Position numbers and translations under genes: made by a program
Notes under the pieces: generated by a model
Told to the model about the DNA's origin: nothing
Databases searched by the model: none
What the model saw: the letters and a program-made list of their open reading frames with translations, nothing else
Shown here: positions 1-64,000 of the stretch, one piece after another
Numbering within the stretch: the first letter of the stretch is position 1
Layout: every line of letters starts with the position of its first letter
Origin: an uncultured Eubacteriales bacterium
GTDB taxonomy: Bacteria > Bacillota > Clostridia > Oscillospirales > Oscillospiraceae
DNA length: 64,000 bases
Direction of reading: 5' to 3'
Assembly (NCBI GenBank): GCA_900317425.1
Contig: ONGR01000004.1
Location: 102,182 to 166,181 of the forward strand

Positions 1-676
1 TGTTATGCCGCTCTGCCTGGGCCTTGGCGGCCGCAAAGCGGTCAGCCATCGGCTGGCGTGGTGATGAGCCTTCAAGCTCCTCGGACTTGTAGGCCGTGTA
101 GCCCTCATAGTAGTAACTGTGATCTATGCCCTTCATATAGACCTCACGGTCGTTGATCTGATCGGTGAGGGCATTTTTGAGAAGATATTTGATTTCAATA
201 TCCCGGATCGGGCTGCGCTCCATGGCAAGAAGATAATCCTCCTTGCTGATCTTGCTCCAGTCAACCACCATGCCGATGCCCTTTTTCAGCATGAGGTCAA
301 GCCAGATCCGTGTGCTTCTGCCGTTGCCCTCCCGGAATGGGTGGGCAATGTTCATCTCAACATATTTCTCAACGATTTCATCAAAGGTGGACTGCGGCAT
401 TTTGTCAATGTTGGCCAGAGATGCCTCCAGGTACATCAATGGCGCAAAACGGAAATTGCCCTTTGCTACGTTCACCGTCCGCAGCTTGCCGGCGAAGTCA
501 TAAATATCGCCGAAGAGACGCCGGTGAATGGTGGCAAGGGTTTCATATGTGCCGGCTTCAAGAGAGTCCAGAATGCCGCTTTCAAAGAGCTCCAATGCCC
601 GCTTTTTACTGAGCTGTTCTTCAACACGGGCAAGCTCAGCGGACTCAGTGATGCCGAGTTTATTCGCCAATGGCAT
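1..676 (-). CDS. Fic family protein (first Fic), 3' end beyond window
   Basis: About 225 residues are visible; the reading frame is still open at the left edge. The Fic active-site motif HPFREGNGRSTR (catalytic His near residue 112) is intact, so transfer of AMP or another phosphate-linked group to a target protein is expected from the family. The ATG at 676 follows a GGAGGG ribosome site, 20 bp after the second Fic gene. The visible C-terminus carries the tail PMADRFAAAKAQAE, also found in the second Fic and in PcfB. No (S/T)xxxE(G/N) inhibitory motif was recognised. The target is unknown. It is the last visible member of a nucleotidyltransferase-Fic-Fic operon. Confidence 0.85.
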   Translation of the reverse strand, partial: MPLANKLGITESAELARVEEQLSKKRALELFESGILDSLEAGTYETLATIHRRLFGDIYDFAGKLRTVNVAKGNFRFAPLMYLEASLANIDKMPQSTFDEIVEKYVEMNIAHPFREGNGRSTRIWLDLMLKKGIGMVVDWSKISKEDYLLAMERSPIRDIEIKYLLKNALTDQINDREVYMKGIDHSYYYEGYTAYKSEELEGSSPRQPMADRFAAAKAQAERHN

Positions 677-696
677 TTAGAACCCTCCTTCCGTGG

Positions 697-1605
697 TTAT
701 CGCTCCGGTTCGTGGTTTGGATGATCCGGGGTGCTATGGCCGCTGTTATGCTGCTCTGCCTGGGCCTTGGCGGCCGCAAAGCGGTCAGCCATGGGCTGGC
801 GGGACAGATCTGTCTCGGCTTTTTGGGCTCCATGTGAAGAAAGTTGTTGTCGTTCCATTCTCTGCTGCCAGGTCTTGCATGTCTGCATTCTTAAAAACTG
901 TTTGAGAGGTTCGAGGTCAAGAGATCTGTCATAGGTTTCCAGAGCATTGTAATATGCTTTTCGATCTTCTTCAAAAATGATGATAGGGGGGTGATGATGC
1001 GTGACCAAAAGATAGTTCATCAGGAGCCGACCAACACGTCCATTACCGTCTGCAAAGGGGTGGATGTTCTCCAGCTTAGCATGGAGATATGCCGCTGCCG
1101 TCAAAGCCTGCTCATCAGTGATGTCTGAGATCTCCGCCAGCAACTCACTCATTTCCTCCTGCACGTCCTCCGGCAAAGCACCCACCTCATCCACACCGGT
1201 GACATAGTCATGCTTCTTGTATGAGCCGGGCCGCTCGCCGATCTCGTAGCGGTGCATGTCGTAGGTGCCCTGTGTTAGGATGCTATGCAGTTCTAAAACG
1301 AGGGCTTCATCGAGCGGCTCATTATTAGCAAAGGCTGTCAGGAACCGCTGGTAGCCGGCACAAAGGTTTTGTATCTCAAACAGGGTGCGCACGTCACCGG
1401 TATAGGAGGTAACACCACCATGATCGTAGATTTCTCGTGTGTCGTGGTAGGTGATTTTCTCATTCTCAATCTTACCATTGTGGTAGATAAACTTTGCTCC
1501 ATTGCCGTTCATCTCCAAATCCAGATCTGCCGCCGTGTGTACATCCTTGCTTTGCCAGAATTGAAGGATCATATTATATTGACGCTGAATATCAGACTGC
1601 ATCAT
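697..1605 (-). CDS. Fic family protein (second Fic)
   Basis: This 302-residue Fic protein has an intact motif HPFADGNGRVGR, with the catalytic His at residue 182. The upstream stretch GERPGSYKKHDYVTG fits a Fic-domain flap. Two adjacent ATGs begin the frame; AAGGTGA upstream supports them, and the start overlaps the end of the nucleotidyltransferase gene by 14 bp, implying translational coupling. The C-terminal region from about residue 268 is a basic tail (PMADRFAAAKAQAE), then a Ser/His/Pro-rich end. Its final 60 bp are nearly identical in DNA to the end of the neighbouring Fic gene, a sign of duplication. An AMPylating toxin or effector role is inferred from family only. Confidence 0.88.
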   Translation of the reverse strand: MMQSDIQRQYNMILQFWQSKDVHTAADLDLEMNGNGAKFIYHNGKIENEKITYHDTREIYDHGGVTSYTGDVRTLFEIQNLCAGYQRFLTAFANNEPLDEALVLELHSILTQGTYDMHRYEIGERPGSYKKHDYVTGVDEVGALPEDVQEEMSELLAEISDITDEQALTAAAYLHAKLENIHPFADGNGRVGRLLMNYLLVTHHHPPIIIFEEDRKAYYNALETYDRSLDLEPLKQFLRMQTCKTWQQRMERQQLSSHGAQKAETDLSRQPMADRFAAAKAQAEQHNSGHSTPDHPNHEPER

Positions 1606-1927
1606 AGATTTTCACCTTCTCTTTCCATGCTGTATTTCTGAACTCAATTTCGCTTGGAAGCTGGGCAGGCTGCTGAAAAGAACTGACCGTTATAAGGTCA
1701 ATGCTCTTGTTGAAAGCAGCCTCCAGATCCATGTAAAGGGCGCCTAGCTTAAAAAGGGAAGTAAGTTGGGTGCCCGTGGTATCAACCAGGAAGTCAATGT
1801 CGCTGGCGGAGCTTGCCGTACCACGTGCATATGAGCCAAAGATATATAGGAAGGGAAGGCCGTATTTCGTTGCGATGGGCGCTGCAATAGCACAGATTTT
1901 GTCAATTGTATATACGTCCTTGCTCAT
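1592..1927 (-). CDS. MNT-type nucleotidyltransferase (MntA-like)
   Basis: This 111-residue minimal nucleotidyltransferase has the pol-beta signature GSYARG at residues 31-36 and the acidic pair DID at 43-45. Length and motif match the MNT proteins that act as antitoxins by AMPylating a HepT partner. No HepT-like protein is next to it; two Fic proteins follow, the first overlapping by 14 bp. It may be the regulator of the Fic proteins, which is inference. The region upstream (1928-2105) holds no gene on this strand and probably the promoter. Confidence 0.8.
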   Translation of the reverse strand: MSKDVYTIDKICAIAAPIATKYGLPFLYIFGSYARGTASSASDIDFLVDTTGTQLTSLFKLGALYMDLEAAFNKSIDLITVSSFQQPAQLPSEIEFRNTAWKEKVKIYDAV

Positions 1928-2105
1928 AATACGCTCCTTTCCAATTTGTGAATAGGAATGCTTACTTATTATTATACCTAATTCACTAAGCTTATCAAGG
2001 CGTTTTTGATAAGCCTATGCAAATAAAAAGCATCCTCACAGTGGAGAGGATGCTTTTACCTTTAGAGTATACTGAACAATAAAGTGTGGTATGTAACGAT
2101 GCGAA

Positions 2106-3590
2106 CTAGCATTGCTCGACGACCTCCGGTGGTATCCACGTCGCACCCAGCCGGACAGAGATCTCACTGGCGTCAAGATCCGTCGGCTGCACGGTCTCCA
2201 GAGCGGCTACATTGGCCGCGAACTCCGGCTGCAGCTCCGCGCACTGTCTGGCCACGGCCATGTCCGGGTACTTTGCTTGAAGCAGCTGCAGCATACCTTG
2301 TCTGCTGCCATCTGCGACGGCCTCATAGGGAATGTCCCGCCCTAGCTTATAGAACTGAATGTGGTGTTCAGCCATCCACTCATCGGAGAGAGCGGCAGTG
2401 GGGGCAACAATGGCATAGAGATCGTGCTGCGTGGTGATGCCGGAGAGCCGGTCCCGGGTCAAGCCATCCGGCATGTAGTACACGCCGGTATTGTCGACCG
2501 TTGCAATGTGCTCTACCTCGATAAGGTCTGTGAGAGCCTCCTTGGCCGGCAATTCCATGTGGGCGTCATTAGACGTGCTTTGCAGCTGGAACTTGCCGTC
2601 CTTATAGCCGATGATCTCATAGACGCCGCCCCGATCAACGCGGCGACCTATGTATTCCTCCGGCTCTTTCTGCGCAGGGAACAGCTGAGAGAGCTGCAAT
2701 TCTGCAAAACGCTTGTCCAACTTACCGATCAATTCATTGGCGGTGCGCTGGATGAGATCCATGCTCTGTTGCAGCTCGGTGAGCTCTGCGCTGCTGCTCC
2801 AGGCAGCGAGGTAGGGGAAGGAGTAGTCAGAGGTGTCAATACCGTAATGCTCGCAGATAACAAACGCAATACTCTCCGCCTGCACCTCGCTTGTATGCCG
2901 GTCATGCTCCACGTCGGGCCGCGGGGCATGAAGGACGGAGTGAGCCAGCTCATGAATGGCGGTTTTTACGGTCTGGGCCTCCGACATGCCGGCCCGGAGT
3001 ACGATCTTGCCCTCCGCGTGGCTGCAATAGCCGTACTTCGTGCCATCCAACGGCTCAAACGTGATCGGGAAGGGGGCCACGTCGGTGATGGCGGTCATAA
3101 GATCGGCATATCCATTGACCTGTCCTGTTAGCTCGGAGGTGAGCTGCGGCAGAGGCTCACCCCCTGTCTGGCTGACATCCCAGACGTATGTAGGGGAGAA
3201 GACGGGAACTTTTTTCTCGATCTCCTCGACCTCCGGATCACCGTGGGCGTCGTAGACCGTTTTGCCGTTGGCGTCCTTCAGCTCCCGCTCCATGGTGACA
3301 GTTTTTGTTGAGTATCCAATGATTTGCAGCCCGGCCTCGCCGCGTCTGACCTGTCGATTGAACTTCTTTTGCCAGGCGGAATAGCCGGCTACCATGGTGG
3401 CGTCGGGACGCTGCATAAGGATCAGCAGGGTGTTTCTTGCGCTGTAGTGGTGGAACTTCGACATAGTGGAGAGGTAGAGCCGGTACTTGTCGCCTGCGAG
3501 AAACTCTTTAATACCCTGCTCTGCCCGGCTCAACAGATCCTTGACCCGTTCATCGTTATTCCTTTTTGCCCCTTTTCTATTTGTTGCCAT
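2106..3590 (-). CDS. ArdC-like antirestriction/zinc peptidase fusion, C-terminally truncated
   Basis: The N-terminal 130 residues look like the ArdC ssDNA-binding domain (SKFHHYSARNTLLILMQ). A gluzincin-type domain follows with HELAH at 213-217 and a candidate third ligand Glu near 239, as in IrrE/ImmA-like peptidases. The last residues, EISVRLGATWIPPEVVEQ, resemble the opening of the giant N6-methylase/helicase proteins of such elements, and the frame stops immediately after. The protein therefore looks cut down from a longer polypeptide. Its start overlaps the resolvase gene by 14 bp. Protection of the incoming element DNA is the likely role, from family knowledge. Confidence 0.75.
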   Translation of the reverse strand: MATNRKGAKRNNDERVKDLLSRAEQGIKEFLAGDKYRLYLSTMSKFHHYSARNTLLILMQRPDATMVAGYSAWQKKFNRQVRRGEAGLQIIGYSTKTVTMERELKDANGKTVYDAHGDPEVEEIEKKVPVFSPTYVWDVSQTGGEPLPQLTSELTGQVNGYADLMTAITDVAPFPITFEPLDGTKYGYCSHAEGKIVLRAGMSEAQTVKTAIHELAHSVLHAPRPDVEHDRHTSEVQAESIAFVICEHYGIDTSDYSFPYLAAWSSSAELTELQQSMDLIQRTANELIGKLDKRFAELQLSQLFPAQKEPEEYIGRRVDRGGVYEIIGYKDGKFQLQSTSNDAHMELPAKEALTDLIEVEHIATVDNTGVYYMPDGLTRDRLSGITTQHDLYAIVAPTAALSDEWMAEHHIQFYKLGRDIPYEAVADGSRQGMLQLLQAKYPDMAVARQCAELQPEFAANVAALETVQPTDLDASEISVRLGATWIPPEVVEQC

Positions 3591-4149
3591 TGCTTTGCTC
3601 CCTTCTTTTTTTTACATAGAGCGATACGGCCTGCTTCGAGACGCCGACAGCCTCGCCAATCTGTCGCATGGAAAACCGGCCGGTGTCATACATGCTGTAG
3701 AGCAGCTTGACCTTCTGTGCATCAAGTCCGCGGCGGCCTATCTGGCTGCCGCGCGCCTTCGCAGCCTCCAGACCGGTACGGGTATTCTCCGCAATAATAT
3801 CCCGGTCGAGCTGGGCCAGAGCACACCAGAAGGTGAAGACGCACCGGCCCATCGGCGTGGTGGTATCAAAATTCTCGGTGAGACTGACCAGGCCAATATC
3901 ACGGTCGCGGAAGTCCTCTGCCAGCTGTAGGAGCTGCTTGGAGGAGCGCCCTAAGCGTTTTAATTCATACACAACAAGTACGTCTCCCGGACGGAGCTTG
4001 TCCAGGAGACGATCCAGCTCCGGGCGTTGTGTGCGTGTCCCGGAGATCTTCTCTTCGTATATCTCGTCGCAGCCCGCCGCTTTCAGCGCGTCGATCTGAC
4101 GCGCCGTAGTCTGCTTGGCTGTGCTGACACGGGCATACCCGAATTTCAT
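3577..4149 (-). CDS. Serine recombinase, resolvase/invertase family
   Basis: This 190-residue protein has the resolvase catalytic domain: YARVST with nucleophile Ser9, KLRPGDVLVVYELKRLGRS, and the long E-helix region around 100-130. A C-terminal helix-turn-helix (RQIGEAVGVSKQAVSLYVKK) binds DNA. Size and order match Tn3-family resolvases and Pin-type invertases. The upstream 120 bp are rich in inverted repeats that could form its recombination site. It probably resolves element dimers or inverts a segment. No invertible segment was identified. Confidence 0.9.
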   Translation of the reverse strand: MKFGYARVSTAKQTTARQIDALKAAGCDEIYEEKISGTRTQRPELDRLLDKLRPGDVLVVYELKRLGRSSKQLLQLAEDFRDRDIGLVSLTENFDTTTPMGRCVFTFWCALAQLDRDIIAENTRTGLEAAKARGSQIGRRGLDAQKVKLLYSMYDTGRFSMRQIGEAVGVSKQAVSLYVKKRREQSNGNK

Positions 4150-4165
4150 AGTAATTTACCTCTCA

Positions 4166-4183
4166 AAAAAACGATCGTTTTTT
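4166..4183. promoter_or_regulatory. 18-bp perfect AT-rich palindrome upstream of the resolvase
   Basis: AAAAAACGA followed by TCGTTTTTT forms a perfect inverted repeat ending 17 bp before the resolvase ATG. It could be an operator or a resolvase binding subsite; its weak A/T arms argue against a strong terminator for topB. Further imperfect inverted repeats (AAAAGCACATGCTTTT) lie just upstream in the same gap. Confidence 0.45.
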
Positions 4184-4269
4184 GGACAAAAAAAGCACAT
4201 GCTTTTCTGACGCTTTTCAGCCCCCTTTTTGTCAACTTTTCCGTCAAGAAAAGAATGACAAGCAAGGGG

Positions 4270-6354
4270 TTACTTATTTGACGGGAACTCAAAGCCCACG
4301 CTGCCGTCGTCACGGAGAAACAGGAAGGCGTCAAATTGCTTCCCGGATTTGCCGGTGAAGCCGTGGATCAGCGCACTGCGTTTCTTTTCCAGGAGACGGC
4401 CTGCTTGAGCCGGGGTGATCTTCTTGCCCGCGATTTCTTTCCAGATGGAAAACTTGCAAGGCGCCTGAGCGTCTTTCCATCCGACGCAGCCATAGCTCTT
4501 TTTCCCTTCGACCACATCCCGACCGCACAGGGGGCACTTTCCCAGAACGCGATCGCGTTGGAACTGCTCAGCCGTGGCCGGGTTGTAAGCGGCCTTCCCC
4601 TGGGATATGATCTCACCGGTAAACAGGATGATTTTATCCAGGAATGCGTCGGCTTGAATGTGGCCCTGCTGAATGTGCGCCAAGGACGCCTCCCACTGCC
4701 CAGTCAGCTCCGGCTTTTTGAGCTGCTCGACAACCAGGTTGATCAGCAAGATGCCTTGCTCCGTGGGAACCAGGTTCTTTTTCTCCCGGACGACATATCC
4801 CGCGTTGATAATGTTCTCGATGATGCCGGCCCTTGTCGCGGGAGTGCCCAGGCCGCTGTCCTTCATTGCCTCGCGCAGCTCAGGATCATCCAGCTTTTTA
4901 CCGGCTGTCTCCATCGCAGCCAGAAGCGTATCTTCCGTGTAAAGGGCAGGAGGCTTCGTCTGTTTTTCCTCTACCGCTACAGCCTGCACGGGGTAACGCT
5001 GCCCCTCGGCGATGCTGGGGATGGCAGTGAGTTCCTCTTTCTCCTTCTCTTTTTCAGACTTAAGGGAGAGAGCTGATTTCATTGCACGGTCGATCAGGGT
5101 ATAGCCAGGGGACAGCTCCTTACGCCCCGTTGCCGTAAACTCTTTGCCGGCAATGAGAGCTGTGACTTTTGTGGCCATGTATTCGTGCGGGGCATAGACG
5201 GCTGACAGCAGGCGATAGGAGATCAACGACAAAATGTTCCGCTCAGCGGTCGGAAGAATTTGCAGTTTTTCAGCAGAAATTTCCCTGGTGGGCAGGACAG
5301 CATGGTGATCAGTAACCTTTGCGTCGTTTACCACCGCATCAACGGCTGCTGCGGAGAGATCGTAGCCGGCAACAGGGGTGATTGTCAGAAGGTGCCCCAG
5401 AAGGGCCTGTGTGCTGTCGGCCATATCGTGGGTGATGTAGCGACTGTCTGTTCTGGGATATGTGGTCAACTTTGCCTCATAGAGACTCTGTAGGCAATCC
5501 AGGGTTTGTTTTGCGGAGTACCCAAAATAACGGTTGGCGTCACGCTGCAGCGTAGTCAGATCGTAGAGGGTGGGAGCCTTGGCGGTTTTCTTTGCCAGCT
5601 GCAGCTCCTGTATGACGGCAATTCCAGACCGACAACAGTCGGCAAGCGCTACTGCGGCAGACCGATCATCCTCTTGGCGGTAGACAGACCATCCGCCGAG
5701 ATCGGCGCCAAGCCGATAATAGGTATCCGGCTTAAAAAACTGCCGGTCATGCCAACGCCGGACGATCAGAGCAAGTGTCGGCGTCTGTACGCGCCCGACA
5801 GTGAGCTTCCGGCGATACAGAGTGGTGTATAGCCTTGTGGCGTTGATACCAACGAGCCAGTCGGCCCGCTGGCGGCACATGGCAGCGGCGTACAAGGTAT
5901 CGTAATCATGACCGGGCTTCATGGAGGACAGCCCATCACGGATCGCACTGTCCTCCATGGAGGAGATCCAGAGGCGAGAGAACGGCTTGCGGCAGCCGGC
6001 TTTTTCATAGACCAGACGGAATATCAGCTCACCCTCGCGCCCGGCGTCGGTGGCCTCAATCAATTCGGTTACATCGTCACGCTCCATCAGCGTTTTGAGG
6101 ACGCGAAATTGAGAGGCTGTTTTTTCAGAAACAGAGGTTTGAAAATGTGATGGGATGATGGGCAGCGTTTCAATGGCCCACTTTACGTATTGTTCACCGT
6201 AGGCTGCCGGTCCAGCGAGTTCAACCAGATGACCGTAGCACCAAGAGACGATATACCCGTTGCCGAATACGTACCCGTTGCCGCTTTCCGATGCACCAAT
6301 TACTTTTGCTATAGCCTTGGCAACGGATGGCTTTTCAGCAATCAGCAATTTCAC
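4270..6354 (-). CDS. topB: DNA topoisomerase III
   Basis: This 694-residue type IA topoisomerase begins with the toprim motif LLIAEKPSVAKA and has the acidic signature EATDAGREGELIF. The active-site tyrosine lies in TTYPRTDSRY near residue 305. A C-terminal zinc-finger-like region (CPLCGRDVVEGKKSYGC) follows. It relaxes or decatenates single-stranded intermediates during conjugative transfer and is a standard gene of Tn1549-like elements. The start overlaps DUF4315 by 20 bp. The sequence appears intact. Confidence 0.95.
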   Translation of the reverse strand: MKLLIAEKPSVAKAIAKVIGASESGNGYVFGNGYIVSWCYGHLVELAGPAAYGEQYVKWAIETLPIIPSHFQTSVSEKTASQFRVLKTLMERDDVTELIEATDAGREGELIFRLVYEKAGCRKPFSRLWISSMEDSAIRDGLSSMKPGHDYDTLYAAAMCRQRADWLVGINATRLYTTLYRRKLTVGRVQTPTLALIVRRWHDRQFFKPDTYYRLGADLGGWSVYRQEDDRSAAVALADCCRSGIAVIQELQLAKKTAKAPTLYDLTTLQRDANRYFGYSAKQTLDCLQSLYEAKLTTYPRTDSRYITHDMADSTQALLGHLLTITPVAGYDLSAAAVDAVVNDAKVTDHHAVLPTREISAEKLQILPTAERNILSLISYRLLSAVYAPHEYMATKVTALIAGKEFTATGRKELSPGYTLIDRAMKSALSLKSEKEKEKEELTAIPSIAEGQRYPVQAVAVEEKQTKPPALYTEDTLLAAMETAGKKLDDPELREAMKDSGLGTPATRAGIIENIINAGYVVREKKNLVPTEQGILLINLVVEQLKKPELTGQWEASLAHIQQGHIQADAFLDKIILFTGEIISQGKAAYNPATAEQFQRDRVLGKCPLCGRDVVEGKKSYGCVGWKDAQAPCKFSIWKEIAGKKITPAQAGRLLEKKRSALIHGFTGKSGKQFDAFLFLRDDGSVGFEFPSNK

Positions 6355-6607
6355 TTTCCGACACCTCCTTTATTCCTGGATCAAGTACGGGATTCTGAGA
6401 GCGCAAGATCTCTGTGGCGTCCTCAAAGCTAATGTTTTGCTGGTCGAGGATGCCCAGGATCTCAAATGCCTTGGCTTTATCCAGACGATCCTTGAGCTGC
6501 AGGCGCTGCTTTTTCATTCCCTGAAGCTTTTTTTGCTGAACGATAATGCGGTCGTCGAGCATTTCCAGTTCCTGTCTGAGCGATGCAATACTGCGTTTTT
6601 CGGCCAT
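6335..6607 (-). CDS. DUF4315 coiled-coil protein
   Basis: A 90-residue, highly charged protein predicted to be one long coiled coil (residues 5-50, rich in Leu, Lys, Arg, Gln), followed by a short acidic tail. Small proteins of this kind, annotated DUF4315, sit immediately before topB in Tn1549-like elements, as here. Function is unknown; a conjugation accessory role is inferred from location. The upstream context is gaagggtatc-like and the stop lies within topB. Confidence 0.75.
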   Translation of the reverse strand: MAEKRSIASLRQELEMLDDRIIVQQKKLQGMKKQRLQLKDRLDKAKAFEILGILDQQNISFEDATEILRSQNPVLDPGIKEVSESEIADC

Positions 6608-6617
6608 GATACCCTCC

Positions 6618-7430
6618 TTATTTGGTGTTCAAGTCCAGAACGGTGTTCCATCCGAGCCCTGTTTCACGAAGGTGGTAGTTTCCATCACCGGTGGCGTTGA
6701 TGACAATAGTCGCTTCCAAAAGTTTACCTTCCGTGTCATTCTGATCGGCGTATGCGATGAAGATCGTCAACTCACCGGTGTCAATGGCCGCCCGTTCGAT
6801 GGAATAGTTATAGACTATTTCCTTTTTTATCGTGTAATAGTTGTAGGTGATGGTGTTGTCTGTAAAATCGACCCGCATGAATACCTTGTCTCCAAGGGAA
6901 GCCTCCCATGGACCGCTGGTCAGCATTTCGCGTGCCACCGAGACGGCGTCGCTGCTGGCGTCCTTTTCCCGTTGCGTTTCAATGGCATCTTTGAGCAGAG
7001 CCTCAGAGCGGTAGTAGGTGTGCGGATCTTCCCGGGTAGTACCGGAGAAGAAAAGCGTGTCAGCCACAGGGTCATATTGCAGAGAGACGGTCAAATTGAG
7101 TGTCCCAACTAATGTAAGATTCGTGCCAGAGAGCTGGTATGTTCCCGTCCCAAGCCAGTCAGAGGACATGGTGCCGTCCTTGTTCAAAACGAGGTGATCC
7201 CCCTTCTCCCGGCTGCTGTACCAGTCGCCAAGCAGAACATCAATACCAATATTTTCCGGGTTCTCTAGTTGGGAATGATCGGATTTCCCCGGGGTAAGCA
7301 CAGAATTGTTTGGGAGCTGGTCATGTTCTGTGTCGGAAGAAGTGCGCACAATAGCGATTACAATACTGGTTACAATGAGTAGAGCGCAGCAAATCAAAAG
7401 TATAAGGGTTTTCTTTGTCAGGTTTATCAT
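6618..7430 (-). CDS. Membrane-anchored extracytoplasmic protein, unknown function
   Basis: 270 residues with one N-terminal transmembrane segment (about residues 9-27, LILLICCALLIVTSIVIAIV) and no lipobox, so probably a signal anchor. Outside the membrane, two stretches (about 65-125 and 165-265) look like beta-barrel, lipocalin-type repeats containing GTYQLSG and DGTMSSDW patterns, as in DUF5640-like modules. It occupies the slot between DUF4315 and the wall hydrolase where such elements usually carry another membrane protein. A structural role in the conjugation channel is a guess. Confidence 0.6.
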   Translation of the reverse strand: MINLTKKTLILLICCALLIVTSIVIAIVRTSSDTEHDQLPNNSVLTPGKSDHSQLENPENIGIDVLLGDWYSSREKGDHLVLNKDGTMSSDWLGTGTYQLSGTNLTLVGTLNLTVSLQYDPVADTLFFSGTTREDPHTYYRSEALLKDAIETQREKDASSDAVSVAREMLTSGPWEASLGDKVFMRVDFTDNTITYNYYTIKKEIVYNYSIERAAIDTGELTIFIAYADQNDTEGKLLEATIVINATGDGNYHLRETGLGWNTVLDLNTK

Positions 7431-7441
7431 TTTTGAACTCC

Positions 7442-9535
7442 TTACTGTGCGGATATACCGTAGCCACTGATCTGTGTAGAGTAAATAGAATAACTTTTAC
7501 GAAGGCAGGAACCGGGATGGGGCCCACTGTTGCCCTCGATGGTGTTGACGGTGATACCGTCGCACGATTCAACGATGCCGGTGTGATCCAGTACACCATC
7601 ACAGTCCCAGTCAAAAAAGATCACGTACCCCGGCTGTGGAATACAAACACCCCCGTTTTGCCACTGTCCACGGGCACGGAACCATGATGCGCCGGTACCG
7701 ACAACGGAATATTTGGGAATCGCAGTGTCGAGAAGACCGGCCTGATCGGCACACCAACTAACAAAACAGGCGCACCAATCAACGCGGGAGCCAAAACCGT
7801 ACCAGGACCAATACGGCTGTCCTCCGACGTTCCCGAGTTGTTCGGCTGCCACAGCTACCAACGCCGACCCGTCTCCCAGGGCAATTTCCCGTGATGGCAA
7901 TAAAAACAGTGGGTTGATCGCTTTTTGGGCATGGTAGTATTCAAGATACAGGCCAGATGAATAAGAAACGGCACCCAACAGTTGACCCTGCTGAACGGAT
8001 TGACCAACCGAGACAGAAACGTTTCGGAGATTTGAATATCGAATGACATCTTCTCCGGCACGCACAGATATCCGATCACCACTGACCTCAATCACACTGC
8101 CGGGACAACATGAATAAACAAAGGTGCTGTCATATGGTAGTAGAGTAAGGCCCTGCCGTTCCGCAAGGCTGCCATTGTCAGCCACGTACCAGCCCCAACG
8201 ATCCTTGATGTAATAATGGCCGTCAAAGGGGTCGCCAATGGCGCTGGAGGCCAGATAAGTGCCAAGCGATGACATGAGCTGAACCCGTTCAACCTCATCC
8301 TCTGCAAGCGGAGAGTGGGCTGCAACATAAGATGCTACTGGCTGAGTTGTGAGCTGAACGACAGATACCGCGGCGGAGGTGGGGGAGACTCCCTGTGACT
8401 TGATTCGCCAAACATACAGCCCATCATGGAGGGCCTTGATCTCGGCCCTGACATTATCTCCGCCAAAATCCCCGACAATGTGTTGATCCAGATTTGCTGT
8501 GCCATAGCGTGTCTGGAGATACATGAGTAAATAGTCAATATTTGTCTGGATCCGGAGCTGGGCGAGGGAAACCTCTGCCCCGTTGATGTAGATAAGATCG
8601 GCACCATGCTCATGTGCGCTATTGAGGATCGCCTGCTCTGTAATCGCGTCAAGCTTGGTGATATACTCGTATGTATCGGACAATGCGCTGCTGTCAGAAT
8701 CCAAAGTGTTGGCTGCAAGGATCGAACTGGGTAGCGCAACGGCAAGAACGAGGGCAAGCAGCAGCGGGAGCACAAATTTGACGCTGAGAACAAGCCTCAA
8801 ACTCCTACGGGTCACTCTGGAGATCCAACGAGAAACAAAGCCGGCTGAACGGATAGCTGTTTTTGTGTATGATGTGGTTTGTTGGAGTTCGGGGCGATCT
8901 TTGGCGGCGCTGACCATTGGTTCAGTGACTGCGTCGCGTAAGATTTGCCCGAGATTGCGGGTGGGATGATACCGGATGGCTCGGCGGAGGTGCCGGCCTG
9001 AGCGGTATGTTGAACTACCGCGCACATGAGATCTCCTGCTTTGGGATGATGTTTTTTGCTTCCGACTATCGCGGCCTCTTTGCCGTGATGCTTGTCGGCC
9101 CTGCTGGGTTTGTTTTGCGCCTTGTGTAGCGGAACGGGAAGGGGTGTCCCCGCTTGCAGTGTGCGGCGCAGTGAAGGGGCGCTTCTCCAAATCCTTGCGG
9201 GCCAGCTCTTCATGCTCCGGGACCTCATGTCCCGAAGCATGATAATCGCTGTAATAATTGCCACGGCCAGATGAAGCTGGATACTCCAGGGAATGTTCGT
9301 TTGAACTATAGCGCGGTGTTGTTATGACATGGAGTGCTTCGTACTCCTCAATGACGGCAGCTTTCCCATAGGATGAATCTTGCTGCGCCATAGGACGCGA
9401 GGCCCGGGCGAATGGCTCCCCCTGCCCGTCCTGCTCCACCGTTCCATATCGCGCAGTATGCTTTTCGGGATTTTCATCAACTTGATAGGGGAGATACCGG
9501 ACGGCCTGATGAGATGCACCATTCCGTTCAGCCAT
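7442..9535 (-). CDS. Conjugal transfer cell-wall hydrolase with CHAP domain
   Basis: This 697-residue protein has a long polar cytosolic N-terminus, a transmembrane segment near residues 255-280 (FVLPLLLALVLAVALPSSILAA), a middle LytM/M23-like fold (GSVIEVSGDRISVRAG), and a C-terminal CHAP amidase domain. The CHAP Cys lies in WCACFVSWCAD and the His in LDHTGIVE. It probably opens peptidoglycan for the transfer channel. It starts 3 bp after the virB4 stop codon, so the two are translated together. The M23-like part lacks an obvious zinc motif and may be structural. Confidence 0.88.
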   Translation of the reverse strand: MAERNGASHQAVRYLPYQVDENPEKHTARYGTVEQDGQGEPFARASRPMAQQDSSYGKAAVIEEYEALHVITTPRYSSNEHSLEYPASSGRGNYYSDYHASGHEVPEHEELARKDLEKRPFTAPHTASGDTPSRSATQGAKQTQQGRQASRQRGRDSRKQKTSSQSRRSHVRGSSTYRSGRHLRRAIRYHPTRNLGQILRDAVTEPMVSAAKDRPELQQTTSYTKTAIRSAGFVSRWISRVTRRSLRLVLSVKFVLPLLLALVLAVALPSSILAANTLDSDSSALSDTYEYITKLDAITEQAILNSAHEHGADLIYINGAEVSLAQLRIQTNIDYLLMYLQTRYGTANLDQHIVGDFGGDNVRAEIKALHDGLYVWRIKSQGVSPTSAAVSVVQLTTQPVASYVAAHSPLAEDEVERVQLMSSLGTYLASSAIGDPFDGHYYIKDRWGWYVADNGSLAERQGLTLLPYDSTFVYSCCPGSVIEVSGDRISVRAGEDVIRYSNLRNVSVSVGQSVQQGQLLGAVSYSSGLYLEYYHAQKAINPLFLLPSREIALGDGSALVAVAAEQLGNVGGQPYWSWYGFGSRVDWCACFVSWCADQAGLLDTAIPKYSVVGTGASWFRARGQWQNGGVCIPQPGYVIFFDWDCDGVLDHTGIVESCDGITVNTIEGNSGPHPGSCLRKSYSIYSTQISGYGISAQ

Positions 9536-9537
9536 AT

Positions 9538-11946
9538 TTACACCTCCTCCGTTTTCTCGGAGACCTCATCCAGTTTCGTTGTCATGAGTTTATAAAGCTG
9601 CGTGTCAACAGGGAAGCGGTCGATGAAGGGGACGATGGCGCCCCCTCCGACAAGAAGGCCGCTGCCTTCCTGTGTGTTTGTCACATAGCTCAACTGCTTA
9701 TTGCTCATGTTCAGCAGACCGGCTAGCTCTACCCGGTCGGGCTGCGCTTGGTTAAACAGCATGATAAAATCGCTGTTTGAGAGCATTCGACGTGCCAGAT
9801 CCGACAGTAGCAGTGTCTCAACATTTTGGGTAATTCCGGTCGGAACAGCGCCCCATTTCCGGGCTCTGCTCCAAAGCTCAAAGAAGTAGTTGGAACAATA
9901 CTCATTGGAGAAAAGCAGTTGGATCTCATCTATGTAGATCCATGTCCGAACACCCTTTTCACGGTTTGATGTGATGCGGTTCCAGATCTGATCCAAAACC
10001 ACCAGCATGCCGAGGGTGCGAAGCTGTTTGCCAAGATCACGCACGTCGTACACGACCATGCGGTTTTTTGTGTCAACGTTGGTTTTGTGTGCAAAAGCAG
10101 AAAGAGATCCCTCAATGTAAAGTTCCAGTGACAGGGCGAGCGCCTTTGCCTCTTCCTCGGGCTGCATCTTAAGCACGTCGTAAAAGTCAGTGAGCGTAGG
10201 GGCCTCCTTCTTTGACCCTGAGAAATACGGACGATAGACCAAGCCACAACACCGGCTTACAATAGATCGCTGCCCAGCCGTGAGCCCGGTACTGCCGCCG
10301 CAAATCATCTCAATCAGAGACAGCACAAACTCGGATTTCAGCAGCAGCGGATCGTCATCGTCGGCGTAGTCGTCGGTAATATCCATGGGATTCATGTGGG
10401 CAGGGGAGCCGGCAGAAATGTGGATCGTCTCACCTCCGAAAGCATCAGCTAGGAGGCGATATTCTCCTTCGGGGTCTATAATCATGACCTGGGCGCGTGG
10501 ATCGGATAGCAGAACTTGGACGATCTCCCGCTTGGCCGCCAGAGACTTGCCGCTTCCGGGAGTCCCAAGATACAGACCATTCGGCGCCATGAGACTGCGG
10601 CGATCAAAGAAGATCATGTTGCGAGATAGTGCGTTGAGACCATAATAGATGCCGCCCGGCTGATAGAGCTCCTGAGTTGTGAATGGTACAAAGATGGCTG
10701 TACTGGCGGTGGTCAATGTCCGGCGAATATCAACATAGTTGGCGCCGAGGGGTAAAGTGGAGTTGAAACCCTCACGCTGCCTGTCATCCAACGGTACTGC
10801 GGTGCAGCTTTTTTGCGCGCACACGGAGCAAATCTGAAGGACCTGATCGTCCAGCCGCTCCAGTGTGTCAGCATGGGTATAGATCAGCACAGTAACCTTG
10901 AACATGCGCTGATCGGCATCCTCCAAATCGGCCAGCAGCAGATTAGCACCTTCTGTTTTTCGGCGCATTTCCCGCGGAGTTGCCAGATTAAGCGGGGTGC
11001 CCTTTTGCCAGGCGTTTTGCGCCTGTCCCACCTGTTCCATCTCCATAAAGGCGATCTGGCTATGCACATGCTCCAGCGCCTTGCTCTGGTCAATACGATC
11101 AATATGAACAGAGATCGTCATCTCAAACGGCAAGTCTGTGATACGACTGATTAGTTGATCGGAGAGCCGTGCCGGCAGATCTCTAAGGATCAATACCTCG
11201 CCATAGCGGTTGCCGCAACGGAAGGTGCGCTGAGACGTGAAATCCAGCACCATGGGGGCAACCGCGTGTTTGGTGGTAAGACCGCTGTAATAGAGATCAG
11301 CATAATCGAAAAGAAATGGGTCGTCATGCCGGGTGTGATGGTGGATGAGCTGTAGCCGCTGCGAGCCGCTGAGAGTTTGCGTAGAACACCCCAAGCTCTT
11401 GAATAGCCCAGAGTAATCTGACTCAATGCGGGACAGAGCGGCGCGGGAGTCGGCATAGTTACTGGCGGGCGTTGTCAACGTAAAATACTTCTCACGGATA
11501 ATGCTGTTTTGGCCTTCCATCGCCTTGTCGGCGAGGATCTCGTTCATTTCTTTGCGATGAGCATTAAGACCATCATCCTCCATAGGAGACTTGAAGAACA
11601 TGGAGGTGCGAAACTGTTGTTGGTCCATGCTTCGATTGAGGATCGTGAGTTGTGCATGCTGGGTTGGATCGAGACTGTTCAGAATCTCACTGTATCGGCC
11701 AAAGATGTCCAGCTTCTCGTCTTTGCGGGCAGTCTGATAGTTAATATCAGAAAGGGAGAAGGTGACACTGTATTGACCAGGGCCGATTTCACAAATACCG
11801 TCCTCGTACATCTTCTGATAGGCTAGATATGCCACCGTATCACGCGGCGCCGCCTCCATGCCGGTTGTTTGCTTGGCGCTTTGCCGCCCGATATTCTTTT
11901 GCAGCTGCCGCAATCCTTTCTTTTGTTTGCTTTCGTGTTTTCGCAC
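9538..11946 (-). CDS. virB4: VirB4-family conjugation ATPase
   Basis: This type IV secretion ATPase has Walker A GTPGSGKS near residue 460 and Walker B IYIDEIQLLF near 672, with the usual N-terminal domain (EDGICEIGPGQYSVTFSLSDINYQ). The GTG at 11,946 is chosen because homology starts just after it (KQKKGLRQLQKN). The frame is open further upstream, but that part overlaps another gene and shows no family resemblance. The ribosome site AGGAGG abuts this GTG, so the true start is uncertain. The natural start may have been lost in the deletion inferred just upstream. Confidence 0.9.
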   Translation of the reverse strand: MRKHESKQKKGLRQLQKNIGRQSAKQTTGMEAAPRDTVAYLAYQKMYEDGICEIGPGQYSVTFSLSDINYQTARKDEKLDIFGRYSEILNSLDPTQHAQLTILNRSMDQQQFRTSMFFKSPMEDDGLNAHRKEMNEILADKAMEGQNSIIREKYFTLTTPASNYADSRAALSRIESDYSGLFKSLGCSTQTLSGSQRLQLIHHHTRHDDPFLFDYADLYYSGLTTKHAVAPMVLDFTSQRTFRCGNRYGEVLILRDLPARLSDQLISRITDLPFEMTISVHIDRIDQSKALEHVHSQIAFMEMEQVGQAQNAWQKGTPLNLATPREMRRKTEGANLLLADLEDADQRMFKVTVLIYTHADTLERLDDQVLQICSVCAQKSCTAVPLDDRQREGFNSTLPLGANYVDIRRTLTTASTAIFVPFTTQELYQPGGIYYGLNALSRNMIFFDRRSLMAPNGLYLGTPGSGKSLAAKREIVQVLLSDPRAQVMIIDPEGEYRLLADAFGGETIHISAGSPAHMNPMDITDDYADDDDPLLLKSEFVLSLIEMICGGSTGLTAGQRSIVSRCCGLVYRPYFSGSKKEAPTLTDFYDVLKMQPEEEAKALALSLELYIEGSLSAFAHKTNVDTKNRMVVYDVRDLGKQLRTLGMLVVLDQIWNRITSNREKGVRTWIYIDEIQLLFSNEYCSNYFFELWSRARKWGAVPTGITQNVETLLLSDLARRMLSNSDFIMLFNQAQPDRVELAGLLNMSNKQLSYVTNTQEGSGLLVGGGAIVPFIDRFPVDTQLYKLMTTKLDEVSEKTEEV

Positions 11947-12134
11947 CTCCTGGGATGTATCGTGCTGCTTCGCTGCAGTATCCGGGGCACTTCTTCGGAA
12001 TAACAAAAGAGCAGGCGGTCCACAATTCCGCCGTCTGCAGAGACATAAATGGCAAAAAGACGGTTGAAAAAGTAATAGGCTACTGCAGAGAAAATACCGG
12101 CCACAACTAAGGGGGCCTTGCGTATTTCTTTCAT
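11823..12134 (-). pseudogene. Probable N-terminal stub of a VirD4/PcfC coupling protein
   Basis: The ATG at 12,134 overlaps the PcfB stop, the usual arrangement for the coupling-protein gene. The first 50 residues have the expected short head and hydrophobic segment (APLVVAGIFSAVAYYFFNRLFAIY). After about residue 50 the reading becomes a low-complexity basic peptide that only shadows virB4 in another frame. No Walker motifs follow. I read this as the 5' stub left by a deletion joining virD4 to the region just before virB4. Identity rests on position and weak similarity. Confidence 0.42.
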
Positions 12135-12691
12135 CGCGCGTCCCTCTGACTGGAACGTGCCGCATCACTGACAGCTTTCTCGGTTGTATGTTCCGCGCTC
12201 CGTTCGGCTTTTCGTGCGGCGTTTCGCTCCGCAGCGGCCGCTTTGGCCGCCGCAAAGCGTTCCTTCATGGGCTTGCGCCCAGCGGCCTTATCCCATCCGG
12301 AAACGACCTTTTCAAGGGACTTTTTGACAGCATTAACGTCTCTTCCAGCGAAATAGACGGTATATTGATCGGTGCCGCGCTGGCGGGTAACGTGAAAATC
12401 CACCTGTTGACGGCGGAGTTCCTTCTTAAGTGCTTTCAGATCCTTTTGCGCATCCAAATCAATATTCTCAATGTTGTTGCTGTTTTTTTGGAGTTGACGC
12501 ATTGTCATTTGTTTGCCGGGGGCATGAGATGCTGCAGATTGAAGTAAAGTGCGGGCAAGGGCAATGATGAGCCTTGCGGTCAGCTTGGTTGCCCTGAAAG
12601 ATACGTTGATTGCCTGTGAGCTGGAGCGCAAACCGACTCTGGCGGCAGTCGTAGCGGCTTGCGATAACTGATCTCCTAAAGTTGCTCCCAT
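12131..12691 (-). CDS. PcfB-like (DUF3801) conjugation protein
   Basis: 186 residues from an ATG preceded by GGAGGAG; a longer in-frame upstream extension lacks a ribosome site and is rejected. The core (MTMRQLQK...DLKALKKELRRQQVDFHVTRQ...TVYFAGRDVNAVKKSLEK) matches the DUF3801/PcfB pattern. PcfB of pCF10 is a relaxosome accessory factor that docks with the PcfC coupling protein. The C-terminus has the KPMKERFAAAKAAAAERN tail that recurs in both Fic proteins. The gene overlaps the coupling-protein stub by 4 bp. Confidence 0.8.
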   Translation of the reverse strand: MGATLGDQLSQAATTAARVGLRSSSQAINVSFRATKLTARLIIALARTLLQSAASHAPGKQMTMRQLQKNSNNIENIDLDAQKDLKALKKELRRQQVDFHVTRQRGTDQYTVYFAGRDVNAVKKSLEKVVSGWDKAAGRKPMKERFAAAKAAAAERNAARKAERSAEHTTEKAVSDAARSSQRDAR

Positions 12692-12719
12692 AGAAAGCTC
12701 CTCCTTCTCTTTGTATGTG

Positions 12720-12902
12720 TTATATGGCGTCGAGCAATTTGCAGCTTGTAATAGTGACACCTTCGCGCTGGAGCAAAGCCATAGCCTCCCACAACTGCGG
12801 CTCTCCATTGACCCGCAGCACATAGAATCCGGGAGTTCCATCTGGAAATAGCAGCTCCAGTTTATAGCCAGTCTGAGAGACCGGAGATTTATCTTGTGTC
12901 AT
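12720..12902 (-). CDS. Small conserved-looking protein, unknown function
   Basis: A 60-residue reading frame starting at an ATG with AGGTGA 8 bp upstream; a longer frame from 12,959 has no ribosome site and overlaps the tail region of the adhesin gene. The peptide has alternating charged and hydrophobic residues (LELLFPDGTPGFYVLRVNG) suggesting a small beta-rich fold. It lies between the adhesin and PcfB genes in the same direction. No family recognised. Confidence 0.6.
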   Translation of the reverse strand: MTQDKSPVSQTGYKLELLFPDGTPGFYVLRVNGEPQLWEAMALLQREGVTITSCKLLDAI

Positions 12903-12977
12903 AATGAGTTCACCTGGGAGGGCAGCCAAGTGGCTGCCCTCCCGCGTTATCTGTGCCATGAGCCTATGTGCCGACTG

Positions 12978-15900
12978 TCAGCGAGCCTCGGCGGCCCGCT
13001 TACGGCGCTTGGTGAACCACACGGCGGCAGCGGCGGTGCTGCCGGAGGCGGCCATCAGAGCAGCCCATAGGCCCACATGGAAGGTGTCGCCGGTATTGGG
13101 GTTCTCGGGGAACTCCACCGTCTGATCTTTGTCGTTGATATCGGCATGGACGGCAATCAGACGGTCGTTTTCGTAGACCTCCTCGAAGGCAACCACGCTC
13201 TTGCTGCCCAGGTCAGAGGCGTCGAAGGTAAAGGTCAGCTCCACCTTGCCACTGGCCTTCTCCGGAACAAAGGGGGCCTCGGCGGTGACAGGCTTGCCGT
13301 TCTTATCCAGGAGGGCCTTGCCGGTCTCCTTGACCATCAGTGTGCCCCTCACGGTATATTCCTTACCGGGGATCAGATTATCGTACTTTACCACGTCGGT
13401 CAGCGTGACAGACTCGGTAGGCGTGGCCTTGTGATTGCCGTTTACGGTAGCAGTGGTCTTGACCTCGGGGAAGTGCACCGTCTGATCCTCGTCGTTGATA
13501 TCGGCATGGGTGGCGACCAGGATATCTTCGTGGTACAGATCCTCGAACACAACGGTGCTATGCCCGGCCAGCAGCGAGGCGTTGAACACAAAGGTGACCT
13601 CTACCGTGCCATCGGCGGTCTCCGGGGTAAAGGTGGCCTCGGCGGTAATCTCCTTGCCCTCGGTGGTCTTAAATACCTTACCGGTGCGCTGATCCATCAG
13701 CTTGCCGACTACGGTGTACTCCTTGCCGGGAATCAGATTCTCGTAGGTTACCACGTCGATCAGCGTAACGGACTCAGCGGCCAGGGCAACGTGGCTCCCA
13801 TCCACCGTGGCGGTGGTGCGGATCTTGGGAATGTTGACGCTCTGCTCTCCATCCTCAATGTCCGCATGGACAGCCAGGAGGCGGTCCTTCTCGTACAACT
13901 CCTCGAAGGCAACCACGGTCTTACCGTCCAGTTCAGAGGCGTCGAAAGCGAAGGTAACCTCCACCGTGCCATCGGCGGTCTCCGGGGTAAATGCGGTCTT
14001 TGCAGTAATTTTCTCGCCGTTCTTATCCAGCACAGCCTCGCCGGTCTCCTGGTCCATCAGAACGCCGGTGACAGTATACTTCTTACCGGGAATCAGATTG
14101 GTGTAGGAAACGGTGTCCACCAATGTCAGCTTCTTGTCAGCTTTAGCCATATGGATGCCGCCCTCGCCGGTCAGTGTGGTGCGGATTTCCGGGAAGTGGA
14201 CCGTCTGGCCCTCGTCCTCAATGTCAGTGTGGTCAGCCAGCAGGAGGTCACCTTCATACAGATCCTCGAAGACGACGGTGCTGCGTCCGGTCAGCTCGGA
14301 GGCTTCAAAGGTGAAGGTGACCTCCACACTGCCATCGGCGGTCTCCGGGGTGAACGAGGTCTTTGCAGTAATCTCCTTGCCGTTCTTATCCAGCACAGCC
14401 TCGCCGGTAGCCTGATCCATCAGAACACCGGTGACGGTGTACTTCTTACCGGGGATCAGATTGGTGTAGGTTACCACATCGGTCAGCGTCACCGTCTCGG
14501 CGGCCTGGGCGATATGGCTATCCTCCACGGTGGCGGTGGTGTGGATCTCGGGGAAATGGACGCTCTGCTCCTCGTCCTCAATATCCGCGTGGACCACCAG
14601 CGTCTTGTCATTCTTGGACAGATCCTCAAAGGCAACCACGGTCTGGCCGGCCAGGTCGGAGGCGTCGATCTCAAAGGTCACATCCACGTAGCCGGTGGGA
14701 TCCTCGGGGGTGAAGGTAACAGAAGAAACATAGGGGTTGCCGTCCTTGTCCAGCAGAGCCTCGCCGGTTTCCTTGACCATCAGCGTGCCGGTCAGAGTGT
14801 ACTCGCGGCCGGGGATCAGCTTGTCGTAGAATACCCGGTCCACTAGGGTAACGGTCCCGGAAGCCTGGGCCATGTGGCCATCGTCTACAGTAGCGGTGGT
14901 GTGGATCTCCGGGATCTCCTCGTCCTCCATGTTGATGACCTGGTCCTTCATGTCATCCGTGACGGTAAACTCGATGGGATCGGCCGGCAGCCAGCCCTCC
15001 GGGGCGGACAGCTCGCGCAGAAGGTAGGCGTGGCCTACCTTCAGGCCGCTGACGGCGTGAGGCTCGTCAGCGGAGATCCACTTCTCAACCATTTTGTCGT
15101 TCTCGTAGACCGCCAGCTCGGCACCGGGTACATAAGCGCCGGTGTAATCGACCTTGGCCACGGACAGCACCTTGTCGATCATGACGACAGGCTGCACCTC
15201 GGCGGTATCCTGGATCGTGAACTGGATCTCGGTGGCCTTGACGTAACCCAGGGGTGCGGTATCTTCGCGCAGGGTGTAAGTCTCGCCGATCAGCAGATTG
15301 TAGATCATGTGAGGCTCCTCGGCGGAAGTCCATTCGTCAACGACGTTGCCGTCCTTGTCCATAACGGACATCTTGGCACCGGGAAGCTCCTTGCCTCCCA
15401 TGTCCTGCTTGGAGATCTGTACCTTGGTGGGCTCGTTGGGGAACTCCACGGGGATGATCTTCATGTTGTACTCATCAATGGCGGCGTCAGGTACCACGTC
15501 GAAGTAGACGGGATCCTGGCTCAGCACATAGCCATCCGGGGCATTTTGCTCAATCAGATAATAACCGTAGTTATAGGTCAGCTCAGCGGGCACCCGGACA
15601 ATGCCGTCTTTGCCGGTATACCAGGTATCATCACCAAAGAAGGTGATCAGCTGGTCGTTGGGATCATACAGCTTGAAACCGACACCCTCCACGGGGATGA
15701 TTTCGCCGGTACGAGCGTCCAACTTGACCACCTTGAGATAACCGGAGAAGGTCTGGTTGTTGAGGATAAAGCTATAGGTCTTGCCGTCCTCCTGGATATT
15801 GACAATAAAGTCATCCACGAAGGGAGAGGATGCAAAACCACTGATCTGATGGACCACATACTTGCCGTAGGGCAGCATCTTGGAAGTAGCAAAGCCATCC

Positions 15901-17915
15901 TCATCAATGGTCAGCAGATCCCGCTCAGACTCCTTGGCGGCGTCATAGCTGCCAACGGATGCCAGATAGAGCTCAAACTGCGCGCCCACCTCGGGGGTGG
16001 CGGGGCCGGTCTTACCCAGATCGGAGTGCTTGACAATATGAATGCAGCCCTCGATGACCTCGTTAGAGATTACGGTGTCCTGGTTGCGGTCAGCGTTGTC
16101 CAGAGACAGATCATAGATCTGACCGTCTTCCGTGACGGAAAATTCCTGGGAGATGTGTCCCTTGGTGGTGTAGCCCGTCGGGGGTGCTGTCTCTACAATG
16201 GCAAAGCGACCATAGGGCAATAGATCAGCAGTGGTTTCGGCAACACCGTCGTCGCCGGTGGCAAAGGAATAGACCACATCATCCTGGTTGTAGGTCTCAC
16301 CATTTACGATGACGGGGTAATCATTGAGGGAGATGATATCAAACTGTGCGCCAGCCAGCGTGGCGTCGCCCTGGGCGATATCCCCGGTCTCGGCATCATA
16401 CTTGCGGACCTTTACGCCGCCCCGAATCAGAGCATTGTCAAAAGAGAAGGAACCGGTCTCACCGGGATTGACGGTGATGGTCTGGGGCTCCTGGGGCTTG
16501 TACCGGTTGGGTACCGTCTCGACGGCGGTGTAATCACCGGGGTACAGATCGGTCAGCTCCACGTTGCCGTTGGCATCGGTCTTGACGGTCTGGCTATAGT
16601 TATTGGGACCGGTGATGGTGAACTCAATGCCCTCCACCTTGCCATCTTCAGAGGTCTTGATCAACTTGGCCTTGCCGGTGTCCGGCTCCTCGGTGATGGT
16701 GGGGGCGTTGTAGGTATCAACCAGCTCCGTAGAGGCTCCGCCAGACGTAATCTGCACCACATACTTGGTGCTGTTGATCTGATAGCCGGCAGGGGCCTTA
16801 GTTTCCTGAATGACGATGGTGCCCAGAGGCAGGGTGGCGATCCCTCTTGAGTCAGTGTAGAATTCGTCGCCACTTACTTTCCAGTTAGAGTGAAATTCGA
16901 TTTCTCCATCGCTGTCTGTCTTAAACACCCAGGTCCGGGCAGTTGCTCCGTTGCTCTCGGCTTCGGCGGCAGTGCTGTACTGGCCGTCATAATATTTGAC
17001 GGTGAACTCCGCGCCTTCCAGAGAGAGCGCGTTGGAGGCGGGAGCGCCACCTGTCTTGCTGTCCGCTTTGCGCAGCAGGATGCCCACAGGGTCGGACTGC
17101 GGATAATCCGTGACGTTGCCGGTGGCGGTCTTGCCGGACTCCACCTTGATGGAGATAATGGCGGGATTCAGCGCAAAGCCCTTCGGAGCTGTCAGCTCGC
17201 GGAGATAATAGGTTGCAGGATGCAAGCCCGTGATAGTGTTTGCGGTGCCATCCGCGTTGGTGGTCAGGGTCCCTACGCGGTTGCTGTCGCTCTGAGCGTT
17301 GGCCTCACTGGTGTAGACGCCGTACACGGCACCGGCCAGAGAGTAGCAGCTGTTACCGCTGGTGATGGTGGTATTGGCGCTGGATTTGGTCAGAGTCAGA
17401 TCTCCGGTGGGCTTGTCGCCCCAAACCAGCATGATCTGGCCACCGTCAGACGGCCTTGCGGTGATGTAGGCCATAAAGCTGGCGGGTGCATTGGCGGCGT
17501 TGGCAGCAGCGTGATCCAAATACCAACGGATATCGCTGTTCATGACGTTATTGTTTTTTCCGATGTATTCAGCCACCGCATGATGAATGTTATAGAGTTC
17601 GGTGGCGTCATTGGTCTGGGAGGCGTAGTAAGCCATCCCAAGGATAACGTCGTCTGTCTGCCCCAGCGTGACCGTGGCGCCCACCCCTCCGGGATTGGCA
17701 TATGGGTCCGCGCAAATGCCGTGGAGCTGCTGGGTACCGTTGGTCAGCTCAAAAGCATAGTTGCTGGGGATGTCTCCGTACCAGCTGAGTACCTTGTAGC
17801 TGGTGATTTTATAGGTGTCGCTTTCCGCGTGTGCAACGTTGACGCCCGGCGCCATAAGGCCCAGGGACATGACCAACGCAAGCAGCAGCGCGGTGATTTT
17901 CTTTGTCAGTTTCAT
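12978..17915 (-). CDS. Giant thioester/CnaB/VaFE-repeat surface adhesin, sortase-anchored
   Basis: 1,645 residues. Signal peptide 1-31 (cleavage after AHA) is followed by a thioester-type domain (about 35-170), with Cys in HGICADPY and a Gln in GGQIMLVW as the likely cross-linking pair. A series of SpaA/CnaB-like beta-sandwich domains (about 175-1,000) and five VaFE repeats of about 120 residues (about 1,003-1,605; TVVAFEDL-type motifs) follow. The end is a sorting signal NPNTGD, a hydrophobic stretch and KRRKR. The NPxTG motif suits the class B sortase encoded upstream. It probably gives covalent adhesion to host or partner-cell surfaces. It is cargo of the conjugative element. Confidence 0.9.
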   Translation of the reverse strand: MKLTKKITALLLALVMSLGLMAPGVNVAHAESDTYKITSYKVLSWYGDIPSNYAFELTNGTQQLHGICADPYANPGGVGATVTLGQTDDVILGMAYYASQTNDATELYNIHHAVAEYIGKNNNVMNSDIRWYLDHAAANAANAPASFMAYITARPSDGGQIMLVWGDKPTGDLTLTKSSANTTITSGNSCYSLAGAVYGVYTSEANAQSDSNRVGTLTTNADGTANTITGLHPATYYLRELTAPKGFALNPAIISIKVESGKTATGNVTDYPQSDPVGILLRKADSKTGGAPASNALSLEGAEFTVKYYDGQYSTAAEAESNGATARTWVFKTDSDGEIEFHSNWKVSGDEFYTDSRGIATLPLGTIVIQETKAPAGYQINSTKYVVQITSGGASTELVDTYNAPTITEEPDTGKAKLIKTSEDGKVEGIEFTITGPNNYSQTVKTDANGNVELTDLYPGDYTAVETVPNRYKPQEPQTITVNPGETGSFSFDNALIRGGVKVRKYDAETGDIAQGDATLAGAQFDIISLNDYPVIVNGETYNQDDVVYSFATGDDGVAETTADLLPYGRFAIVETAPPTGYTTKGHISQEFSVTEDGQIYDLSLDNADRNQDTVISNEVIEGCIHIVKHSDLGKTGPATPEVGAQFELYLASVGSYDAAKESERDLLTIDEDGFATSKMLPYGKYVVHQISGFASSPFVDDFIVNIQEDGKTYSFILNNQTFSGYLKVVKLDARTGEIIPVEGVGFKLYDPNDQLITFFGDDTWYTGKDGIVRVPAELTYNYGYYLIEQNAPDGYVLSQDPVYFDVVPDAAIDEYNMKIIPVEFPNEPTKVQISKQDMGGKELPGAKMSVMDKDGNVVDEWTSAEEPHMIYNLLIGETYTLREDTAPLGYVKATEIQFTIQDTAEVQPVVMIDKVLSVAKVDYTGAYVPGAELAVYENDKMVEKWISADEPHAVSGLKVGHAYLLRELSAPEGWLPADPIEFTVTDDMKDQVINMEDEEIPEIHTTATVDDGHMAQASGTVTLVDRVFYDKLIPGREYTLTGTLMVKETGEALLDKDGNPYVSSVTFTPEDPTGYVDVTFEIDASDLAGQTVVAFEDLSKNDKTLVVHADIEDEEQSVHFPEIHTTATVEDSHIAQAAETVTLTDVVTYTNLIPGKKYTVTGVLMDQATGEAVLDKNGKEITAKTSFTPETADGSVEVTFTFEASELTGRSTVVFEDLYEGDLLLADHTDIEDEGQTVHFPEIRTTLTGEGGIHMAKADKKLTLVDTVSYTNLIPGKKYTVTGVLMDQETGEAVLDKNGEKITAKTAFTPETADGTVEVTFAFDASELDGKTVVAFEELYEKDRLLAVHADIEDGEQSVNIPKIRTTATVDGSHVALAAESVTLIDVVTYENLIPGKEYTVVGKLMDQRTGKVFKTTEGKEITAEATFTPETADGTVEVTFVFNASLLAGHSTVVFEDLYHEDILVATHADINDEDQTVHFPEVKTTATVNGNHKATPTESVTLTDVVKYDNLIPGKEYTVRGTLMVKETGKALLDKNGKPVTAEAPFVPEKASGKVELTFTFDASDLGSKSVVAFEEVYENDRLIAVHADINDKDQTVEFPENPNTGDTFHVGLWAALMAASGSTAAAAVWFTKRRKRAAEAR
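13090..14910 (-). repeat. Five in-frame VaFE repeats of about 362 bp
   Basis: Within the adhesin gene, a unit beginning with a TTATV-like segment and containing a VAFE- or VFED-type motif recurs near 14,900, 14,540, 14,178, 13,815 and 13,453, a spacing of about 362 bp. DNA identity between units is high (for example the shared stretch encoding LIPGKKYTVTGVLMDQ). The copy number is therefore prone to change by recombination and to collapse in short-read assembly. Confidence 0.85.
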
Positions 17916-17950
17916 TGCTCTTTCCTTTCCTGGCAGTCAGTGCCATAAAT

Positions 17951-17979
17951 AAAAATAGCAGCTACGCTCGGTAGCTGCT
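17951..17979 (-). terminator. Attenuator-type terminator upstream of the adhesin gene
   Basis: AGCAGCTAC and GTAGCTGCT form a 9-bp stem with a 5-nt loop, followed on the minus strand by ATTTTTATTT. It lies between the adhesin ribosome site and the leader ORF at 17,962-18,018, whose stop codon falls inside the stem. The arrangement suggests conditional termination before the adhesin. Confidence 0.7.
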
Positions 17980-18018
17980 GCAAACAATGGTAATGTAAGG
18001 CGGATCTCTTGTCCTCAT
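17962..18018 (-). CDS. Leader peptide of 18 residues upstream of the adhesin
   Basis: Reads MRTRDPPYITIVCSSYRA then stop. AGGAG lies 8 bp before the ATG. The last codons and the stop are within the terminator hairpin, so a ribosome on the leader would disrupt it. Too short to be judged by similarity; it is proposed on the ribosome site, position and overlap with the hairpin. Antibiotic or amino-acid sensing is possible but unknown. Confidence 0.5.
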   Translation of the reverse strand: MRTRDPPYITIVCSSYRA

Positions 18019-18056
18019 ATTTACGCTCCTTTCCTGACTGTTTCTTTGCCCTCAAA

Positions 18057-18086
18057 CAAAAAAGCGGCTACTTCAGTAGCCGCTTT
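18057..18086 (-). terminator. Terminator of the Ser/Gly-rich lipoprotein gene
   Basis: AAAGCGGCTAC, loop TTCA, GTAGCCGCTTT, then TTTT on the minus strand, 17 bp after the lipoprotein stop codon. A strong rho-independent terminator that separates this gene from the adhesin leader. Confidence 0.88.
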
Positions 18087-18102
18087 CGTGAATGAACGAT
18101 AT

Positions 18103-18900
18103 TTACTTGGTCGCGCCGCAGCGGGAGCATTTGTAGCCAACAACGGTGCGTTCGGTGGTTGTGCCGGTGACAACCTCTTTCCACTCAGAATGGTATGCTG
18201 AACTCGAGCAACCGGTTGCGTTTCGATGGTCTTTCATGCTGCCCCTGCTAAGGAGTATACCGGTTACATCCATACCGCAGGTGTTACAGATTTCGAACTC
18301 TTGCATCTCTGTCTGCTCCACCTCGTGCTCCTCGTAGATTTCCTCCCAGGCATGTCCCAAGGCGGAGGTGTAACTGTCGGTATAGCTGTCGCCGCAGGAG
18401 CAGGCGTGGGTGGTATAGCCGCCCTCGGTGCAGGTGGGGTCTACAGTATAATCGCTGTAGCTGTGATAATGCACCGGCTGGGCGGGCTGTGGCTCTGTGG
18501 CGCTGCTGCCAGCTCCGGAGGAGCCGGAACCGTTGGAACCAGTGGAACCGGAGTTTCCGCTGGAGTTGCTTTCGCCAGATCCGCTCGAATTACCGGAGGA
18601 ATAGTTACCACCGTTGCCGGTAGAGGAACCGGAGCTGCTGTTGGAGGTGTTGGGTGTGGTGTCCTCGCCGGTGATGGAACTGCTTTCATTGTTGCCCGGC
18701 GTGGGGTAATTCGCCGACCCGGTCGGCGAATTATTCTTTGTGGTACTGTCGTCGGGTTTGCTGTTGCTTTTAGGCTCTGCCTTCTGGGTCTGATCGGTTT
18801 TGCCGTTCTCGTCGACCTGTGCCGTCTGACCGCCGCAGCTGACCAGCACCAGCAGCATGGCCACGGCACAGAGCAGCGCCATGATTTTCTTCAGTTTCAT
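18103..18900 (-). CDS. Lipoprotein with Ser/Gly/Asn linker and Cys-pair repeats
   Basis: The ATG at 18,900 has AAAGGAGG upstream. Signal peptide with lipobox LVSC (Cys at about residue 22) gives a membrane lipoprotein. A long low-complexity Ser/Gly/Asn/Thr linker (about 45-140) spans the wall. The C-terminal domain has CSCGDSYTD, CNTCGMD and CSRCGATK Cys pairs, zinc-ribbon-like. One copy of the element's palindrome sits in frame here, encoding NSPTGSAN. It lies beside sortase B and the adhesin, so a cell-surface role in attachment or assembly is likely. No specific function is recognised. Confidence 0.8.
   Translation of the reverse strand: MKLKKIMALLCAVAMLLVLVSCGGQTAQVDENGKTDQTQKAEPKSNSKPDDSTTKNNSPTGSANYPTPGNNESSSITGEDTTPNTSNSSSGSSTGNGGNYSSGNSSGSGESNSSGNSGSTGSNGSGSSGAGSSATEPQPAQPVHYHSYSDYTVDPTCTEGGYTTHACSCGDSYTDSYTSALGHAWEEIYEEHEVEQTEMQEFEICNTCGMDVTGILLSRGSMKDHRNATGCSSSAYHSEWKEVVTGTTTERTVVGYKCSRCGATK
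18707..18733. repeat. Palindrome copy 1 (parS-like candidate), inside the lipoprotein gene
   Basis: Perfect arms TAATTCGCCGAC and GTCGGCGAATTA around centre CCG. It reads in frame as part of NSPTGSAN. Three further copies occur at 19,135, 22,254 and 23,615. Confidence 0.9.
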
Positions 18901-18938
18901 AGGATCGCCTCCTTTGCGTAAGTCTTTTCTTTGCCTGT

Positions 18939-18967
18939 AGTATATCATAGGTTTTGAGAGTTGTTAA
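18939..18967 (-). promoter_or_regulatory. Promoter of the lipoprotein gene
   Basis: On the minus strand TTAACA, 17 bp spacer, TATACT, 38 bp before the lipoprotein ATG. It fits a housekeeping sigma factor. Confidence 0.65.
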
Positions 18968-19134
18968 GGTGAAATTTGATGCTATGGGTTGCGATGAATT
19001 ACCACATCCCCACATGGATCAAGATAATGATGCCGCAGCAAAACCACACTCCGGCGAACAGCAGAACGGACTTGCTGATTCAAACAGGTCACGCGAATAC
19101 TGTGACCCACGATGGGCCAATCAAGTAGAAGTTT

Positions 19135-19161
19135 TAATTCGCCGACTCAGTCGGCGAATTA
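19135..19161. repeat. Palindrome copy 2, intergenic after sortase B
   Basis: Arms TAATTCGCCGAC and GTCGGCGAATTA around centre TCA. It lies between the sortase stop and the lipoprotein promoter in a 200-bp non-coding gap. Confidence 0.9.
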
Positions 19162-19169
19162 TCAGTCGT

Positions 19170-19910
19170 TTATGAAATGGGGACGAGAACGCCCAACACT
19201 ACGTAGCGGGCGTTCTCAAACTCAAAGGAGCAGGTGGACAGGGTCAGGATCGGCCCCTCTGCCGCGATGTCATGATTCGGGTAGAAGGTGGATCTGCCGA
19301 TATACTTCGCCAGACACTCCGGTGGGATCTCGTTTTGGTAAATGTTGGCGTCGACCTCTACGATGCACCCAGCAAACAGATCCACCCGGTACTTTTGTGT
19401 CGGCGTAGTCAGATACAAAAACGGATGCTCATCATAGAAGCTCTGATCCTTGTACTTTGTCAGGGTGGCAAACATGGTGCCGCTCCGCATGTGATGACCG
19501 TAAATGATGCTGTTCTCGTCGGAAAAATCAGCGCGGCACCGGTAGTCCAGGAACAGAGTCCCGTTGTCATTCCACGTGCCGTCCAGCAAGCGATAAAGAT
19601 AGTAGTTGTTGTCGTGGCCCTGCACCACTGGGTAATTAATCCGTGTCCCGGGCACATAGAGCCAGGCTACCACGTCGCCATTAAGCTGACGTAGTGCATC
19701 AAAATCTACCTCCAGCGGCTGTTCTTCTTCCTCTGGTAATTCGTGTGGATCTGTCTCCAGCGGTTCCGGCGTATGGACAAATTGGGCTGCCGTTGCTGCC
19801 ATCTCCTCGCTGCGGCGCTTCTCCAGCAGATATCCACCGATTCGATAAACTGAATAGGCGAACACACCCAGCAGGACGATCAGTAGGAAATAATACACTG
19901 ATTTCTTCAT
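19170..19910 (-). CDS. srtB: Class B sortase
   Basis: The 246-residue protein starts at the ATG that overlaps the upstream small gene by 4 bp (ATGA). One N-terminal membrane anchor (about 5-25) is followed by a sortase fold. The catalytic triad is visible: His in YGHHM near residue 140, Cys in LSTCSF near 223 and Arg in ENARYVV near 232. Class B membership fits the pattern VAWLYVPGTRINYPVVQ. It probably anchors the NPNTG adhesin encoded downstream. It is the only sortase in the window. Confidence 0.93.
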   Translation of the reverse strand: MKKSVYYFLLIVLLGVFAYSVYRIGGYLLEKRRSEEMAATAAQFVHTPEPLETDPHELPEEEEQPLEVDFDALRQLNGDVVAWLYVPGTRINYPVVQGHDNNYYLYRLLDGTWNDNGTLFLDYRCRADFSDENSIIYGHHMRSGTMFATLTKYKDQSFYDEHPFLYLTTPTQKYRVDLFAGCIVEVDANIYQNEIPPECLAKYIGRSTFYPNHDIAAEGPILTLSTCSFEFENARYVVLGVLVPIS

Positions 19911-20095
19911 GGCATGAGCCCCCGACAGCTCATGGGTGTAGTGCCGGTACAATAGATGCTGGTCTCATATGACGGCGGCCCAACGATCCCGTCTGGGGTG
20001 ATGACATACACCGTTCCGTCATTCAGTTCGCAGCAGATTTCCCGCACGTCGGTGACGCGCAGAGATCTGTCTTCCTCTGTAATAGATACACGCAT
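19907..20095 (-). CDS. Small protein, unknown function
   Basis: 62 residues from an ATG with GGAGGAGG 6 bp upstream. The peptide MRVSITEEDRSLRVTDVREI is followed by a beta-rich stretch GTVYVITPDGIVG. Translationally coupled to sortase B by a 4-bp overlap. Small proteins like this are common between regulatory genes in these elements. No family assigned. Confidence 0.65.
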   Translation of the reverse strand: MRVSITEEDRSLRVTDVREICCELNDGTVYVITPDGIVGPPSYETSIYCTGTTPMSCRGLMP

Positions 20096-20125
20096 GGTTG
20101 CCTCCTCCAAAATGGCAAACGCCCC

Positions 20126-20284
20126 TCAATGTGAGCGGCAATCTTCCTTTCCTTCGGACATTAATGTGGGACAATTGTAGCAATCCTTGTCCGCTTTGTG
20201 TGCAATGCTTAGGAGAGCCATCGTGAATATTCCAATCCACGCCCCAATTAATAAACCGATCACAAGATAGATTATGTTGGACAT
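20126..20284 (-). CDS. DUF3789-like small membrane protein
   Basis: 52 residues, beginning MSNIIYLVIGLLIGAWIGIF. One transmembrane helix (about 4-26) is followed by a Cys-containing polar tail (DCYNCPT). Size, the Gly-rich helix and the position beside toprim and parB genes match the DUF3789 family of conjugative elements. AAGGTGA lies 6 bp before the ATG. Function unknown. Confidence 0.7.
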   Translation of the reverse strand: MSNIIYLVIGLLIGAWIGIFTMALLSIAHKADKDCYNCPTLMSEGKEDCRSH

Positions 20285-20290
20285 TACGGG

Positions 20291-20488
20291 TCACCTTCTT
20301 AATTCTTCATATTTTTGCGCAAGCTCGCCGGCAGAAGGGGATTTGCCCCAGCGGTGCCAAGAGCCATCTGGCTCCAGTGTATAGAGATAATACATGTGCC
20401 GATCAGGCGGGCTGGTAATGATATACAGGACCTCCCGGTTTTTGCCCTGGCTCTCCAGCCACACAATCTCGCCTTTTGGGTATTGCAT
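20291..20488 (-). CDS. Small protein, unknown function
   Basis: 65 residues starting MQYPKGEIVWLES. Its ATG overlaps the stop codon of the toprim gene (TAATG), so it is probably translated by re-initiation. A longer upstream frame inside the toprim gene is not supported. Aromatic-rich beta pattern (HMYYLYTLEPDGSWHRWGK). No family recognised. Confidence 0.65.
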   Translation of the reverse strand: MQYPKGEIVWLESQGKNREVLYIITSPPDRHMYYLYTLEPDGSWHRWGKSPSAGELAQKYEELRR

Positions 20489-21444
20489 TACTCGAAATCC
20501 TTTCTTTTCGTCAGCGTAACAAGGCACTCATTCCAGTCTTTTCCGGAGGGTGGCAGGAGATCGACAATCTGACCGGTGAAGGACACAGTCAGCGGCAACT
20601 GCTTGGCAAAGTTGCGCCCTGCCTCATCGTTGTCAAAGCACATTTTAATGGTCTGAATCTCCGGATGATGGGCCAACCACTTGCTCACGGTGCCGGGAGC
20701 CGGATTGCCGGCAAGTGCCAACCGATGAGTTTTCTGCCACTCAATGCCGGCCTGCTTCTCCAGCGTTGCGTGACTGATGGCGTCGATGGGTGCCTCAAAT
20801 ATGGCCACCATGTCAGCACCGGGTTTTCCAGGTAATTCCCAAACCACAGATTTGTCCGAGCCTGGTACAATACCCTTAAACTGGCTGCCATAGTTTATGC
20901 CCCGCAGGATGGCGGCGCAAGGAACGCCGTGCCCATCATAGGAGATGAACACGGCGTTCCGAATAACTTTATTGTCTGCAGTGGGTCGGCAGCTGATATA
21001 GACCCGCTTTTGCCGGAGCAGATCGCGGACGATTTCCCCGTCACAACACCGGCGCTCGGTCAGATATTTGACCAGGATACCAGTAGCGTCAGATGCTGGG
21101 GGAGGCAGTGTGAATTCTACTTCCGGCTCAGAAACAGCCGTATATGCGGTCACGGGCAAACATGCGCCATCTTCGCCGGAGAGCCGCAGCACGGCATCCA
21201 CCATACTGCGGCCCTCGTATTCACGGCAAAATTCAAAAGCGCGGCCGGAGAGATGTCGACTGTTCCAGTACCAGCGGCCGTCGGACAGGAATATCATGCT
21301 GTCATGTTCGCGCAGATGATACCGATCACCGTGGCCTACGAGATCATACCCCTGCCGCCTTGCGTATTCCAATGCGCTGGCAGCCATAGCAGTCTCATAT
21401 TGGTGTTGGGTGAAGTATTTTTTTCCGCTTCGAGATATGGGCAT
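20488..21444 (-). CDS. DUF3991/toprim-domain protein (primase-like)
   Basis: 318 residues. The N-terminal half fits the DUF3991 zinc-less primase-associated region (RQGYDLVGHGDRYHLREHDS), and the C-terminal part is toprim-like: EAPIDAISHA supplies the Glu motif and CFDNDEAGR the DxD motif. Such proteins are found in Tn916/Tn1549-type elements next to parAB genes and are thought to act in DNA replication or transfer. Intact reading frame. Confidence 0.85.
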   Translation of the reverse strand: MPISRSGKKYFTQHQYETAMAASALEYARRQGYDLVGHGDRYHLREHDSMIFLSDGRWYWNSRHLSGRAFEFCREYEGRSMVDAVLRLSGEDGACLPVTAYTAVSEPEVEFTLPPPASDATGILVKYLTERRCCDGEIVRDLLRQKRVYISCRPTADNKVIRNAVFISYDGHGVPCAAILRGINYGSQFKGIVPGSDKSVVWELPGKPGADMVAIFEAPIDAISHATLEKQAGIEWQKTHRLALAGNPAPGTVSKWLAHHPEIQTIKMCFDNDEAGRNFAKQLPLTVSFTGQIVDLLPPSGKDWNECLVTLTKRKDFE

Positions 21445-21467
21445 GGCTTATCTCCGTTCCTTTATTG

Positions 21468-21788
21468 TCAGCTGGCAGACTTTGCGGTCAAGCATAGAGA
21501 GTAACGGAAAGGGTGGCGCAGGAGCCGGAGACCTTTTTTGACCAGAAAAAGGGCACTTCGCCGGCTGATCCGGAGGGAAGCGCCAATTTCTGAACTTGAC
21601 ATATGCTGCTGATACCGCAGAGAAATTGCGGTTCTCTCACGTTCCGGGAGAGTATCCAGGATGTTCTGCATTTTACCAGGCGTTTTATCCACGTGAAGCG
21701 GAAGGTCATTCGACTGGAAAATGTCCATCAGAAGGTTGACCGGATACTCATGCTTCTTGTATGTGTGAATGCCTATGTAATCGTTCAT
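21468..21788 (-). CDS. Sigma-70 region 4-like helix-turn-helix protein
   Basis: 106 residues. The middle (ILDTLPERERTAISLRYQQHMSSSEIGASLRISRRSALFLVKKGLRLLR) is a typical region 4 helix-turn-helix, without a region 2. It overlaps the parB start by 4 bp. Probably a regulator of element genes of the kind often annotated as sigma factor-like. Target unknown. Confidence 0.75.
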   Translation of the reverse strand: MNDYIGIHTYKKHEYPVNLLMDIFQSNDLPLHVDKTPGKMQNILDTLPERERTAISLRYQQHMSSSEIGASLRISRRSALFLVKKGLRLLRHPFRYSLCLTAKSAS

Positions 21789-22744
21789 GTCCTACTCCTT
21801 TCTACCTCTCCGAGGTACTTCCAGATTACAGCCTCTATCCGTTCCAGCAGCTCCGGGTCGTCCTTGTGGATCTTCAAACGGCCATCAAAGACATCGGGCA
21901 AGGCAAAACGGACCTTCTTCTGCTTGGCTTCTGTTCCTTCTTCGTGTGTTTGACGTAGGGAAAGAACATCCTCTACATCTTCTTTTGTCAAATTGCCAGA
22001 AGCTTCATAGACCTCCCGGATCAGCTTGGCGGACGCCTCGTTGATCTTGAGCTTTGGGCTTCTCTGCATGACGATCAAAATGGGCTGCTGTGCGTCATTT
22101 GAGATAAACGCGAGCTGATAGCCTGCCTTGACAGGGATGCGACGCTCATCAACCAGATCCAGCAGTTCCGGGAGGAGCTCCGACAGCTTGATGTACATGC
22201 GTAATTGATCGCCACTGACGCCGAAACGTTCTGCGGCCAGATCGTCAGCGCGTAAATTCGCCGACCCGGTCGGCGAATTTCCTGCGGGTCTGCCGGCGCG
22301 AATGTTAAACAGCTCTGTTGTGGCATCCAGATGGGCTTTATATGTGTTGGCTTTCTCGCTTGGGAGCCAGCCAGGGCGTTGGATGTTGCTCTCCGCCATG
22401 AGTATAATGGCGTCTGCATCAGACAAGGGCTCCACAATACAAGGGACGTGCGCCAGCCCGGCCTCTTTGGCGGCCAGCCTGCGGCGGTGGCCGGCGATGA
22501 TCTCGTATTCACCGGCCACAGTGGGGTGCGGCCGCACGATCAGCGGCTCCTTGACGCCTTTGTCCCGGATGCTGGATACCAGCGCCCTGAAGTCATCGTT
22601 GTCGATCAGTTTAAATGTGTGATTGCCAAAGTCGTGCAGCTCCGCCAGGCCGATTTCCTTTGTGTTGGACTTTGCGGCGGGCTTGAGAATGGTATCCCAA
22701 AAATCGGGGGGCTTCGGTAAAGCCTCGCGCTGCGTCTCGGTCAT
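21785..22744 (-). CDS. parB: ParB-family partition protein
   Basis: 319 residues. The ParB N-terminal nuclease-like fold includes EIIAGHRRRLAAKEAG and EPLIVRPH. A central helix-turn-helix with DDLAAERFGVSGDQLRMYIKLSELLPELLDLVD is the DNA-binding part. Copy 3 of the palindrome lies in frame just before it, encoding NSPTGSAN. It is expected to bind centromere-like sites and to segregate the excised element with ParA. 30 bp after parA. Confidence 0.92.
   Translation of the reverse strand: MTETQREALPKPPDFWDTILKPAAKSNTKEIGLAELHDFGNHTFKLIDNDDFRALVSSIRDKGVKEPLIVRPHPTVAGEYEIIAGHRRRLAAKEAGLAHVPCIVEPLSDADAIILMAESNIQRPGWLPSEKANTYKAHLDATTELFNIRAGRPAGNSPTGSANLRADDLAAERFGVSGDQLRMYIKLSELLPELLDLVDERRIPVKAGYQLAFISNDAQQPILIVMQRSPKLKINEASAKLIREVYEASGNLTKEDVEDVLSLRQTHEEGTEAKQKKVRFALPDVFDGRLKIHKDDPELLERIEAVIWKYLGEVERSRT
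22254..22280. repeat. Palindrome copy 3, inside parB
   Basis: Arms AAATTCGCCGAC and GTCGGCGAATTT around centre CCG. The central 25 bp are identical to copy 1. In the same reading phase as copy 1, it encodes NSPTGSAN. Confidence 0.9.
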
Positions 22745-22774
22745 AGATCATCCCTCCTTCCAGTCACCGCAGCT

Positions 22775-23545
22775 TTACCCGCGGGAGACAATCTCTGCCG
22801 CCAGCGCGCGAAACCTGTTGCCAAGATCGCTGCCGCGCTGCTGCAGCACGGTGACGCCGGCGCGTTTGGCATTGGCGACGTCAGCTCGGTTGGGGATGAT
22901 CGTCTTATAGACCAGGCTGCCGTATTCCTGACGGAGAAGCTGCTCGGCCTTCTGAGCCTCGCTGCGTACCATGGCCGCCCGGGATATTACGATGCCGTTG
23001 AACTCCAGACCCGGGTTAAGGCTGTCCTGGACACGTCGGATCGTTTCGCGGAGCTCGGTCAGTCCGTTGATGGAGTAGTCTTCCGGCTCCACCGGCACCA
23101 AAACCTCATTGCTGGCTGCCAGGGCGTTCACCACAAGCAGATCCAGACTCGGCTTGTTGTCCAGCAGTACATAGTCGTATTTCGTGAAATAGGGGTGCCG
23201 GAAGATCCGTGCAAGGACGGTACCGCTGTCCTGGTCATTTGCCAGAATGCTGGGCGCGGTGCTGAGGCCGGAAACAGCAGGGATATAGTCCAACTTTTCC
23301 CGGTCGCTGTAGCGGATGAAATCCTCAACTTGAAGGTGGATCTGCCGGGTGGCAAAGTAGATCATGTCAACGGTGGAATAACCGTTGTAATCACGACCGT
23401 ACAGGGTGTCGGTGGCGTTGTGCTGCTGATCCAGATCGACAATGAGGACACGGAAGCCTCGCTCTGCCAGTGCTGCACCCAGAGAGAGGGTTGTGGTGGT
23501 TTTGCCGCAACCACCTTTTTGGTTGACAATGCTGATGATTTTCAT
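22775..23545 (-). CDS. parA: ParA-family partition ATPase
   Basis: 256 residues. Deviant Walker A KGGCGKTTTT (residues 10-19) with the signature Lys, Walker A-prime VLIVDLDQQHNAT, and Walker B YVLLDNKPSLD are present. It is a Soj-like ATPase that works with ParB in segregation of the circular element. The gene follows the attenuator and palindrome copy 4. The ATG has GGAGG upstream. Confidence 0.95.
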   Translation of the reverse strand: MKIISIVNQKGGCGKTTTTLSLGAALAERGFRVLIVDLDQQHNATDTLYGRDYNGYSTVDMIYFATRQIHLQVEDFIRYSDREKLDYIPAVSGLSTAPSILANDQDSGTVLARIFRHPYFTKYDYVLLDNKPSLDLLVVNALAASNEVLVPVEPEDYSINGLTELRETIRRVQDSLNPGLEFNGIVISRAAMVRSEAQKAEQLLRQEYGSLVYKTIIPNRADVANAKRAGVTVLQQRGSDLGNRFRALAAEIVSRG

Positions 23546-23614
23546 GGGGGGTTCCTCCTTATTTTTCCTGGCGTATACCAGGGATTTAACTTTGCTAACT
23601 GCGATCCAAACCGG

Positions 23615-23657
23615 CGTCGTTTTAATTTGCCGACCCAGTCGGCGAATTAAAACGACG
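23615..23657. repeat. Palindrome copy 4, extended 43-bp inverted repeat upstream of parA
   Basis: Arms CGTCGTTTTAATTTGCCGAC and GTCGGCGAATTAAAACGACG around CCA, with one mismatch (T23628 against G23644). It lies 70 bp before parA, in the position expected for a centromere that also controls parAB. Confidence 0.92.
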
Positions 23658-23663
23658 GAATAT

Positions 23664-23692
23664 AAAAAAGCAGCACCGTCACCGGTGCTGCT
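23664..23692 (-). terminator. Attenuator/terminator between integrase and parA
   Basis: AGCAGCACCG, loop TCAC, CGGTGCTGCT, then TTTTTT on the minus strand. It ends the integrase transcript or, with the leader ORF that stops inside it, conditions parAB expression. A second hairpin (GGGACCGCC / GGCGGTCCC, 23,704-23,727) lies just upstream in the leader. Confidence 0.75.
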
Positions 23693-23756
23693 GGGTTAGT
23701 AGGTGGGACCGCCGCAAAGGCGGTCCCCCAAAGAAGGAAGAGCAGGGGAGGATCAT
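23679..23756 (-). CDS. Leader peptide of 25 residues upstream of parA
   Basis: Starts MILPCSSFFGG and ends HLLTQQHR, then TGA inside the terminator stem. GGAGG stands 5 bp before the ATG. Ribosome movement across it would unfold the first hairpin and the terminator. Supported by layout only, and it mirrors the leader before the adhesin gene. Confidence 0.5.
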   Translation of the reverse strand: MILPCSSFFGGPPLRRSHLLTQQHR

Positions 23757-23838
23757 CACAACCTCCGCGCTGCCCATATGTGCCCCACCAAACCGTGTCA
23801 TGCCGTCCAGTGGGGCGGGGGAGAAGAGGAACGAAGAA

Positions 23839-24819
23839 TTAAAGCTCATCCAAAAGGTTGACCGTATCTGTATAATCCTTCGGCATAAAGTGGATGTAAT
23901 AGTCATAGGTGAATTTTACAGTAGAATGGCCGAGGATCTCACTGACCTTCTTAATATCGGCTCCTTTGCGGAGAAGATTTGAAGCAAAAGTATGTCGCAA
24001 GGCGTGGACGTTGTACCAGTATTCCCTGGGATAGCCACAGTTTCGCAGTATCCGCAGCAACGTTCGCTCAATATTGCCGATGAGAAGTGGCTGACCGGTG
24101 CGGGAACGTGCTATAAAGCCTCGGCGACCGGTCAATTCGGCAAGACGTAAAAAGGCATCATGGGCGGTTTGGTTGATTGGAACGTACCGTATACCGGATG
24201 ACGTCTTTGTGCTGTCCTGCACAATCTGCACAAATTCGTAGCTACCGTCTGGCTTGCGCTGCTTTACCCGGACACTGTTCTTATCAATGTTTATCATTCT
24301 GCCATGCAAGTCGACGTCCCGCCAAGTGAGAGCCAACAGCTCGCCGACGCGCATTCCGGTATTGAGCAATATGATAATCAGATCCCCCTGCGGATAGACC
24401 CGTGTACCATTCCCATGTGTCCGTAGACACTCTTTTTGAATGACTGCTACCTGCTCTGGAAGAAAGAAACGAACATGGCGGTATTTTGATCTCCCACCGG
24501 ATGGGACGCGTACTCCCAGAACAGGGTCGTTTGAGAGCTTTCCGTGAAGACGATAGTACCGATAGCAACAACCAACGGCCTCCACAGCCTTCTTAATTGT
24601 GGAATTTGCGTATCCCTTTTGGAGAAGCTGCTGGATAAGGTTTTCAATATCATTGTTGCATAGGAGTTTTGCGGGGGTATTTCCAATATATGGAAATACC
24701 TGGAATTTGCAGGTGTTTTCCTTGCGGTCAAAGCTGGCGGGTTTAAGGTTGGGACGCTCAATTTCATTAAGCCAAGCAATCATGATTTCTTCAACAGTTG
24801 TTGTCTTTTTGATTACCAT
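23839..24819 (-). CDS. int: Tyrosine recombinase integrase of the element
   Basis: 326 residues with an N-terminal SAM-like core-binding domain and a C-terminal catalytic domain. Catalytic residues visible: Arg in NTGMRVGEL near 158, HALRH near 271, LGHST near 298, and Tyr in YDYYIH near 304. It lies 68 bp from the tRNA-Cys junction, the usual arrangement for site-specific integration into a tRNA gene. No excisionase was recognised nearby. Confidence 0.93.
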   Translation of the reverse strand: MVIKKTTTVEEIMIAWLNEIERPNLKPASFDRKENTCKFQVFPYIGNTPAKLLCNNDIENLIQQLLQKGYANSTIKKAVEAVGCCYRYYRLHGKLSNDPVLGVRVPSGGRSKYRHVRFFLPEQVAVIQKECLRTHGNGTRVYPQGDLIIILLNTGMRVGELLALTWRDVDLHGRMINIDKNSVRVKQRKPDGSYEFVQIVQDSTKTSSGIRYVPINQTAHDAFLRLAELTGRRGFIARSRTGQPLLIGNIERTLLRILRNCGYPREYWYNVHALRHTFASNLLRKGADIKKVSEILGHSTVKFTYDYYIHFMPKDYTDTVNLLDEL

Positions 24820-24887
24820 TCTGAAATCACCTCAACACCACATCTTACACGATGTTGGCAACAGAGCGCGATTTTTAACGAAATTTG

Positions 24888-24932
24888 CTGCAAAACCCTC
24901 ATTCCCCGGTTCAAATCCGGGTGTCACCTCCA
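24888..24932 (+). tRNA. tRNA-Cys(GCA) 3' half at the element-chromosome junction
   Basis: The sequence matches the second half of a tRNA-Cys: anticodon loop CTGCAAA (anticodon GCA at 24,890-24,892), 3' anticodon stem ACCCT, T stem CCCGG with loop TTCAAAT and CCGGG, acceptor strand TGTCACC, discriminator T, CCA. Upstream bases do not pair as a 5' anticodon stem, so the 5' half is absent here. The other att copy should lie at the far left end of the element, outside the window. Confidence 0.88.
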
Positions 24933-24937
24933 GATGA

Positions 24938-24971
24938 AAGAAACTTGGGATTTTCCCAAGTTTCTTTTTTT
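24938..24971 (+). terminator. Terminator downstream of the tRNA-Cys
   Basis: AAGAAACTTGGGA, loop TTT, TCCCAAGTTTCTT, then TTTTT. It follows the CCA by 5 bp and probably ends the native tRNA transcript. Confidence 0.9.
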
Positions 24972-24995
24972 GCAGCACCTGTTGCTGACTGCACA

Positions 24996-25033
24996 TGAGA
25001 AAAGCCTCCGGATCATCCGGAGGCTTTTCTCAT
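24996..25033. terminator. Bidirectional terminator
   Basis: TGAGAAAAGCCTCCGGAT and its complement around a single C, with A and T runs on both sides. It includes the stop codon of the gamma-carbonic anhydrase-like gene and serves both strands. Confidence 0.85.
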
Positions 25034-25524
25034 ACCAGTTCTGTTTTATAATGTCGTCCCTCGGCCACGTACCCTGCGGCGCTGGCGTCGTTGGCGGCGA
25101 TCTCGTCCGCCGTCACCTGCCGCCGGACCTTGGCGGGACTGCCTACGGCCAGGGACCCGTCCGGGATCACGGTGTTTCCGGTCACCAGCGCGCCGGCGCC
25201 GATGATGCAGTCCCGGCCGATCACCGCCCCGTTGAGGACGATGGCGCCCATGCCGATGAGGGTGTTGTCCCCCACGCTGCAGCCGTGGAGGATGGCGCCG
25301 TGGCCCACGGTGACGTTCCGGCCCACCGACAGGGGGAAGCCCGCATCCACGTGAAGGACGCAGTTGTCCTGAATATTGGTGCCGCTGCCGATGGTGATGA
25401 CGTCGTGCTCGGCCCGGATCACCGCGCCGAAGAACACGCTGCTCTCGGCGCCCACGGTCACGTCGCCCAATACGGTGGCGCCGGGCGCCACGAAGGCGGA
25501 GGGGTGGATATGGGGTTCTTTCAT
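25030..25524 (-). CDS. Gamma-carbonic anhydrase-like left-handed beta-helix protein
   Basis: 164 residues made of hexapeptide repeats (VAPGATVLGDVTVG...). The three His expected for the metal site are present: one in NCVLHVDAG and two in VGHGAILHG. The family includes carbonic anhydrases, YrdA and related acyltransferase-like proteins, so the reaction is uncertain. The gene stands alone on this strand, downstream of the MscS gene. Confidence 0.88.
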   Translation of the reverse strand: MKEPHIHPSAFVAPGATVLGDVTVGAESSVFFGAVIRAEHDVITIGSGTNIQDNCVLHVDAGFPLSVGRNVTVGHGAILHGCSVGDNTLIGMGAIVLNGAVIGRDCIIGAGALVTGNTVIPDGSLAVGSPAKVRRQVTADEIAANDASAAGYVAEGRHYKTELV

Positions 25525-25586
25525 AGCAGCCTCACTTTCCAGGGGATCGGTGGCCCGGCAAAGGGGAGAACGGCCGGCATCCTCCG

Positions 25587-26399
25587 TTACTTGTCCAGGA
25601 TGTGGACGTTGAGATGGTTATAGGTCATGGTGACGCCGAATTCCTCGAAGCAGGTCCGGATCTCCTCGTTCAGAGCGAAATACACGGCCAGATAGTCACC
25701 GGATTTGCACCAGCAGTGGACGAAGTACTCGATGCTGCTGTCACCGTAGCTGTTGACGAGAACGGCGGGGGCGGGATCGTCCAGCACCTTGCCGGTGCGG
25801 CGGACGGCCTCCAGGAGTGCCCGGCGGACGTCCTGGACGGAGTCGTCGTAGGAGGCGGAGACGGAGATCTCCACCCGGCGGCGGCCCAGCTTGGTGTAGT
25901 TGATGATCTTCTCGCCGGACAGGGTGCCGTTGGGGATGAGGATGCGCATGCCGGAGGGGCTGTCCAGAGCGGTGTGGGTGAGCGTGACCTCCCGGACGGT
26001 GCCGTCGCTGCCGGCGGCGGAGATATAGTCACCGATGGCGAAGGGCTTTGTGGCCAGGATGACCAGTCCGCCGGCCACGTTGGACAGGACGGTCTGCACG
26101 GCCAGCGTCACCGCCAGAGACAGAACGCTCAGCAGGGCCACCAGCGAGGTGATGGGGATCCCCAGCCGGTCCGCCACGATCAGCACGGTGAGGATCAGCA
26201 GCACGATCTTCACGGCGGCGGCGATGTATCCGGCCACCTGGCCGTCCAGCTTGCTGCGCTTGAGGATCTTGCGCAGGATGGTCATGACGATCTTCACGGC
26301 GATGAGGCAGATCACCAGCGTCAGCAGAGCAAAGAGCAGTGACGTCAGCGTCAGAGAGCCGAAAATATCGCCGAAGAGGGAGGGGGGTGTTTCGGGCAT
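25587..26399 (-). CDS. mscS: MscS-family small-conductance mechanosensitive channel
   Basis: 270 residues from an ATG with AGGAGG upstream; a much longer open frame on this strand runs through the divergent permease gene and is rejected. Three transmembrane segments lie in the first 130 residues, the third with the Gly/Ala-rich pore helix (VQTVLSNVAGGLVILATKPFAIGD), and then a cytoplasmic beta domain. It releases solutes under osmotic downshock. Confidence 0.92.
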   Translation of the reverse strand: MPETPPSLFGDIFGSLTLTSLLFALLTLVICLIAVKIVMTILRKILKRSKLDGQVAGYIAAAVKIVLLILTVLIVADRLGIPITSLVALLSVLSLAVTLAVQTVLSNVAGGLVILATKPFAIGDYISAAGSDGTVREVTLTHTALDSPSGMRILIPNGTLSGEKIINYTKLGRRRVEISVSASYDDSVQDVRRALLEAVRRTGKVLDDPAPAVLVNSYGDSSIEYFVHCWCKSGDYLAVYFALNEEIRTCFEEFGVTMTYNHLNVHILDK

Positions 26400-26490
26400 T
26401 TGGATGGTCCTCCTAAACAGGTTTATGTCAGACCCATTATAGCCGCCGGCGGGGCTTTTGGCAAGAGAGAGCCGGAAGGTGCAGAAACAC

Positions 26491-26519
26491 TTTGCAAAGG
26501 GCGGGAATGGTGCTATAAT
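26491..26519 (+). promoter_or_regulatory. Promoter of the purine permease gene
   Basis: TTTGCA, 17 bp spacer, TATAAT, 48 bp before the ATG. No room for a purine riboswitch in the leader. Confidence 0.7.
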
Positions 26520-26567
26520 CAAAACAGAACGGGCCTGTCCCGGAAAAGTGAAAAAGGAGAGAATCAT

Positions 26568-27971
26568 ATGGAAGCTTTCTTTCGCGTAAAGGAGCACGGC
26601 TCCACGGTCCGCACGGAGATCGTGGCCGGTCTGACCACCTTTATGGCCATGGCCTACATCCTGATGGTCAACGCCGGGATGTTTTCCGCCCTGGAAGAGG
26701 TGACGTACGGCGCGGTCTATATCGCAACGGCCATCTCCGCCGTCATCGGCACGCTGTGCATCGGCCTTTTGGCCAATCTGCCCCTGGCGCAGGCGTCCGG
26801 CATGGGCCTGAACGCGTTTTTCGTCTATACGGTCTGCATGGGCTTCGGCCTGACCTACGCCAACGCCCTGGTGCTGGTACTCATCGACGGCGTGATCTTT
26901 CTGATCCTCACCGCCACGGGCCTGCGCAAGGTGATCTTTGACGCTATCCCCGCCCCGGTCAAGGCGGCTATCTCCGCCGGTATCGGCCTGTTCATCGCCT
27001 TCCTGGGCCTGCAGAATGCCGGCCTGGTGGTGGATGACGGCGCCACGCTGGTAAACCTGCGCTCCTTCAACGTGCTCAGCGGCAACGCCACCTGGGAGGA
27101 TCTGTTCCCCACCGTGATCACGGTGCTGACGGTGTTCGTCATCGGCGCGCTGGCCAAGAAGAAGGTAAAGGGCGCCGTGATGTGGGGCATCCTGGGCGCC
27201 GCTGCCGTATATTACGCTATGGGCTTCCTGACGGTACCCGGCTTCTATGAGAGCGCCGTGGCCCCCAATCTGACCTCCGACTTTTTCGGCGCCTTCCGGG
27301 ATTTTGCTGCGTTGTCCTTCGGCAAGGTGTTCACCCAGGGCTTTGACTTCTCCACCTACATCGCCGCCCACGGCACCTTTGACTTCGTGGTGATGTTCGT
27401 CACCACCATGCTGGCCTTCTGCATGGTGGATATGTTTGATACCCTGGGCACCCTGTACGGCGCCTGCTCCGCCGGCAATATGCTGACGGAGAAGGGAGAG
27501 GTGCCCAACATGAACCGGGCCATGCTGTCCGACGCCATCGCCACCTGCTGCGGCGCCGTGTGCGGCACCTCCACCGTCACCACGTTCGTGGAGTCCTCCT
27601 CCGGCGTGGCCGAGGGCGGACGCACCGGCCTGGCCGCCATGTCCACCGCCTTCTTCTTCTTCATCTCCATGTTCCTGGCCCCCGTGGCCCAGCTGATCCC
27701 CACCTATGCCTGCGCCGCCGCCCTGGTCTACGTGGGCGTGCTGATGATGAGCAGCGTCCGGGACGTGGAGTGGAGTGATCCCGCCGTGGCCGTTCCCGCC
27801 TTCATGACCATGGCCATCATGCCCCTGACCTACAACATCTCCTACGGTATCGCCTTCGGTCTGATCGGCTATATCTTCGTCAAGCTGTTTACCGGCAAGG
27901 TGAAGGAGATCAACGTGGGCACCTGGATCATCGGCGCGCTGTTCGCCGTGATGTTCTTCGTCTCCCGCTGA
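26568..27971 (+). CDS. pbuG: NCS2/AzgA-type hypoxanthine/guanine permease
   Basis: 467 residues from ATG 26,568 (AAGGAG upstream). The start MEAFFRVKEHGSTVRTEIVAGLTTFMAMAYILMVN is the AzgA signature, with about 12-14 membrane segments. Conserved QASGMGLNAFF and DTLGTLYG motifs are seen. It takes up hypoxanthine, guanine or adenine with protons; the exact specificity cannot be read. Transcribed divergently from mscS. A strong terminator follows. Confidence 0.9.
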   Translation: MEAFFRVKEHGSTVRTEIVAGLTTFMAMAYILMVNAGMFSALEEVTYGAVYIATAISAVIGTLCIGLLANLPLAQASGMGLNAFFVYTVCMGFGLTYANALVLVLIDGVIFLILTATGLRKVIFDAIPAPVKAAISAGIGLFIAFLGLQNAGLVVDDGATLVNLRSFNVLSGNATWEDLFPTVITVLTVFVIGALAKKKVKGAVMWGILGAAAVYYAMGFLTVPGFYESAVAPNLTSDFFGAFRDFAALSFGKVFTQGFDFSTYIAAHGTFDFVVMFVTTMLAFCMVDMFDTLGTLYGACSAGNMLTEKGEVPNMNRAMLSDAIATCCGAVCGTSTVTTFVESSSGVAEGGRTGLAAMSTAFFFFISMFLAPVAQLIPTYACAAALVYVGVLMMSSVRDVEWSDPAVAVPAFMTMAIMPLTYNISYGIAFGLIGYIFVKLFTGKVKEINVGTWIIGALFAVMFFVSR

Positions 27972-27987
27972 GTCCCAAAGGAACTGA

Positions 27988-28025
27988 AAAAAGTGGCCGT
28001 CCGACAGGGCGGCCGCTTTTTTTGG
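27988..28025 (+). terminator. Terminator of the purine permease gene
   Basis: AGTGGCCG and CGGCCGCT arms around CCGACAGGG, followed by TTTTTTT. Confidence 0.88.
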
Positions 28026-28154
28026 AAAAAAATGAAAAAGTTTTTCTTACTTTACCGGCAATTATATGCTATAATACGAAAAAACAAGTATGCACATGAA
28101 GCATGCACATGGCTGCGGCCATGTGCTTTTATGCGGTGGGAAACGGGAGAGCTT

Positions 28155-28667
28155 ATGTTTCAGATCGGACAACTGGTGGTATACGGCGGCGAGGGCGTCT
28201 GCCGCGTGGAGGGGATCGGGGTGCCGCCCATTCCGGGAGCGGACAGGAACAGACAGTATTACACCCTGTCGCCTCTGTGCCGCACCGGCCAGGTGATGAC
28301 CCCGGTGGATACCAAGGTGATGATGCGGCCGGTGATGAGCCGGGAGGAGGCGGAGGTCTTGATCGAGAGCCTTCCCGCGTTGGAGCCGGAGGAGATGCCG
28401 AGCAGTGGTGTCCGGGCGGCGAAGGACTATTATCATCAGTTGGTGACGAGCTATGACTGCCGCCGCCTGGCGGGAATGATCAAGGCCGTCAGCCGCAAGC
28501 GCGTCCGGGCCATGCGCAGCGGCAAGAAGGTCAGCCAGATGGACGAGCGCTATCTCAAGCGGGCCGAGGAGGAGCTTTACAGCGAGCTGGCCGCGGCGCT
28601 GGAACTGGAAGCGGACGCGGTGCCGGATTATATCCGCCGCACCTGCCCCGCCTGGCCGGAAAACTGA
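28155..28667 (+). CDS. CarD-family transcriptional regulator
   Basis: 170 residues. The N-terminal Tudor-like RNA-polymerase-interacting domain begins MFQIGQLVVYGGEGVCRVEGI; the C-terminal helical domain (about 75-170) contains AGMIKAVSRKRVRAMRSGKKVSQMDERYLKRAEEELYSEL. CarD proteins stabilise open promoter complexes or act as stress regulators. A TATAAT lies at 28,070 and a stable hairpin (GCACATGGC/GCCATGTGC then TTTT, 28,105-28,131) lies in the leader, so expression may be attenuated. Confidence 0.9.
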   Translation: MFQIGQLVVYGGEGVCRVEGIGVPPIPGADRNRQYYTLSPLCRTGQVMTPVDTKVMMRPVMSREEAEVLIESLPALEPEEMPSSGVRAAKDYYHQLVTSYDCRRLAGMIKAVSRKRVRAMRSGKKVSQMDERYLKRAEEELYSELAAALELEADAVPDYIRRTCPAWPEN

Positions 28668-28670
28668 ACG

Positions 28671-28702
28671 AAAAAAGAGACCGCGGTGCGGTCTCTTTTT
28701 TG
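28671..28702 (+). terminator. Terminator of the CarD gene
   Basis: AAAAGAGACCGC, GGT, GCGGTCTCTTTT, then TTT. It also serves the small minus-strand gene ending at 28,707. Confidence 0.88.
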
Positions 28703-28706
28703 CCGG

Positions 28707-28871
28707 TCAAAGATCCTCCAGATCGGCGGCGGGGATGTCGTTTTCCAGATTGTCCCGGGCCAGATCCGTGGCATAGATCCGGTACAGCCGACGGGGGTCG
28801 GCCTGCTTTTCCGTGCCGGGCAGAGCGGGGATCTCGGGTCCCTTTTGGTTTTTTGCCGTGTTTTCCTTCAT
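28707..28871 (-). CDS. Small acidic protein, unknown function
   Basis: 54 residues: MKENTAKNQKGPEIPALPG... ending NDIPAADLEDL. Ribosome site GAGGTGA 6 bp upstream. It follows the next small gene by 4 bp, forming a two-gene unit. No membrane segment or motif seen. Coding character is supported by the ribosome site and tight spacing, not by homology. Confidence 0.6.
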   Translation of the reverse strand: MKENTAKNQKGPEIPALPGTEKQADPRRLYRIYATDLARDNLENDIPAADLEDL

Positions 28872-28875
28872 GCCG

Positions 28876-29073
28876 TCACCTCATCTGTCCGTCGCCGGGA
28901 TCCGTCGTCAGGGAATCTACCAGCCGCTGCATATCCCGCCGGGACCGGACCTGGTGGGTCCGCTCGATGACAGATTGCTTTTCCTCCTCCGTCATGGTGG
29001 CAAACCGGGCCATGGCGGCCTCGTTCTGGGCCAGCGCCATGCCGAAGCCCAGGGGAAGTCTTCTGATATCCAT
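28876..29073 (-). CDS. Small conserved-looking protein, unknown function
   Basis: 65 residues beginning MDIRRLPLGFGMALAQNEAAMARFATMTEEEKQSVIE. The helical EEEKQ pattern resembles short conserved clostridial proteins of unknown function. Preceded by AGGTGATC. Probably co-transcribed with the 54-residue gene. The region 29,074-29,300 upstream carries no other gene; it includes a hairpin (TTTGCCCG/CGGGCAAA, 29,242-29,267). Confidence 0.65.
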   Translation of the reverse strand: MDIRRLPLGFGMALAQNEAAMARFATMTEEEKQSVIERTHQVRSRRDMQRLVDSLTTDPGDGQMR

Positions 29074-29303
29074 TTTGTGATCACCTCGACGGTAGTTTGC
29101 CGCCTGCGGAGGGAATTATGCGCGGAGCGAGCATTTTTGTCGAAAAGATGGATTTTGATAAGAGGACGGGAGAGTGAAGCGGGGCCCTCACACGATTGCC
29201 GGCCGGGCTGAAAGGCGCCGTCACTGCTGCCGAGACGAGGGTGTTTGCCCGCTTGCTGTACGGGCAAAACGACAAGAATACACTCTCAATGGCGTTTGCG
29301 GGG

Positions 29304-29332
29304 TTGCCAAATGATACGACATGTGATAAACT
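29304..29332 (+). promoter_or_regulatory. Candidate promoter of the cobalamin operon
   Basis: TTGCCA, 17 bp spacer, TAAACT. The transcript would start just before the 27-bp palindrome at 29,344. Confidence 0.45.
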
Positions 29333-29343
29333 TTTCTATATAG

Positions 29344-29370
29344 CCCATATCCCCCCAGGGGGGATATGGG
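29344..29370. promoter_or_regulatory. 27-bp perfect palindrome upstream of the B12 riboswitch
   Basis: CCCATATCCCCCC, A, GGGGGGATATGGG. No T run follows, so it is an operator or a 5' stabilising hairpin rather than a terminator. Confidence 0.7.
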
Positions 29371-29379
29371 ATCATATCG

Positions 29380-29568
29380 CTCGCAGTGTCCGGCGCGGCG
29401 GGAAACCGGGTCGGAAGAATAGGGAACCGTGTGCGAATCACGGACGGTACCGCCGCTGTAAACACGGACGGGCAGATCGGGGCGAAAGCCGGCCATTGGG
29501 GTGACCCGAGAAGGCTGATCTGCCCGGCAGGAGATTCTCTTCGGAACGTGTCAGTCAGAAGACCTGCT
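29380..29568 (+). promoter_or_regulatory. Cobalamin (B12) riboswitch
   Basis: Conserved elements in order: AATAGGGAACCGTG, the GCGAATCACGGACGG region, CGCCGCTGTAA, a B12-box-like GCCGGCCATTGG, CCGAGAAGGC, and the closing AGTCAGAAGACCTGC. A terminator stands between it and cbiL, so adenosylcobalamin binding should shut off the operon. Boundaries are approximate. Confidence 0.92.
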
Positions 29569-29625
29569 GTGGGACGGGATACATCGTGCAGGGGCACGGT
29601 GTACCTATGCGCTATGGGAAAATCG

Positions 29626-29665
29626 GCCGTGGCGGTGGCAGCTGTGCCACCGCCGCGGCTTTTTG
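29626..29665 (+). terminator. Riboswitch-controlled terminator before cbiL
   Basis: GCCGTGGCGGTGGCA, loop GCTG, TGCCACCGCCGCGGC, then TTTTTG. It ends 5 bp before the cbiL ribosome site. Confidence 0.9.
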
Positions 29666-29682
29666 TTTGGGAGGAATGTATC

Positions 29683-30372
29683 ATGAGAGGAATCGCATAT
29701 GGCGTTGGCGTCGGCCCCGGCGATCCGGAGCTGATGACCCTGAAGGCCATCCGGCTGATCCGGGAAAACGACGTGATCGCCGTGCCGGGCAAGGTGGCAA
29801 AGGAGGCCGTGGCCTATCAGATCGCCGCCGCCGTGGTGCCGGAGCTCAAGGAGAAGGAGCTGGTGCCCGTTTATATGCCCATGATCAAGGACCGCGCGCT
29901 GATCGACGCGGAGCACCGCAAGGGGGCAAAGCTTCTGGAGCAGTATCTGGAGCAGGGGAAGAACGTGGTCTACATCACCCTGGGTGATCCCACGGTCTAC
30001 TGCACCTTCAGCTACCTCCAGCACATTATGGAGGCGGATGGCTACCAGGTGGAGCTGGTGCCGGGCATCCCGTCCTTCTGCGCCGCGGCGGCCCGGCTGA
30101 ACCTGCCGCTGGTGGAGTGGGACGAGCCCCTCCACGTGGTGCCCGCCGTCCACAAGACGGGAGACGCGCTGGATCAGTCCGGCACCTACGTGCTGATGAA
30201 GTCCGCCAGCCACATGGCGGAGGTGAAGGATCTGCTGCGCCGCAGCGGGCGGGACGTGAGTGCCGTGGAGAACTGCAGTATGGAAACGGAGAAGGTCTAC
30301 CGCGGTGTGGAGGAGATCCCCGACGACGCCGGTTACTTCTCTTTGATCGTAGCGAAAGAGCACCATGATTGA
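29683..30372 (+). CDS. cbiL: Cobalt-precorrin-2 C20-methyltransferase
   Basis: 229 residues from an ATG with GGGAGGA upstream; the open frame further upstream covers the riboswitch and is rejected. SAM-dependent tetrapyrrole methylase fold with GVGPGDPELMTLKA near the start, VYITLGDPTVYCTFSY, and PGIPSFCAAAARL. It adds the C20 methyl group in anaerobic cobalamin synthesis. First gene after the riboswitch, overlapping the next by 8 bp. Confidence 0.92.
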   Translation: MRGIAYGVGVGPGDPELMTLKAIRLIRENDVIAVPGKVAKEAVAYQIAAAVVPELKEKELVPVYMPMIKDRALIDAEHRKGAKLLEQYLEQGKNVVYITLGDPTVYCTFSYLQHIMEADGYQVELVPGIPSFCAAAARLNLPLVEWDEPLHVVPAVHKTGDALDQSGTYVLMKSASHMAEVKDLLRRSGRDVSAVENCSMETEKVYRGVEEIPDDAGYFSLIVAKEHHD

Positions 30373-31201
30373 GATCAAAAATCTGACCAAGCGGTTCGGC
30401 GACTTCACCGCCGTGGATCACCTGGATCTGACCATCAACACCGGGGAATTCTTCGGCCTGCTGGGTCCCAACGGTGCCGGCAAGACCACCACCATCAGCA
30501 TGATGTCCACGGTGCTGCTGCCCACCGAGGGGGAGATCTGCATCGACGGGCAGCGGCTGGACCGCAAGGCATCCGCCCAGAAGCGGAAGCTCAGCGTCAT
30601 CACCCAGGAGTACTCCATGCGTCAGGACATGACCATGGACGAGGTGATGGAGTACCAGGGCCGGCTCTATAACCTGCCCCGGAAGGTCATGCGGGAGAAG
30701 ACGGACGAGCTGCTGGATTTTGTGGGACTGACGGAGTTCCGCCGCCGCACGGTGCGGCATCTCTCCGGCGGCATGAAGCGCAAGCTGATGATCTGCCGGG
30801 CCCTGCTCATCGAGCCGGAGATTTTGTTGCTGGACGAGCCCACCGCCGGCATGGACGCCCTGTCCCGCCGCCAGATGTGGAACCTGCTGCGCCAGGTGAA
30901 CGGGCGGAACATGACCATCGTGCTGACGACCCACTACATGGAGGAGGCCCAGGCCCTGTGCGACCGGGTGGCCCTCATCAACCGGGGACGGCTCCAGAAG
31001 CTGGATACCCCTGCCGGACTCATCGACGAGCTGGGGCCCTTCGCCGTGGACGAAACCACAGAGAGCGGTCTGAAGAGCCGCTTTTTCCACGACCGCAGCG
31101 AGGCCATTGCCTACCTGGCGCAGGCCGGGCATCAGGCCTCTTTCCGGGCCACCACGCTGGAAGACGTGTTCGTGGAGTGCGCCGGACGGAAGATCGAATA
31201 G
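30365..31201 (+). CDS. ABC-2-type transporter ATP-binding protein
   Basis: 278 residues. Walker A LGPNGAGKTT, signature LSGGMKRKL and Walker B ILLLDEPTAGMD are intact. The sequence is of the DrrA/CcmA-like class that pairs with ABC-2 permeases, not with FecCD permeases. It overlaps cbiL by 8 bp, so it is in the B12 operon. Substrate unknown; cobalt, a corrinoid or an ion is suggested only by context. Confidence 0.9.
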   Translation: MIEIKNLTKRFGDFTAVDHLDLTINTGEFFGLLGPNGAGKTTTISMMSTVLLPTEGEICIDGQRLDRKASAQKRKLSVITQEYSMRQDMTMDEVMEYQGRLYNLPRKVMREKTDELLDFVGLTEFRRRTVRHLSGGMKRKLMICRALLIEPEILLLDEPTAGMDALSRRQMWNLLRQVNGRNMTIVLTTHYMEEAQALCDRVALINRGRLQKLDTPAGLIDELGPFAVDETTESGLKSRFFHDRSEAIAYLAQAGHQASFRATTLEDVFVECAGRKIE

Positions 31202-31211
31202 GGGGCGCGGC

Positions 31212-31943
31212 ATGGGTATTCTGACTGTTTTATGGGAGAAATGGGTGGAGTTCCGCCGGGATTTCTACAAGATCACCGTGGCGGCCATGATCTCTCCCCT
31301 CATGTATCTCCTGATCTTCGGCATGGGCATCCAGACCACGTCCCACGGAGAACCGTATCTCCATTTTCTGATCCCCGGCATTGTGGCCATGGCCACCATG
31401 ACCGGCAGCTTCAGCGCCATCGCCCAGAACATGAGCGTCCAGCGGCTCTATGAAAAGGCCCTGGACCAGGTGATGGTATCCCCGACACCCCTGTGGCAGT
31501 TCATCGTGGGACAGATCATCGGCGGCAGCCTCCGGGGTCTTTACGCCGGCGGCATCATCCTGCTGCTGACCTGGCCCATCCGGACGGACCTCATCTTCAA
31601 CGGCCTGTCCGTCTTTATCATGTTCTTAAACGGCACGGTGTTTTCCACCATCGCGCTGGTGCTGTCCTTCCTGGCCAAGAGCTACACGGACGCGCCACGC
31701 TTCACCGCGTACATCATCACGCCCATGTCCTTCCTGTGCAACACCTTCTTTTCCACCGAGCAGATGCCTGCCGGCTTCCGGCAGATCATCGCTCTGCTGC
31801 CCCTGTCCCAGACCAGCGCCATGATCCGCTCCATCGCCAACGCGGAAAAGCCCGGTATATTTGGCTTCGTGGTGCTGGGGGTCTATCTGGTGGTGTTCGG
31901 ACTGATCTCCGTGTCATTTATCTACAAGAAGAAAAATCTGTGA
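31212..31943 (+). CDS. ABC-2-type transporter permease
   Basis: 243 residues with six predicted membrane segments and the ABC-2 signature near FTAYIITPMSFLCNTFFSTEQMP. It is the partner of the preceding ATPase, separated by 10 bp. Usually such pairs export, but some handle import. In this operon it may move cobalt or a precorrin-related compound, which is inference. Confidence 0.9.
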   Translation: MGILTVLWEKWVEFRRDFYKITVAAMISPLMYLLIFGMGIQTTSHGEPYLHFLIPGIVAMATMTGSFSAIAQNMSVQRLYEKALDQVMVSPTPLWQFIVGQIIGGSLRGLYAGGIILLLTWPIRTDLIFNGLSVFIMFLNGTVFSTIALVLSFLAKSYTDAPRFTAYIITPMSFLCNTFFSTEQMPAGFRQIIALLPLSQTSAMIRSIANAEKPGIFGFVVLGVYLVVFGLISVSFIYKKKNL

Positions 31944-31954
31944 GGAGGGCTGAA

Positions 31955-32764
31955 ATGGATCAACAGACAAGCAAAAAAGGCCTGCTGGTGGTGAGTTTCG
32001 GCACCTCTTATGCAGCCACGCGCCCCCGCACGCTGGAGGCTGTGGAAAACGCGCTGCGGGACGCCTTCCCGGACCGCCGCTTTGTCCGGGCCTGGACCAG
32101 CGGTATGCTGCGGCGGAAGCTGGAGCGCCGGGAGGGCCGGAAGATCTGCTCCGTGGACGAAGCCCTGGAGCAAATGGCGGCGGAGGGGATCACCGACGTG
32201 CTGGTGCAGCCCACCCATCTGCTGCCGGGAGAGGAATTTCAGCGTACGGAGGAGGCGGTCTGGGCCTGTGCCGGGCGCTTCGCCTCCCTTGCCATGGGGC
32301 GGCCCCTGCTGTCGGATGAGACCGATGCGGCGGCTTTGGCCCGGATCATAGAAGAGGCCTACCCGATAGGCAGCGGAGAGCTGCTGGCCCTTATGGGCCA
32401 CGGCAGCGCCGCCATGGTCTTCCCCGCCTATGAGCTGCTGGAAGAGCAGTTCCGGCGGGACGGATATCCCAATATTTGTATCGGTACCGTAGAGTTCACC
32501 CCGGGCATTGCCCCGGTGCTCTCCTGCGTCCGGCGGGAGAAGCCGGAGCGGGTCCATTTGGCGCCGATGCTGCTGGTGGTGGGCGACCACGCCCTCAACG
32601 ACATGTCCGGGGACGGGCCGGATTCCTGGAAGAATCAGATCATCCGGGAGGGGACCGAGGTGGTGTGCCATCTGACCGGCCTGGGCGAATACGAGGCGGT
32701 ACGGGCATTGTACGTGGAGCACGCCCGGAGAGCGTGCTCCGTCACGGGGGAGGCGACGGTATGA
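31955..32764 (+). CDS. cbiK: Sirohydrochlorin cobaltochelatase (anaerobic)
   Basis: 269 residues. Class II chelatase with LLVVSFGTSYAATR at the start, MGHGSAA and GDHALNDMSGD as the His-containing active-site loops. It inserts cobalt into sirohydrochlorin. The gene overlaps the next by 4 bp (ATGA). Fits CbiL and precorrin-2 dehydrogenase in the same operon. Confidence 0.9.
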   Translation: MDQQTSKKGLLVVSFGTSYAATRPRTLEAVENALRDAFPDRRFVRAWTSGMLRRKLERREGRKICSVDEALEQMAAEGITDVLVQPTHLLPGEEFQRTEEAVWACAGRFASLAMGRPLLSDETDAAALARIIEEAYPIGSGELLALMGHGSAAMVFPAYELLEEQFRRDGYPNICIGTVEFTPGIAPVLSCVRREKPERVHLAPMLLVVGDHALNDMSGDGPDSWKNQIIREGTEVVCHLTGLGEYEAVRALYVEHARRACSVTGEATV

Positions 32765-33840
32765 GATGGATTCGCGCCGTGACCCTGTGTCTGGCCCTGC
32801 TGACGTGCCTCGCGATCCCCGCCGCCTGGGCGACGGAGACGGAGGAAGAGAACCCCATGGCTCAGCGGCTGGCAGACGCCCAGACGGAGATCATGACCCG
32901 CAGGGCGGGAAAATACGGCATGGTGCCCATTTACGGCCGGGACGTTGCCGACGGGACCTACGAGGTCCGCGTGGACTCATCCTCCCCCTATTTCCACATT
33001 GCCAAGGCCACCTTGACCGTGGCGGGGGAGGAGATGACCGCCCGGTTCACCATCCCCAGTATGAGCTACCGCTACGTCTATCCCGGCACAAAAAAAGAGG
33101 CGGCAAACGCGGACCCCGCCGCGTGGATCGAATTTGAAGAGGAAAACGGCCAGACCACCTTTACGTTTCCCGTTCCGGCGCTGAACGCGGAGGTGGACTG
33201 CGCCGCCTACAGCAAGGGCCGGCGAAAGTGGTACAGCCGCACCCTGGTGTTTGACGCCTCGTCCCTGCCCGGGGACGCGCTGGCCTTCGACCTGCCCGAC
33301 TATGAGCTGATCGAAGAGGCTGTGGAGGCCTACGAGGTGGTGGGCAGCGAGGAACTGAAGCGGCAGCGTCAGGCCGCCGCGGAGGCGCTGGAGCCGGTGA
33401 CCATGGATCTGGAGGACGGCGAGTACTCCATCGAGGTCAACATGACCGGCGGCAGCGGCCGGGCCAGCATCAGCTCCCCCACGCTGCTGATCATCCGGGA
33501 CGGCAAGGCCTATGCCCGCCTGCTCTGGAGCAGCGTCTACTACGACTACATGATCCTGGACGGGGACGCCTATTTTTACAATCTGACGGAGGACGGCGGC
33601 CCGTCGTCCTTTGAGATCCCCATCACCGCCCTGGACGAGCCCATGCAGGTCATCGCCGACACCACGGCCATGGGCGACCCGGTGGAGATCCGGTACACCC
33701 TGACCTTCTACGCCGAGACGGTGGGCAACAAGGGACAGATCCCTCAGGAGTCCGCCAAGCTGGTGCTCCTTATCGCCGGAGCTATCATCGTCGGCGGCGG
33801 CGTGCTGAACTGGTTCGTCAAGAAAAAGCGGAGGAAGTGA
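32761..33840 (+). CDS. Surface protein with two NEAT-like repeats, membrane anchored
   Basis: 359 residues: signal peptide 1-24 (cleavage after AWA), two similar beta-sandwich domains (about 60-170, with DGTYEVRVDSSS, and 215-315, with DGEYSIEVNMTG), and a C-terminal membrane helix plus KKKRRK. Each domain begins DG(T/E)Y and has a Tyr-rich stretch (YRYVYPG; YYDYMILDG) like heme-binding NEAT modules. Placed between cobalt chelatase and a B12-type importer, it may bind a tetrapyrrole or metal at the cell surface. The family is not certain. Confidence 0.65.
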   Translation: MRWIRAVTLCLALLTCLAIPAAWATETEEENPMAQRLADAQTEIMTRRAGKYGMVPIYGRDVADGTYEVRVDSSSPYFHIAKATLTVAGEEMTARFTIPSMSYRYVYPGTKKEAANADPAAWIEFEEENGQTTFTFPVPALNAEVDCAAYSKGRRKWYSRTLVFDASSLPGDALAFDLPDYELIEEAVEAYEVVGSEELKRQRQAAAEALEPVTMDLEDGEYSIEVNMTGGSGRASISSPTLLIIRDGKAYARLLWSSVYYDYMILDGDAYFYNLTEDGGPSSFEIPITALDEPMQVIADTTAMGDPVEIRYTLTFYAETVGNKGQIPQESAKLVLLIAGAIIVGGGVLNWFVKKKRRK

Positions 33841-33850
33841 GGGAGAAGCC

Positions 33851-34486
33851 GTGTCTTTTTATCCCATATTGCTGGACTGGCAGGGCGTTCCCTGCCTGAT
33901 CGCCGGCGGCGGAGCCATCGCGCTGCACAAGGCGGAGCTGCTCTGTGCCCACGGGGCAGACGTGACCGTGGTGGCACCGATGATCTGTCCGGAGCTGTCG
34001 GATCTGCCGGTGACGGTATACCGGCGGAAGGTGACGGCGGAGGATGTGACGGGCAAGCGCCTGGTGATCGACGCCACCGGAAGCGGTGAAGCGGAGCGGA
34101 TGCTGCGGGACGCCTGCCGGTGGCAGGGGATCCCCTTCAACAGCGCCTGCCGAGTGGGCGACGGCACCGCCGTTTTCCCGGCGGTACATCAGACGGGGCG
34201 GACCGTGGTGGCGGTGTCCACCCTGGGAGCCAGCCCCGCCGCCTGCACCCGCCTGCGGGACGAGCTGGCCGCCCACGTGCCGGAGGAGATGGATGCCATC
34301 CTGGACGGCATGGCGGCCCTGCGGCCTCTTTCACGGGAGTGGTTTGACGATCAGCCCACCAGGAGACGCTTTCTGCACCGGTGCCTGGACAAGATGTTAA
34401 AAAATGGAAAACCCCTTGATCCGGAGGAGACGAACGTGCTCCGGCAAGAGATCATAAATACAACTGCGGAGGAAAGAGAATCGTGA
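33851..34486 (+). CDS. Precorrin-2 dehydrogenase (siroheme synthase N-terminal domain)
   Basis: 211 residues from a GTG preceded by GGGAGAAG. NAD-binding motif LIAGGGAIALHKAELLCAHGADVTVVAP. It is the CysG N-terminal/Met8p type without a methyltransferase domain. It oxidises precorrin-2 to sirohydrochlorin, the substrate of CbiK. It overlaps the next gene by 4 bp. Confidence 0.88.
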   Translation: MSFYPILLDWQGVPCLIAGGGAIALHKAELLCAHGADVTVVAPMICPELSDLPVTVYRRKVTAEDVTGKRLVIDATGSGEAERMLRDACRWQGIPFNSACRVGDGTAVFPAVHQTGRTVVAVSTLGASPAACTRLRDELAAHVPEEMDAILDGMAALRPLSREWFDDQPTRRRFLHRCLDKMLKNGKPLDPEETNVLRQEIINTTAEERES

Positions 34487-35454
34487 AAAAGTACGTGAGA
34501 GTTCTGGCGGCGCTGCTGTGCGCCCTGCTGCTGGCGTCCTGCGGCGCCAAGCCCGCCCAGCCGGCGGATCCCGGCAAGAGCGATGAGCCCGCCGAGTGGA
34601 CGGCAATGACCATCAAAGACGATCTGGAGCGGGAGGTCACGCTGGAGGCCCGGCCCCAGCGGGTGGCCGTGCTGATGGGCAGCTTTGCCGAGACGTGGCT
34701 TCTGGCCGGCGGCGAGCTGATCGCCGCTCCCAAGGACGCTTGGGAGGACTTTGATCTGGGTCTGGACGAGAGCGTCACGAATCTGGGCAGCTATCAGAAG
34801 ATCAGCGCGGAGGCCCTCTTCGGCCTGGAAGCCGATCTGATCATCGCCAGCGCCAACACCAAAAACCAGGTGGAGCTGAAGGAGACGCTGGAGGGCGCCG
34901 GGCTGAAGGTGCTGTATTTCAACGTCAACGGCTTTGAGGACTATCTGCGGATGTTGAAGGTCTGCACCGACATCACCGGCCGGACCGATCTGTACGAGAC
35001 CAACGGCGTGAAGGTGCAGGAGCAGGTGGAGGAGGCCAAGGCCGCCGCGTCCGCCGCCCTGGAGGGCAAGGAGGCCCAGCGTGTGCTGTTTATCCGCACC
35101 GCCGCCTCCGGCATCCACGTCAAGGGCTCCGAGGGGACCGTGCTGGGCCTGATGCTCCGGGATCTGGGGTGCGTGAACGTGGCCGACGGCAGCGATCTGC
35201 TGGAGAATCTGAGCATCGAGAAAATCATTGAGGAGGACCCGGATCGTATTTTCATCGTCATGCAGGGCAGCGACCAGGAGGGCGCCCGGAAGACCCTGGA
35301 GGAGACGCTGACCAGCAATCCCGCCTGGTCCGGCCTCACCGCCGTGAAGGAGGGACGGGTCCACTACATGGACAAGAGCCTCTACCACCTCAAGCCCAAC
35401 AACCGCTGGGGAGATGCCTATGCAGAACTGGAACAGCTCCTCTACGGGGAGTAA
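34483..35454 (+). CDS. btuF: Cobalamin/iron-complex ABC transporter substrate-binding lipoprotein
   Basis: 323 residues. Lipobox LLASC at residues 16-20. Two-lobe fold of the BtuF/FepB class (VAVLMGSFAETWLLAGGE; RVLFIRTAASGIHVKGSEG). GTG start overlapping the previous stop. With the next two genes it makes a complete importer. Under a B12 riboswitch, a corrinoid substrate is the best guess; iron-siderophore is the alternative. Confidence 0.85.
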   Translation: MKKYVRVLAALLCALLLASCGAKPAQPADPGKSDEPAEWTAMTIKDDLEREVTLEARPQRVAVLMGSFAETWLLAGGELIAAPKDAWEDFDLGLDESVTNLGSYQKISAEALFGLEADLIIASANTKNQVELKETLEGAGLKVLYFNVNGFEDYLRMLKVCTDITGRTDLYETNGVKVQEQVEEAKAAASAALEGKEAQRVLFIRTAASGIHVKGSEGTVLGLMLRDLGCVNVADGSDLLENLSIEKIIEEDPDRIFIVMQGSDQEGARKTLEETLTSNPAWSGLTAVKEGRVHYMDKSLYHLKPNNRWGDAYAELEQLLYGE

Positions 35455-36433
35455 GCGGGGGTGGATGCTGGCCGGTGCCGCCATTTTTGTGGCGGTGGCC
35501 GCGGTGCTGAACATCTGTCTGGGCGCCTCGGCCGTTACCCTGCCCCAGCTGTGGCGGGCGCTGATCTCAGGCCCGGATCACACGGCGGCGGCCCGCATCC
35601 TGTGGTACGTCCGCCTGCCCCGCACGGCGGCCAGCCTGCTGGCCGGCGCGGGCCTGGCGGTGTCCGGTGCGGTGATCCAGAAGGTGCTGGCCAACAACCT
35701 GGCCTCCCCGGGCATCATCGGCGTCAACGCCGGCGCGGGCCTGGCCGTGGCGGCCTGCTGCGCCGCCGGTACGTACGCGGCGTGGGCTGTGGCGGGCGCC
35801 TCCTTCCTGGGCGCCATGGCGGCCACCTTCCTGGTGGTCATCGTGGCGCGGAAGAGCAGCGCCTCCCGCACCACGGTGGTGCTGGGCGGCGTGGCGGTGA
35901 CGGCCTGCCTCAACGCGGTGACGGAGACCATCATCACCATGGTGCCGGACGCAGCTCTGGCCAACGTGGATTTCCGGGTGGGCGGCTTCTCTGCCGTCAA
36001 CCACGCCCGGCTGCTGCCTGCCGCCATATTGATCCTGGCGGGCATCGCCGTCATCTGCACGCTGACCAATGAGCTGGACGTGCTCTCCCTGGGGGACGAC
36101 ACCGCCCATGCGCTGGGCCTGCGGGTGGCGCGCATGCGCAACGGCATGCTGACGCTGGCGGCGCTTTTGGCGGGAGCCAGTGTCAGCTTTGCCGGAATAT
36201 TGGGCTTCGTGGGCCTCATCGTGCCCCACATGGCCCGGCGGATCATCGGCAATGACAGCGGACGGCTGATCCCCTTCTGCGCCATGCTGGGCGGGGGGTT
36301 CGTCACCATTTGTGACCTGGCCTCCCGACTGATCTTTGCACCCTATGAGCTTCCTACCGGTATTCTGATGAGCTTTTTGGGCGGGCCGTTTTTCATCTGG
36401 CTCCTGCTCAAGAGAAAGGACAAGCAGCCATGA
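35420..36433 (+). CDS. btuC: FecCD/BtuC-type ABC permease
   Basis: 337 residues with about ten membrane segments; LGASAVTLPQLWRALISG at the start and GFVGLIVPHMARRIIGNDSGRLIPFCAMLGG are the FecCD signatures. Start chosen at the ATG with GGGGAGA 5 bp upstream; another ATG 6 bp earlier is possible. It overlaps the lipoprotein gene by 35 bp and the ATPase gene by 4 bp, so all three are translated together. Confidence 0.9.
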   Translation: MQNWNSSSTGSKRGWMLAGAAIFVAVAAVLNICLGASAVTLPQLWRALISGPDHTAAARILWYVRLPRTAASLLAGAGLAVSGAVIQKVLANNLASPGIIGVNAGAGLAVAACCAAGTYAAWAVAGASFLGAMAATFLVVIVARKSSASRTTVVLGGVAVTACLNAVTETIITMVPDAALANVDFRVGGFSAVNHARLLPAAILILAGIAVICTLTNELDVLSLGDDTAHALGLRVARMRNGMLTLAALLAGASVSFAGILGFVGLIVPHMARRIIGNDSGRLIPFCAMLGGGFVTICDLASRLIFAPYELPTGILMSFLGGPFFIWLLLKRKDKQP

Positions 36434-37197
36434 TCTCCATTTCCGATCTGCACGCATCCTACGAGGGTGCGGAAATCCTCCACGGGATCAGCGCCGCTTT
36501 CCCGGAGGGGAAGATCTCCGTCATCATGGGGCCCAACGGCTGCGGCAAAAGCACCACGCTGCGCTCCCTGGTGCGCATGGTGCCGGAAACGTCCGGCTCG
36601 CTGGCGCTGGACGGGCAGGAGCTGGCAGCGTTGACGCCCCGGGAGCTGGCCCGGCGGATCGCCTATCTGCCCCAGAGCCGCAACGTGCCGGATATCACCG
36701 TGGAGCGGCTGGTGCTCCACGGGCGCTTTCCCTACCTCAGTTATCCCCGGCGCTACCGGAAGGAGGACCGGGAGAAGGTGACCCAGGCTCTGGAGTGGGT
36801 GGGGCTCAGGGATCTGCGAGAGCGGAAAATGGAGAACCTCTCCGGCGGCCAGCGGCAGAAGGCGTATCTTGCCATGGCCCTGGCCCAGGACACCGAGGTG
36901 ATCCTCATGGACGAGCCCACCACCTTCCTGGATATCAAGAACCAGTTTGAGATGCTGGACCGGGCCCGGTCTCTGGCCGACGGGGGGAAAACTATCATTA
37001 TGATCCTCCACGATTTTGAGTCCATCCTTCACTACGCCGATCATGTGATCCTCATGGCGGAGGGGCGGATCCTGACCACCGGCGACGCCCGGACGGTGCT
37101 GCGCTCTCCCGAGGTGAAAGAAGCCTTTGGCGTACAGCCGTGTTTTTATGAGGCCGATGACGGTCTCCACTGCTACGTGCGGCCGTTATCAAAATAA
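36430..37197 (+). CDS. btuD: FecE/BtuD-type ABC ATPase
   Basis: 255 residues. Walker A MGPNGCGKST, signature LSGGQRQKA, Walker B VILMDEPTTFLD. It powers the BtuC-like permease. Last gene of the nine-gene B12 operon; a strong terminator follows 5 bp later. Confidence 0.92.
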   Translation: MISISDLHASYEGAEILHGISAAFPEGKISVIMGPNGCGKSTTLRSLVRMVPETSGSLALDGQELAALTPRELARRIAYLPQSRNVPDITVERLVLHGRFPYLSYPRRYRKEDREKVTQALEWVGLRDLRERKMENLSGGQRQKAYLAMALAQDTEVILMDEPTTFLDIKNQFEMLDRARSLADGGKTIIMILHDFESILHYADHVILMAEGRILTTGDARTVLRSPEVKEAFGVQPCFYEADDGLHCYVRPLSK

Positions 37198-37202
37198 ATG
37201 GG

Positions 37203-37243
37203 AAAGAAGCCTCTTTTGCCTGACAGGCAAAAGAGGCTTCTTT
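37203..37243 (+). terminator. Terminator of the cobalamin operon
   Basis: A 20-bp perfect stem (AAAGAAGCCTCTTTTGCCTG and complement) around one A, with a final TTT. Followed directly by the structured repeat. Confidence 0.88.
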
Positions 37244-37255
37244 CTGTTACGGGCA

Positions 37256-37570
37256 GTAGGATTTTCCTCTCGCTGATGCGACATGCCACCGGCATGTCGC
37301 TCCCAAGGCCGGCGTCGCAAATGCTCGCCGCCCCTGGAGCTCGTTTCAAATCCCACAGATAGCATAAGAGAGGGGCACCTTATGGTGTCCCTCTCTTATG
37401 GTACGGGTAGTGGGATTTTCCTCTCGCTGACGCGACATGCCACCGGCATGTCGCTCCCAAGGCCGGCGTCGCAAATGCTCGCCGCCCCCGGAGCTCGTTT
37501 CAAATCCCACAGATAGCATAAGAGAGGGGCACCTTATGGTGTCCCTCTCTTATGGTACGGGTAGTGGGCC
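37256..37570. repeat. Tandem 154-bp structured repeat, two full units and a partial third
   Basis: Each unit has a 101-nt segment closed by GTRGGATTT/AAATCCCAC (37,256-37,356 and 37,410-37,510). Inside it is a perfect hairpin CGACATGCC-ACC-GGCATGTCG and a second GC-rich hairpin, giving a three-armed shape. Each is followed by a 17-bp hairpin, CATAAGAGAGGGGCACC-TTAT (37,363-37,400 and 37,517-37,554). A third unit stops after GTACGGGTAGTGGG. The units differ at very few positions. Short open frames in this gap are not thought to be genes. It could encode a structured RNA or be a mobile palindromic element. Confidence 0.85.
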
Positions 37571-37639
37571 AATTCCGCCATACCCGCATGTGCCAAGTAT
37601 CATACCATACGGCGGGGAAAACCGCAAGTACGGGGAGTG

Positions 37640-37673
37640 AAAAACCGGGAAGCCGATGGCTCGGCCTCCCGGT
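37640..37673 (-). terminator. Terminator of ftsH
   Basis: Hairpin ACCGGGAGGCCGAGCC-ATCGGCTTCCCGGT read on the minus strand, followed by TTTTT, just after the ftsH stop codon. Confidence 0.85.
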
Positions 37674-37679
37674 GGTGTG

Positions 37680-39818
37680 TTATTCTTCCTTGGTGGTGTT
37701 CTCCTCGGGAGGGACGTCCCGGGGCTCTTCGGCGGGGTCGTCGGGGAATACCGGCGCGGGGACGTCCGCCTCATCCGGCATCTCCGGCATGGGGATGGGC
37801 TCGGAGGTGATGCGGATGTGCTTGGCAGGGGGCTCGATGGCATCGGGCACGGAGGGGCGGAACAGCTTCGGCTCCTCCTCGCGGGTGGCGCCGTAGTTGT
37901 CCACCGTCTCGGGGTCCCGGCCCTCGATGATGGCCATCATCTCCTGACCGGTGATGGTCTCCTTCTTCAGCAGGTACGCGGCGATCTGGTCCAGCAGCTC
38001 CCGGTTGTCCCGCAGGATCTGCCGGGCTTCCTCGTGGCACTGGCGGATGATGGCGATGGTGGCACGGTCCGCGGCGGCGTAGGTCTCCTGGGCGCAGGAC
38101 ATGGAGTAGGTGCCGTCCAGATACTGGCTCTGCACGGTGCCCAGGGCCATCATGTCGAACTCCTCGCTCATGCCGAACCGGGCCACCAGGTTCCGGGCCA
38201 TCTCCGTAGCCCGCTCGATGTCGTTGGCGGCGCCGGAGGTCATGGTGTTGCACACGATCTCCTCGCTGGACCGGCCGGCCAGCAGGGTGCGGATCTCGGC
38301 CAGGATGTCCTCCTTGGACATGAGGAACTTCTCCTCCTCCGGCAGGTGGAGGGTATAGCCCAGGGCGCCCTGGGTGTGGGGTACGATAGTGATCTTGGAC
38401 ACGGGCTGGGCGTTCTTCTGCTTGGCGGCCACCAGCGCGTGACCCACCTCGTGGTAGGCGATGATCCGCTTCTCCTCGTCGGTGATGACGGTGCCCTTCT
38501 TCTCGCTGCCTGCGATGACGACCTCGAAGGCGGCCAGCAGGTCGTTCTGGTTGACGGCCCGGCGTCCGTGGCGGACGGCGCGCAGGGCGGCCTCGTTGAC
38601 CAGGTTGGCCAGGTCCGCGCCCACGGTGCCGGCGGTGGCCTGGGCGATCTTCTCCAGATCCACGTCCTCAGCCAGGTGGATGTTGCGGGTGTGGACCTGC
38701 AGCGTAGCCAGACGGCCCGCCAGGTTGGGACGGTCCACGGTGATGCGGCGGTCAAACCGGCCGGGCCGCAGCAGCGCCTTGTCCAGCACCTCGGGGCGGT
38801 TGGTGGCGCCCAGAACGATGACGCCCTTGCTGGGATCGAAGCCGTCCAGCTCCGCCAGCAGCTGGTTCAGCGTCTGCTCCCGCTCGTCGTTGCCGCCGAA
38901 GCGGACGCCGTCGCGGCTCTTGCCGATGGTGTCGATCTCATCGATGAAGATGATGCAGGGGGCTACCTTGGCGGCCTCCTTGAAGAGGTCGCGGACACGG
39001 CTGGCGCCCACGCCCACAAACATCTCCACGAAGTCCGAGCCGGAGATGGAGAAGAAGGGGACGCCGGCCTCGCCGGCCACGGCCTTGGCCAGAAGGGTCT
39101 TGCCGGTACCGGGGGAGCCCACCAGCAGGGCGCCCTTGGGCAGCTTTGCGCCGATGGCGGTGTACTTGCCGGGATTGTGGAGGAAGTCGATGATCTCCTC
39201 CAGGCTCTCCTTGGCCTCGTCCTGTCCGGCCACGTCCTTGAAGGTGACGCCGGTGGATTTCTCCATGTAGACCTTGGCGTTGGACTTGCCCACGTTGCCG
39301 ATGCCGCCGATGCCGCCGCCGCTCTTGCTGATGAACCGCATCAGCAGCATGAAGCCGCCCACCATCAGCACGGTGGGCAGGATATAGGCCATCATGAACT
39401 CCAGAATGGGGCTCATCCGGGCCTGGTAGGGGGCGGTGTACTCCACACCGTGCTCCTCCAGCAGGGCCAGCAGGTCGGGGTTGGTAAGCTCCACCGTGTA
39501 GAGGATCAGCCCGCTCTTCTCGGTGTTGGTGTACTCCTTGCCGTCCTCGTCGGTGTAGACGTAGTTCTCCACCGGTGTCAGGTAGATGGTGTTGTCCTTG
39601 AACACCACGCTCTCGGCCTTATCCTCCTCCACCAGCTGGATGAAGTCGCTGTATTTGATCTCGTGGCTGGTGGAGCGGTTGGAGGCGTTCTGGCTGTAGG
39701 CCTGGATATAGTTGAGGATGACGACGGCCACCACCGCCCAGGCGATCAATGTCAGGACGCCCCGGAAATTCCGCCCGGAGCGGCCGTTTTTGTTGTCTTT
39801 ATTCTTGTTGGGATCCAT
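37680..39818 (-). CDS. ftsH: ATP-dependent zinc metalloprotease FtsH
   Basis: 712 residues. Two membrane segments (about 22-42 and 130-155) flank a short extracytoplasmic domain. AAA+ module: Walker A GSPGTGKT, Walker B IIFIDEID and the SRH RPGRFDR. The zinc site HEVGH lies in [16 protein letters not shown]. Acidic/proline-rich C-terminal tail from about 650. It degrades membrane and short-lived cytosolic proteins. Single gene with its own terminator. Confidence 0.96.
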
Positions 39819-40024
39819 GTGCGGTCTCCTTCCGTTCTATCGAAATGCCATAGCGGCACGGTATTATTGCAAGTATTTGACAGTATACCATAGAAAAATA
39901 AAAGCCACAAGCGCGTGCCCGTGAAAAACTGTAAAATTTCTATGAAGGAACGCTTTAACTTGTCGGAAAAACATGATATACTGAACCCTGTATAGAATAA
40001 CGTCTGCTGAGAGGAATCGCATAT

Positions 40025-40767
40025 ATGAGAGACAACGAGAACAGACGGCCGGCGCCCCAGGCGGAGGCCGACGGCATCATTGAGGGGCGCAACGCCGTCA
40101 TCGAGGCCCTGCGCACCGATACCGCCATCGACAAGATCTATCTGGCCAAGGGCGAGTCGGACAAGACCCTGGGGCACATGTGGTGGAGGCGGACCGCCGC
40201 AAGCTGGACAACATGTCCCGGACCCACGCCCATCAGGGCGTCATCGCCCTGGCTGCCGTCCGGGAATACGTCAGCGTCCAGTCCATCCTGGACATCGCCG
40301 CCGAAAAGGGCGAGCCGCCCCTGATCGTGGTGTGCGACGAGATCTCCGACCCCCACAATCTGGGCGCCATCCTCCGTACGGCGGAGTGCGCCGGCGCCCA
40401 CGGCGTCATCATCCCCAAGCGCCGCAGCGCGGGGCTGACGGCCATCGTGGCCAAGACCAGCGCCGGCGCCGTCAGCTACGTGCCGGTGGCCCGGGTGGCC
40501 AACATCTCCGCCACGCTGAAGGACCTGAAAAAGCTGGGCATCTGGGTGTTCGGCACGGCGGCAGAGGGAACCACCGCCCTGTATGACGCGGATCTGAAGG
40601 GTCCGGCGGCCATCGTCATCGGCTCCGAGGGCGACGGCATGACCCGCCTGGTCCGGGAAAACTGCGATTTTCTGGTGAGCATCCCCATGAAGGGCAGGAT
40701 CTCGTCGCTGAACGCCTCGGCGGCCGCGGCCATCCTGCTGTATGAGGCCGTGCGCCAGCGGCAATGA
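40025..40767 (+). pseudogene. rlmB: rlmB-like 23S rRNA 2'-O-methyltransferase with internal frameshift/deletion
   Basis: The 5' part (IIEGRNAVIEALRTDTAIDKIYLAKGESDKTLGH) and the 3' part (VEADRRKLDNMSRTHAHQGVIALAA... IVIGSEGDGMTRLVRENCDF... SLNASAAAAILLYE) are typical SpoU/RlmB sequence, but lie in different frames. The change occurs near 40,178, where about ten residues normally linking LGH to VVEADRR are missing. So the gene carries a small deletion causing a frameshift, or the assembly is wrong here. The 3' part begins at a GTG at 40,180 and could be expressed alone, without the RNA-binding N-terminal domain. Confidence 0.75.
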
Positions 40768-40789
40768 GGAGAGCGAAGCGAGACAGTAT

Positions 40790-43483
40790 ATGAGCAAGTA
40801 CACAGACGACGAGCTGTATCAGGTTTTGACAGAGACGGGACGCCTGCTCAAGGGCGTCGCGCCTGTGGAGGGGGAGGAGTACTCTCTGGATTCCATCCTG
40901 GCCGAATTCGGGCAGGGTGGGGCGAAGCCTGCCCCGAAGCGGGAGGAGCCCCCTGCTGAACCGCCCGAGCGGAAGAGTGACCCGCCCGCCGGGATGGAAC
41001 GGCCGACCTCCGTGCCCCGGCCGGAGGAGGAGCAGGAGGAACCGTCCGTCCCCGTCCGGACCGATCCGTCTCTGATGGACACGATGAGTCTGCGCCGGAT
41101 GGTGGCGGCCAATATGCACCGGGACGGCGGAGAAGCGCCCCAGACGGAGGATAAACCGGAGACACCCCGGAATGATCCGGAAACAGATCGGGAAAACCCG
41201 GAGCCGACCGGGGAAAAGCCGGAGACCCCGGAGCCGGCGGAGATGCCGCCGGAGGCATCCCGGGAGGAGACCGGGCGCCCCGCCGAGGAGAAGAGGGCGC
41301 CCTCCCGCCTGATCCGGAAAAGACCCGTGCTGGAGCTGATCCGGGGCGGTCTGGGCAGAAAGAGCGCCCCGGCAGAGGAGATTCCCGCGGAGGAGCCGGA
41401 GGAGCTTTCCCCGGAGGAGCTGCATGACACGAAGGAGCTCCCCGTGGAGGAGCTGGGCGACACCAAGGAGATCGTTCTGAAGAAACGATCCGCGGAACGT
41501 CCGGCGGAGCAGGAGAAGAAGACAGAGGATGCGCCGCCGCCCGCCGCGGAAGAGCCCGCGGAAGAGCCCGCGGAAGAGCGGGGCGAAGAGCCGGAGCCCT
41601 CACGGCCGGACACGTCGGTGTTCCCGGACGAGCCGGAGGGCATGCACAAGGTGCCCCTGGAGCAGGTCATGTCCCAGACGGTGGAGGCCGTTCTGGACGA
41701 GGATGACGCCATCCTGGAAAAGCCCGTGCCCCTGACACAGCGGGTAGGGGAGGCGTTGACGGATTGGCGGGAGCGGCTGACGGCCCTCCTGACCCGGCCG
41801 GAGAAGGACGGCACATCCCCCTGGGAGCAGCCGGAAAACGTGCCGGAGACGGTGGAGGAAGAGCCGGAGCCGGACATGGAGCAGGCCGCCAAGGAGGAGA
41901 AGCGCCTTTGCAAGAAGCTGCATCTCCAGGTGATGATGTCGGCGCTGCCCGCCGTTTTGCTGCTGGCGCTGACGGCGCTGGACGTGCTGGGTGCGCTGGA
42001 CGGCCTGTGGGCCCAGCTGCCCCTGCTGCGGTATGCGTTGCCGGGCATATTGCTGCTGATCACGGCCCTGCTGGCCATACCCATGTGGCGGGAGATGTGG
42101 GAGAAGCTGAGAGCGGGACGGCCCGGCTGTGAGCTGGCCGCCGGCTTTACCGCGCTGGTGGTGCTGGCCGACTGCGCATACGGCGCTCTGGGCCATGCCG
42201 GGGGCACGAGTCCCTTTGCCGCCTCCGCCGCCGTACTGGTATGGCTGTGCCAGCTTGGTCTGCTGCTGTCCGCCGAGGCCAGGCGCGAGGCCTTCCATCT
42301 GGCGGATATCGGCGGGACTCCGCCCTACGGCGTGTCCGTCACCGCCGCCGGTGCCTGCAAGCAGAAGGGCACCATAGACGGCTTCTATCGCAACGCCCAC
42401 CGGGCCGATCCGGCCCGGAAATGGCAGCGGATCCTGGTGCCGCTGTACCTGGCCATGGCCACGGTGCTGGCCGGCGTGGTGATCCTGTCCCGCCGGGTGG
42501 CCGCCGATCCGCTGTGGATCTGGTCGGCCCTGCTGGCAGCCGCGGTGCCGCTGGCCCTGCCGCTGACGGGGACGCTGCCGCTGAAATATCTGAACCACCG
42601 CCTGGTCAAGAGCGGCAGCGCCGTGGCCGGCTATCACGGCGCACGGGCTGTCAGCCGGTCCCGCCGCATGGTGGTGACGGACGACGACCTGTTCCCGCCG
42701 GGAACGGTGGGACTCAACGGCCTGAAGGTCTACGGCGAGGAGATCGGCAAGGTGGTCTCCTATGCCGCCAGCATCACCCAGGCCTGCCACAGCCAGCTGC
42801 ATCCCCTGTTCGAGCAGCTCCTGGCCGCCGAGGGCGGCGTCCACCTGCCGGTGGAGGACCTGCACTACTTCGAGGAGGGCGGCGTCGGCGGCACCATCCG
42901 GGGCGAGAGCGTGACCATGGGCAGCGCCTATTTCATGCGCAAGACCCACGTGCCCCTGCCCCATGAGCTGAAGCTGAAAACCGGCGTGTTCCTGGCGGTG
43001 GACGGTACGCTGATCGCCATCTTCGCCATCAAATACGCCCCCTCCCGCAACGTGGAGTGGGCCCTGCGGGCCCTGCGCCGCAACCGGATTGAGCCGGTGC
43101 TGGCGGTACGCAGCTGCAACGTGACGCCGGGCCTTCTGAAGCGGCGGTTCAGCCTGGACGCCAAGCCGGTGTATCCGGACGTGTCCACCCGGCTGGCCCT
43201 GTCGGACCTGAGCCGTGAGACGGCGGAGAAGTCCAACGCCATCATTTACCGGGAGGGCCTCATGCCCTTCGCCGAGACGGCGGTGGGCAGCCGGCGCATG
43301 GTGCGCTCGGTCCGGGGCGCCACCGTCCTGGCCTGGCTGGGCGGCCTATGCGGTCTGTTGCTGGCCTACTACTTTACCGGCGTGGGCGCTGTCGAGCTGC
43401 TGGATCCCCTGCGGATGCTGATCTTTCAGGCTCTGTGGCTGCTGCCCACTCTGCTCTTGAGCGGTTTGGTGAAGCACTATTGA
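40790..43483 (+). CDS. P-type-ATPase-like membrane protein without catalytic motifs
   Basis: 897 residues from the ATG at 40,790, 23 bp after rlmB. Residues 1-370 are Pro/Glu/Arg-rich and probably disordered. From about 380 there are six or more membrane helices, then a region that follows the layout of a heavy-metal P-type ATPase: helix PLALPLTGTLPLKY in place of CPC, VVTDDDLFPPGT near 630 in place of DKTGT, GGVGGTIRGESVTMGSAYFM, VFLAVDGTLIAIFAI, and a final helix pair. No DKTGT, TGES or GDGxND is present, so transport by the usual phosphorylation cycle is not expected. A receptor-like or scaffold pseudoenzyme role is possible. Confidence 0.7.
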   Translation: MSKYTDDELYQVLTETGRLLKGVAPVEGEEYSLDSILAEFGQGGAKPAPKREEPPAEPPERKSDPPAGMERPTSVPRPEEEQEEPSVPVRTDPSLMDTMSLRRMVAANMHRDGGEAPQTEDKPETPRNDPETDRENPEPTGEKPETPEPAEMPPEASREETGRPAEEKRAPSRLIRKRPVLELIRGGLGRKSAPAEEIPAEEPEELSPEELHDTKELPVEELGDTKEIVLKKRSAERPAEQEKKTEDAPPPAAEEPAEEPAEERGEEPEPSRPDTSVFPDEPEGMHKVPLEQVMSQTVEAVLDEDDAILEKPVPLTQRVGEALTDWRERLTALLTRPEKDGTSPWEQPENVPETVEEEPEPDMEQAAKEEKRLCKKLHLQVMMSALPAVLLLALTALDVLGALDGLWAQLPLLRYALPGILLLITALLAIPMWREMWEKLRAGRPGCELAAGFTALVVLADCAYGALGHAGGTSPFAASAAVLVWLCQLGLLLSAEARREAFHLADIGGTPPYGVSVTAAGACKQKGTIDGFYRNAHRADPARKWQRILVPLYLAMATVLAGVVILSRRVAADPLWIWSALLAAAVPLALPLTGTLPLKYLNHRLVKSGSAVAGYHGARAVSRSRRMVVTDDDLFPPGTVGLNGLKVYGEEIGKVVSYAASITQACHSQLHPLFEQLLAAEGGVHLPVEDLHYFEEGGVGGTIRGESVTMGSAYFMRKTHVPLPHELKLKTGVFLAVDGTLIAIFAIKYAPSRNVEWALRALRRNRIEPVLAVRSCNVTPGLLKRRFSLDAKPVYPDVSTRLALSDLSRETAEKSNAIIYREGLMPFAETAVGSRRMVRSVRGATVLAWLGGLCGLLLAYYFTGVGAVELLDPLRMLIFQALWLLPTLLLSGLVKHY

Positions 43484-43495
43484 TGTTTTGATGAA

Positions 43496-43537
43496 AAAAC
43501 AGCCGTGAAACAGATGGGTTTTGCGGCTGTTTTTGCA
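43496..43537 (+). terminator. Terminator after the P-type-ATPase-like gene
   Basis: AAAACAGCCG, 18-nt loop, CGGCTGTTTTT. Confidence 0.75.
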
Positions 43538-43589
43538 TTTTGCGCAAAAAAGACAGCGCAAATTCTACCGAATCGCCGGAAAAATATAG

Positions 43590-43618
43590 TTGTCAGCTAT
43601 AAGAAAATAGTATATAAT
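43590..43618 (+). promoter_or_regulatory. Promoter of the EF-G paralogue
   Basis: TTGTCA, 17 bp spacer, TATAAT, 68 bp before the ATG. Confidence 0.75.
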
Positions 43619-43685
43619 CAGCATATTGAGCGATTTGCGCGCAATCGCCGCGCGCTTGCAGAAAATGAAGGGAGAAACTGATACT

Positions 43686-45749
43686 ATGACTGCCAATGAC
43701 ATTCGCAATATTGCGCTGCTGGGTCACGGTGGCTCCGGCAAGACCTCTCTGGCTGAGCAGATGCTGTTTATGACCAAGGGTACCGACCGCCTGGGCCGGA
43801 CCGTGGACGGCAACACCACCTGCGACTACGACGCCGAGGAGATCAAGCGCCAGATCTCCATCTCTCTGGCCTTTGCCCCCGTGAACTACAAGGGTGTGAA
43901 GATCAACGTCATGGACGCCCCCGGCAACTTCGACTTCTCCGGTGAGGCTCTGTCCGCCATCCGCGCCGCCGAGTGCGCCGTGCTGGTGGGCGCCGCCAAG
44001 GACGGCCTGTCCGTGGGCATCGAGCGCAGCTGGAAGATGCTGGGCAGCAAGCCCCGCATGATCTTCATCAACCGCACCGAGGAGGCCAACTCCGATTACG
44101 CCGCCTGCCTGGAAGCACTGAAGGGCAAGTTTGGCCAGGCCATCACCCCCATCGTGGCTCCCGTCATCGACGGCAACAAGGCCGTCACCGCCATCGTGGA
44201 CCTGCTGCACAACAAGGCCTATGAGGTCAAGGGCGGCAAGGTGGTGGAGTGCCCCATCCCCGGCGACGTGGCCGACGAGGTGGAGTCCCTCCGCGCTGAG
44301 CTGATGGAGAACGCCGCCGGCGCCGATGAGGAGCTGATGGAGAAGTTCTTCGACACCATGGAGCTGTCCGCCGAGGACATCGCCAAGGGTCTGAAGATCG
44401 GCGTGCGCGACGGCAGCATCTGCCCCGTGCTGTGCGGCTCCGCCATCACCGGCCTGGGCGTGGATATGCTGATGCAGACCATCGTGGATCTGGTGCCCGT
44501 GGCCACCGATATGCCCGCCGAGGCCGCTCAGGATGACGACGGCAACGCCATCGAGGTCGCCATCGATCCCGACGGCCCCACTGCCGCCATCGTGTTCAAG
44601 ACAATTTCCGACCAGTACGGCAAGTACTCCATGATCAAGGTCGTCCGCGGTAAGGTCACCAGCGATATGTCTCTCTACAACGTCACCACCGGCAACACCG
44701 AGAAGCTGGGCCGCCTGTACTTCATGAAGGGCAAGAAGGGCGAGGAGACCAAGGAGATCTGCTGCGGCGACATCGGCGCCATCGGCAAGATGGACAAGGT
44801 CAAGACCGGCGACACTCTGTGCGACGGCAAGAACATCGTCAAGCTCTCCGGCATGGATTATCCCCAGCCCTGCTATGAGCGCGCCATCGCTCCCAAGACC
44901 AAGCAGGAAGTGGAAAAGCTGGGCACCGGCCTGAATAAGCTGAACGAGGAGGATCCCACCTTCACCGTCACCAATAACGCCGAGACCCACCAGGTGGTCA
45001 TCGCCGGCGCCGGCGACATCCAGATCGACGTGCTGTGCGCCAAGCTGAAGTCCCGCTTCGGCGTGGATACCGAGCTGTCCACCCCCCGCGTTCCCTATCG
45101 TGAGAAGATCCGCTCCACCGTCCGCAAGCAGGGCCGCTATAAGAAGCAGACCGGCGGCAGCGGTCAGTTCGGCGATGTGCATATCATCTTCGAGCCCCAG
45201 ACCGAGCAGGAGGACATGATCTTCGAGGAGAACGTGTTCGGCGGCTCCGTGCCCAAGAACTACTTCCCCGCCGTGGAGAAGGGCCTGCGCGAGAGCTGCC
45301 AGCACGGCGTGCTGGCCGGCTATCCCGTGGTGTACCTGAAGGCCACCCTGGTGGATGGCTCCTATCACCCGGTGGACTCCTCCGAAATCGCCTTCAAGCT
45401 GGCCGCCAACCTGGCCTTCAAGGCCGCTCTGCCCGAGGCCAAGCCCGTGCTGATGGAGCCCATCGGCGAGCTGAAGGTCACCATCCCCGACAACTATGTG
45501 GGCGACGTGATGGGCGACCTGAACAAGCGCCGCGGCCGCGTGATGGGCATGAACCCCACCGGCGACGGCGAGACTGAGCTGGAGGCCGAGGTGCCCATGG
45601 CTGAGATGACCTCCTACGCCATCGACCTGCGCTCCATGACCCAGTCCCGCGGTACCTTCACCTTCAACTTCGTCCGCTACGAGGATTGCCCCGCCGCGGC
45701 CCAGGAGAAGGCCATCGCCGAGGCCAAGGCTCTGGCCGAGGCCGAGTAA
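43686..45749 (+). CDS. Elongation factor G paralogue (EF-G2-like GTPase)
   Basis: 687 residues. Five-domain EF-G layout is complete through a C-terminal domain V (GDVMGDLNKRRGRVMGMNP). P-loop GHGGSGKTS is present, but the G3 motif is DAPGNFDF (usually DTPGHxDF, so the catalytic His is absent) and G4 is NRTE rather than NKxD. It is therefore a divergent EF-G-like protein, not the main FusA. ATG with GGGAG upstream. Likely highly expressed from its codon use. Confidence 0.88.
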   Translation: MTANDIRNIALLGHGGSGKTSLAEQMLFMTKGTDRLGRTVDGNTTCDYDAEEIKRQISISLAFAPVNYKGVKINVMDAPGNFDFSGEALSAIRAAECAVLVGAAKDGLSVGIERSWKMLGSKPRMIFINRTEEANSDYAACLEALKGKFGQAITPIVAPVIDGNKAVTAIVDLLHNKAYEVKGGKVVECPIPGDVADEVESLRAELMENAAGADEELMEKFFDTMELSAEDIAKGLKIGVRDGSICPVLCGSAITGLGVDMLMQTIVDLVPVATDMPAEAAQDDDGNAIEVAIDPDGPTAAIVFKTISDQYGKYSMIKVVRGKVTSDMSLYNVTTGNTEKLGRLYFMKGKKGEETKEICCGDIGAIGKMDKVKTGDTLCDGKNIVKLSGMDYPQPCYERAIAPKTKQEVEKLGTGLNKLNEEDPTFTVTNNAETHQVVIAGAGDIQIDVLCAKLKSRFGVDTELSTPRVPYREKIRSTVRKQGRYKKQTGGSGQFGDVHIIFEPQTEQEDMIFEENVFGGSVPKNYFPAVEKGLRESCQHGVLAGYPVVYLKATLVDGSYHPVDSSEIAFKLAANLAFKAALPEAKPVLMEPIGELKVTIPDNYVGDVMGDLNKRRGRVMGMNPTGDGETELEAEVPMAEMTSYAIDLRSMTQSRGTFTFNFVRYEDCPAAAQEKAIAEAKALAEAE

Positions 45750-45769
45750 GGTCTGCACCCGACATAACA

Positions 45770-45807
45770 GAAAAAAGGACCGCCGCATAAGCGGCGGTCT
45801 TTTTTTA
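45770..45807 (+). terminator. Terminator of the EF-G paralogue
   Basis: AAAAAAGGACCGCCGC, ATAA, GCGGCGGTCTTTTTTT. Confidence 0.9.
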
Positions 45808-45946
45808 CGCGGAGTGAAAATTTGCCGGGAGAATCTGACATTTAGGCTTTCCAAACAGGTTGGTCATGTGATATAATACAAAACGATGAGCATGGCAGAA
45901 AGAGTTTTTTGCCAAAACAACAAAATGACAATTGGAGGAAAGTATC

Positions 45947-46513
45947 ATGAAGAAATGGGTATGTTCCGTGTGCGGTTACGTTTTCGAGGGCGAGAATCCC
46001 CCCGCTCAGTGCCCCGTCTGCAAGGTGCCCGCTGAGAAGTTCGTGCTGCAGTCCGGCGAGATGAGCTGGGCCGCCGAGCACGTGGTGGGTGTCGGCAAGA
46101 GCTTCGGCGCCGACGTGCCTGCCGAGGTGCAGGAGGAGATCATCGCCGGTCTGCGCTCCAACTTCGAGGGTGAGTGCTCCGAGGTGGGCATGTATCTGGC
46201 CATGGCCCGCGTGGCCTATCGTGAGGGCTATCCCGAGATCGGTATGTACTGGGAGAAGGCCGGCCTGGAGGAGGCCGAGCACGCCGCCAAGTTCGCCGAG
46301 CTGCTGGGCGAGGTGGTGACCGACTCCACCAAGAAGAACCTGCAGATGCGCGTGGACGCCGAGAACGGCGCCACCCAGGGCAAGACCGACCTGGCCAAGC
46401 TGTGCAAGAAGTACAACCTGGACGCCCTGCATGACACCATCCATGAGATGGCCCGTGACGAGGCTCGTCACGGCAAGGCTTTCAAGGGCCTGCTGGAGCG
46501 TTACTTCAAGTAA
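45947..46513 (+). CDS. Reverse rubrerythrin
   Basis: 188 residues. The rubredoxin domain is N-terminal ([10 protein letters not shown]...CPVCKVP), followed by the four-helix diiron domain with [29 protein letters not shown] and DEARHGKAF supplying Glu and His ligands. This order defines reverse rubrerythrins, NADH-dependent peroxide/oxygen scavengers of clostridia. Ribosome site GGAGG; TATAAT at 45,872. Confidence 0.92.
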
Positions 46514-46519
46514 GAATCC

Positions 46520-46554
46520 CGAAAACAGGCAGGGCGTTGCCCTGCCTGTTTTTT
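46520..46554 (+). terminator. Terminator of reverse rubrerythrin
   Basis: AAAACAGGCAGGGC and GCCCTGCCTGTTTT around GTT, then TTT. Confidence 0.9.
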
Positions 46555-46591
46555 TATGCCCGGGAGTTTTCTGCCGGGGCTTGCGCTCTGA

Positions 46592-46610
46592 CACACTAGT
46601 GTGATATAAT
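46592..46610 (+). promoter_or_regulatory. Promoter -10 box with adjoining 12-bp palindrome
   Basis: CACACTAGTGTG (46,592-46,603) lies 1 bp before TATAAT (46,605-46,610); a weak -35 TTGCGC is at 46,581. The palindrome is a candidate operator for the small helical protein gene. Confidence 0.55.
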
Positions 46611-46660
46611 ACAAGAAAGCGGCGACGAAGGATACGAACCGCATCAAAGGAGGGTTTCCC

Positions 46661-46960
46661 ATGGATATCATTGCAAAAATCGACGAACTGGTGAAGAAGA
46701 TCAAGGCCGACGACGGCCTGGCCAAGCGGTTTGCCAAGGAGCCGGTCAAGACGCTGGAGGATCTGCTGGGCGTTGACCTGCCGGACGAGCAGTTCAAGGC
46801 ACTGCTGGATGGCGTCAAGGCCAAGCTGAATCTGGGCGACGTGGGCGGCAAGCTGGGCGACCTGGCCGACAAGGTGGGCGACAAGCTGGGCGACCTGGCC
46901 GACAAGGTGGGCCTGGACGACGTGGCTGACAAGGTCGGCGACCTGTTTGGCAAAAAGTAA
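46661..46960 (+). CDS. Small amphipathic-repeat protein, unknown function
   Basis: 99 residues. The first 60 residues (IDELVKKIKADDGLAKRFAKEPVKTLEDLLGVDLPDEQ) look like a helical domain reminiscent of leader-peptide-like clostridial proteins. The last 35 repeat LGDLADKVGDK two to three times, giving an amphipathic helix as in apolipoprotein- or LEA-like proteins. No signal peptide. AGGAGGG ribosome site. Membrane or surface association is a guess. Confidence 0.7.
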   Translation: MDIIAKIDELVKKIKADDGLAKRFAKEPVKTLEDLLGVDLPDEQFKALLDGVKAKLNLGDVGGKLGDLADKVGDKLGDLADKVGLDDVADKVGDLFGKK

Positions 46961-47054
46961 AAAAATACCCTTTACACAGCGGTGTCGTTTCGTGTAAAAT
47001 AGGTAAAGAATACCACCCGACCCGGGCGGAAAACAGTGAAAAGAGGTGCACCTT

Positions 47055-47429
47055 ATGGGTAAGTTTGTTGTCAAACCCACTAAGACCGGTTTTGTGTTCA
47101 ATCTGAAGGCCGGCAACGGCGAAGTCATCGCCGTCAGCGAAGTGTATACCAGTGAGAAGGCCTGCATGAACGGTATCGAGAGCGTCCGCAAGAACGCTGT
47201 GGAGGCCAAGCTGGAGGATCAGACCGTAGAGGGCTTCGAGAAGGTGACCAATCCCAAGTTCGAGGTCTATGTGGACAAGGCCGGCGAGTTCCGCTTCCGC
47301 CTGAAGGCCCGCAACGGCGAGATCATCGCCGTGGGCGAGGGCTACAAGGCCAAGGCTTCCTGCCTCAACGGCATCGACAGCATCCGCCGCAACGCGCCGG
47401 ACGCCGACGTCGTCAAGCTGGAGGACTAA
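47055..47429 (+). CDS. DUF1508 (YegP-like) two-repeat protein
   Basis: 124 residues from an ATG with GAGGTG upstream. Two copies of the YegP module (GFVFNLKAGNGEVIAVSEVYTSEKACMNGI and EFRFRLKARNGEIIAVGEGYKAKASCLNGI). The family is small, cytosolic and of unknown role. TTTACA and TAAAAT boxes lie 60 bp upstream. Own terminator follows. Confidence 0.88.
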   Translation: MGKFVVKPTKTGFVFNLKAGNGEVIAVSEVYTSEKACMNGIESVRKNAVEAKLEDQTVEGFEKVTNPKFEVYVDKAGEFRFRLKARNGEIIAVGEGYKAKASCLNGIDSIRRNAPDADVVKLED

Positions 47430-47437
47430 GCTCGATC

Positions 47438-47473
47438 GAAAAAGCAGGGGCGAAAACGCCCCTGCTTTTTTCT
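47438..47473 (+). terminator. Terminator of the YegP-like gene
   Basis: AAAAAGCAGGGGCG, AAAA, CGCCCCTGCTTTTTT. Confidence 0.9.
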
Positions 47474-47582
47474 GCCTGCGGCCCCGGTGTGGACAACCGG
47501 GGAAAACCGTGGTAAAATATATCAGATTGGTATTGTAATTCGGATTTTACGGGTTTTGCCCGCGAAAGGAGAAATGATTGTC

Positions 47583-48245
47583 ATGAGAGCTGAACTGCAG
47601 GAGATCCTGTCCAAGGTGGATCACACGCTGCTGGCCCAGGGTGCCACCTGGGAGGAGATCCGCACCATCTGCGACGACGGCATCCGCTACGGCTGCGCCA
47701 GCGTCTGCATTCCCGCCTCCTACGTCAAACAGGCCGCTGAATATGTGGACGGCAGGATCCCCGTCTGCACGGTGATCGGCTTCCCCAACGGCTATGACAC
47801 CACCGCCGCCAAGTGCTTTGAGGCCGCCGACGCGGTGAAGAACGGCGCCACCGAGGTGGACATGGTCATCAACGTGGGCTGGGTGAAGGACCGCCGCTAT
47901 GACGACGTGCTCGCCGAGATCAAGGCCGTGAAGGCCGCCTGCGACGGCCGTCTGCTGAAGGTGATCATCGAGACCTGCCTGCTGACCGACGAGGAGAAGA
48001 TCGAGATGTGCCGCGTGGTGTCGGAGTCCGGCGCCGAGTTCATCAAGACCTCCACCGGCTTTGGCGGCGGCGGCGCCACCCGTGAGGACGTGGCCCTGTT
48101 CAAGGCCCACGTGGCCCCGCACGTGAAGATCAAGGCCTCCGGCGGCATCGCCAACCTTCAGGACGCGGAGGACTTCATCAACCTGGGCGCCCAGCGCCTG
48201 GGCACCAGCCGAATCGTCAAGGCGGTCAAGGCCATGAACGAATAA
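47583..48245 (+). CDS. deoC: Deoxyribose-phosphate aldolase
   Basis: 220 residues. TIM-barrel aldolase with [11 protein letters not shown] (Schiff-base region) and [14 protein letters not shown]. It splits deoxyribose 5-phosphate to glyceraldehyde 3-phosphate and acetaldehyde. An ATG 9 bp upstream is only 2 bp from the AAAGGAG site, so the later ATG is chosen. Upstream boxes TGGACA/TAAAAT. Co-transcribed with deoD. Confidence 0.93.
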
Positions 48246-48259
48246 AAGGAGGAACGACT

Positions 48260-48973
48260 ATGACCCCCCATAACAACGCACCCAAAGGCGCATTTGCCAA
48301 AACCGTACTGATGCCCGGCGACCCCCTGCGGGCCAAGTTCATCGCCGAGACCTTCCTGGAAAACCCCGTTCTGGTCAACAACGTCCGGGGCGTCCAGGGC
48401 TACACCGGCACCTATAAAGGCGTGCTGGTCTCCGTCATGGCCAGCGGCATGGGCATGCCCTCCATCGGCATCTATTCCTACGAGCTCTACACCCAGTACG
48501 ACGTGGACAACATCATCCGGGTGGGCTCCGCCGGCGCCATGCGGGAGGACATGGAGCTGGGCAGCGTCATGGCCGGCATGGGCGCCTGCACCAACTCCAA
48601 CTTCGCTGACCAGTATGAGCTGGGCGGCACCTTTGCTCCCATCTGCGACTTCGATCTGCTGATGGCCGCCGTGGAGTCCGCCAAAGAGCTGGGCGTGAAG
48701 ATGCCCGTGGGCAATCTCTATTCCAGCGACACCTTCTATGACGCCGCCGGGCGGAACGCCAAGTTCCGCAAGATGGGCGTCATGGCCGTGGAAATGGAGG
48801 CCGCCGCCCTGTACTGCACCGCCGCCTACACCGGCAAGCGGGCGCTGGCCATCTGCTCCATCTCCGACAACCTGGTCACCGGCATCGAGCTGCCGCCGGA
48901 GGATCGCCAGAACACCTTCACCAACATGATGAAGATCGGCCTGGAGATCGCCGTGAAGATGGCGAATAAGTAA
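48260..48973 (+). CDS. deoD: Purine nucleoside phosphorylase, DeoD type
   Basis: 237 residues. MPGDPLRAKFIAETFLE at the start, VEMEAAALY and the catalytic Asp in CSISDNL are conserved. It cleaves purine (deoxy)nucleosides to base and pentose 1-phosphate. 14 bp after deoC with AGGAGG. Works with deoC in nucleoside breakdown and with the lipoprotein downstream in uptake. Confidence 0.94.
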   Translation: MTPHNNAPKGAFAKTVLMPGDPLRAKFIAETFLENPVLVNNVRGVQGYTGTYKGVLVSVMASGMGMPSIGIYSYELYTQYDVDNIIRVGSAGAMREDMELGSVMAGMGACTNSNFADQYELGGTFAPICDFDLLMAAVESAKELGVKMPVGNLYSSDTFYDAAGRNAKFRKMGVMAVEMEAAALYCTAAYTGKRALAICSISDNLVTGIELPPEDRQNTFTNMMKIGLEIAVKMANK

Positions 48974-48985
48974 GGGACGCATGAG

Positions 48986-49030
48986 ACGGGCGCTTGTCCT
49001 CAAAAAGGGGGCGGGTGCCCGTCTTTTGTT
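48986..49030 (+). terminator. Terminator of deoC-deoD
   Basis: GACGGGCGC and GGTGCCCGTC arms around a G-rich loop, then TTTTG. Confidence 0.75.
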
Positions 49031-49060
49031 TAAAAGCTGGCAAAAAAGTGCAAAAATATC

Positions 49061-49089
49061 TTGCATGAACAGGCTGATACTGGTATAAT
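49061..49089 (+). promoter_or_regulatory. Promoter of the BMP-family lipoprotein gene
   Basis: TTGCAT, 17 bp spacer, TATAAT. The gene thus has its own promoter after the deoCD terminator. Confidence 0.75.
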
Positions 49090-49172
49090 ACAAATGTGTG
49101 TGCAAAAACACGACAGATCCGGTTTTCCCGCCAAGGCGTGAAAATAAATCTTTAAGAAAGGTAAGACCACAA

Positions 49173-50408
49173 ATGAAAAAGTTTCTTGCACTGATCCTTG
49201 CCCTCGTCATGGCTCTGGCCCTGGTGGCTTGCGGTGGTAAGAGCAATCCCACCCCCGCTCCCTCCGGCGAAGGCGACAAGGAGACCACTCCCACCGAGGA
49301 GTACAAGGTTGCCATGGTCACCGACTACGGTGACATCACCGACCAGTCCTTCAACCAGACCACCTATGAGGCCTGCAAGGCGTTCTGCGACGACAACACC
49401 GTCGACTTCACCTACTACAAGCCCGCCGGTGACACCACCGCTGACCGTGTGGCCATGATCGAGAAGGCTGTGGACGACGGCTACAACGTCATCGTGATGC
49501 CCGGCTTCGCTTTCGCCGGCGCCATCGTTGAGGCCGCTCCCCAGTTCCCCGACGTGAAGTTCATCGCGCTGGACGTCGCTGAGGGCGACCTGCTGGCCGA
49601 GGGCGTCGCTGCTGCCGGTGAGACCTATGACTACAACCCCGCCAACTGGGACTTCGACAAGTACGTCGACCTGACCAACGTGTACTGCGCCGTGTACCAG
49701 GAGGAGCTGTGCGGCTACATGGCCGGTTACGCTGCTGTCTCCCTGGGCTACAAGAACCTGGGCTTCCTGGGCGGCATGGCCGTTCCCGCTGTCCAGCGCT
49801 ATGGCTACGGCTTCGTGCAGGGCGCTGACGCCGCTGCCGCCAAGCTGGGCCTGACCGACGTCAAGATCAACTACGTCTATGGCGGTCAGTTCTTCGGCGA
49901 TGCCGACATCACCGCTGCTATGGATACCTGGTACAGCAATGGTACCGAGATCGTGTTCGCCTGCGGCGGCGGTATCTTCACCTCCGCTGTTGACGCCGCC
50001 AAGAAGGTGGACGGCAAGGTCATCGGTGTTGACGTTGACCAGGCCGGCGTGATCCAGGGCTATGCCGGTGCTGAGGATACCTCCATGACCGTTACCTCCG
50101 CCATGAAGGGCCTGTATCCCACCACCTATGACACCCTGACCGACGTTATCGTCAACGGCAACTGGGCCAACTATGCCGGCAAGGTCGCTACCCTGGGCCT
50201 GGTGTCCGGTACCGATCCCGAGGCCAACTACGTCCAGATCCCCATGGAGTCCACCCAGTGGGCTGACAGCTTCACTCAGGACAACTACAAGGAGCTGGTC
50301 GCCGGTATGTTCGCTGGCACCATCACCGTGTCCAACGACATCTCCAAGGCCGCTGCTGACTTCGCCACTGTCGTCACTGTGAACGATCAGGGCCAGATCA
50401 AGGGCTAA
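49173..50408 (+). CDS. BMP/PnrA-family nucleoside-binding lipoprotein
   Basis: 411 residues. Lipobox LVAC (Cys 20). Basic-membrane-protein fold: YKVAMVTDYGDITDQSFNQTTYEAC, then VIVMPGFAFAGAI, and CGGGIFTSAVDAAKKVDGKVIGVDVDQ. It delivers purine nucleosides to an ABC importer not encoded here. ATG chosen because AGAAAGG stands upstream; an upstream in-frame extension lacks a signal peptide. Context fits deoC and deoD. Confidence 0.9.
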   Translation: MKKFLALILALVMALALVACGGKSNPTPAPSGEGDKETTPTEEYKVAMVTDYGDITDQSFNQTTYEACKAFCDDNTVDFTYYKPAGDTTADRVAMIEKAVDDGYNVIVMPGFAFAGAIVEAAPQFPDVKFIALDVAEGDLLAEGVAAAGETYDYNPANWDFDKYVDLTNVYCAVYQEELCGYMAGYAAVSLGYKNLGFLGGMAVPAVQRYGYGFVQGADAAAAKLGLTDVKINYVYGGQFFGDADITAAMDTWYSNGTEIVFACGGGIFTSAVDAAKKVDGKVIGVDVDQAGVIQGYAGAEDTSMTVTSAMKGLYPTTYDTLTDVIVNGNWANYAGKVATLGLVSGTDPEANYVQIPMESTQWADSFTQDNYKELVAGMFAGTITVSNDISKAAADFATVVTVNDQGQIKG

Positions 50409-50426
50409 TCGCCAAACGGTAAATGA

Positions 50427-50460
50427 AAAAAAGGATGGGCTTCGGCCCATCCTTTTTTTG
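50427..50460 (+). terminator. Terminator of the BMP lipoprotein gene
   Basis: AAAAAGGATGGGC, TTCG, GCCCATCCTTTTT. Confidence 0.92.
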
Positions 50461-50496
50461 CGTCTGGGGTGAGTCCGCTGCCTGCGCCGCACATAA

Positions 50497-50538
50497 AAAG
50501 CCCGCCGGTCCGCTTCAACGGACCGGCGGGCTTTATCT
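50497..50538 (-). terminator. Terminator of iadA
   Basis: AAAGCCCGCCGGTCCG, CTTCAA, CGGACCGGCGGGCTTT. Read on the minus strand it is followed by TTT and lies 23 bp beyond the iadA stop. Confidence 0.88.
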
Positions 50539-50560
50539 TTGAAAACCTGTCCCGCGGGAA

Positions 50561-51754
50561 TCACTTCAGCATGGCGTTTTCGAACTGACCGCGCTTGACG
50601 ATCTCGCCGTTTTTCACCATGTACTCGCCCCGTGCGATGACGGTGTCGATCGTCAGCTCGGGGGTCAGCAGGCACAGATCCGCGTCGTATCCCTCACCGA
50701 TATGGCCCTTGGTGTTCAGATGCAGCACCTTGGCGGGATTGGCGGTGATGGCCTTGATGGCCACCTCCAGGGGGATGTTCTCCCGCTGGACACACTCCCT
50801 GACCTCCTTGAGCAGACAGCTGCTGCGGCCCATGCCCACGCCCAGGAACTTGCCGTCGGGGGAGAACACGGGCATGCTGCCCTGTCCGTCGGAGGAGATG
50901 GTGAACAGATCGTCGCTGACACCGGCGTCCAGCAGACGGCGGATGGCCTTGCACACCCGAACCTCGTCGCAGATGGTCTCCCAGTAGTCGATGTCCTCGT
51001 TGCCGGTGAGATCCACGGTGCCGCCCCGTTTGGCATAGGCAATGCCCTTCTGGAACAGCATCTCGTTGCGGTTGATGTGGGTGGGCAGGAACTGGGTGAC
51101 GGGGATCTCCGTCTCGTCGATCACCCGCTCGATGAGATCCAGACAGCGGGGGCTGTCGCCCAGATGCACGTTGACGATGCCCGCCTTGTTGGACAGGATG
51201 CCGCCCACCCGGATATCGGCGCAGATGCGGGCGAATTCCTCGAAGGTGGGCTGGGAGGAGCGGTGATCGGAGATGGCGATCTCGCCCACGCCGATGACCT
51301 CCTCCAGCATCATGATGTCCTCGATGAGATTACCCGTCAGGGTGCGCACCGGCACCTGATAGCTGCCGGTGTAGGCGTAGGCGGAGATGCCGTCCTCCCG
51401 CAGGCCCTTCACCTTGGCGATGAGGGACTTCATGTCCCGGCCGATGCCGTCGGTGCCGATGCAGCCCACCACGGTGGTCACACCGAACCGGGTGAAGTCG
51501 GAGAGGAATCCCTCCGGCGTGCGGTTGGCGAAGCCGCCCTCGCCGCCGCCGCCCATCACGTGGACGTGGCAGTCCACGAAGCCGGGCAGCAGCAGCTTGC
51601 CCTCGGCGTCCAGCACCTCCCAGCCCGGCAGGGCGTCGGGATCGATGCGGGGCGCCATCAGGCAGATCTTTCCGCCGGCAAGCAGGATATCCCGCTTGCC
51701 GACGTGTTCAGGGGCATAGACATCCGCGTTGCGGATGAGCTTCATTGTCTCCAT
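50561..51754 (-). CDS. iadA: Isoaspartyl dipeptidase
   Basis: 397 residues. Amidohydrolase barrel with HVH metal ligands (DCHVHVMGGGGEGG), AISDHRSSQPTFEEF, and a late Asp in SSDGQGSMPVF. It cleaves beta-aspartyl dipeptides left by protein damage. 9 bp after the YfcC-family permease gene, one operon. Confidence 0.92.
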   Translation of the reverse strand: METMKLIRNADVYAPEHVGKRDILLAGGKICLMAPRIDPDALPGWEVLDAEGKLLLPGFVDCHVHVMGGGGEGGFANRTPEGFLSDFTRFGVTTVVGCIGTDGIGRDMKSLIAKVKGLREDGISAYAYTGSYQVPVRTLTGNLIEDIMMLEEVIGVGEIAISDHRSSQPTFEEFARICADIRVGGILSNKAGIVNVHLGDSPRCLDLIERVIDETEIPVTQFLPTHINRNEMLFQKGIAYAKRGGTVDLTGNEDIDYWETICDEVRVCKAIRRLLDAGVSDDLFTISSDGQGSMPVFSPDGKFLGVGMGRSSCLLKEVRECVQRENIPLEVAIKAITANPAKVLHLNTKGHIGEGYDADLCLLTPELTIDTVIARGEYMVKNGEIVKRGQFENAMLK

Positions 51755-51763
51755 GACGTTCTC

Positions 51764-53302
51764 TTAGAAACCGGTGACGCAGGCGATGATGACGGTGATC
51801 ACAGCGCCGATCATCAGGATGCCCAGATACTTCCAGACAAACTTGATCCACTCGGACCACTGCAGGCGGGCGATGGCCAGAGAGCCCATCAGGCAGCCGG
51901 AGGTGGGAACGATCATGTTGGTGAAGGCGTCGCCCAGCTGGAAGGCCACCACGGAGGTCTGACGGGTCACACCCAGCAGATCGGACAGGGGGGCCATGAT
52001 GGGCATGGTCAGAGCGGCCTGACCGGAGCCGGACACCACGAAGAAGTTAAACACAGACTGGAAGACATACATCAGCACGCCGGCAATGACACCGGACAGG
52101 CCGGCGAAGGCGTGGGCCACACCGTTCAGGATGGAGTTGAGGACGGTGGGAGCGGTGGGGTCGGAGCCGCCCAGCACCAGCATGATGCCCTGGGCCATAC
52201 CGACGACCATGGCGGCGCCCACCAGATCGGCGGCACCCTGCTTGAAGGAGGAGGCGATGTCGTTGATCTTCATGTCATTGAGTTTGAAGATGACGCCGAA
52301 GACACCGGCGACGATGCCCATGATGAAGAACTGGCTGGCGATCTCGGGGATGTAGTAGCCCTTCTTCATCACGCCCCAGATGACCCAGACCATGCCGGCC
52401 ACCAGGGTCAGCAGCACGCAGGCGTGGCCGACGCTGAACTTGGCAACCTTGCCCTCGGTCTGGCTGTTCTCCAGATCCTTGCGGAAGTAGTCATCGGACT
52501 GATAAGCCACGGACAGGGTGGGATCGCGCTTGACGCGCTTGGCGTGGAGCATCATCATGACGCAGCCCAGAGCCGTGAACACGACCCACATGACAACGCG
52601 GAAGGTGGCGCCGGAGAAGACGGGCACACCGGCGATACCCTGGGCGATAGCCACGGAGAAGGGGTTCATCCAAGAGGTACCGAAGCCGATCTGGGTGGCG
52701 ACGTAGGTCACCAGGATACCGGTGACGGAGTCATAGCCCATGGCGATGATCATGGGGATGAGGATCATCTCAAAGGGCAGGGCCTCTTCGCCCATGCCGA
52801 ACACGGCGCCGCCCAGAGAGAAGAGAATGAACAGCACGGGAAGCATGATGGCCTCCTTGCCGTTGGACTTGCGGATGATGTTCATGATGCCGGCCTCCAC
52901 GGCGCCGGTGCGCAGCACCACGCCGAAGGCGCCGCCGATGACCAGGATGAAGGCGATGATACCCACGGCGGAGCCCCACTTGTCACCGCTGACCAGGCCC
53001 TCGAACATGTAGTTGAACAGGCCGGTGTCGCCGCCGTCCTTGAACAGAGCCACGCCCTGCTTCAGGGGCTGGCCGTTCTCATCCAGCGCATAGGTGAAGC
53101 TGCCGTCCTGAATGACGGTTCTGGTCTTCTCCGCGCCGTCCACCATGTAGGTGATGTCCTGGGTCTGATACATGCCCTGGGGAATCAGATAGGTGAGCAG
53201 AGCGGCGAAGCAGACAACAAAGAAAATAATAATGTACGTGTCAGGCACCCGGAACCCCTTGTTCAGGGACTTCAGGGTACCATCCTTGTTTTTCTTGCTC
53301 AT
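51764..53302 (-). CDS. YfcC-family (DcuC/AbgT-like) permease
   Basis: 512 residues, about 12 membrane segments. The start MSKKNKDGTLKSLNKGFRVPDTYIIIFFVVCFAALLTYLIPQG and motif FNFFVVSGSGQAALTMPIMAPLSDLLGVTRQ are typical. Family members carry amino acids, dipeptides or dicarboxylates; with iadA, aspartyl peptides or an amino acid would suit. Preceded by AGGAGG and a long structured leader. Confidence 0.88.
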   Translation of the reverse strand: MSKKNKDGTLKSLNKGFRVPDTYIIIFFVVCFAALLTYLIPQGMYQTQDITYMVDGAEKTRTVIQDGSFTYALDENGQPLKQGVALFKDGGDTGLFNYMFEGLVSGDKWGSAVGIIAFILVIGGAFGVVLRTGAVEAGIMNIIRKSNGKEAIMLPVLFILFSLGGAVFGMGEEALPFEMILIPMIIAMGYDSVTGILVTYVATQIGFGTSWMNPFSVAIAQGIAGVPVFSGATFRVVMWVVFTALGCVMMMLHAKRVKRDPTLSVAYQSDDYFRKDLENSQTEGKVAKFSVGHACVLLTLVAGMVWVIWGVMKKGYYIPEIASQFFIMGIVAGVFGVIFKLNDMKINDIASSFKQGAADLVGAAMVVGMAQGIMLVLGGSDPTAPTVLNSILNGVAHAFAGLSGVIAGVLMYVFQSVFNFFVVSGSGQAALTMPIMAPLSDLLGVTRQTSVVAFQLGDAFTNMIVPTSGCLMGSLAIARLQWSEWIKFVWKYLGILMIGAVITVIIACVTGF

Positions 53303-53512
53303 GGTAACCTCCTAATAAGCTCTTGCAAATAGAAATGTACTGGAATTGCTTTCCTCTTCTGACGGACGGGGCAATGTCGGCACACGCCGCGCCGCTGTCC
53401 GTCAACCGGCTTCGCCTGCGGGCCTTTGGGAAATCGGCCTGCCGGGCGCGCCGGCGTTTTCCCTCTTCGGCGGCAAAGGTGCCGCCGGATACCTCCTTTC
53501 TCTGTGGTCACA
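53303..53512 (-). promoter_or_regulatory. Structured 210-nt leader of the permease-iadA operon
   Basis: GC-rich and foldable, with GCCGCCGAAGAGGG, CAGGCGAAGCCGG and GACGGACAG patterns. It could be a ligand-binding leader, but no known riboswitch family was matched with confidence. No plus-strand gene is supported here. Confidence 0.35.
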
Positions 53513-53519
53513 AGCTTTT

Positions 53520-53548
53520 ATTATAGCGGGACAGGCCGCGCAAGTCAA
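53520..53548 (-). promoter_or_regulatory. Promoter of the YfcC permease-iadA operon
   Basis: On the minus strand TTGACT, 17 bp spacer, TATAAT. It places the transcript start near 53,512, leaving a 210-nt leader before the permease. Confidence 0.85.
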
Positions 53549-53588
53549 GCTGTGGCTGACAAGAAATGGCATCGCCGGCAGGAAGTAC

Positions 53589-53640
53589 TTGACACCTGCC
53601 TGCCGATCTGATATGATGCGAATTGTTCCAAATGGAACAA
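53589..53640 (+). promoter_or_regulatory. Promoter and operator of the Crp/Fnr regulator
   Basis: TTGACA, 17 bp, TATGAT (53,589-53,617), followed by the inverted repeat TTGTTCCA-AA-TGGAACAA (53,623-53,640) over the start region. This is the position for autorepression or control by a related factor. Confidence 0.8.
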
Positions 53641-53656
53641 AAATGAGGTGAGACTG

Positions 53657-54280
53657 GTGGAACATGAGGTAAAGCTTTCGGAGATCTTCCTTTTTGACGG
53701 CGCGGCGGAGGCTGCGGCGCTGGCGGAGGGGGCGGAGATCGTGACCTACGAACGGGGCCAGATCATCTACGACGCGGCGGAGTGCCGCCGGTCCCTGGGC
53801 GTGGTGCTGCAGGGCCGGGCGGAGGCGGTGTCGGCGGCCCAGGAAAAGACGGTGCTCTCCGGCTTCAGACCGGGTGCCGCATTCGGCGCGGCGGCCCTCT
53901 TCGGCATGGACCACTCCTACGTCAGTCGCATCCGTGCGGTGACGGCGTGCCGGGTACAGTTCCTGCCGGAGAAGCTGCTGGAGCGGATCTTTCTAACCTA
54001 TCCCCGGACGGCGGTGAACTATATCGCCTTTCTCTCCTCCCGTGTGCGGCTGCTTAACGGCAAGATCGCCGTGCTGGCCCAGAACGACACGGAGGGGCGG
54101 CTGTACCGCTATCTGGCGGAGAACTGCGATGAGAACGGGAATCTGACCCGCCGCATCACCATGACCCGGCTGGCGGCCACGCTGAACATGGGCCGCACCA
54201 GCCTGTACCGGGCGCTGGACAGCCTGGAAAAGAAGCATTTAATTGTCCGCAAGGACGGAATAATGGAGGTAATGAGATGA
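53657..54280 (+). CDS. Crp/Fnr-family transcriptional regulator
   Basis: 207 residues from a GTG with GAGGTGA 5 bp upstream. Cyclic-nucleotide-type sensor domain (about 25-110: GQIIYDAAECRRSLGVVLQGRAEAVS) and a C-terminal winged helix (RITMTRLAATLNMGRTSLYRALDSLEKKHLI). No four-Cys iron-sulfur pattern, so the signal is not clear. It overlaps the substrate-binding gene by 4 bp and probably controls that ABC operon. Confidence 0.85.
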   Translation: MEHEVKLSEIFLFDGAAEAAALAEGAEIVTYERGQIIYDAAECRRSLGVVLQGRAEAVSAAQEKTVLSGFRPGAAFGAAALFGMDHSYVSRIRAVTACRVQFLPEKLLERIFLTYPRTAVNYIAFLSSRVRLLNGKIAVLAQNDTEGRLYRYLAENCDENGNLTRRITMTRLAATLNMGRTSLYRALDSLEKKHLIVRKDGIMEVMR

Positions 54281-55272
54281 AAAAGATTGTAAGCCTGCTG
54301 CTGGCTCTGGCCATGGTGTTTGCGCTGGCGGCCTGCGGCCAGAAGACCGAGCCCGCCCCCGCACCGGCCGAGCCTGTGGATATGAACGTGTACGTGCTTG
54401 CCGGCCCCACCGGCATCGGCGCCGTGAACCTGCGGGCCAAGGCAGAGGCCGGCGAGGCCCTGGCCAACAACTATACCGTCACCATGACCGGCGCCAACGA
54501 CGAGGTGGTGGCCGCCGTGTCCAACGGTGACGCCGACATCGCCTGTGTGGCCACCAACCTGGCTGCCACCCTGTACAACAAGACCCAGGGCGGCGTGAAG
54601 GTCCTGGCGGTGAACACCCTGGGCGTGCTGTCCATGCTGACCAACGGCACTGAGCTGACCGCCGTGGCCGACCTGAAGGGCAAGACCATTTACAGCCCCG
54701 GCCAGGGCGCCAACCCCGAGTATATCCTGCGCTACGTGCTGCAGGGCAACGGCCTTGACCCCGACAAGGACGTGACCATTCAGTTCGTGGGCGAGGGCAG
54801 CGAGCTGCTGTCCGTCTGGCAGAGCGACCCCGAGGCGGTCATTATGGCCCCCCAGCCCGTTGCCACCGCCCTGTTGATGCAGAACGAGGGCTCGGCCAAG
54901 GCATTTGACATGACCGAGGAGTGGAACAAGGTCTCCGGCGGCGACAGCACCCTGATGATGGGCTGCGTCATCGTCCGCACCGCCTTCCTGGAGGAGCACC
55001 CCGAGGCGGTTGACAGTTTCCTGGTGGACTATGCCATGTCCATCGAGGCCGCCCAGACCGATCTGGAGGGCACCGCCGCCCTGTGCGAGCAGTACGGCAT
55101 CATCCCCAAGGCCCCTCTGGCCATGAAGGCCATCCCCCAGTGCGGCCTGACCTACGTGGCCGGCGCCGACATGAAGGCCCAGCTGGGCGGCTATCTGCAG
55201 GTGATGTTCGACGCCAATCCCAAGAGTGTGGGCGGCGCCCTGCCCGCCGACGACTTCTACTATGGCGCCTAA
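54277..55272 (+). CDS. SsuA/TauA-type ABC substrate-binding lipoprotein
   Basis: 331 residues. Lipobox LAAC (Cys 20). NMT1/SsuA-like fold: MNVYVLAGPTGIGAVNLRAKAE, and ISCVATNL-type pattern DADIACVATNLAATLYN. It captures a small organic solute (sulfonate, taurine, pyrimidine or similar); the substrate is not recognisable. Overlaps the permease gene by 11 bp. Confidence 0.85.
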   Translation: MKKIVSLLLALAMVFALAACGQKTEPAPAPAEPVDMNVYVLAGPTGIGAVNLRAKAEAGEALANNYTVTMTGANDEVVAAVSNGDADIACVATNLAATLYNKTQGGVKVLAVNTLGVLSMLTNGTELTAVADLKGKTIYSPGQGANPEYILRYVLQGNGLDPDKDVTIQFVGEGSELLSVWQSDPEAVIMAPQPVATALLMQNEGSAKAFDMTEEWNKVSGGDSTLMMGCVIVRTAFLEEHPEAVDSFLVDYAMSIEAAQTDLEGTAALCEQYGIIPKAPLAMKAIPQCGLTYVAGADMKAQLGGYLQVMFDANPKSVGGALPADDFYYGA

Positions 55273-56011
55273 GCGGTGGCATATCGCTGTTGCCGTTGTA
55301 TTCTGGATCCTGCTGTGGCAGGCGGGCGCCATGCTGGCCAACCGCGGCCTGCTGATCCCCGTCCCCACCCCGGTGGATACGGTGGCGGCGCTGATCCGTC
55401 TGGGCGGCACCGGCCGTTTCTGGCTGGCGGCGGCCGCTTCGGCGGCTCGGATCTGCGTGGGATTCCTGCTGGCGGTGCTGCTGGGTACGGTGTGCGCCGC
55501 GGCATCGGAGCGGTGGACCCTGTTTCGCATCGCCTCGGAGCCGTTGCTGCGTCTGGTGCGCACGGTGCCGGTGGCGGTGGTCACCATTCTGGTGTTTCTG
55601 TGGCTGCCCCGTGAGCGGATCCCCACCTTCATCTCCTTTCTGACGGTGTTTCCCATCGTCTGGAGCAACGTGGCCCAAGGCATCCGCCACGCCGACCAGG
55701 GGTTGGTGGAGATGGCCCGTGTTTTCGGCATGGGCCGGTGGGACGTTTTGCGGAAGATCACCCTGCCCGGCATCCGCCCCTACTTTACGGCGGCGGTGGC
55801 CACAGGTCTGGGCTTTGCCTGGAAATCCGGCGTGGCGGCGGAGATCATCTGCCGCACGGAGCTGTCTCTGGGCAATCTCCTCTGGAGCGGCAAGAGCGCC
55901 GTGGCCTATGACGAGGTGTTCGCCCTGACCCTGGTGATCGTGGTGTGGAGCGTGCTGCTGGAGAGCGGCGCCCGCCGCCTGCTGAAAGGAGGCCGCCATG
56001 ATCCGATTTGA
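55262..56011 (+). CDS. SsuC/TauC-type ABC permease
   Basis: 249 residues, six membrane segments. EAA-like loop in GMGRWDVLRKITLPGIRPYFTAAVATGLGFAWKSGVAAEI. Start overlaps the lipoprotein stop, and the end overlaps the ATPase by 14 bp. Partner of the adjacent genes. Confidence 0.88.
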   Translation: MAPKRWHIAVAVVFWILLWQAGAMLANRGLLIPVPTPVDTVAALIRLGGTGRFWLAAAASAARICVGFLLAVLLGTVCAAASERWTLFRIASEPLLRLVRTVPVAVVTILVFLWLPRERIPTFISFLTVFPIVWSNVAQGIRHADQGLVEMARVFGMGRWDVLRKITLPGIRPYFTAAVATGLGFAWKSGVAAEIICRTELSLGNLLWSGKSAVAYDEVFALTLVIVVWSVLLESGARRLLKGGRHDPI

Positions 56012-56588
56012 CCGCGTGACCTTCGGCTACCGGGGCGAGAAACCGGTGATCCGGGACTTCTCTCTGGAGATCCCCAACGGTACCCGGGTCTGCCTCTTCG
56101 GCCCCTCGGGTGAGGGAAAGACCACCGTGCTGCGGCTCCTGCTGGGCCTGGAAAAGCCCCGCCGCGGCCGGATCACCGGCACCGACGGCCTGCGCTTTTC
56201 CGCCGTGTTCCAGGAGGATCGCCTGATCCCGGAGCGGACGGTGCTGGAGAACGTCGCTCTGTTCTCCGATGAGGAGGCGGCAGCCTCTGTGCTGACGGAG
56301 CTGGGTCTGGGTGACGTGCTGGACAGTCTGCCGGGCGAGCTCTCCGGCGGGCAGCGGCGCCGGGCGGCCTTGGCCCGTGCGCTGGCCCACCCCTTTGACG
56401 TGCTGGTGCTGGACGAGGCTCTGACCGGCCTGGATGACGACAGCGTACGCCGCTGCCTGACCGCCATTGACCGCACGGTGGGGGAGAGGACGCTGGTCAT
56501 GGTGACCCATGACCGGACTCACGCCGCCGAACTGGGAGCCCAAATTTTGGAAATATCAAACACAGGAAAAAGCACCCGCTCCGGATAA
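55998..56588 (+). CDS. SsuB/TauB-type ABC ATPase
   Basis: 196 residues, shorter than the usual 240-260, since the C-terminal accessory part is missing. Walker A FGPSGEGKTT, Q-loop FQEDRL, signature LSGGQRRRA, Walker B VLVLDEAL, and the H-loop VTHDRTHA are all present, so it should be active. The stop lies in a terminator-like hairpin near 56,567-56,603. Confidence 0.86.
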   Translation: MIRFDRVTFGYRGEKPVIRDFSLEIPNGTRVCLFGPSGEGKTTVLRLLLGLEKPRRGRITGTDGLRFSAVFQEDRLIPERTVLENVALFSDEEAAASVLTELGLGDVLDSLPGELSGGQRRRAALARALAHPFDVLVLDEALTGLDDDSVRRCLTAIDRTVGERTLVMVTHDRTHAAELGAQILEISNTGKSTRSG

Positions 56589-56609
56589 TCGGGGCGGGCG
56601 CTTTGACAC

Positions 56610-56638
56610 TTGACAAGGCATGTTGGGTGGGGTAGGAT
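56610..56638 (+). promoter_or_regulatory. Promoter of the DtxR-like regulator
   Basis: TTGACA, 17 bp, TAGGAT, 48 bp before the ATG. Confidence 0.75.
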
Positions 56639-56685
56639 ACAGGTATGCAGGTGTGCATGGCACACACGGATAAGGAGGGGACAAT

Positions 56686-57060
56686 ATGGCTGACGGACGT
56701 CGCTCCAGCGAGGACTACCTGGAGGCGATCCTGATGATCCGGGAGAAGAAGGGAAACTGCCGCAGCGTGGACGTGGCGACGCATCTGGGTTTTTCCAAGC
56801 CCAGTGTCAGCGTGGCGGTGAGCAAGCTGGTGGAAAACGGCTGCGTGGAGCGCCGGGATGACGGCCAGCTGATGCTGACGGAGAAGGGCATGGCCATTGC
56901 CCGCAGCACGCTGGATAAACACCATCTGTTAACGGACCTGTTCTGCGCCCTGGGTGTCAGCCCCGATACGGCAGAGCACGACGCCTGCCTCATCGAGCAC
57001 TCGCTGAGCGAGGAGACCTATGAGAAGCTGCGCGGCTTCTGGCAGGAGCATCTGGCCTGA
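56686..57060 (+). CDS. DtxR/MntR-family metal-dependent regulator
   Basis: 124 residues: winged helix (about 1-65, DVATHLGFSKPSVSVAVSKLVENG) and a dimerisation domain with metal ligands in AEHDACLIEHSLSEET. No C-terminal SH3 domain, as in MntR/IdeR-short forms. It likely senses Mn or Fe(II). Own terminator at 57,064. Confidence 0.9.
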   Translation: MADGRRSSEDYLEAILMIREKKGNCRSVDVATHLGFSKPSVSVAVSKLVENGCVERRDDGQLMLTEKGMAIARSTLDKHHLLTDLFCALGVSPDTAEHDACLIEHSLSEETYEKLRGFWQEHLA

Positions 57061-57063
57061 TAT

Positions 57064-57103
57064 AAAAAGAGAAACGCCGGCCAGATGGCCGGCGTTTGCT
57101 TCT
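57064..57103 (+). terminator. Terminator of the DtxR-like gene
   Basis: AAACGCCGGCC and GGCCGGCGTTT around AGAT. The following 57,104-57,376 holds no recognised gene, only a long regulatory gap before the LysR promoter. Confidence 0.8.
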
Positions 57104-57376
57104 TGTTCCTGAGGAGAACAAAGAGGGGGGTCTCCAGAGTGAGGGGGTCTCCGGAGATGCCAACTGCTGCCAAGCAGCGCTGACTGCTTTTGAGGATAGA
57201 AAGGAAGGGGTTCCGTATCTCGGAACTATGGGTACACTTTACACGAAGACCCGTTGATTGTAAAGCGACATTATTTCATAGATCCATTACAAAGTGTCAT
57301 ACTTAACCGAACGGGGAAGGCTGGCGGCGACAAATATGGGAAGGACACCAAACAGATCGTTTGTGACAGGTTTTGC

Positions 57377-57405
57377 TTGTCAGAGCGCAGGGAAACCGAT
57401 ATAAT
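57377..57405 (+). promoter_or_regulatory. Promoter of the LysR-family gene
   Basis: TTGTCA, 17 bp, TATAAT, 48 bp before the ATG. Confidence 0.8.
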
Positions 57406-57453
57406 AACAGCATGAAGAAGTCTAATGTCCTGTGAAGCGGAGGTGGTGAGCGG

Positions 57454-58326
57454 ATGGACACGAAGAAGCTGGAGGCGCTGACAGCTGCGGTGCATCTGGG
57501 CAGCTTTACCCGTGCGGCGGAGACCCTGGGCTATACCCAGTCGGGCCTGACCCACATGATGAACGCCCTGGAGAAAGAACTGGGGTTTCCCGTCCTGGTT
57601 CGGGATCGGTCGGGCGTCCGTCTGACACCGGACGGCGAGCGGATCTTTCCGCTGGTGCAGGAGTGCCTGACCGCGGCGGAGGCTCTGGAGCGGGAGGCAG
57701 CCCTGGTGAACAGCCACCGGGAGGAATCCATCCGGGTGGCGGCCTATGCCAGCGTTGCCATCCACTGGCTGCCGGAGGTGGTCCAGCAGTTCCGCAGTGA
57801 CCACCCGGACGTCAGCGTCCATCTCCAGATGGGCGACGTGGAGGAGATCTACCGCTGGCTGAGGGAGGGCAAGGTGGACATGTGCTTTGCCAGCCGCCAG
57901 GAGGACATCCATGCCGACTGGTTCCACCTGAAGGATGATCCCCTTCTGGTGATCCTGCCGCCGGATTGGGACCTGGGCGGACGCACCGCCATCCCCGTGG
58001 AGCTTTTTGACGGCCGGGAGATGCTGATGCCCTCGCCGGGCCTGTATCTGGACGCCATGCGGGTGATGCGTGCCCACGGGGTCAAGCCTGTGGTACGCCA
58101 GAGCCGGATCAGCGACAGCGCCATCATCTCTCTGGTGGAGCACGGCCTGGGCGTCAGCGTTTTGTCGGAGCTGGTGCTGCGGGGGCGGAGCAGCGACGTG
58201 ATGGCTTTGCCCATGGACCCGCCTGCCGTCCGGGAACTGGGCATCGCCGTGCCCCTGAAGAAGGAATTGCGCCCGGTGGTCCGGCAGTTTATTGCCGAGG
58301 CCCAGCAAATCATTGAAAAGCTATGA
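57454..58326 (+). CDS. LysR-family transcriptional regulator
   Basis: 290 residues. N-terminal helix-turn-helix (KKLEALTAAVHLGSFTRAAETLGYTQSGLTHMMNALEKELGFPVL) and the LysR substrate domain (PVRLTPDG..., EEIYRWLREGKVDMCFASRQED). The stop overlaps the ATG of a possible longer start of the next gene, so the two are co-transcribed, unlike the common divergent arrangement. Inducer unknown. Confidence 0.9.
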   Translation: MDTKKLEALTAAVHLGSFTRAAETLGYTQSGLTHMMNALEKELGFPVLVRDRSGVRLTPDGERIFPLVQECLTAAEALEREAALVNSHREESIRVAAYASVAIHWLPEVVQQFRSDHPDVSVHLQMGDVEEIYRWLREGKVDMCFASRQEDIHADWFHLKDDPLLVILPPDWDLGGRTAIPVELFDGREMLMPSPGLYLDAMRVMRAHGVKPVVRQSRISDSAIISLVEHGLGVSVLSELVLRGRSSDVMALPMDPPAVRELGIAVPLKKELRPVVRQFIAEAQQIIEKL

Positions 58327-58343
58327 GAGTTGAGAGAGAACAG

Positions 58344-59741
58344 ATGATGACGTTTGAGAAGGTAACGCCACAAAATGCCCACATACTGCGCCGCTACTAT
58401 GAGAATTGCAGCTACCGCCTGTGCGAGTATGCCGCCGGTACCAAGCTCATGTGGGACGGCTATCTGAACCCCTCCTGCGCGGAGGTGGCCGGCTGCCTGG
58501 TGGTGCGCAACTGCATCGAGGGGAAGTATCTCTTCGATTTCCCCGTGCCATCGGAGGGGGGCGACGTGGACGCCGCCCTTACAGCCATCGAGTCCTACTG
58601 CACCCGGACCGGCATCCGGCCGGTGATCTCCGTGGTGCCGGAGGAGAAGGCGGATCTGCTGTGCCGCCGCTACCCCCGTCTGACCCTGACCAATGAGCGG
58701 GTCTGGAAGGACTATCTCTATCGGGCGGGTGATCTGGCCGCCTTTGCCGGAAGACATTACAGCGGCCAGCGCAACCATATCAATAAATTTAAAAAGGAGT
58801 ATCCCGGGGCACAATTCGTGGTGCTGACCTCCGGTGACGATCCCCGGTTGGCCCGGTTCTGGCGGGATTACGACGCTGAGTTCCACAAGGACAGCAAGCT
58901 GGCCCGCCAGGAGCTGGAACGGGCCAAGGTCATGTTCGGCCTGCTGGATACCGGGTGGTTCTGTGCCGGCGCCCTGGAGACGGAGGGACAGCTGGTGGCC
59001 GTCTGTCTGGCGGAGAAGTGCGGCAACACCCTGGTGACCCACATCGAGAAGGCCCTCTACTCCCATGCCGGTGCCTATCCCGCCATGGTCCAGGCCTTCG
59101 CTGCCCATTTTGCCGCCGACTGTCAGTGGATCAACCGGGAGGACGACGCCCGGGACAAGGGCCTGCGGACCTCCAAGCTCCAGTATCTCCCGGCGGAGCT
59201 GGGCAGCAAGATGCACTTTGCCGTGGGGTGCGAGCTGGATGACTGGGACGCCATCCCCCGCCTGGAGACGGAGCGTCTGGTGCTGGACGAGATTACCGAG
59301 GCGGACAAGCCCGCCTACAACGCCCTCTGCCTGGACGACGAGCGCAACCGCTGGTGGGGCTACGACTACCGGCAGGATCTCCGGGGCGAGCTGACGGAGG
59401 ACTATTTCCTGGACGTGGCCCGCCACGACTTCGGCCGCCGCATGGCGGTGAATTTTGCCGTCCGGCTGGAGGGAAAGCTGATCGGTGAGGCGGTGCTCTA
59501 TAACTTCAACTGGCGTGGCGGCGCCGAGCTGGGCTGCCGGATCGCCCCCGCATTTGCCGGCCACGGCTATGGCACCGAGGCCTTCGCCGCGGCGGCGGAG
59601 TGGGCGCTGTACCGGCTGGGTTTGGACAGGGTGGTGGCCAAGTGCTATAAGGAGAACGCCGCCTCCTTCCGAATGCTCTCGGCCTGCATGCGGCGAAACG
59701 GCGAGGACGAGACCTTCTTCTACTTCAAGATAACGGTGTAA
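58344..59741 (+). CDS. DUF2156-GNAT fusion protein
   Basis: About 465 residues. The N-terminal 300 fit the DUF2156/lysyltransferase C-terminal family (acetyltransferase-like fold; YSGQRNHINKFKKEYPGAQFVV; INREDDARDKGLRTSKLQYLP). The C-terminal 160 form a GNAT domain (LETERLVLDEITEADKPAYNALC; CRIAPAFAGHGYGTEAFAAAAEWAL; CYKENAASFRML), like RimJ/RimL. The fusion is complete. The later of two ATGs is chosen by GAGAGAG. Substrate unknown. Confidence 0.82.
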   Translation: MMTFEKVTPQNAHILRRYYENCSYRLCEYAAGTKLMWDGYLNPSCAEVAGCLVVRNCIEGKYLFDFPVPSEGGDVDAALTAIESYCTRTGIRPVISVVPEEKADLLCRRYPRLTLTNERVWKDYLYRAGDLAAFAGRHYSGQRNHINKFKKEYPGAQFVVLTSGDDPRLARFWRDYDAEFHKDSKLARQELERAKVMFGLLDTGWFCAGALETEGQLVAVCLAEKCGNTLVTHIEKALYSHAGAYPAMVQAFAAHFAADCQWINREDDARDKGLRTSKLQYLPAELGSKMHFAVGCELDDWDAIPRLETERLVLDEITEADKPAYNALCLDDERNRWWGYDYRQDLRGELTEDYFLDVARHDFGRRMAVNFAVRLEGKLIGEAVLYNFNWRGGAELGCRIAPAFAGHGYGTEAFAAAAEWALYRLGLDRVVAKCYKENAASFRMLSACMRRNGEDETFFYFKITV

Positions 59742-59781
59742 AAAAGCCGGAGGATGCGGAACATCCTCCGGCTTTTTTACG
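59742..59781 (+). terminator. Terminator of the DUF2156-GNAT gene
   Basis: AAAAGCCGGAGGATG, CGGAA, CATCCTCCGGCTTTTTT. Confidence 0.9.
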
Positions 59782-59791
59782 GTAAAAACCG

Positions 59792-59821
59792 GAATAACGG
59801 CCGCCTTTTCACCCCATACTA
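59792..59821 (+). promoter_or_regulatory. Sigma-G/F-like promoter of the germination gene
   Basis: GAATAA, 17 bp, CATACTA, 24 bp before the ATG. It matches forespore sigma consensus boxes and the function of the gene. Confidence 0.7.
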
Positions 59822-59845
59822 AAGGAAAAATGCGGGAGGCGGCCT

Positions 59846-61252
59846 ATGGACGAGATGAAGTTTTCGGAGCGAATCAAGGTAATGGACGGTCTGCTGGGGG
59901 ATGAGCGCTGCTTCGACATGACCAGCCGGATGCTGCAGATCGCCGGACGGCAGGCCAAGCTGTGGGTGGTCAACGGCTTTGCCGACGACGCCGTGCTGGA
60001 GCGGATGGTGTCGGTTTGGCTGCAGATCCCCAACTGGGACGGCGTTCACACCCTTGAGGACTTTCTGGCTCGTTACGTCAGCATTGCCGACGTAACCGTG
60101 GAGCAGGACCGGAACAAGGCGGTGACGGCGGTATTCGCCGGCAAGACGCTGCTGATGATCGACGGCTTCTCCGGCGGCATCATGCTGGACGCCAAGCAGT
60201 TTCCCCTGCGGGGCGTGGAGGAGCCGGACGCCAGCCGGGTCCTACGGGGCAGCCACGACGGCTTCGGCGAGAGTCTGATGATGAACGCGGCCCTGCTGCG
60301 CCGCCGGGTCCGCCATCCCACGCTGACGTTGGAGATCCACCAGGTGGGCGGCCGGACGGGACTGGACACCGCCATCTGCTACATGGAGGGGGAGGCGGAC
60401 GAAAAACTGGTACAGGAGCTGCGCTGCAAGCTGGCGGCCATCGACGTGCGCTCAGCCTCCATGGGACAGGAGAGCATCGCCGAGTGCCTGTCGCCCCGGC
60501 AGTGGTACAACCCCTTTCCCAAGGTCCGCTACACGGAGCGGCCCGACGTGGCGGCGGCCTGTCTCATGGAGGGCAGCGTGCTGCTGATGATCGACAACTC
60601 CGCCTCGGCGCTGATCCTGCCCACCACCATCTGGAGCTTTGCCGAGGAGATCAACGACTACTATTTTCCGCCCATCATCGGATCCTATCTGCGGATTCTG
60701 CGCCTCATTGTGCTGACATTGACCCTGTTCGTGACGCCCATGTGGTACCTGCTGGTGAACGACCCGGCCCACCTGCCGGCGTCACTGCAGTTTTTGCTGG
60801 TGGAGGAGGACTTCACCGTACCGCTGATCGTCCAGTTATTGCTGGTGGAATTTATCATCGACATTTTGAAGCTGGCCTCCCTCAACACCCCCAACTCGTT
60901 GAGCAACTCCTTCAGCATGCTGGGCGCATTGATCCTGGGGGATTTTGCCGTCCAGTCCCGGTGGCTGGTGCCGGAGGTGCTGGTGTATATGGCCTTCGTG
61001 GCGGTGGCCAACTACGCCCAGCACAGCTATGAGATGGGCTACGCCTTCAAGCTCTGTCGCTTTTTGCTGCTGCTCCTCATCTGGCTGGCGGGCTGGTGGG
61101 GCTTCGCCCTAGGCGTGGGGACCATCCTGGTGCTGATCGCCACCACGAAGCCGCTGGTGGGCCGGGGCTACCTCTACCCGCTGATCCCGTTCAACGGCAA
61201 GGACCTGCGGGCGGTGCTGCACCGGCGGCCCATCAGCCGGAAAAACACGTGA
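59846..61252 (+). CDS. GerA-family spore germination protein (SpoVAF-like)
   Basis: 468 residues. Large soluble N-terminal domain (about 1-225), then LLMIDNSASALILPTTIWSFAEEINDYYFPPIIGSYLRILRLIVLTLTLFVTPMWYLL with five membrane segments, as in GerAA/SpoVAF. Located in the spore inner membrane of related species. Ribosome site GCGGGAGG. The sequence is complete and supports a spore-forming host. Confidence 0.92.
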   Translation: MDEMKFSERIKVMDGLLGDERCFDMTSRMLQIAGRQAKLWVVNGFADDAVLERMVSVWLQIPNWDGVHTLEDFLARYVSIADVTVEQDRNKAVTAVFAGKTLLMIDGFSGGIMLDAKQFPLRGVEEPDASRVLRGSHDGFGESLMMNAALLRRRVRHPTLTLEIHQVGGRTGLDTAICYMEGEADEKLVQELRCKLAAIDVRSASMGQESIAECLSPRQWYNPFPKVRYTERPDVAAACLMEGSVLLMIDNSASALILPTTIWSFAEEINDYYFPPIIGSYLRILRLIVLTLTLFVTPMWYLLVNDPAHLPASLQFLLVEEDFTVPLIVQLLLVEFIIDILKLASLNTPNSLSNSFSMLGALILGDFAVQSRWLVPEVLVYMAFVAVANYAQHSYEMGYAFKLCRFLLLLLIWLAGWWGFALGVGTILVLIATTKPLVGRGYLYPLIPFNGKDLRAVLHRRPISRKNT

Positions 61253-61271
61253 AAAAAGTACGACTCACAAA

Positions 61272-61403
61272 GCCGCCCTGCTTGCGCATGGGGCGGCTCA
61301 TCATATCGGCATTCTGCCGATATGATGAGCAACAACAGAGGGAACATCTGCAAATGTTCCCTCTGTTGTTTGTACTTCACGTGAAGGGGGACTCCCATCC
61401 CCC
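61272..61403. repeat. Cluster of tandem inverted repeats between germination gene and recombinase
   Basis: In order: GCCGCCC/GGGCGGC (61,272-61,297), a perfect 16-bp stem GCTCATCATATCGGCA-TTC (61,296-61,330), a perfect 17-bp stem AACAACAGAGGGAACAT-CTGCAA (61,331-61,370), CTTCACGTGAAG (61,375-61,386), and GGGGG/CCCCC (61,386-61,403). The first resembles the germination gene's terminator stem without its T tract. No gene in 61,253-61,434. Confidence 0.8.
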
Positions 61404-61434
61404 GTTTCCTTTAGTTAAGGATACTTTTTTCAAT

Positions 61435-62889
61435 TTAGTCGATCTTGCCAACGAAACGGAAGATGATTTCGATTTCCTGCTGCCGGAAGCCGAAGTCGTC
61501 TTCCGTTGCTTCATGGACGATGATTTTCTCGATCAGAGTGTTTAGCAGCTCCGCAGTCAGTTCCTTGGGTACACCGATCTGCTTGATCAGCTTGACCCAC
61601 TTCTGGGCGTCCTCAACCGTCTGCTGTCCTGCAGCCAGCTTGGCCTTAGAGTCCTGGATTTTTTGCTCCTGTTCTTCCTGCTCCTTCTGATACCTCTGGG
61701 AGAGCATATTAAAGTTGCTTTCCGTGATGCGGTCCGCAGCCCAATCCTCGTACATCTTGGCGAACATGTTGTCCAGCTCGGCCTTGCGCTTTTCCGCGTT
61801 TTTCAGCTCTGCGGTCTGCTTCTTGACTGCAGCGGCACGTTCCCGATCCCCGGACTTGAGCAGCTCCTCCAAGAGCTTTTCTTCATCCGTTTCCGCGCGG
61901 ACAGCCCAATACTGTATTCGCGTCAAAACGTAGGTGTAAAGCACGTCATACCGAAGGTAGTGTCTGGTGCACTCTCCGCCTTTGTAGCGGTATGCTCTGT
62001 GCCTCCCGCAGACATAGTATGCGAAGGGATTGTTTGCGTTGGCATTCCGTGCAAAACTCATTGACCATCCGCAGTCCGCACATCTGAGGAGTCCGGCAAA
62101 GATTTGCGTCGTTGCATCTTTCATCTGCCGTCTTCTCACGCTAATCTGCTCCTGAACCTGTTCAAACACGTCCTTGGAGATGATTGGCTCGTGTGTGTTT
62201 TCGATACGCACCCACTCTTCCTTCGGATTGCGGATGACCTTTTTGTTCTTGTACGATATGGTCCCCTGCTTGTAATGGATCGTGTTGCCGATGTAGGTTT
62301 CATCATTCAGGATTTTCTTGATGACCGAAAGAGACCAGGAGTAGGCTTTGTCCTCCGGGGCATCCGCAAAAACATAATCAAACTTCCCCTGACGCATGAA
62401 GTGCCAATAGCCAGGAGTCGGGATCTTCTCATCATACAGTACCCGCGCGATCTTGGCCGCTCCGTAACCGTGTGAGGCTAAGTCAAAGATCTTCTCGATG
62501 ATCCATCTGGTTTCTTCATCGACCAGGATCTTGTTTTTCGCGTCCGGGTCTTTCTTGTATCCGAGAGGCGCATAGGTAGCTGTCCGCTCTCCGGCTGCGT
62601 GCTTGGCTCTTAACGCAGTTTTGACTTTCCGGCTGGTGTCTTTGGCAAACCACTCGTTGAAGAGATTCTTGAAGGGGACGAAATCGCTCAGCCCCTTTTC
62701 GGTGTCCTCGTTCTCTGTGACGGCGATGTAGCGGATGTGCTTTTCCGGGAACATGAACTCCAGATAATAATCCATCATCACATGCTCACGGCCAAAACGG
62801 GAGAGGTCTTTTGTGACAATGCAGTTGATCTTCCCGGCCTCTACATCGTCCATCATAAGTATTCTATTTATGTAGCGACTCTGCCGCAA
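61435..62889 (-). pseudogene. Large serine recombinase lacking its catalytic N-terminus
   Basis: 484 residues that match TndX-type integrases from MDDVEAGKINCIVTKDLSRFGR onward: recombinase domain, a zinc-ribbon with CADCGWSMSFAR and CGRHRAYRYKGGECTRH, and a coiled coil at about 355-435. The catalytic Ser-containing first 60-70 residues (YxRxSxD pattern) are absent. The frame begins with a TTG inside the end of the neighbouring gene. So it cannot carry out strand exchange. The end of the gene borders the hairpin cluster. Confidence 0.85.
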
Positions 62890-63140
62890 AGAGGAAGATT
62901 ATAAAATGGAATGATCGGAAATTCTCTGTGCCGACACAGAACATATTTGCGTTTACACTTCGGACAGACGACTGCGAAATCTGCAGGTGTATTCTCCGAA
63001 ACATATTCCAGTGGGATCAGTTCGGATTCGTTCTTTGCTTCTCGACTGACTGCAAACGCGATGTTCTTTGCCGTACAATTTGGATTCGGGCAATCGAAAG
63101 AAGGAAGTCGAAGCCGATCTTCTGCGATGGCGTTTTTCAA
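62868..63140 (-). CDS. Small zinc-ribbon protein
   Basis: 90 residues with Cys pairs CPNPNC and CPKCKRKYVLC spaced as a zinc ribbon. The last residues (LCGRVAT) read through into the recombinase start, so the C-terminus may be altered by the junction. Unknown role; small ribbon proteins often sit beside phage-type repressors. Confidence 0.55.
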   Translation of the reverse strand: MKNAIAEDRLRLPSFDCPNPNCTAKNIAFAVSREAKNESELIPLEYVSENTPADFAVVCPKCKRKYVLCRHREFPIIPFYNLPLCGRVAT

Positions 63141-63162
63141 TTTCGTTCTATGTCCTCCGCAA

Positions 63163-63813
63163 TCAGTGCTTATGATACGAGCCTTTCACTACGCCCTGGA
63201 TCTGCAACTCGTCCACGATGATGTCAGGATACATTTCCGTGTTCGGATTGCAGGAATGAAGAATAAACTTTTTATTCTTCTGATCGAAGCCGAGCTTTTT
63301 CAGATTGTTCTTTCCATCGAAGAGCGCGATGACAAGATCGCCCTCGTTGGCTGTCTGTTGCCGCTTCACAAAAACATAATCGCCGGGGAAGATGCCTGCG
63401 CCGATCATGCTCTCTCCCTTGGCAATCAGAGCAAAATAATCTCCCTTTTCTACCAGCGTCTCGGGCATGCGTATCGTCTCGATAAAACGCTGCTCCTCTT
63501 CCTGGCCCGGGCCGCAGGCGACAGTTCCCAGAACTGCAATGCCATGAATAGGTGAGACCTCGCTCATTTCTTTCGTACGAGCGCTGCGATATCCGTTGTA
63601 ACTCAACTCGCCCTTTTCCTGCATGTCCACAAGATAGCGGTGAACAGTTGAAAGTGGAATGCCAGTACCCTCGACGATTTCTCTCACGCTGGGGACTTTA
63701 AACGGGAACAATGACACTGACCTTTTCCATTCTTTATTCCTTCTTGAACAACACGTATTTTTCCAGCGGGAACAACACCGCCACCTGCACGAGCCCTGCG
63801 GCCATGGCGGCAA
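63163..63813 (-). pseudogene. LexA-like repressor, N-terminally truncated
   Basis: Homology to LexA starts at about VPSVREIVEGTGIPLSTVHRYLVDMQEKGEL (the second helix of the winged domain) and continues through the peptidase domain. Its Ser lies in GESMIGAGIFPGD, its Lys in NNLKKLGF, and a cleavage-like VACG occurs near the linker. The preceding residues of the open frame are only GtrA and glycosyltransferase sequence in another phase. So the normal first 25-30 residues were lost at a junction near 63,700. A GTG or TTG near 63,705 might still allow expression. Confidence 0.75.
63698..63730 (-). pseudogene. First ten codons of a family 2 glycosyltransferase
   Basis: MEKVSVIVPV then TAA. This is the standard opening of GT2 enzymes (usually followed by YN). 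It begins 4 bp after the GtrA-like stop, as in GtrA-GT2 operons. The rest is replaced by the LexA fragment. Confidence 0.7.
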
Positions 63814-64000
63814 GGGTTCTGGCCAGCGCCGCGAAGGTCGTTGCAGACAATCTGGCGGTGATCCATCCCTGCAGCCAGGTGGAAAAGAGGATCAGCGCTG
63901 TCAGGATCAGCAGATAGGCGACGAGACCTCCCCGGCTTCCTTTGCCGCGGAACGTAGTCTTCATATTCACGAAATAGCCGTAGATATTGGCGATGAAATT
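63734..64000 (-). CDS. GtrA-like membrane protein, 5' part beyond window
   Basis: About 88 residues are visible, beginning mid-protein (FIANIYGYFVNMKTTFRGKG) and ending LVQVAVLFPLEKYVLFKKE. Two membrane segments are seen. GtrA proteins flip or support lipid-linked sugars and often pair with a GT2 glycosyltransferase, whose gene start follows by 4 bp. The 5' end is off the right edge. Confidence 0.75.
   Translation of the reverse strand, partial: NFIANIYGYFVNMKTTFRGKGSRGGLVAYLLILTALILFSTWLQGWITARLSATTFAALARTLAAMAAGLVQVAVLFPLEKYVLFKKE

Follow-up and report, generated by a model that had tools for sequence, protein, structure and literature searches.

A 64,000-nucleotide stretch of an uncultured Eubacteriales genome (the window) carries four copies of one palindrome around a parAB gene pair, two of them in frame inside genes, and we asked whether these are ParB sites, insertable in-frame modules, or both, as a sequence-only reading had proposed. 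A motif and inverted-repeat scan of the window confirmed the four copies (Table 1), which are laid out as 12 + 1 + 12 bp with GCCGAC and GTCGGC separated by 3 nt. With up to 3 mismatches allowed, the 25-bp pattern matched four times, each time exactly, versus 0.00 matches expected and none in 100 shuffles, so the palindromes seen by that reading are real. Also borne out were the coding of NSPTGSAN in the same phase by the lipoprotein-like open reading frame (ORF) and parB, both on the minus strand, and the extension of copy 4 to 43 bp before parA, where the arms are 95% complementary and the left flank reads AATTT, not AATTC. The bare core, GCCGACNNNGTCGGC, matched exactly at the same four positions; its 23 further matches, at 1 to 2 mismatches, lie elsewhere and are unrelated.

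Table 1. Positions of the palindrome copies and associated features (window numbering except for attL)
Feature	Position	Strand	Remarks
attL	L008:9398-9444	none	outside the window; 47-bp direct repeat at tRNA-Cys
Ser/Gly-rich lipoprotein-like ORF	18103..18948	minus	holds copy 1; no Pfam match
Palindrome copy 1	18708..18732	none	in frame in the lipoprotein-like ORF; reads NSPTGSAN
Palindrome copy 2	19136..19160	none	intergenic, downstream of the sortase gene
Sortase gene	19170..19952	minus	
parB	21785..22744	minus	ParB_N domain, then a disordered linker with the palindrome in it, then the HTH
parB codon K206	22127..22129	minus	aligned with Caulobacter G201; column covaries with base -2
parB HTH/recognition-helix codons	22184..22252	minus	residues 165-187; D179 and M183 at columns covarying with bases -4 and -3
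Palindrome copy 3	22255..22279	none	inside parB, codons 156-163 (NSPTGSAN), directly before the HTH codons; position common to the palindromes of other parBs
parA	22775..23545	minus	AAA_31 ATPase, E 5e-45; adjoins parB
Palindrome copy 4	23615..23657	none	43 bp, 25-bp core 23624-23648; upstream of parA, in the interval separating it from the integrase gene
Tyrosine integrase of the element	23839..24819	minus	
attR	24888..24934	none	47-bp direct repeat of the tRNA-Cys 3' end

We then determined the distribution of the palindrome in its own genome (1,874,781 bases). It occurred in 10 places, with no match for the reversed control, all of them between C37:91508 and 125829 and inside a single element of 35,718 bp integrated at tRNA-Cys; the six copies to the left of the window, out of reach of the sequence-only reading, are at L008 9508, 10503, 10824, 11309, 11458, and 11785. 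The integrase and the 47-bp att repeats at tRNA-Cys mark this as an integrative element, and the only transfer gene product seen among 10 proteins scanned was a TraG-type P-loop protein. At least 3 of the 10 copies lie within ORFs and are read there in frame and in one common phase. Apart from the one in parB, the copies sit in the lipoprotein ORF, a 44-aa ORF, and intergenic sequence. With up to 1 mismatch, the pattern was absent from the 399 other family genomes examined, and no exact match was present in viral_contigs.

The gene pair has the organization of a ParABS system: a Walker-type ParA ATPase gene lies beside parB, the ParB protein combines a ParB_N CTPase-type fold with an HTH, and palindromic cis sites lie near parAB which, judging from the residue-base covariation described below, would be read by that HTH. 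The modeled fold of the window ParB matches ParB-parS structures, and the model shows disorder (pLDDT <50) in the linker holding the palindrome. The LG-R/K-GL sequence, given in PMC12704722 as the consensus ParA-binding motif in the ParB N terminus, was absent from the window ParB; we therefore use the term parS-like for the site and stop short of claiming a proven ParABS function. A ParA search of genome contigs retrieved distant ParAs (30 to 41% identity), the source of a few distant parBs used below.

Alignment of parB with its homologues decided the question of insertion. Of the first 29 homologues, 24 carry a palindrome (score of at least 9) at the same codons, mostly with other arms. NSPTGSAN is therefore no newly inserted peptide, and the notion of an insertable in-frame module is not supported for parB. 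A strong palindrome (score of at least 10) lies in the linker just before the HTH in 79 of 118 anchored parBs, the window included, versus 0 of 2,220 control windows, the anchored set being 118 of 164 distinct homologue sequences (46 without regex anchors were dropped) not clustered for relatedness. Same-position palindromes were found in 78 of the 118 parBs, compared with 45 of 23,600 synonymous-codon shuffles. The linker palindrome was missing in the divergent relatives L115, L118, L170, L180, L183, and L194 of the 118-parB set and in L010, L012, L013, L389, and L395 (scores of 2 to 4) among the further parB ORFs. Of the 107 parBs with a score of at least 7, 106 had the center of the palindrome in codon phase 0; these 106 were used to count arm complementarity, the one off-phase sequence being left out. 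The arms vary between parB genes yet remain self-complementary, with all four pair types represented at core bases -4 to -8 and 91 to 102 of the 106 parBs complementary at these positions. Genome-wide scans located a single instance of the site, inside parB, in each of eight other genomes; the sites of two homologues are TTCGCCGCAANTTGCGGCGAA and TTCGTCCCAANTTGGGACGAA.

These observations bear on two alternatives. A mobile palindromic element spreading in frame through genes could leave behind ten copies in a single element, with three or more of them in frame and in the same phase, and the Rickettsia palindromic elements are likewise palindromic and in frame in coding sequence. By definition, the latter are inserted in many unrelated genes genome-wide and are absent from homologues, whereas the window palindrome is found in one element only (10 of 10 copies, confined to 35.7 kb out of 1.87 Mb of genome), occupies a homologous parB position that holds different palindromes in other parBs, is matched by one copy in each of the eight other genomes, and covaries with the DNA-binding domain. 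Such an origin is thus very improbable, the covariation having largely refuted it. A conserved RNA hairpin in the parB mRNA (an attenuator or a pausing or processing site) could account for a palindrome in transcribed sequence, and some copies appeared terminator-like in a consensus scan. Against this, complementarity reaches the 1-nt center (98 of 106 parBs are complementary at base -1), and the core mismatches at -4 to -8 (1 G-T, 15 A-C, and 26 others) have no wobble preference, G-U not being favored over A-C, and therefore fit double-stranded DNA, not RNA. As the covariation is, moreover, with DNA-reading residues, we regard a hairpin as highly unlikely.

To describe this covariation, we used 97 parBs remaining after removal of identical pairs of HTH and half-site, a set that also served for block permutation. 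At the 174-like position, Asp went with G at base -4 in 29 of 29 cases and Asn with C in 21 of 21, while with Arg or Lys the base was not fixed; Arg at the 178-like position went with C at -3 (84/84), and Arg at the 201-like position went with C at -2 (26/26). When mutual information was permuted within similarity blocks, the observed values for the four code columns were reached in 0, 0, 3, and 47 of 2,000 permutations, so that two of the columns weakened (3/2000 and 47/2000). A partial Mantel test of HTH against half-site given the rest, on all 106 parBs, gave r = 0.447 (0 of 999 permutations), versus -0.10 to 0.20 for eight other ParB segments. The covarying residues align gap-free with Spo0J, which by our count places them at Caulobacter positions 174, 178, and 201. 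According to Jalal et al. 2020 (PMC7383237), which compares ParB/parS with Noc/NBS, N178 contacts parS, R173 neighbors 174, and 201 sets specificity, the switch being set by G201R and cytosine-6; our -2 rule, Arg at the 201-like position with C as the second base from the dyad, matches the rule published for Noc.

Applied to 13 further phage and plasmid parBs, the rules called 35 of 35 callable bases correctly (13/13, 13/13, and 9/9). These 13 are the scored part of 22 ORFs and were taken without regard to their similarity to the training sequences: 2 share their HTH exactly with a training parB, and the other 11 have a nearest HTH identity of 0.67 to 0.95. The unscored L384, L058, and L011 fit the applicable rules; L384 has Met at the 174-like position, outside the code, and in L011, a Lachnoclostridium MAG parB, the rules still fit a linker palindrome that is out of phase. 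Another unscored ORF, L385, breaks the -3 rule, pairing Gln with G, and at -2 it has Asn with G, as do 2 of the 32 parBs with Asn in the 97-parB set.

In two pairs of nearly identical ParBs, most of the difference falls in a block of about 120 bp comprising the site and the HTH, the DNA identity per 10-codon block being 83 to 100% outside and 43 to 73% within the palindrome and HTH. The third pair compared, L143/L146, had no sharp cassette edges. The palindrome might also serve a different protein that the element encodes, such as the integrase, a resolvase, or a methyltransferase, and such genes are present; we regard this as highly unlikely, since the arms follow the ParB HTH residues even where the remaining ParB is nearly identical.

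The site, its position, its covariation with the reading residues, and its replacement as a cassette in two pairs are all read directly from the DNA. We conclude that the palindrome is very probably the cognate site of the element's own ParB, its ancestral copy lying in parB beside the HTH, so that site and reader are co-encoded. The claim that the palindromes are ParB centromere sites is thereby strongly supported as far as ParB sites are concerned, through the coevolution of palindrome and reading residues, whereas ParB binding, clamp loading, partition, and repression at the palindrome are inferred. The ParB site might instead work as an operator network, with KorB-, Noc-, or BisD-like regulation or autoregulation of parAB, and not as a centromere. 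A promoter-like sequence (L008:11863-11835) closely precedes the copy at L008:11785, other intergenic copies precede ribosome-binding-site-like sequences, one lies upstream of parA, and the ParA motif is absent from ParB. Since parA adjoins parB, and since the sole copy found in the eight genomes is mid-gene in parB, a place odd for an operator and fine for a clamp-loading site, we consider a purely regulatory role possible, although rather unlikely.

With the palindrome taken as a co-encoded ParB site, the conserved copy in the disordered-linker codons immediately ahead of its reading HTH would be the ancestral one. Because reader and target lie within about 120 bp, they could diverge together or swap as one cassette, and a single exchange would yield a new ParB already matched to its site. 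Eight of the elements tested genome-wide appear to have retained the parB-internal copy only, while that of the window would have multiplied the site to ten, with copies upstream of parA, in the 5' leader of its leftmost operon, and ahead of ribosome-binding-site-like sequences; its non-parB copies may represent secondary spread. The probable role of the sites is to load ParB, together with ParA, so that the element segregates once it is excised or while it replicates, and they may also tune the element's operons. More broadly, we think it likely that this is a large family of Bacillota mobile-element ParBs with the centromere in the reader's gene, in which a cassette of about 120 bp is swapped whole by recombination and new partition specificities that do not cross-react (incompatibility groups) appear in a single step with the match kept, the sequences spelling out a residue-to-base code. 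It has long been asked how a DNA-binding protein and its site can change in concert without passing through an unfit intermediate, and in partition systems the question bears on plasmid and ICE incompatibility. Here the lock and key are apparently kept in one gene, in about a hundred distinct matched pairs (97), and with a readable specificity code the parB sequence alone could predict candidate centromeres of unannotated mobile elements.

No parB genes with covarying internal sites were described in the text available for the literature matches listed, mostly papers open without subscription, and this is weak evidence of absence. To our knowledge, neither KorB of RK2 nor other plasmid ParB-type regulators have a co-encoded site within the gene. 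The parS-359 site of Bacillus subtilis has the universal parS sequence of 16 bp, is accompanied by other such sites on the chromosome, and is not tied to a variable reader. According to PMC4442127, it lies inside the parB (spo0J) gene, and the likeness to our element is that of a ParB site within the parB coding sequence. The element family differs in that the arms vary with the HTH, sit directly before the HTH codons, and form the sole copy found in eight genomes. With the Noc/NBS switch, as presented in PMC7383237, the family shares the reading region and the rule linking Arg201 with C at position 6; that switch concerns two fixed specificities of chromosomal paralogues, whereas the parB family comprises many specificities, each with its site co-encoded in the gene.

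A repeat search of the window confirmed the four palindromes of the sequence-only reading, and the two in-frame copies, in parB and in a lipoprotein-like ORF, do encode the same peptide, NSPTGSAN, both on the minus strand. The 25-bp pattern (≤3 mismatches) matched those four places and no more in the window, against 0.00 expected. A search of the own genome (1.87 Mb, 39 contigs) gave ten places, and the reversed control pattern gave no match there. All ten lie within an integrated element on contig C37, which holds the window (see table), six of them to the left of the window, in L008; if copies were placed independently, the chance of this is roughly 6e-18. The window palindrome sequence was not found in the 399 other family genomes examined. 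One copy in the left operon lies downstream of a promoter-like sequence and others there upstream of ribosome-binding-site-like sequences, and one copy encodes the last residues, NSPTESAN, of a 44-aa ORF. A tyrosine integrase gene adjoins attR of the element, which also encodes TraG-type, ArdC-like, and CHAP/M23 proteins. The window also has a very long ORF for a secreted protein (see table); on the Monoglobus plasmid, a SpaA-type pilin gene lies near parAB.

Coordinates of the features discussed (L008, L123, and L140 are other DNA stretches)
Feature	Location	Strand	Length	Remark
Window	C37:102182-166181
Integrated element	C37:91398-127115		35,718 bp	47-bp repeat of tRNA-Cys 3' end at both ends
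Ten palindrome copies	C37:91508 to 125829
parB	window:21785-22744	minus
Small ORFs	L008:9500-11830	minus		leftmost run; several preceded by or ending in palindrome
Fic/DOC-family protein	window:697-1605			inside element
Very long ORF	window:12978-17915			repeat-rich secreted protein; adjoins sortase and lipoprotein genes
Inverted repeat	window:24995-25033			perfect, 19 bp, 1-nt centre; just outside attR; terminator-like
Second palindrome	L123:11962-11990			different, GGGAACTCAGTTCCC core; beside extra copy at 11998
ParB-like ORF	L123:12117-13304			another such ORF; second palindrome upstream
Internal palindromes	L140:8224 and 10382			one in each of two adjacent parB-type genes

That NSPTGSAN is an in-frame insertion in parB was contradicted by the alignment of 29 homologues, whose linkers are occupied at this position (NSPQVAAN, TSPQVAAK, TSSQVGTK, TCAQVGHK, etc.). 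The linker DNA itself was palindromic (score at least 9) in 24 of the 29, with mostly different arms. After sequences from viral contigs and from more genomes of this order had been added, we counted the 118 of 164 distinct sequences in which both flanking anchors were present. The linker palindrome score was at least 10 in 79 of these 118 genes versus 0 of 2,220 control stretches of equal length taken from other parts of those genes, and synonymous recoding seldom yielded such a palindrome (78/118 natural versus 45/23,600 recoded sequences). Divergent relatives without a linker palindrome (six in the homologue set, five among further ORFs) indicate that it marks part of the ParB family. In L139 and L140, two adjacent parB-type genes each carry a different internal palindrome.

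Half-site distances tracked the distances between helix-turn-helix (HTH) segments with the remainder of ParB accounted for (partial r, 0.447; 0 of 999 permutations), versus −0.10 to 0.20 for eight other ParB segments. The highest of these values came from segments beyond the helix, the location of the residue-201 position. In a table of 97 distinct HTH/half-site pairs, with bases numbered from the centre, the ninth residue from the helix-motif end went with base −4 (Asp-G, 29/29; Asn-C, 21/21; Thr-C, 8/8; Ser-C, 4/4; Glu-A, 9/10). With Arg or Lys there, base −4 was mixed (A 7, C 7, T 1 and C 2, A 2, respectively) and base −5 always G (15/15 and 4/4). The fifth residue from the end went with base −3 (Arg-C, 84/84; Asn/Lys/Met/Leu-A, 13/13) and the nineteenth past the motif with base −2 (Arg/Lys/Gln/Pro-C, 32/32; Asn/Thr/Ser/Gly-A, 63/65). 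When shuffling of half-sites was confined to ParBs that resemble each other outside the HTH, the four columns reached their observed mutual information in 0, 0, 3, and 47 of 2,000 rounds; ancestry thus partly confounds the last two. The window ParB obeys the rules (D179-G, M183-A, K206-C).

The co-varying region aligned to Spo0J without gaps (HMMER). Position 6 of the site of Jalal et al. is, we presume, the second base counted from the dyad. In their experiments (PMC7383237), specificity was determined by residues 173 and 201, and Arg201 favoured C at that position. By our count, the three co-varying residues would correspond to Caulobacter 174, 178, and 201 in that numbering, and the Arg201/C rule, as given there, is the same as Arg with C at −2 here.

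The rules were then applied to 13 more parBs, taken from plasmid and phage records (two with an HTH identical to a training one, the others at 0.67 to 0.95 nearest identity), and were right for 13/13, 13/13, and 9/9 callable bases, base −4 not being callable in four. Three of nine unscored ORFs obeyed them, five had no palindrome, and one, L385, is a real exception at base −3. One of the three that obeyed them, L011, does so although its linker palindrome is out of phase, which suggests that the DNA rather than the encoded peptide is what counts. Pairs −12 to −1, on either side of one central base, were complementary in 91 to 106 of the 106 in-phase sites, all four pair types being used at core positions −4 to −8; core mismatches were 1 G-T, 15 A-C, and 26 other. 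RNA stems tolerate G-U and cannot close on one base. Judged from its pairing, the palindrome acts as DNA rather than RNA.

Among ParB pairs that share 80% or more identity outside the HTH, mean HTH identity was 0.95 with the same half-site (36 pairs) and 0.52 with half-sites at least three bases apart (125 pairs). In L107/L100 and L104/L100, DNA identity was 83 to 100% per 10-codon block along the gene and 43 to 73%, with sharp edges, over the 40 codons with palindrome and HTH, which looks like joint replacement of site and reader. A third pair, L143/L146, was more diverged throughout, and no sharp edges were seen.

Other genomes were searched with each parB's own palindrome at up to one mismatch, a search that more diverged sites escape. 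One place, inside parB, was found in each of G032, G174, G033, G235, G182, G196, G031, and G667, and none in the 12 other entries searched alongside, probably owing to different arms in the parBs of those entries. A same-genus genome, G125, had four within about 16 kb, one with two mismatches. Given one copy in eight genomes, four in G125, and ten in the window element, the extra copies seem to have been added later.

The structure model of the conserved part of the window ParB (pLDDT, 88.4) matched Spo0J, ParB-parS, Noc, and KorB structures. NSPTGSAN (residues 156 to 163; model 116 to 123) falls in its sole poorly predicted stretch (pLDDT under 50 at 111 to 113 and 117 to 122), which links the CTPase-type domain to the HTH and should accept many different codons. 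We conclude from these sequence comparisons that the palindrome is the own site of this ParB family, co-encoded with its reader. Of the proposed "ParB centromere sites," the ParB site is strongly supported by half-sites that track the reading residues, and the centromere role is likely by inference; parA adjoins parB, in favour of that role, but the consensus ParA-binding motif is absent from the window ParB sequence.

To our knowledge and within the literature searched, there is no earlier account of a variable site that follows its reader and travels with it. In B. subtilis, too, a parS lies within the parB gene (PMC4442127); here, by contrast, the site varies, tracks its reader, and appears to move with it.
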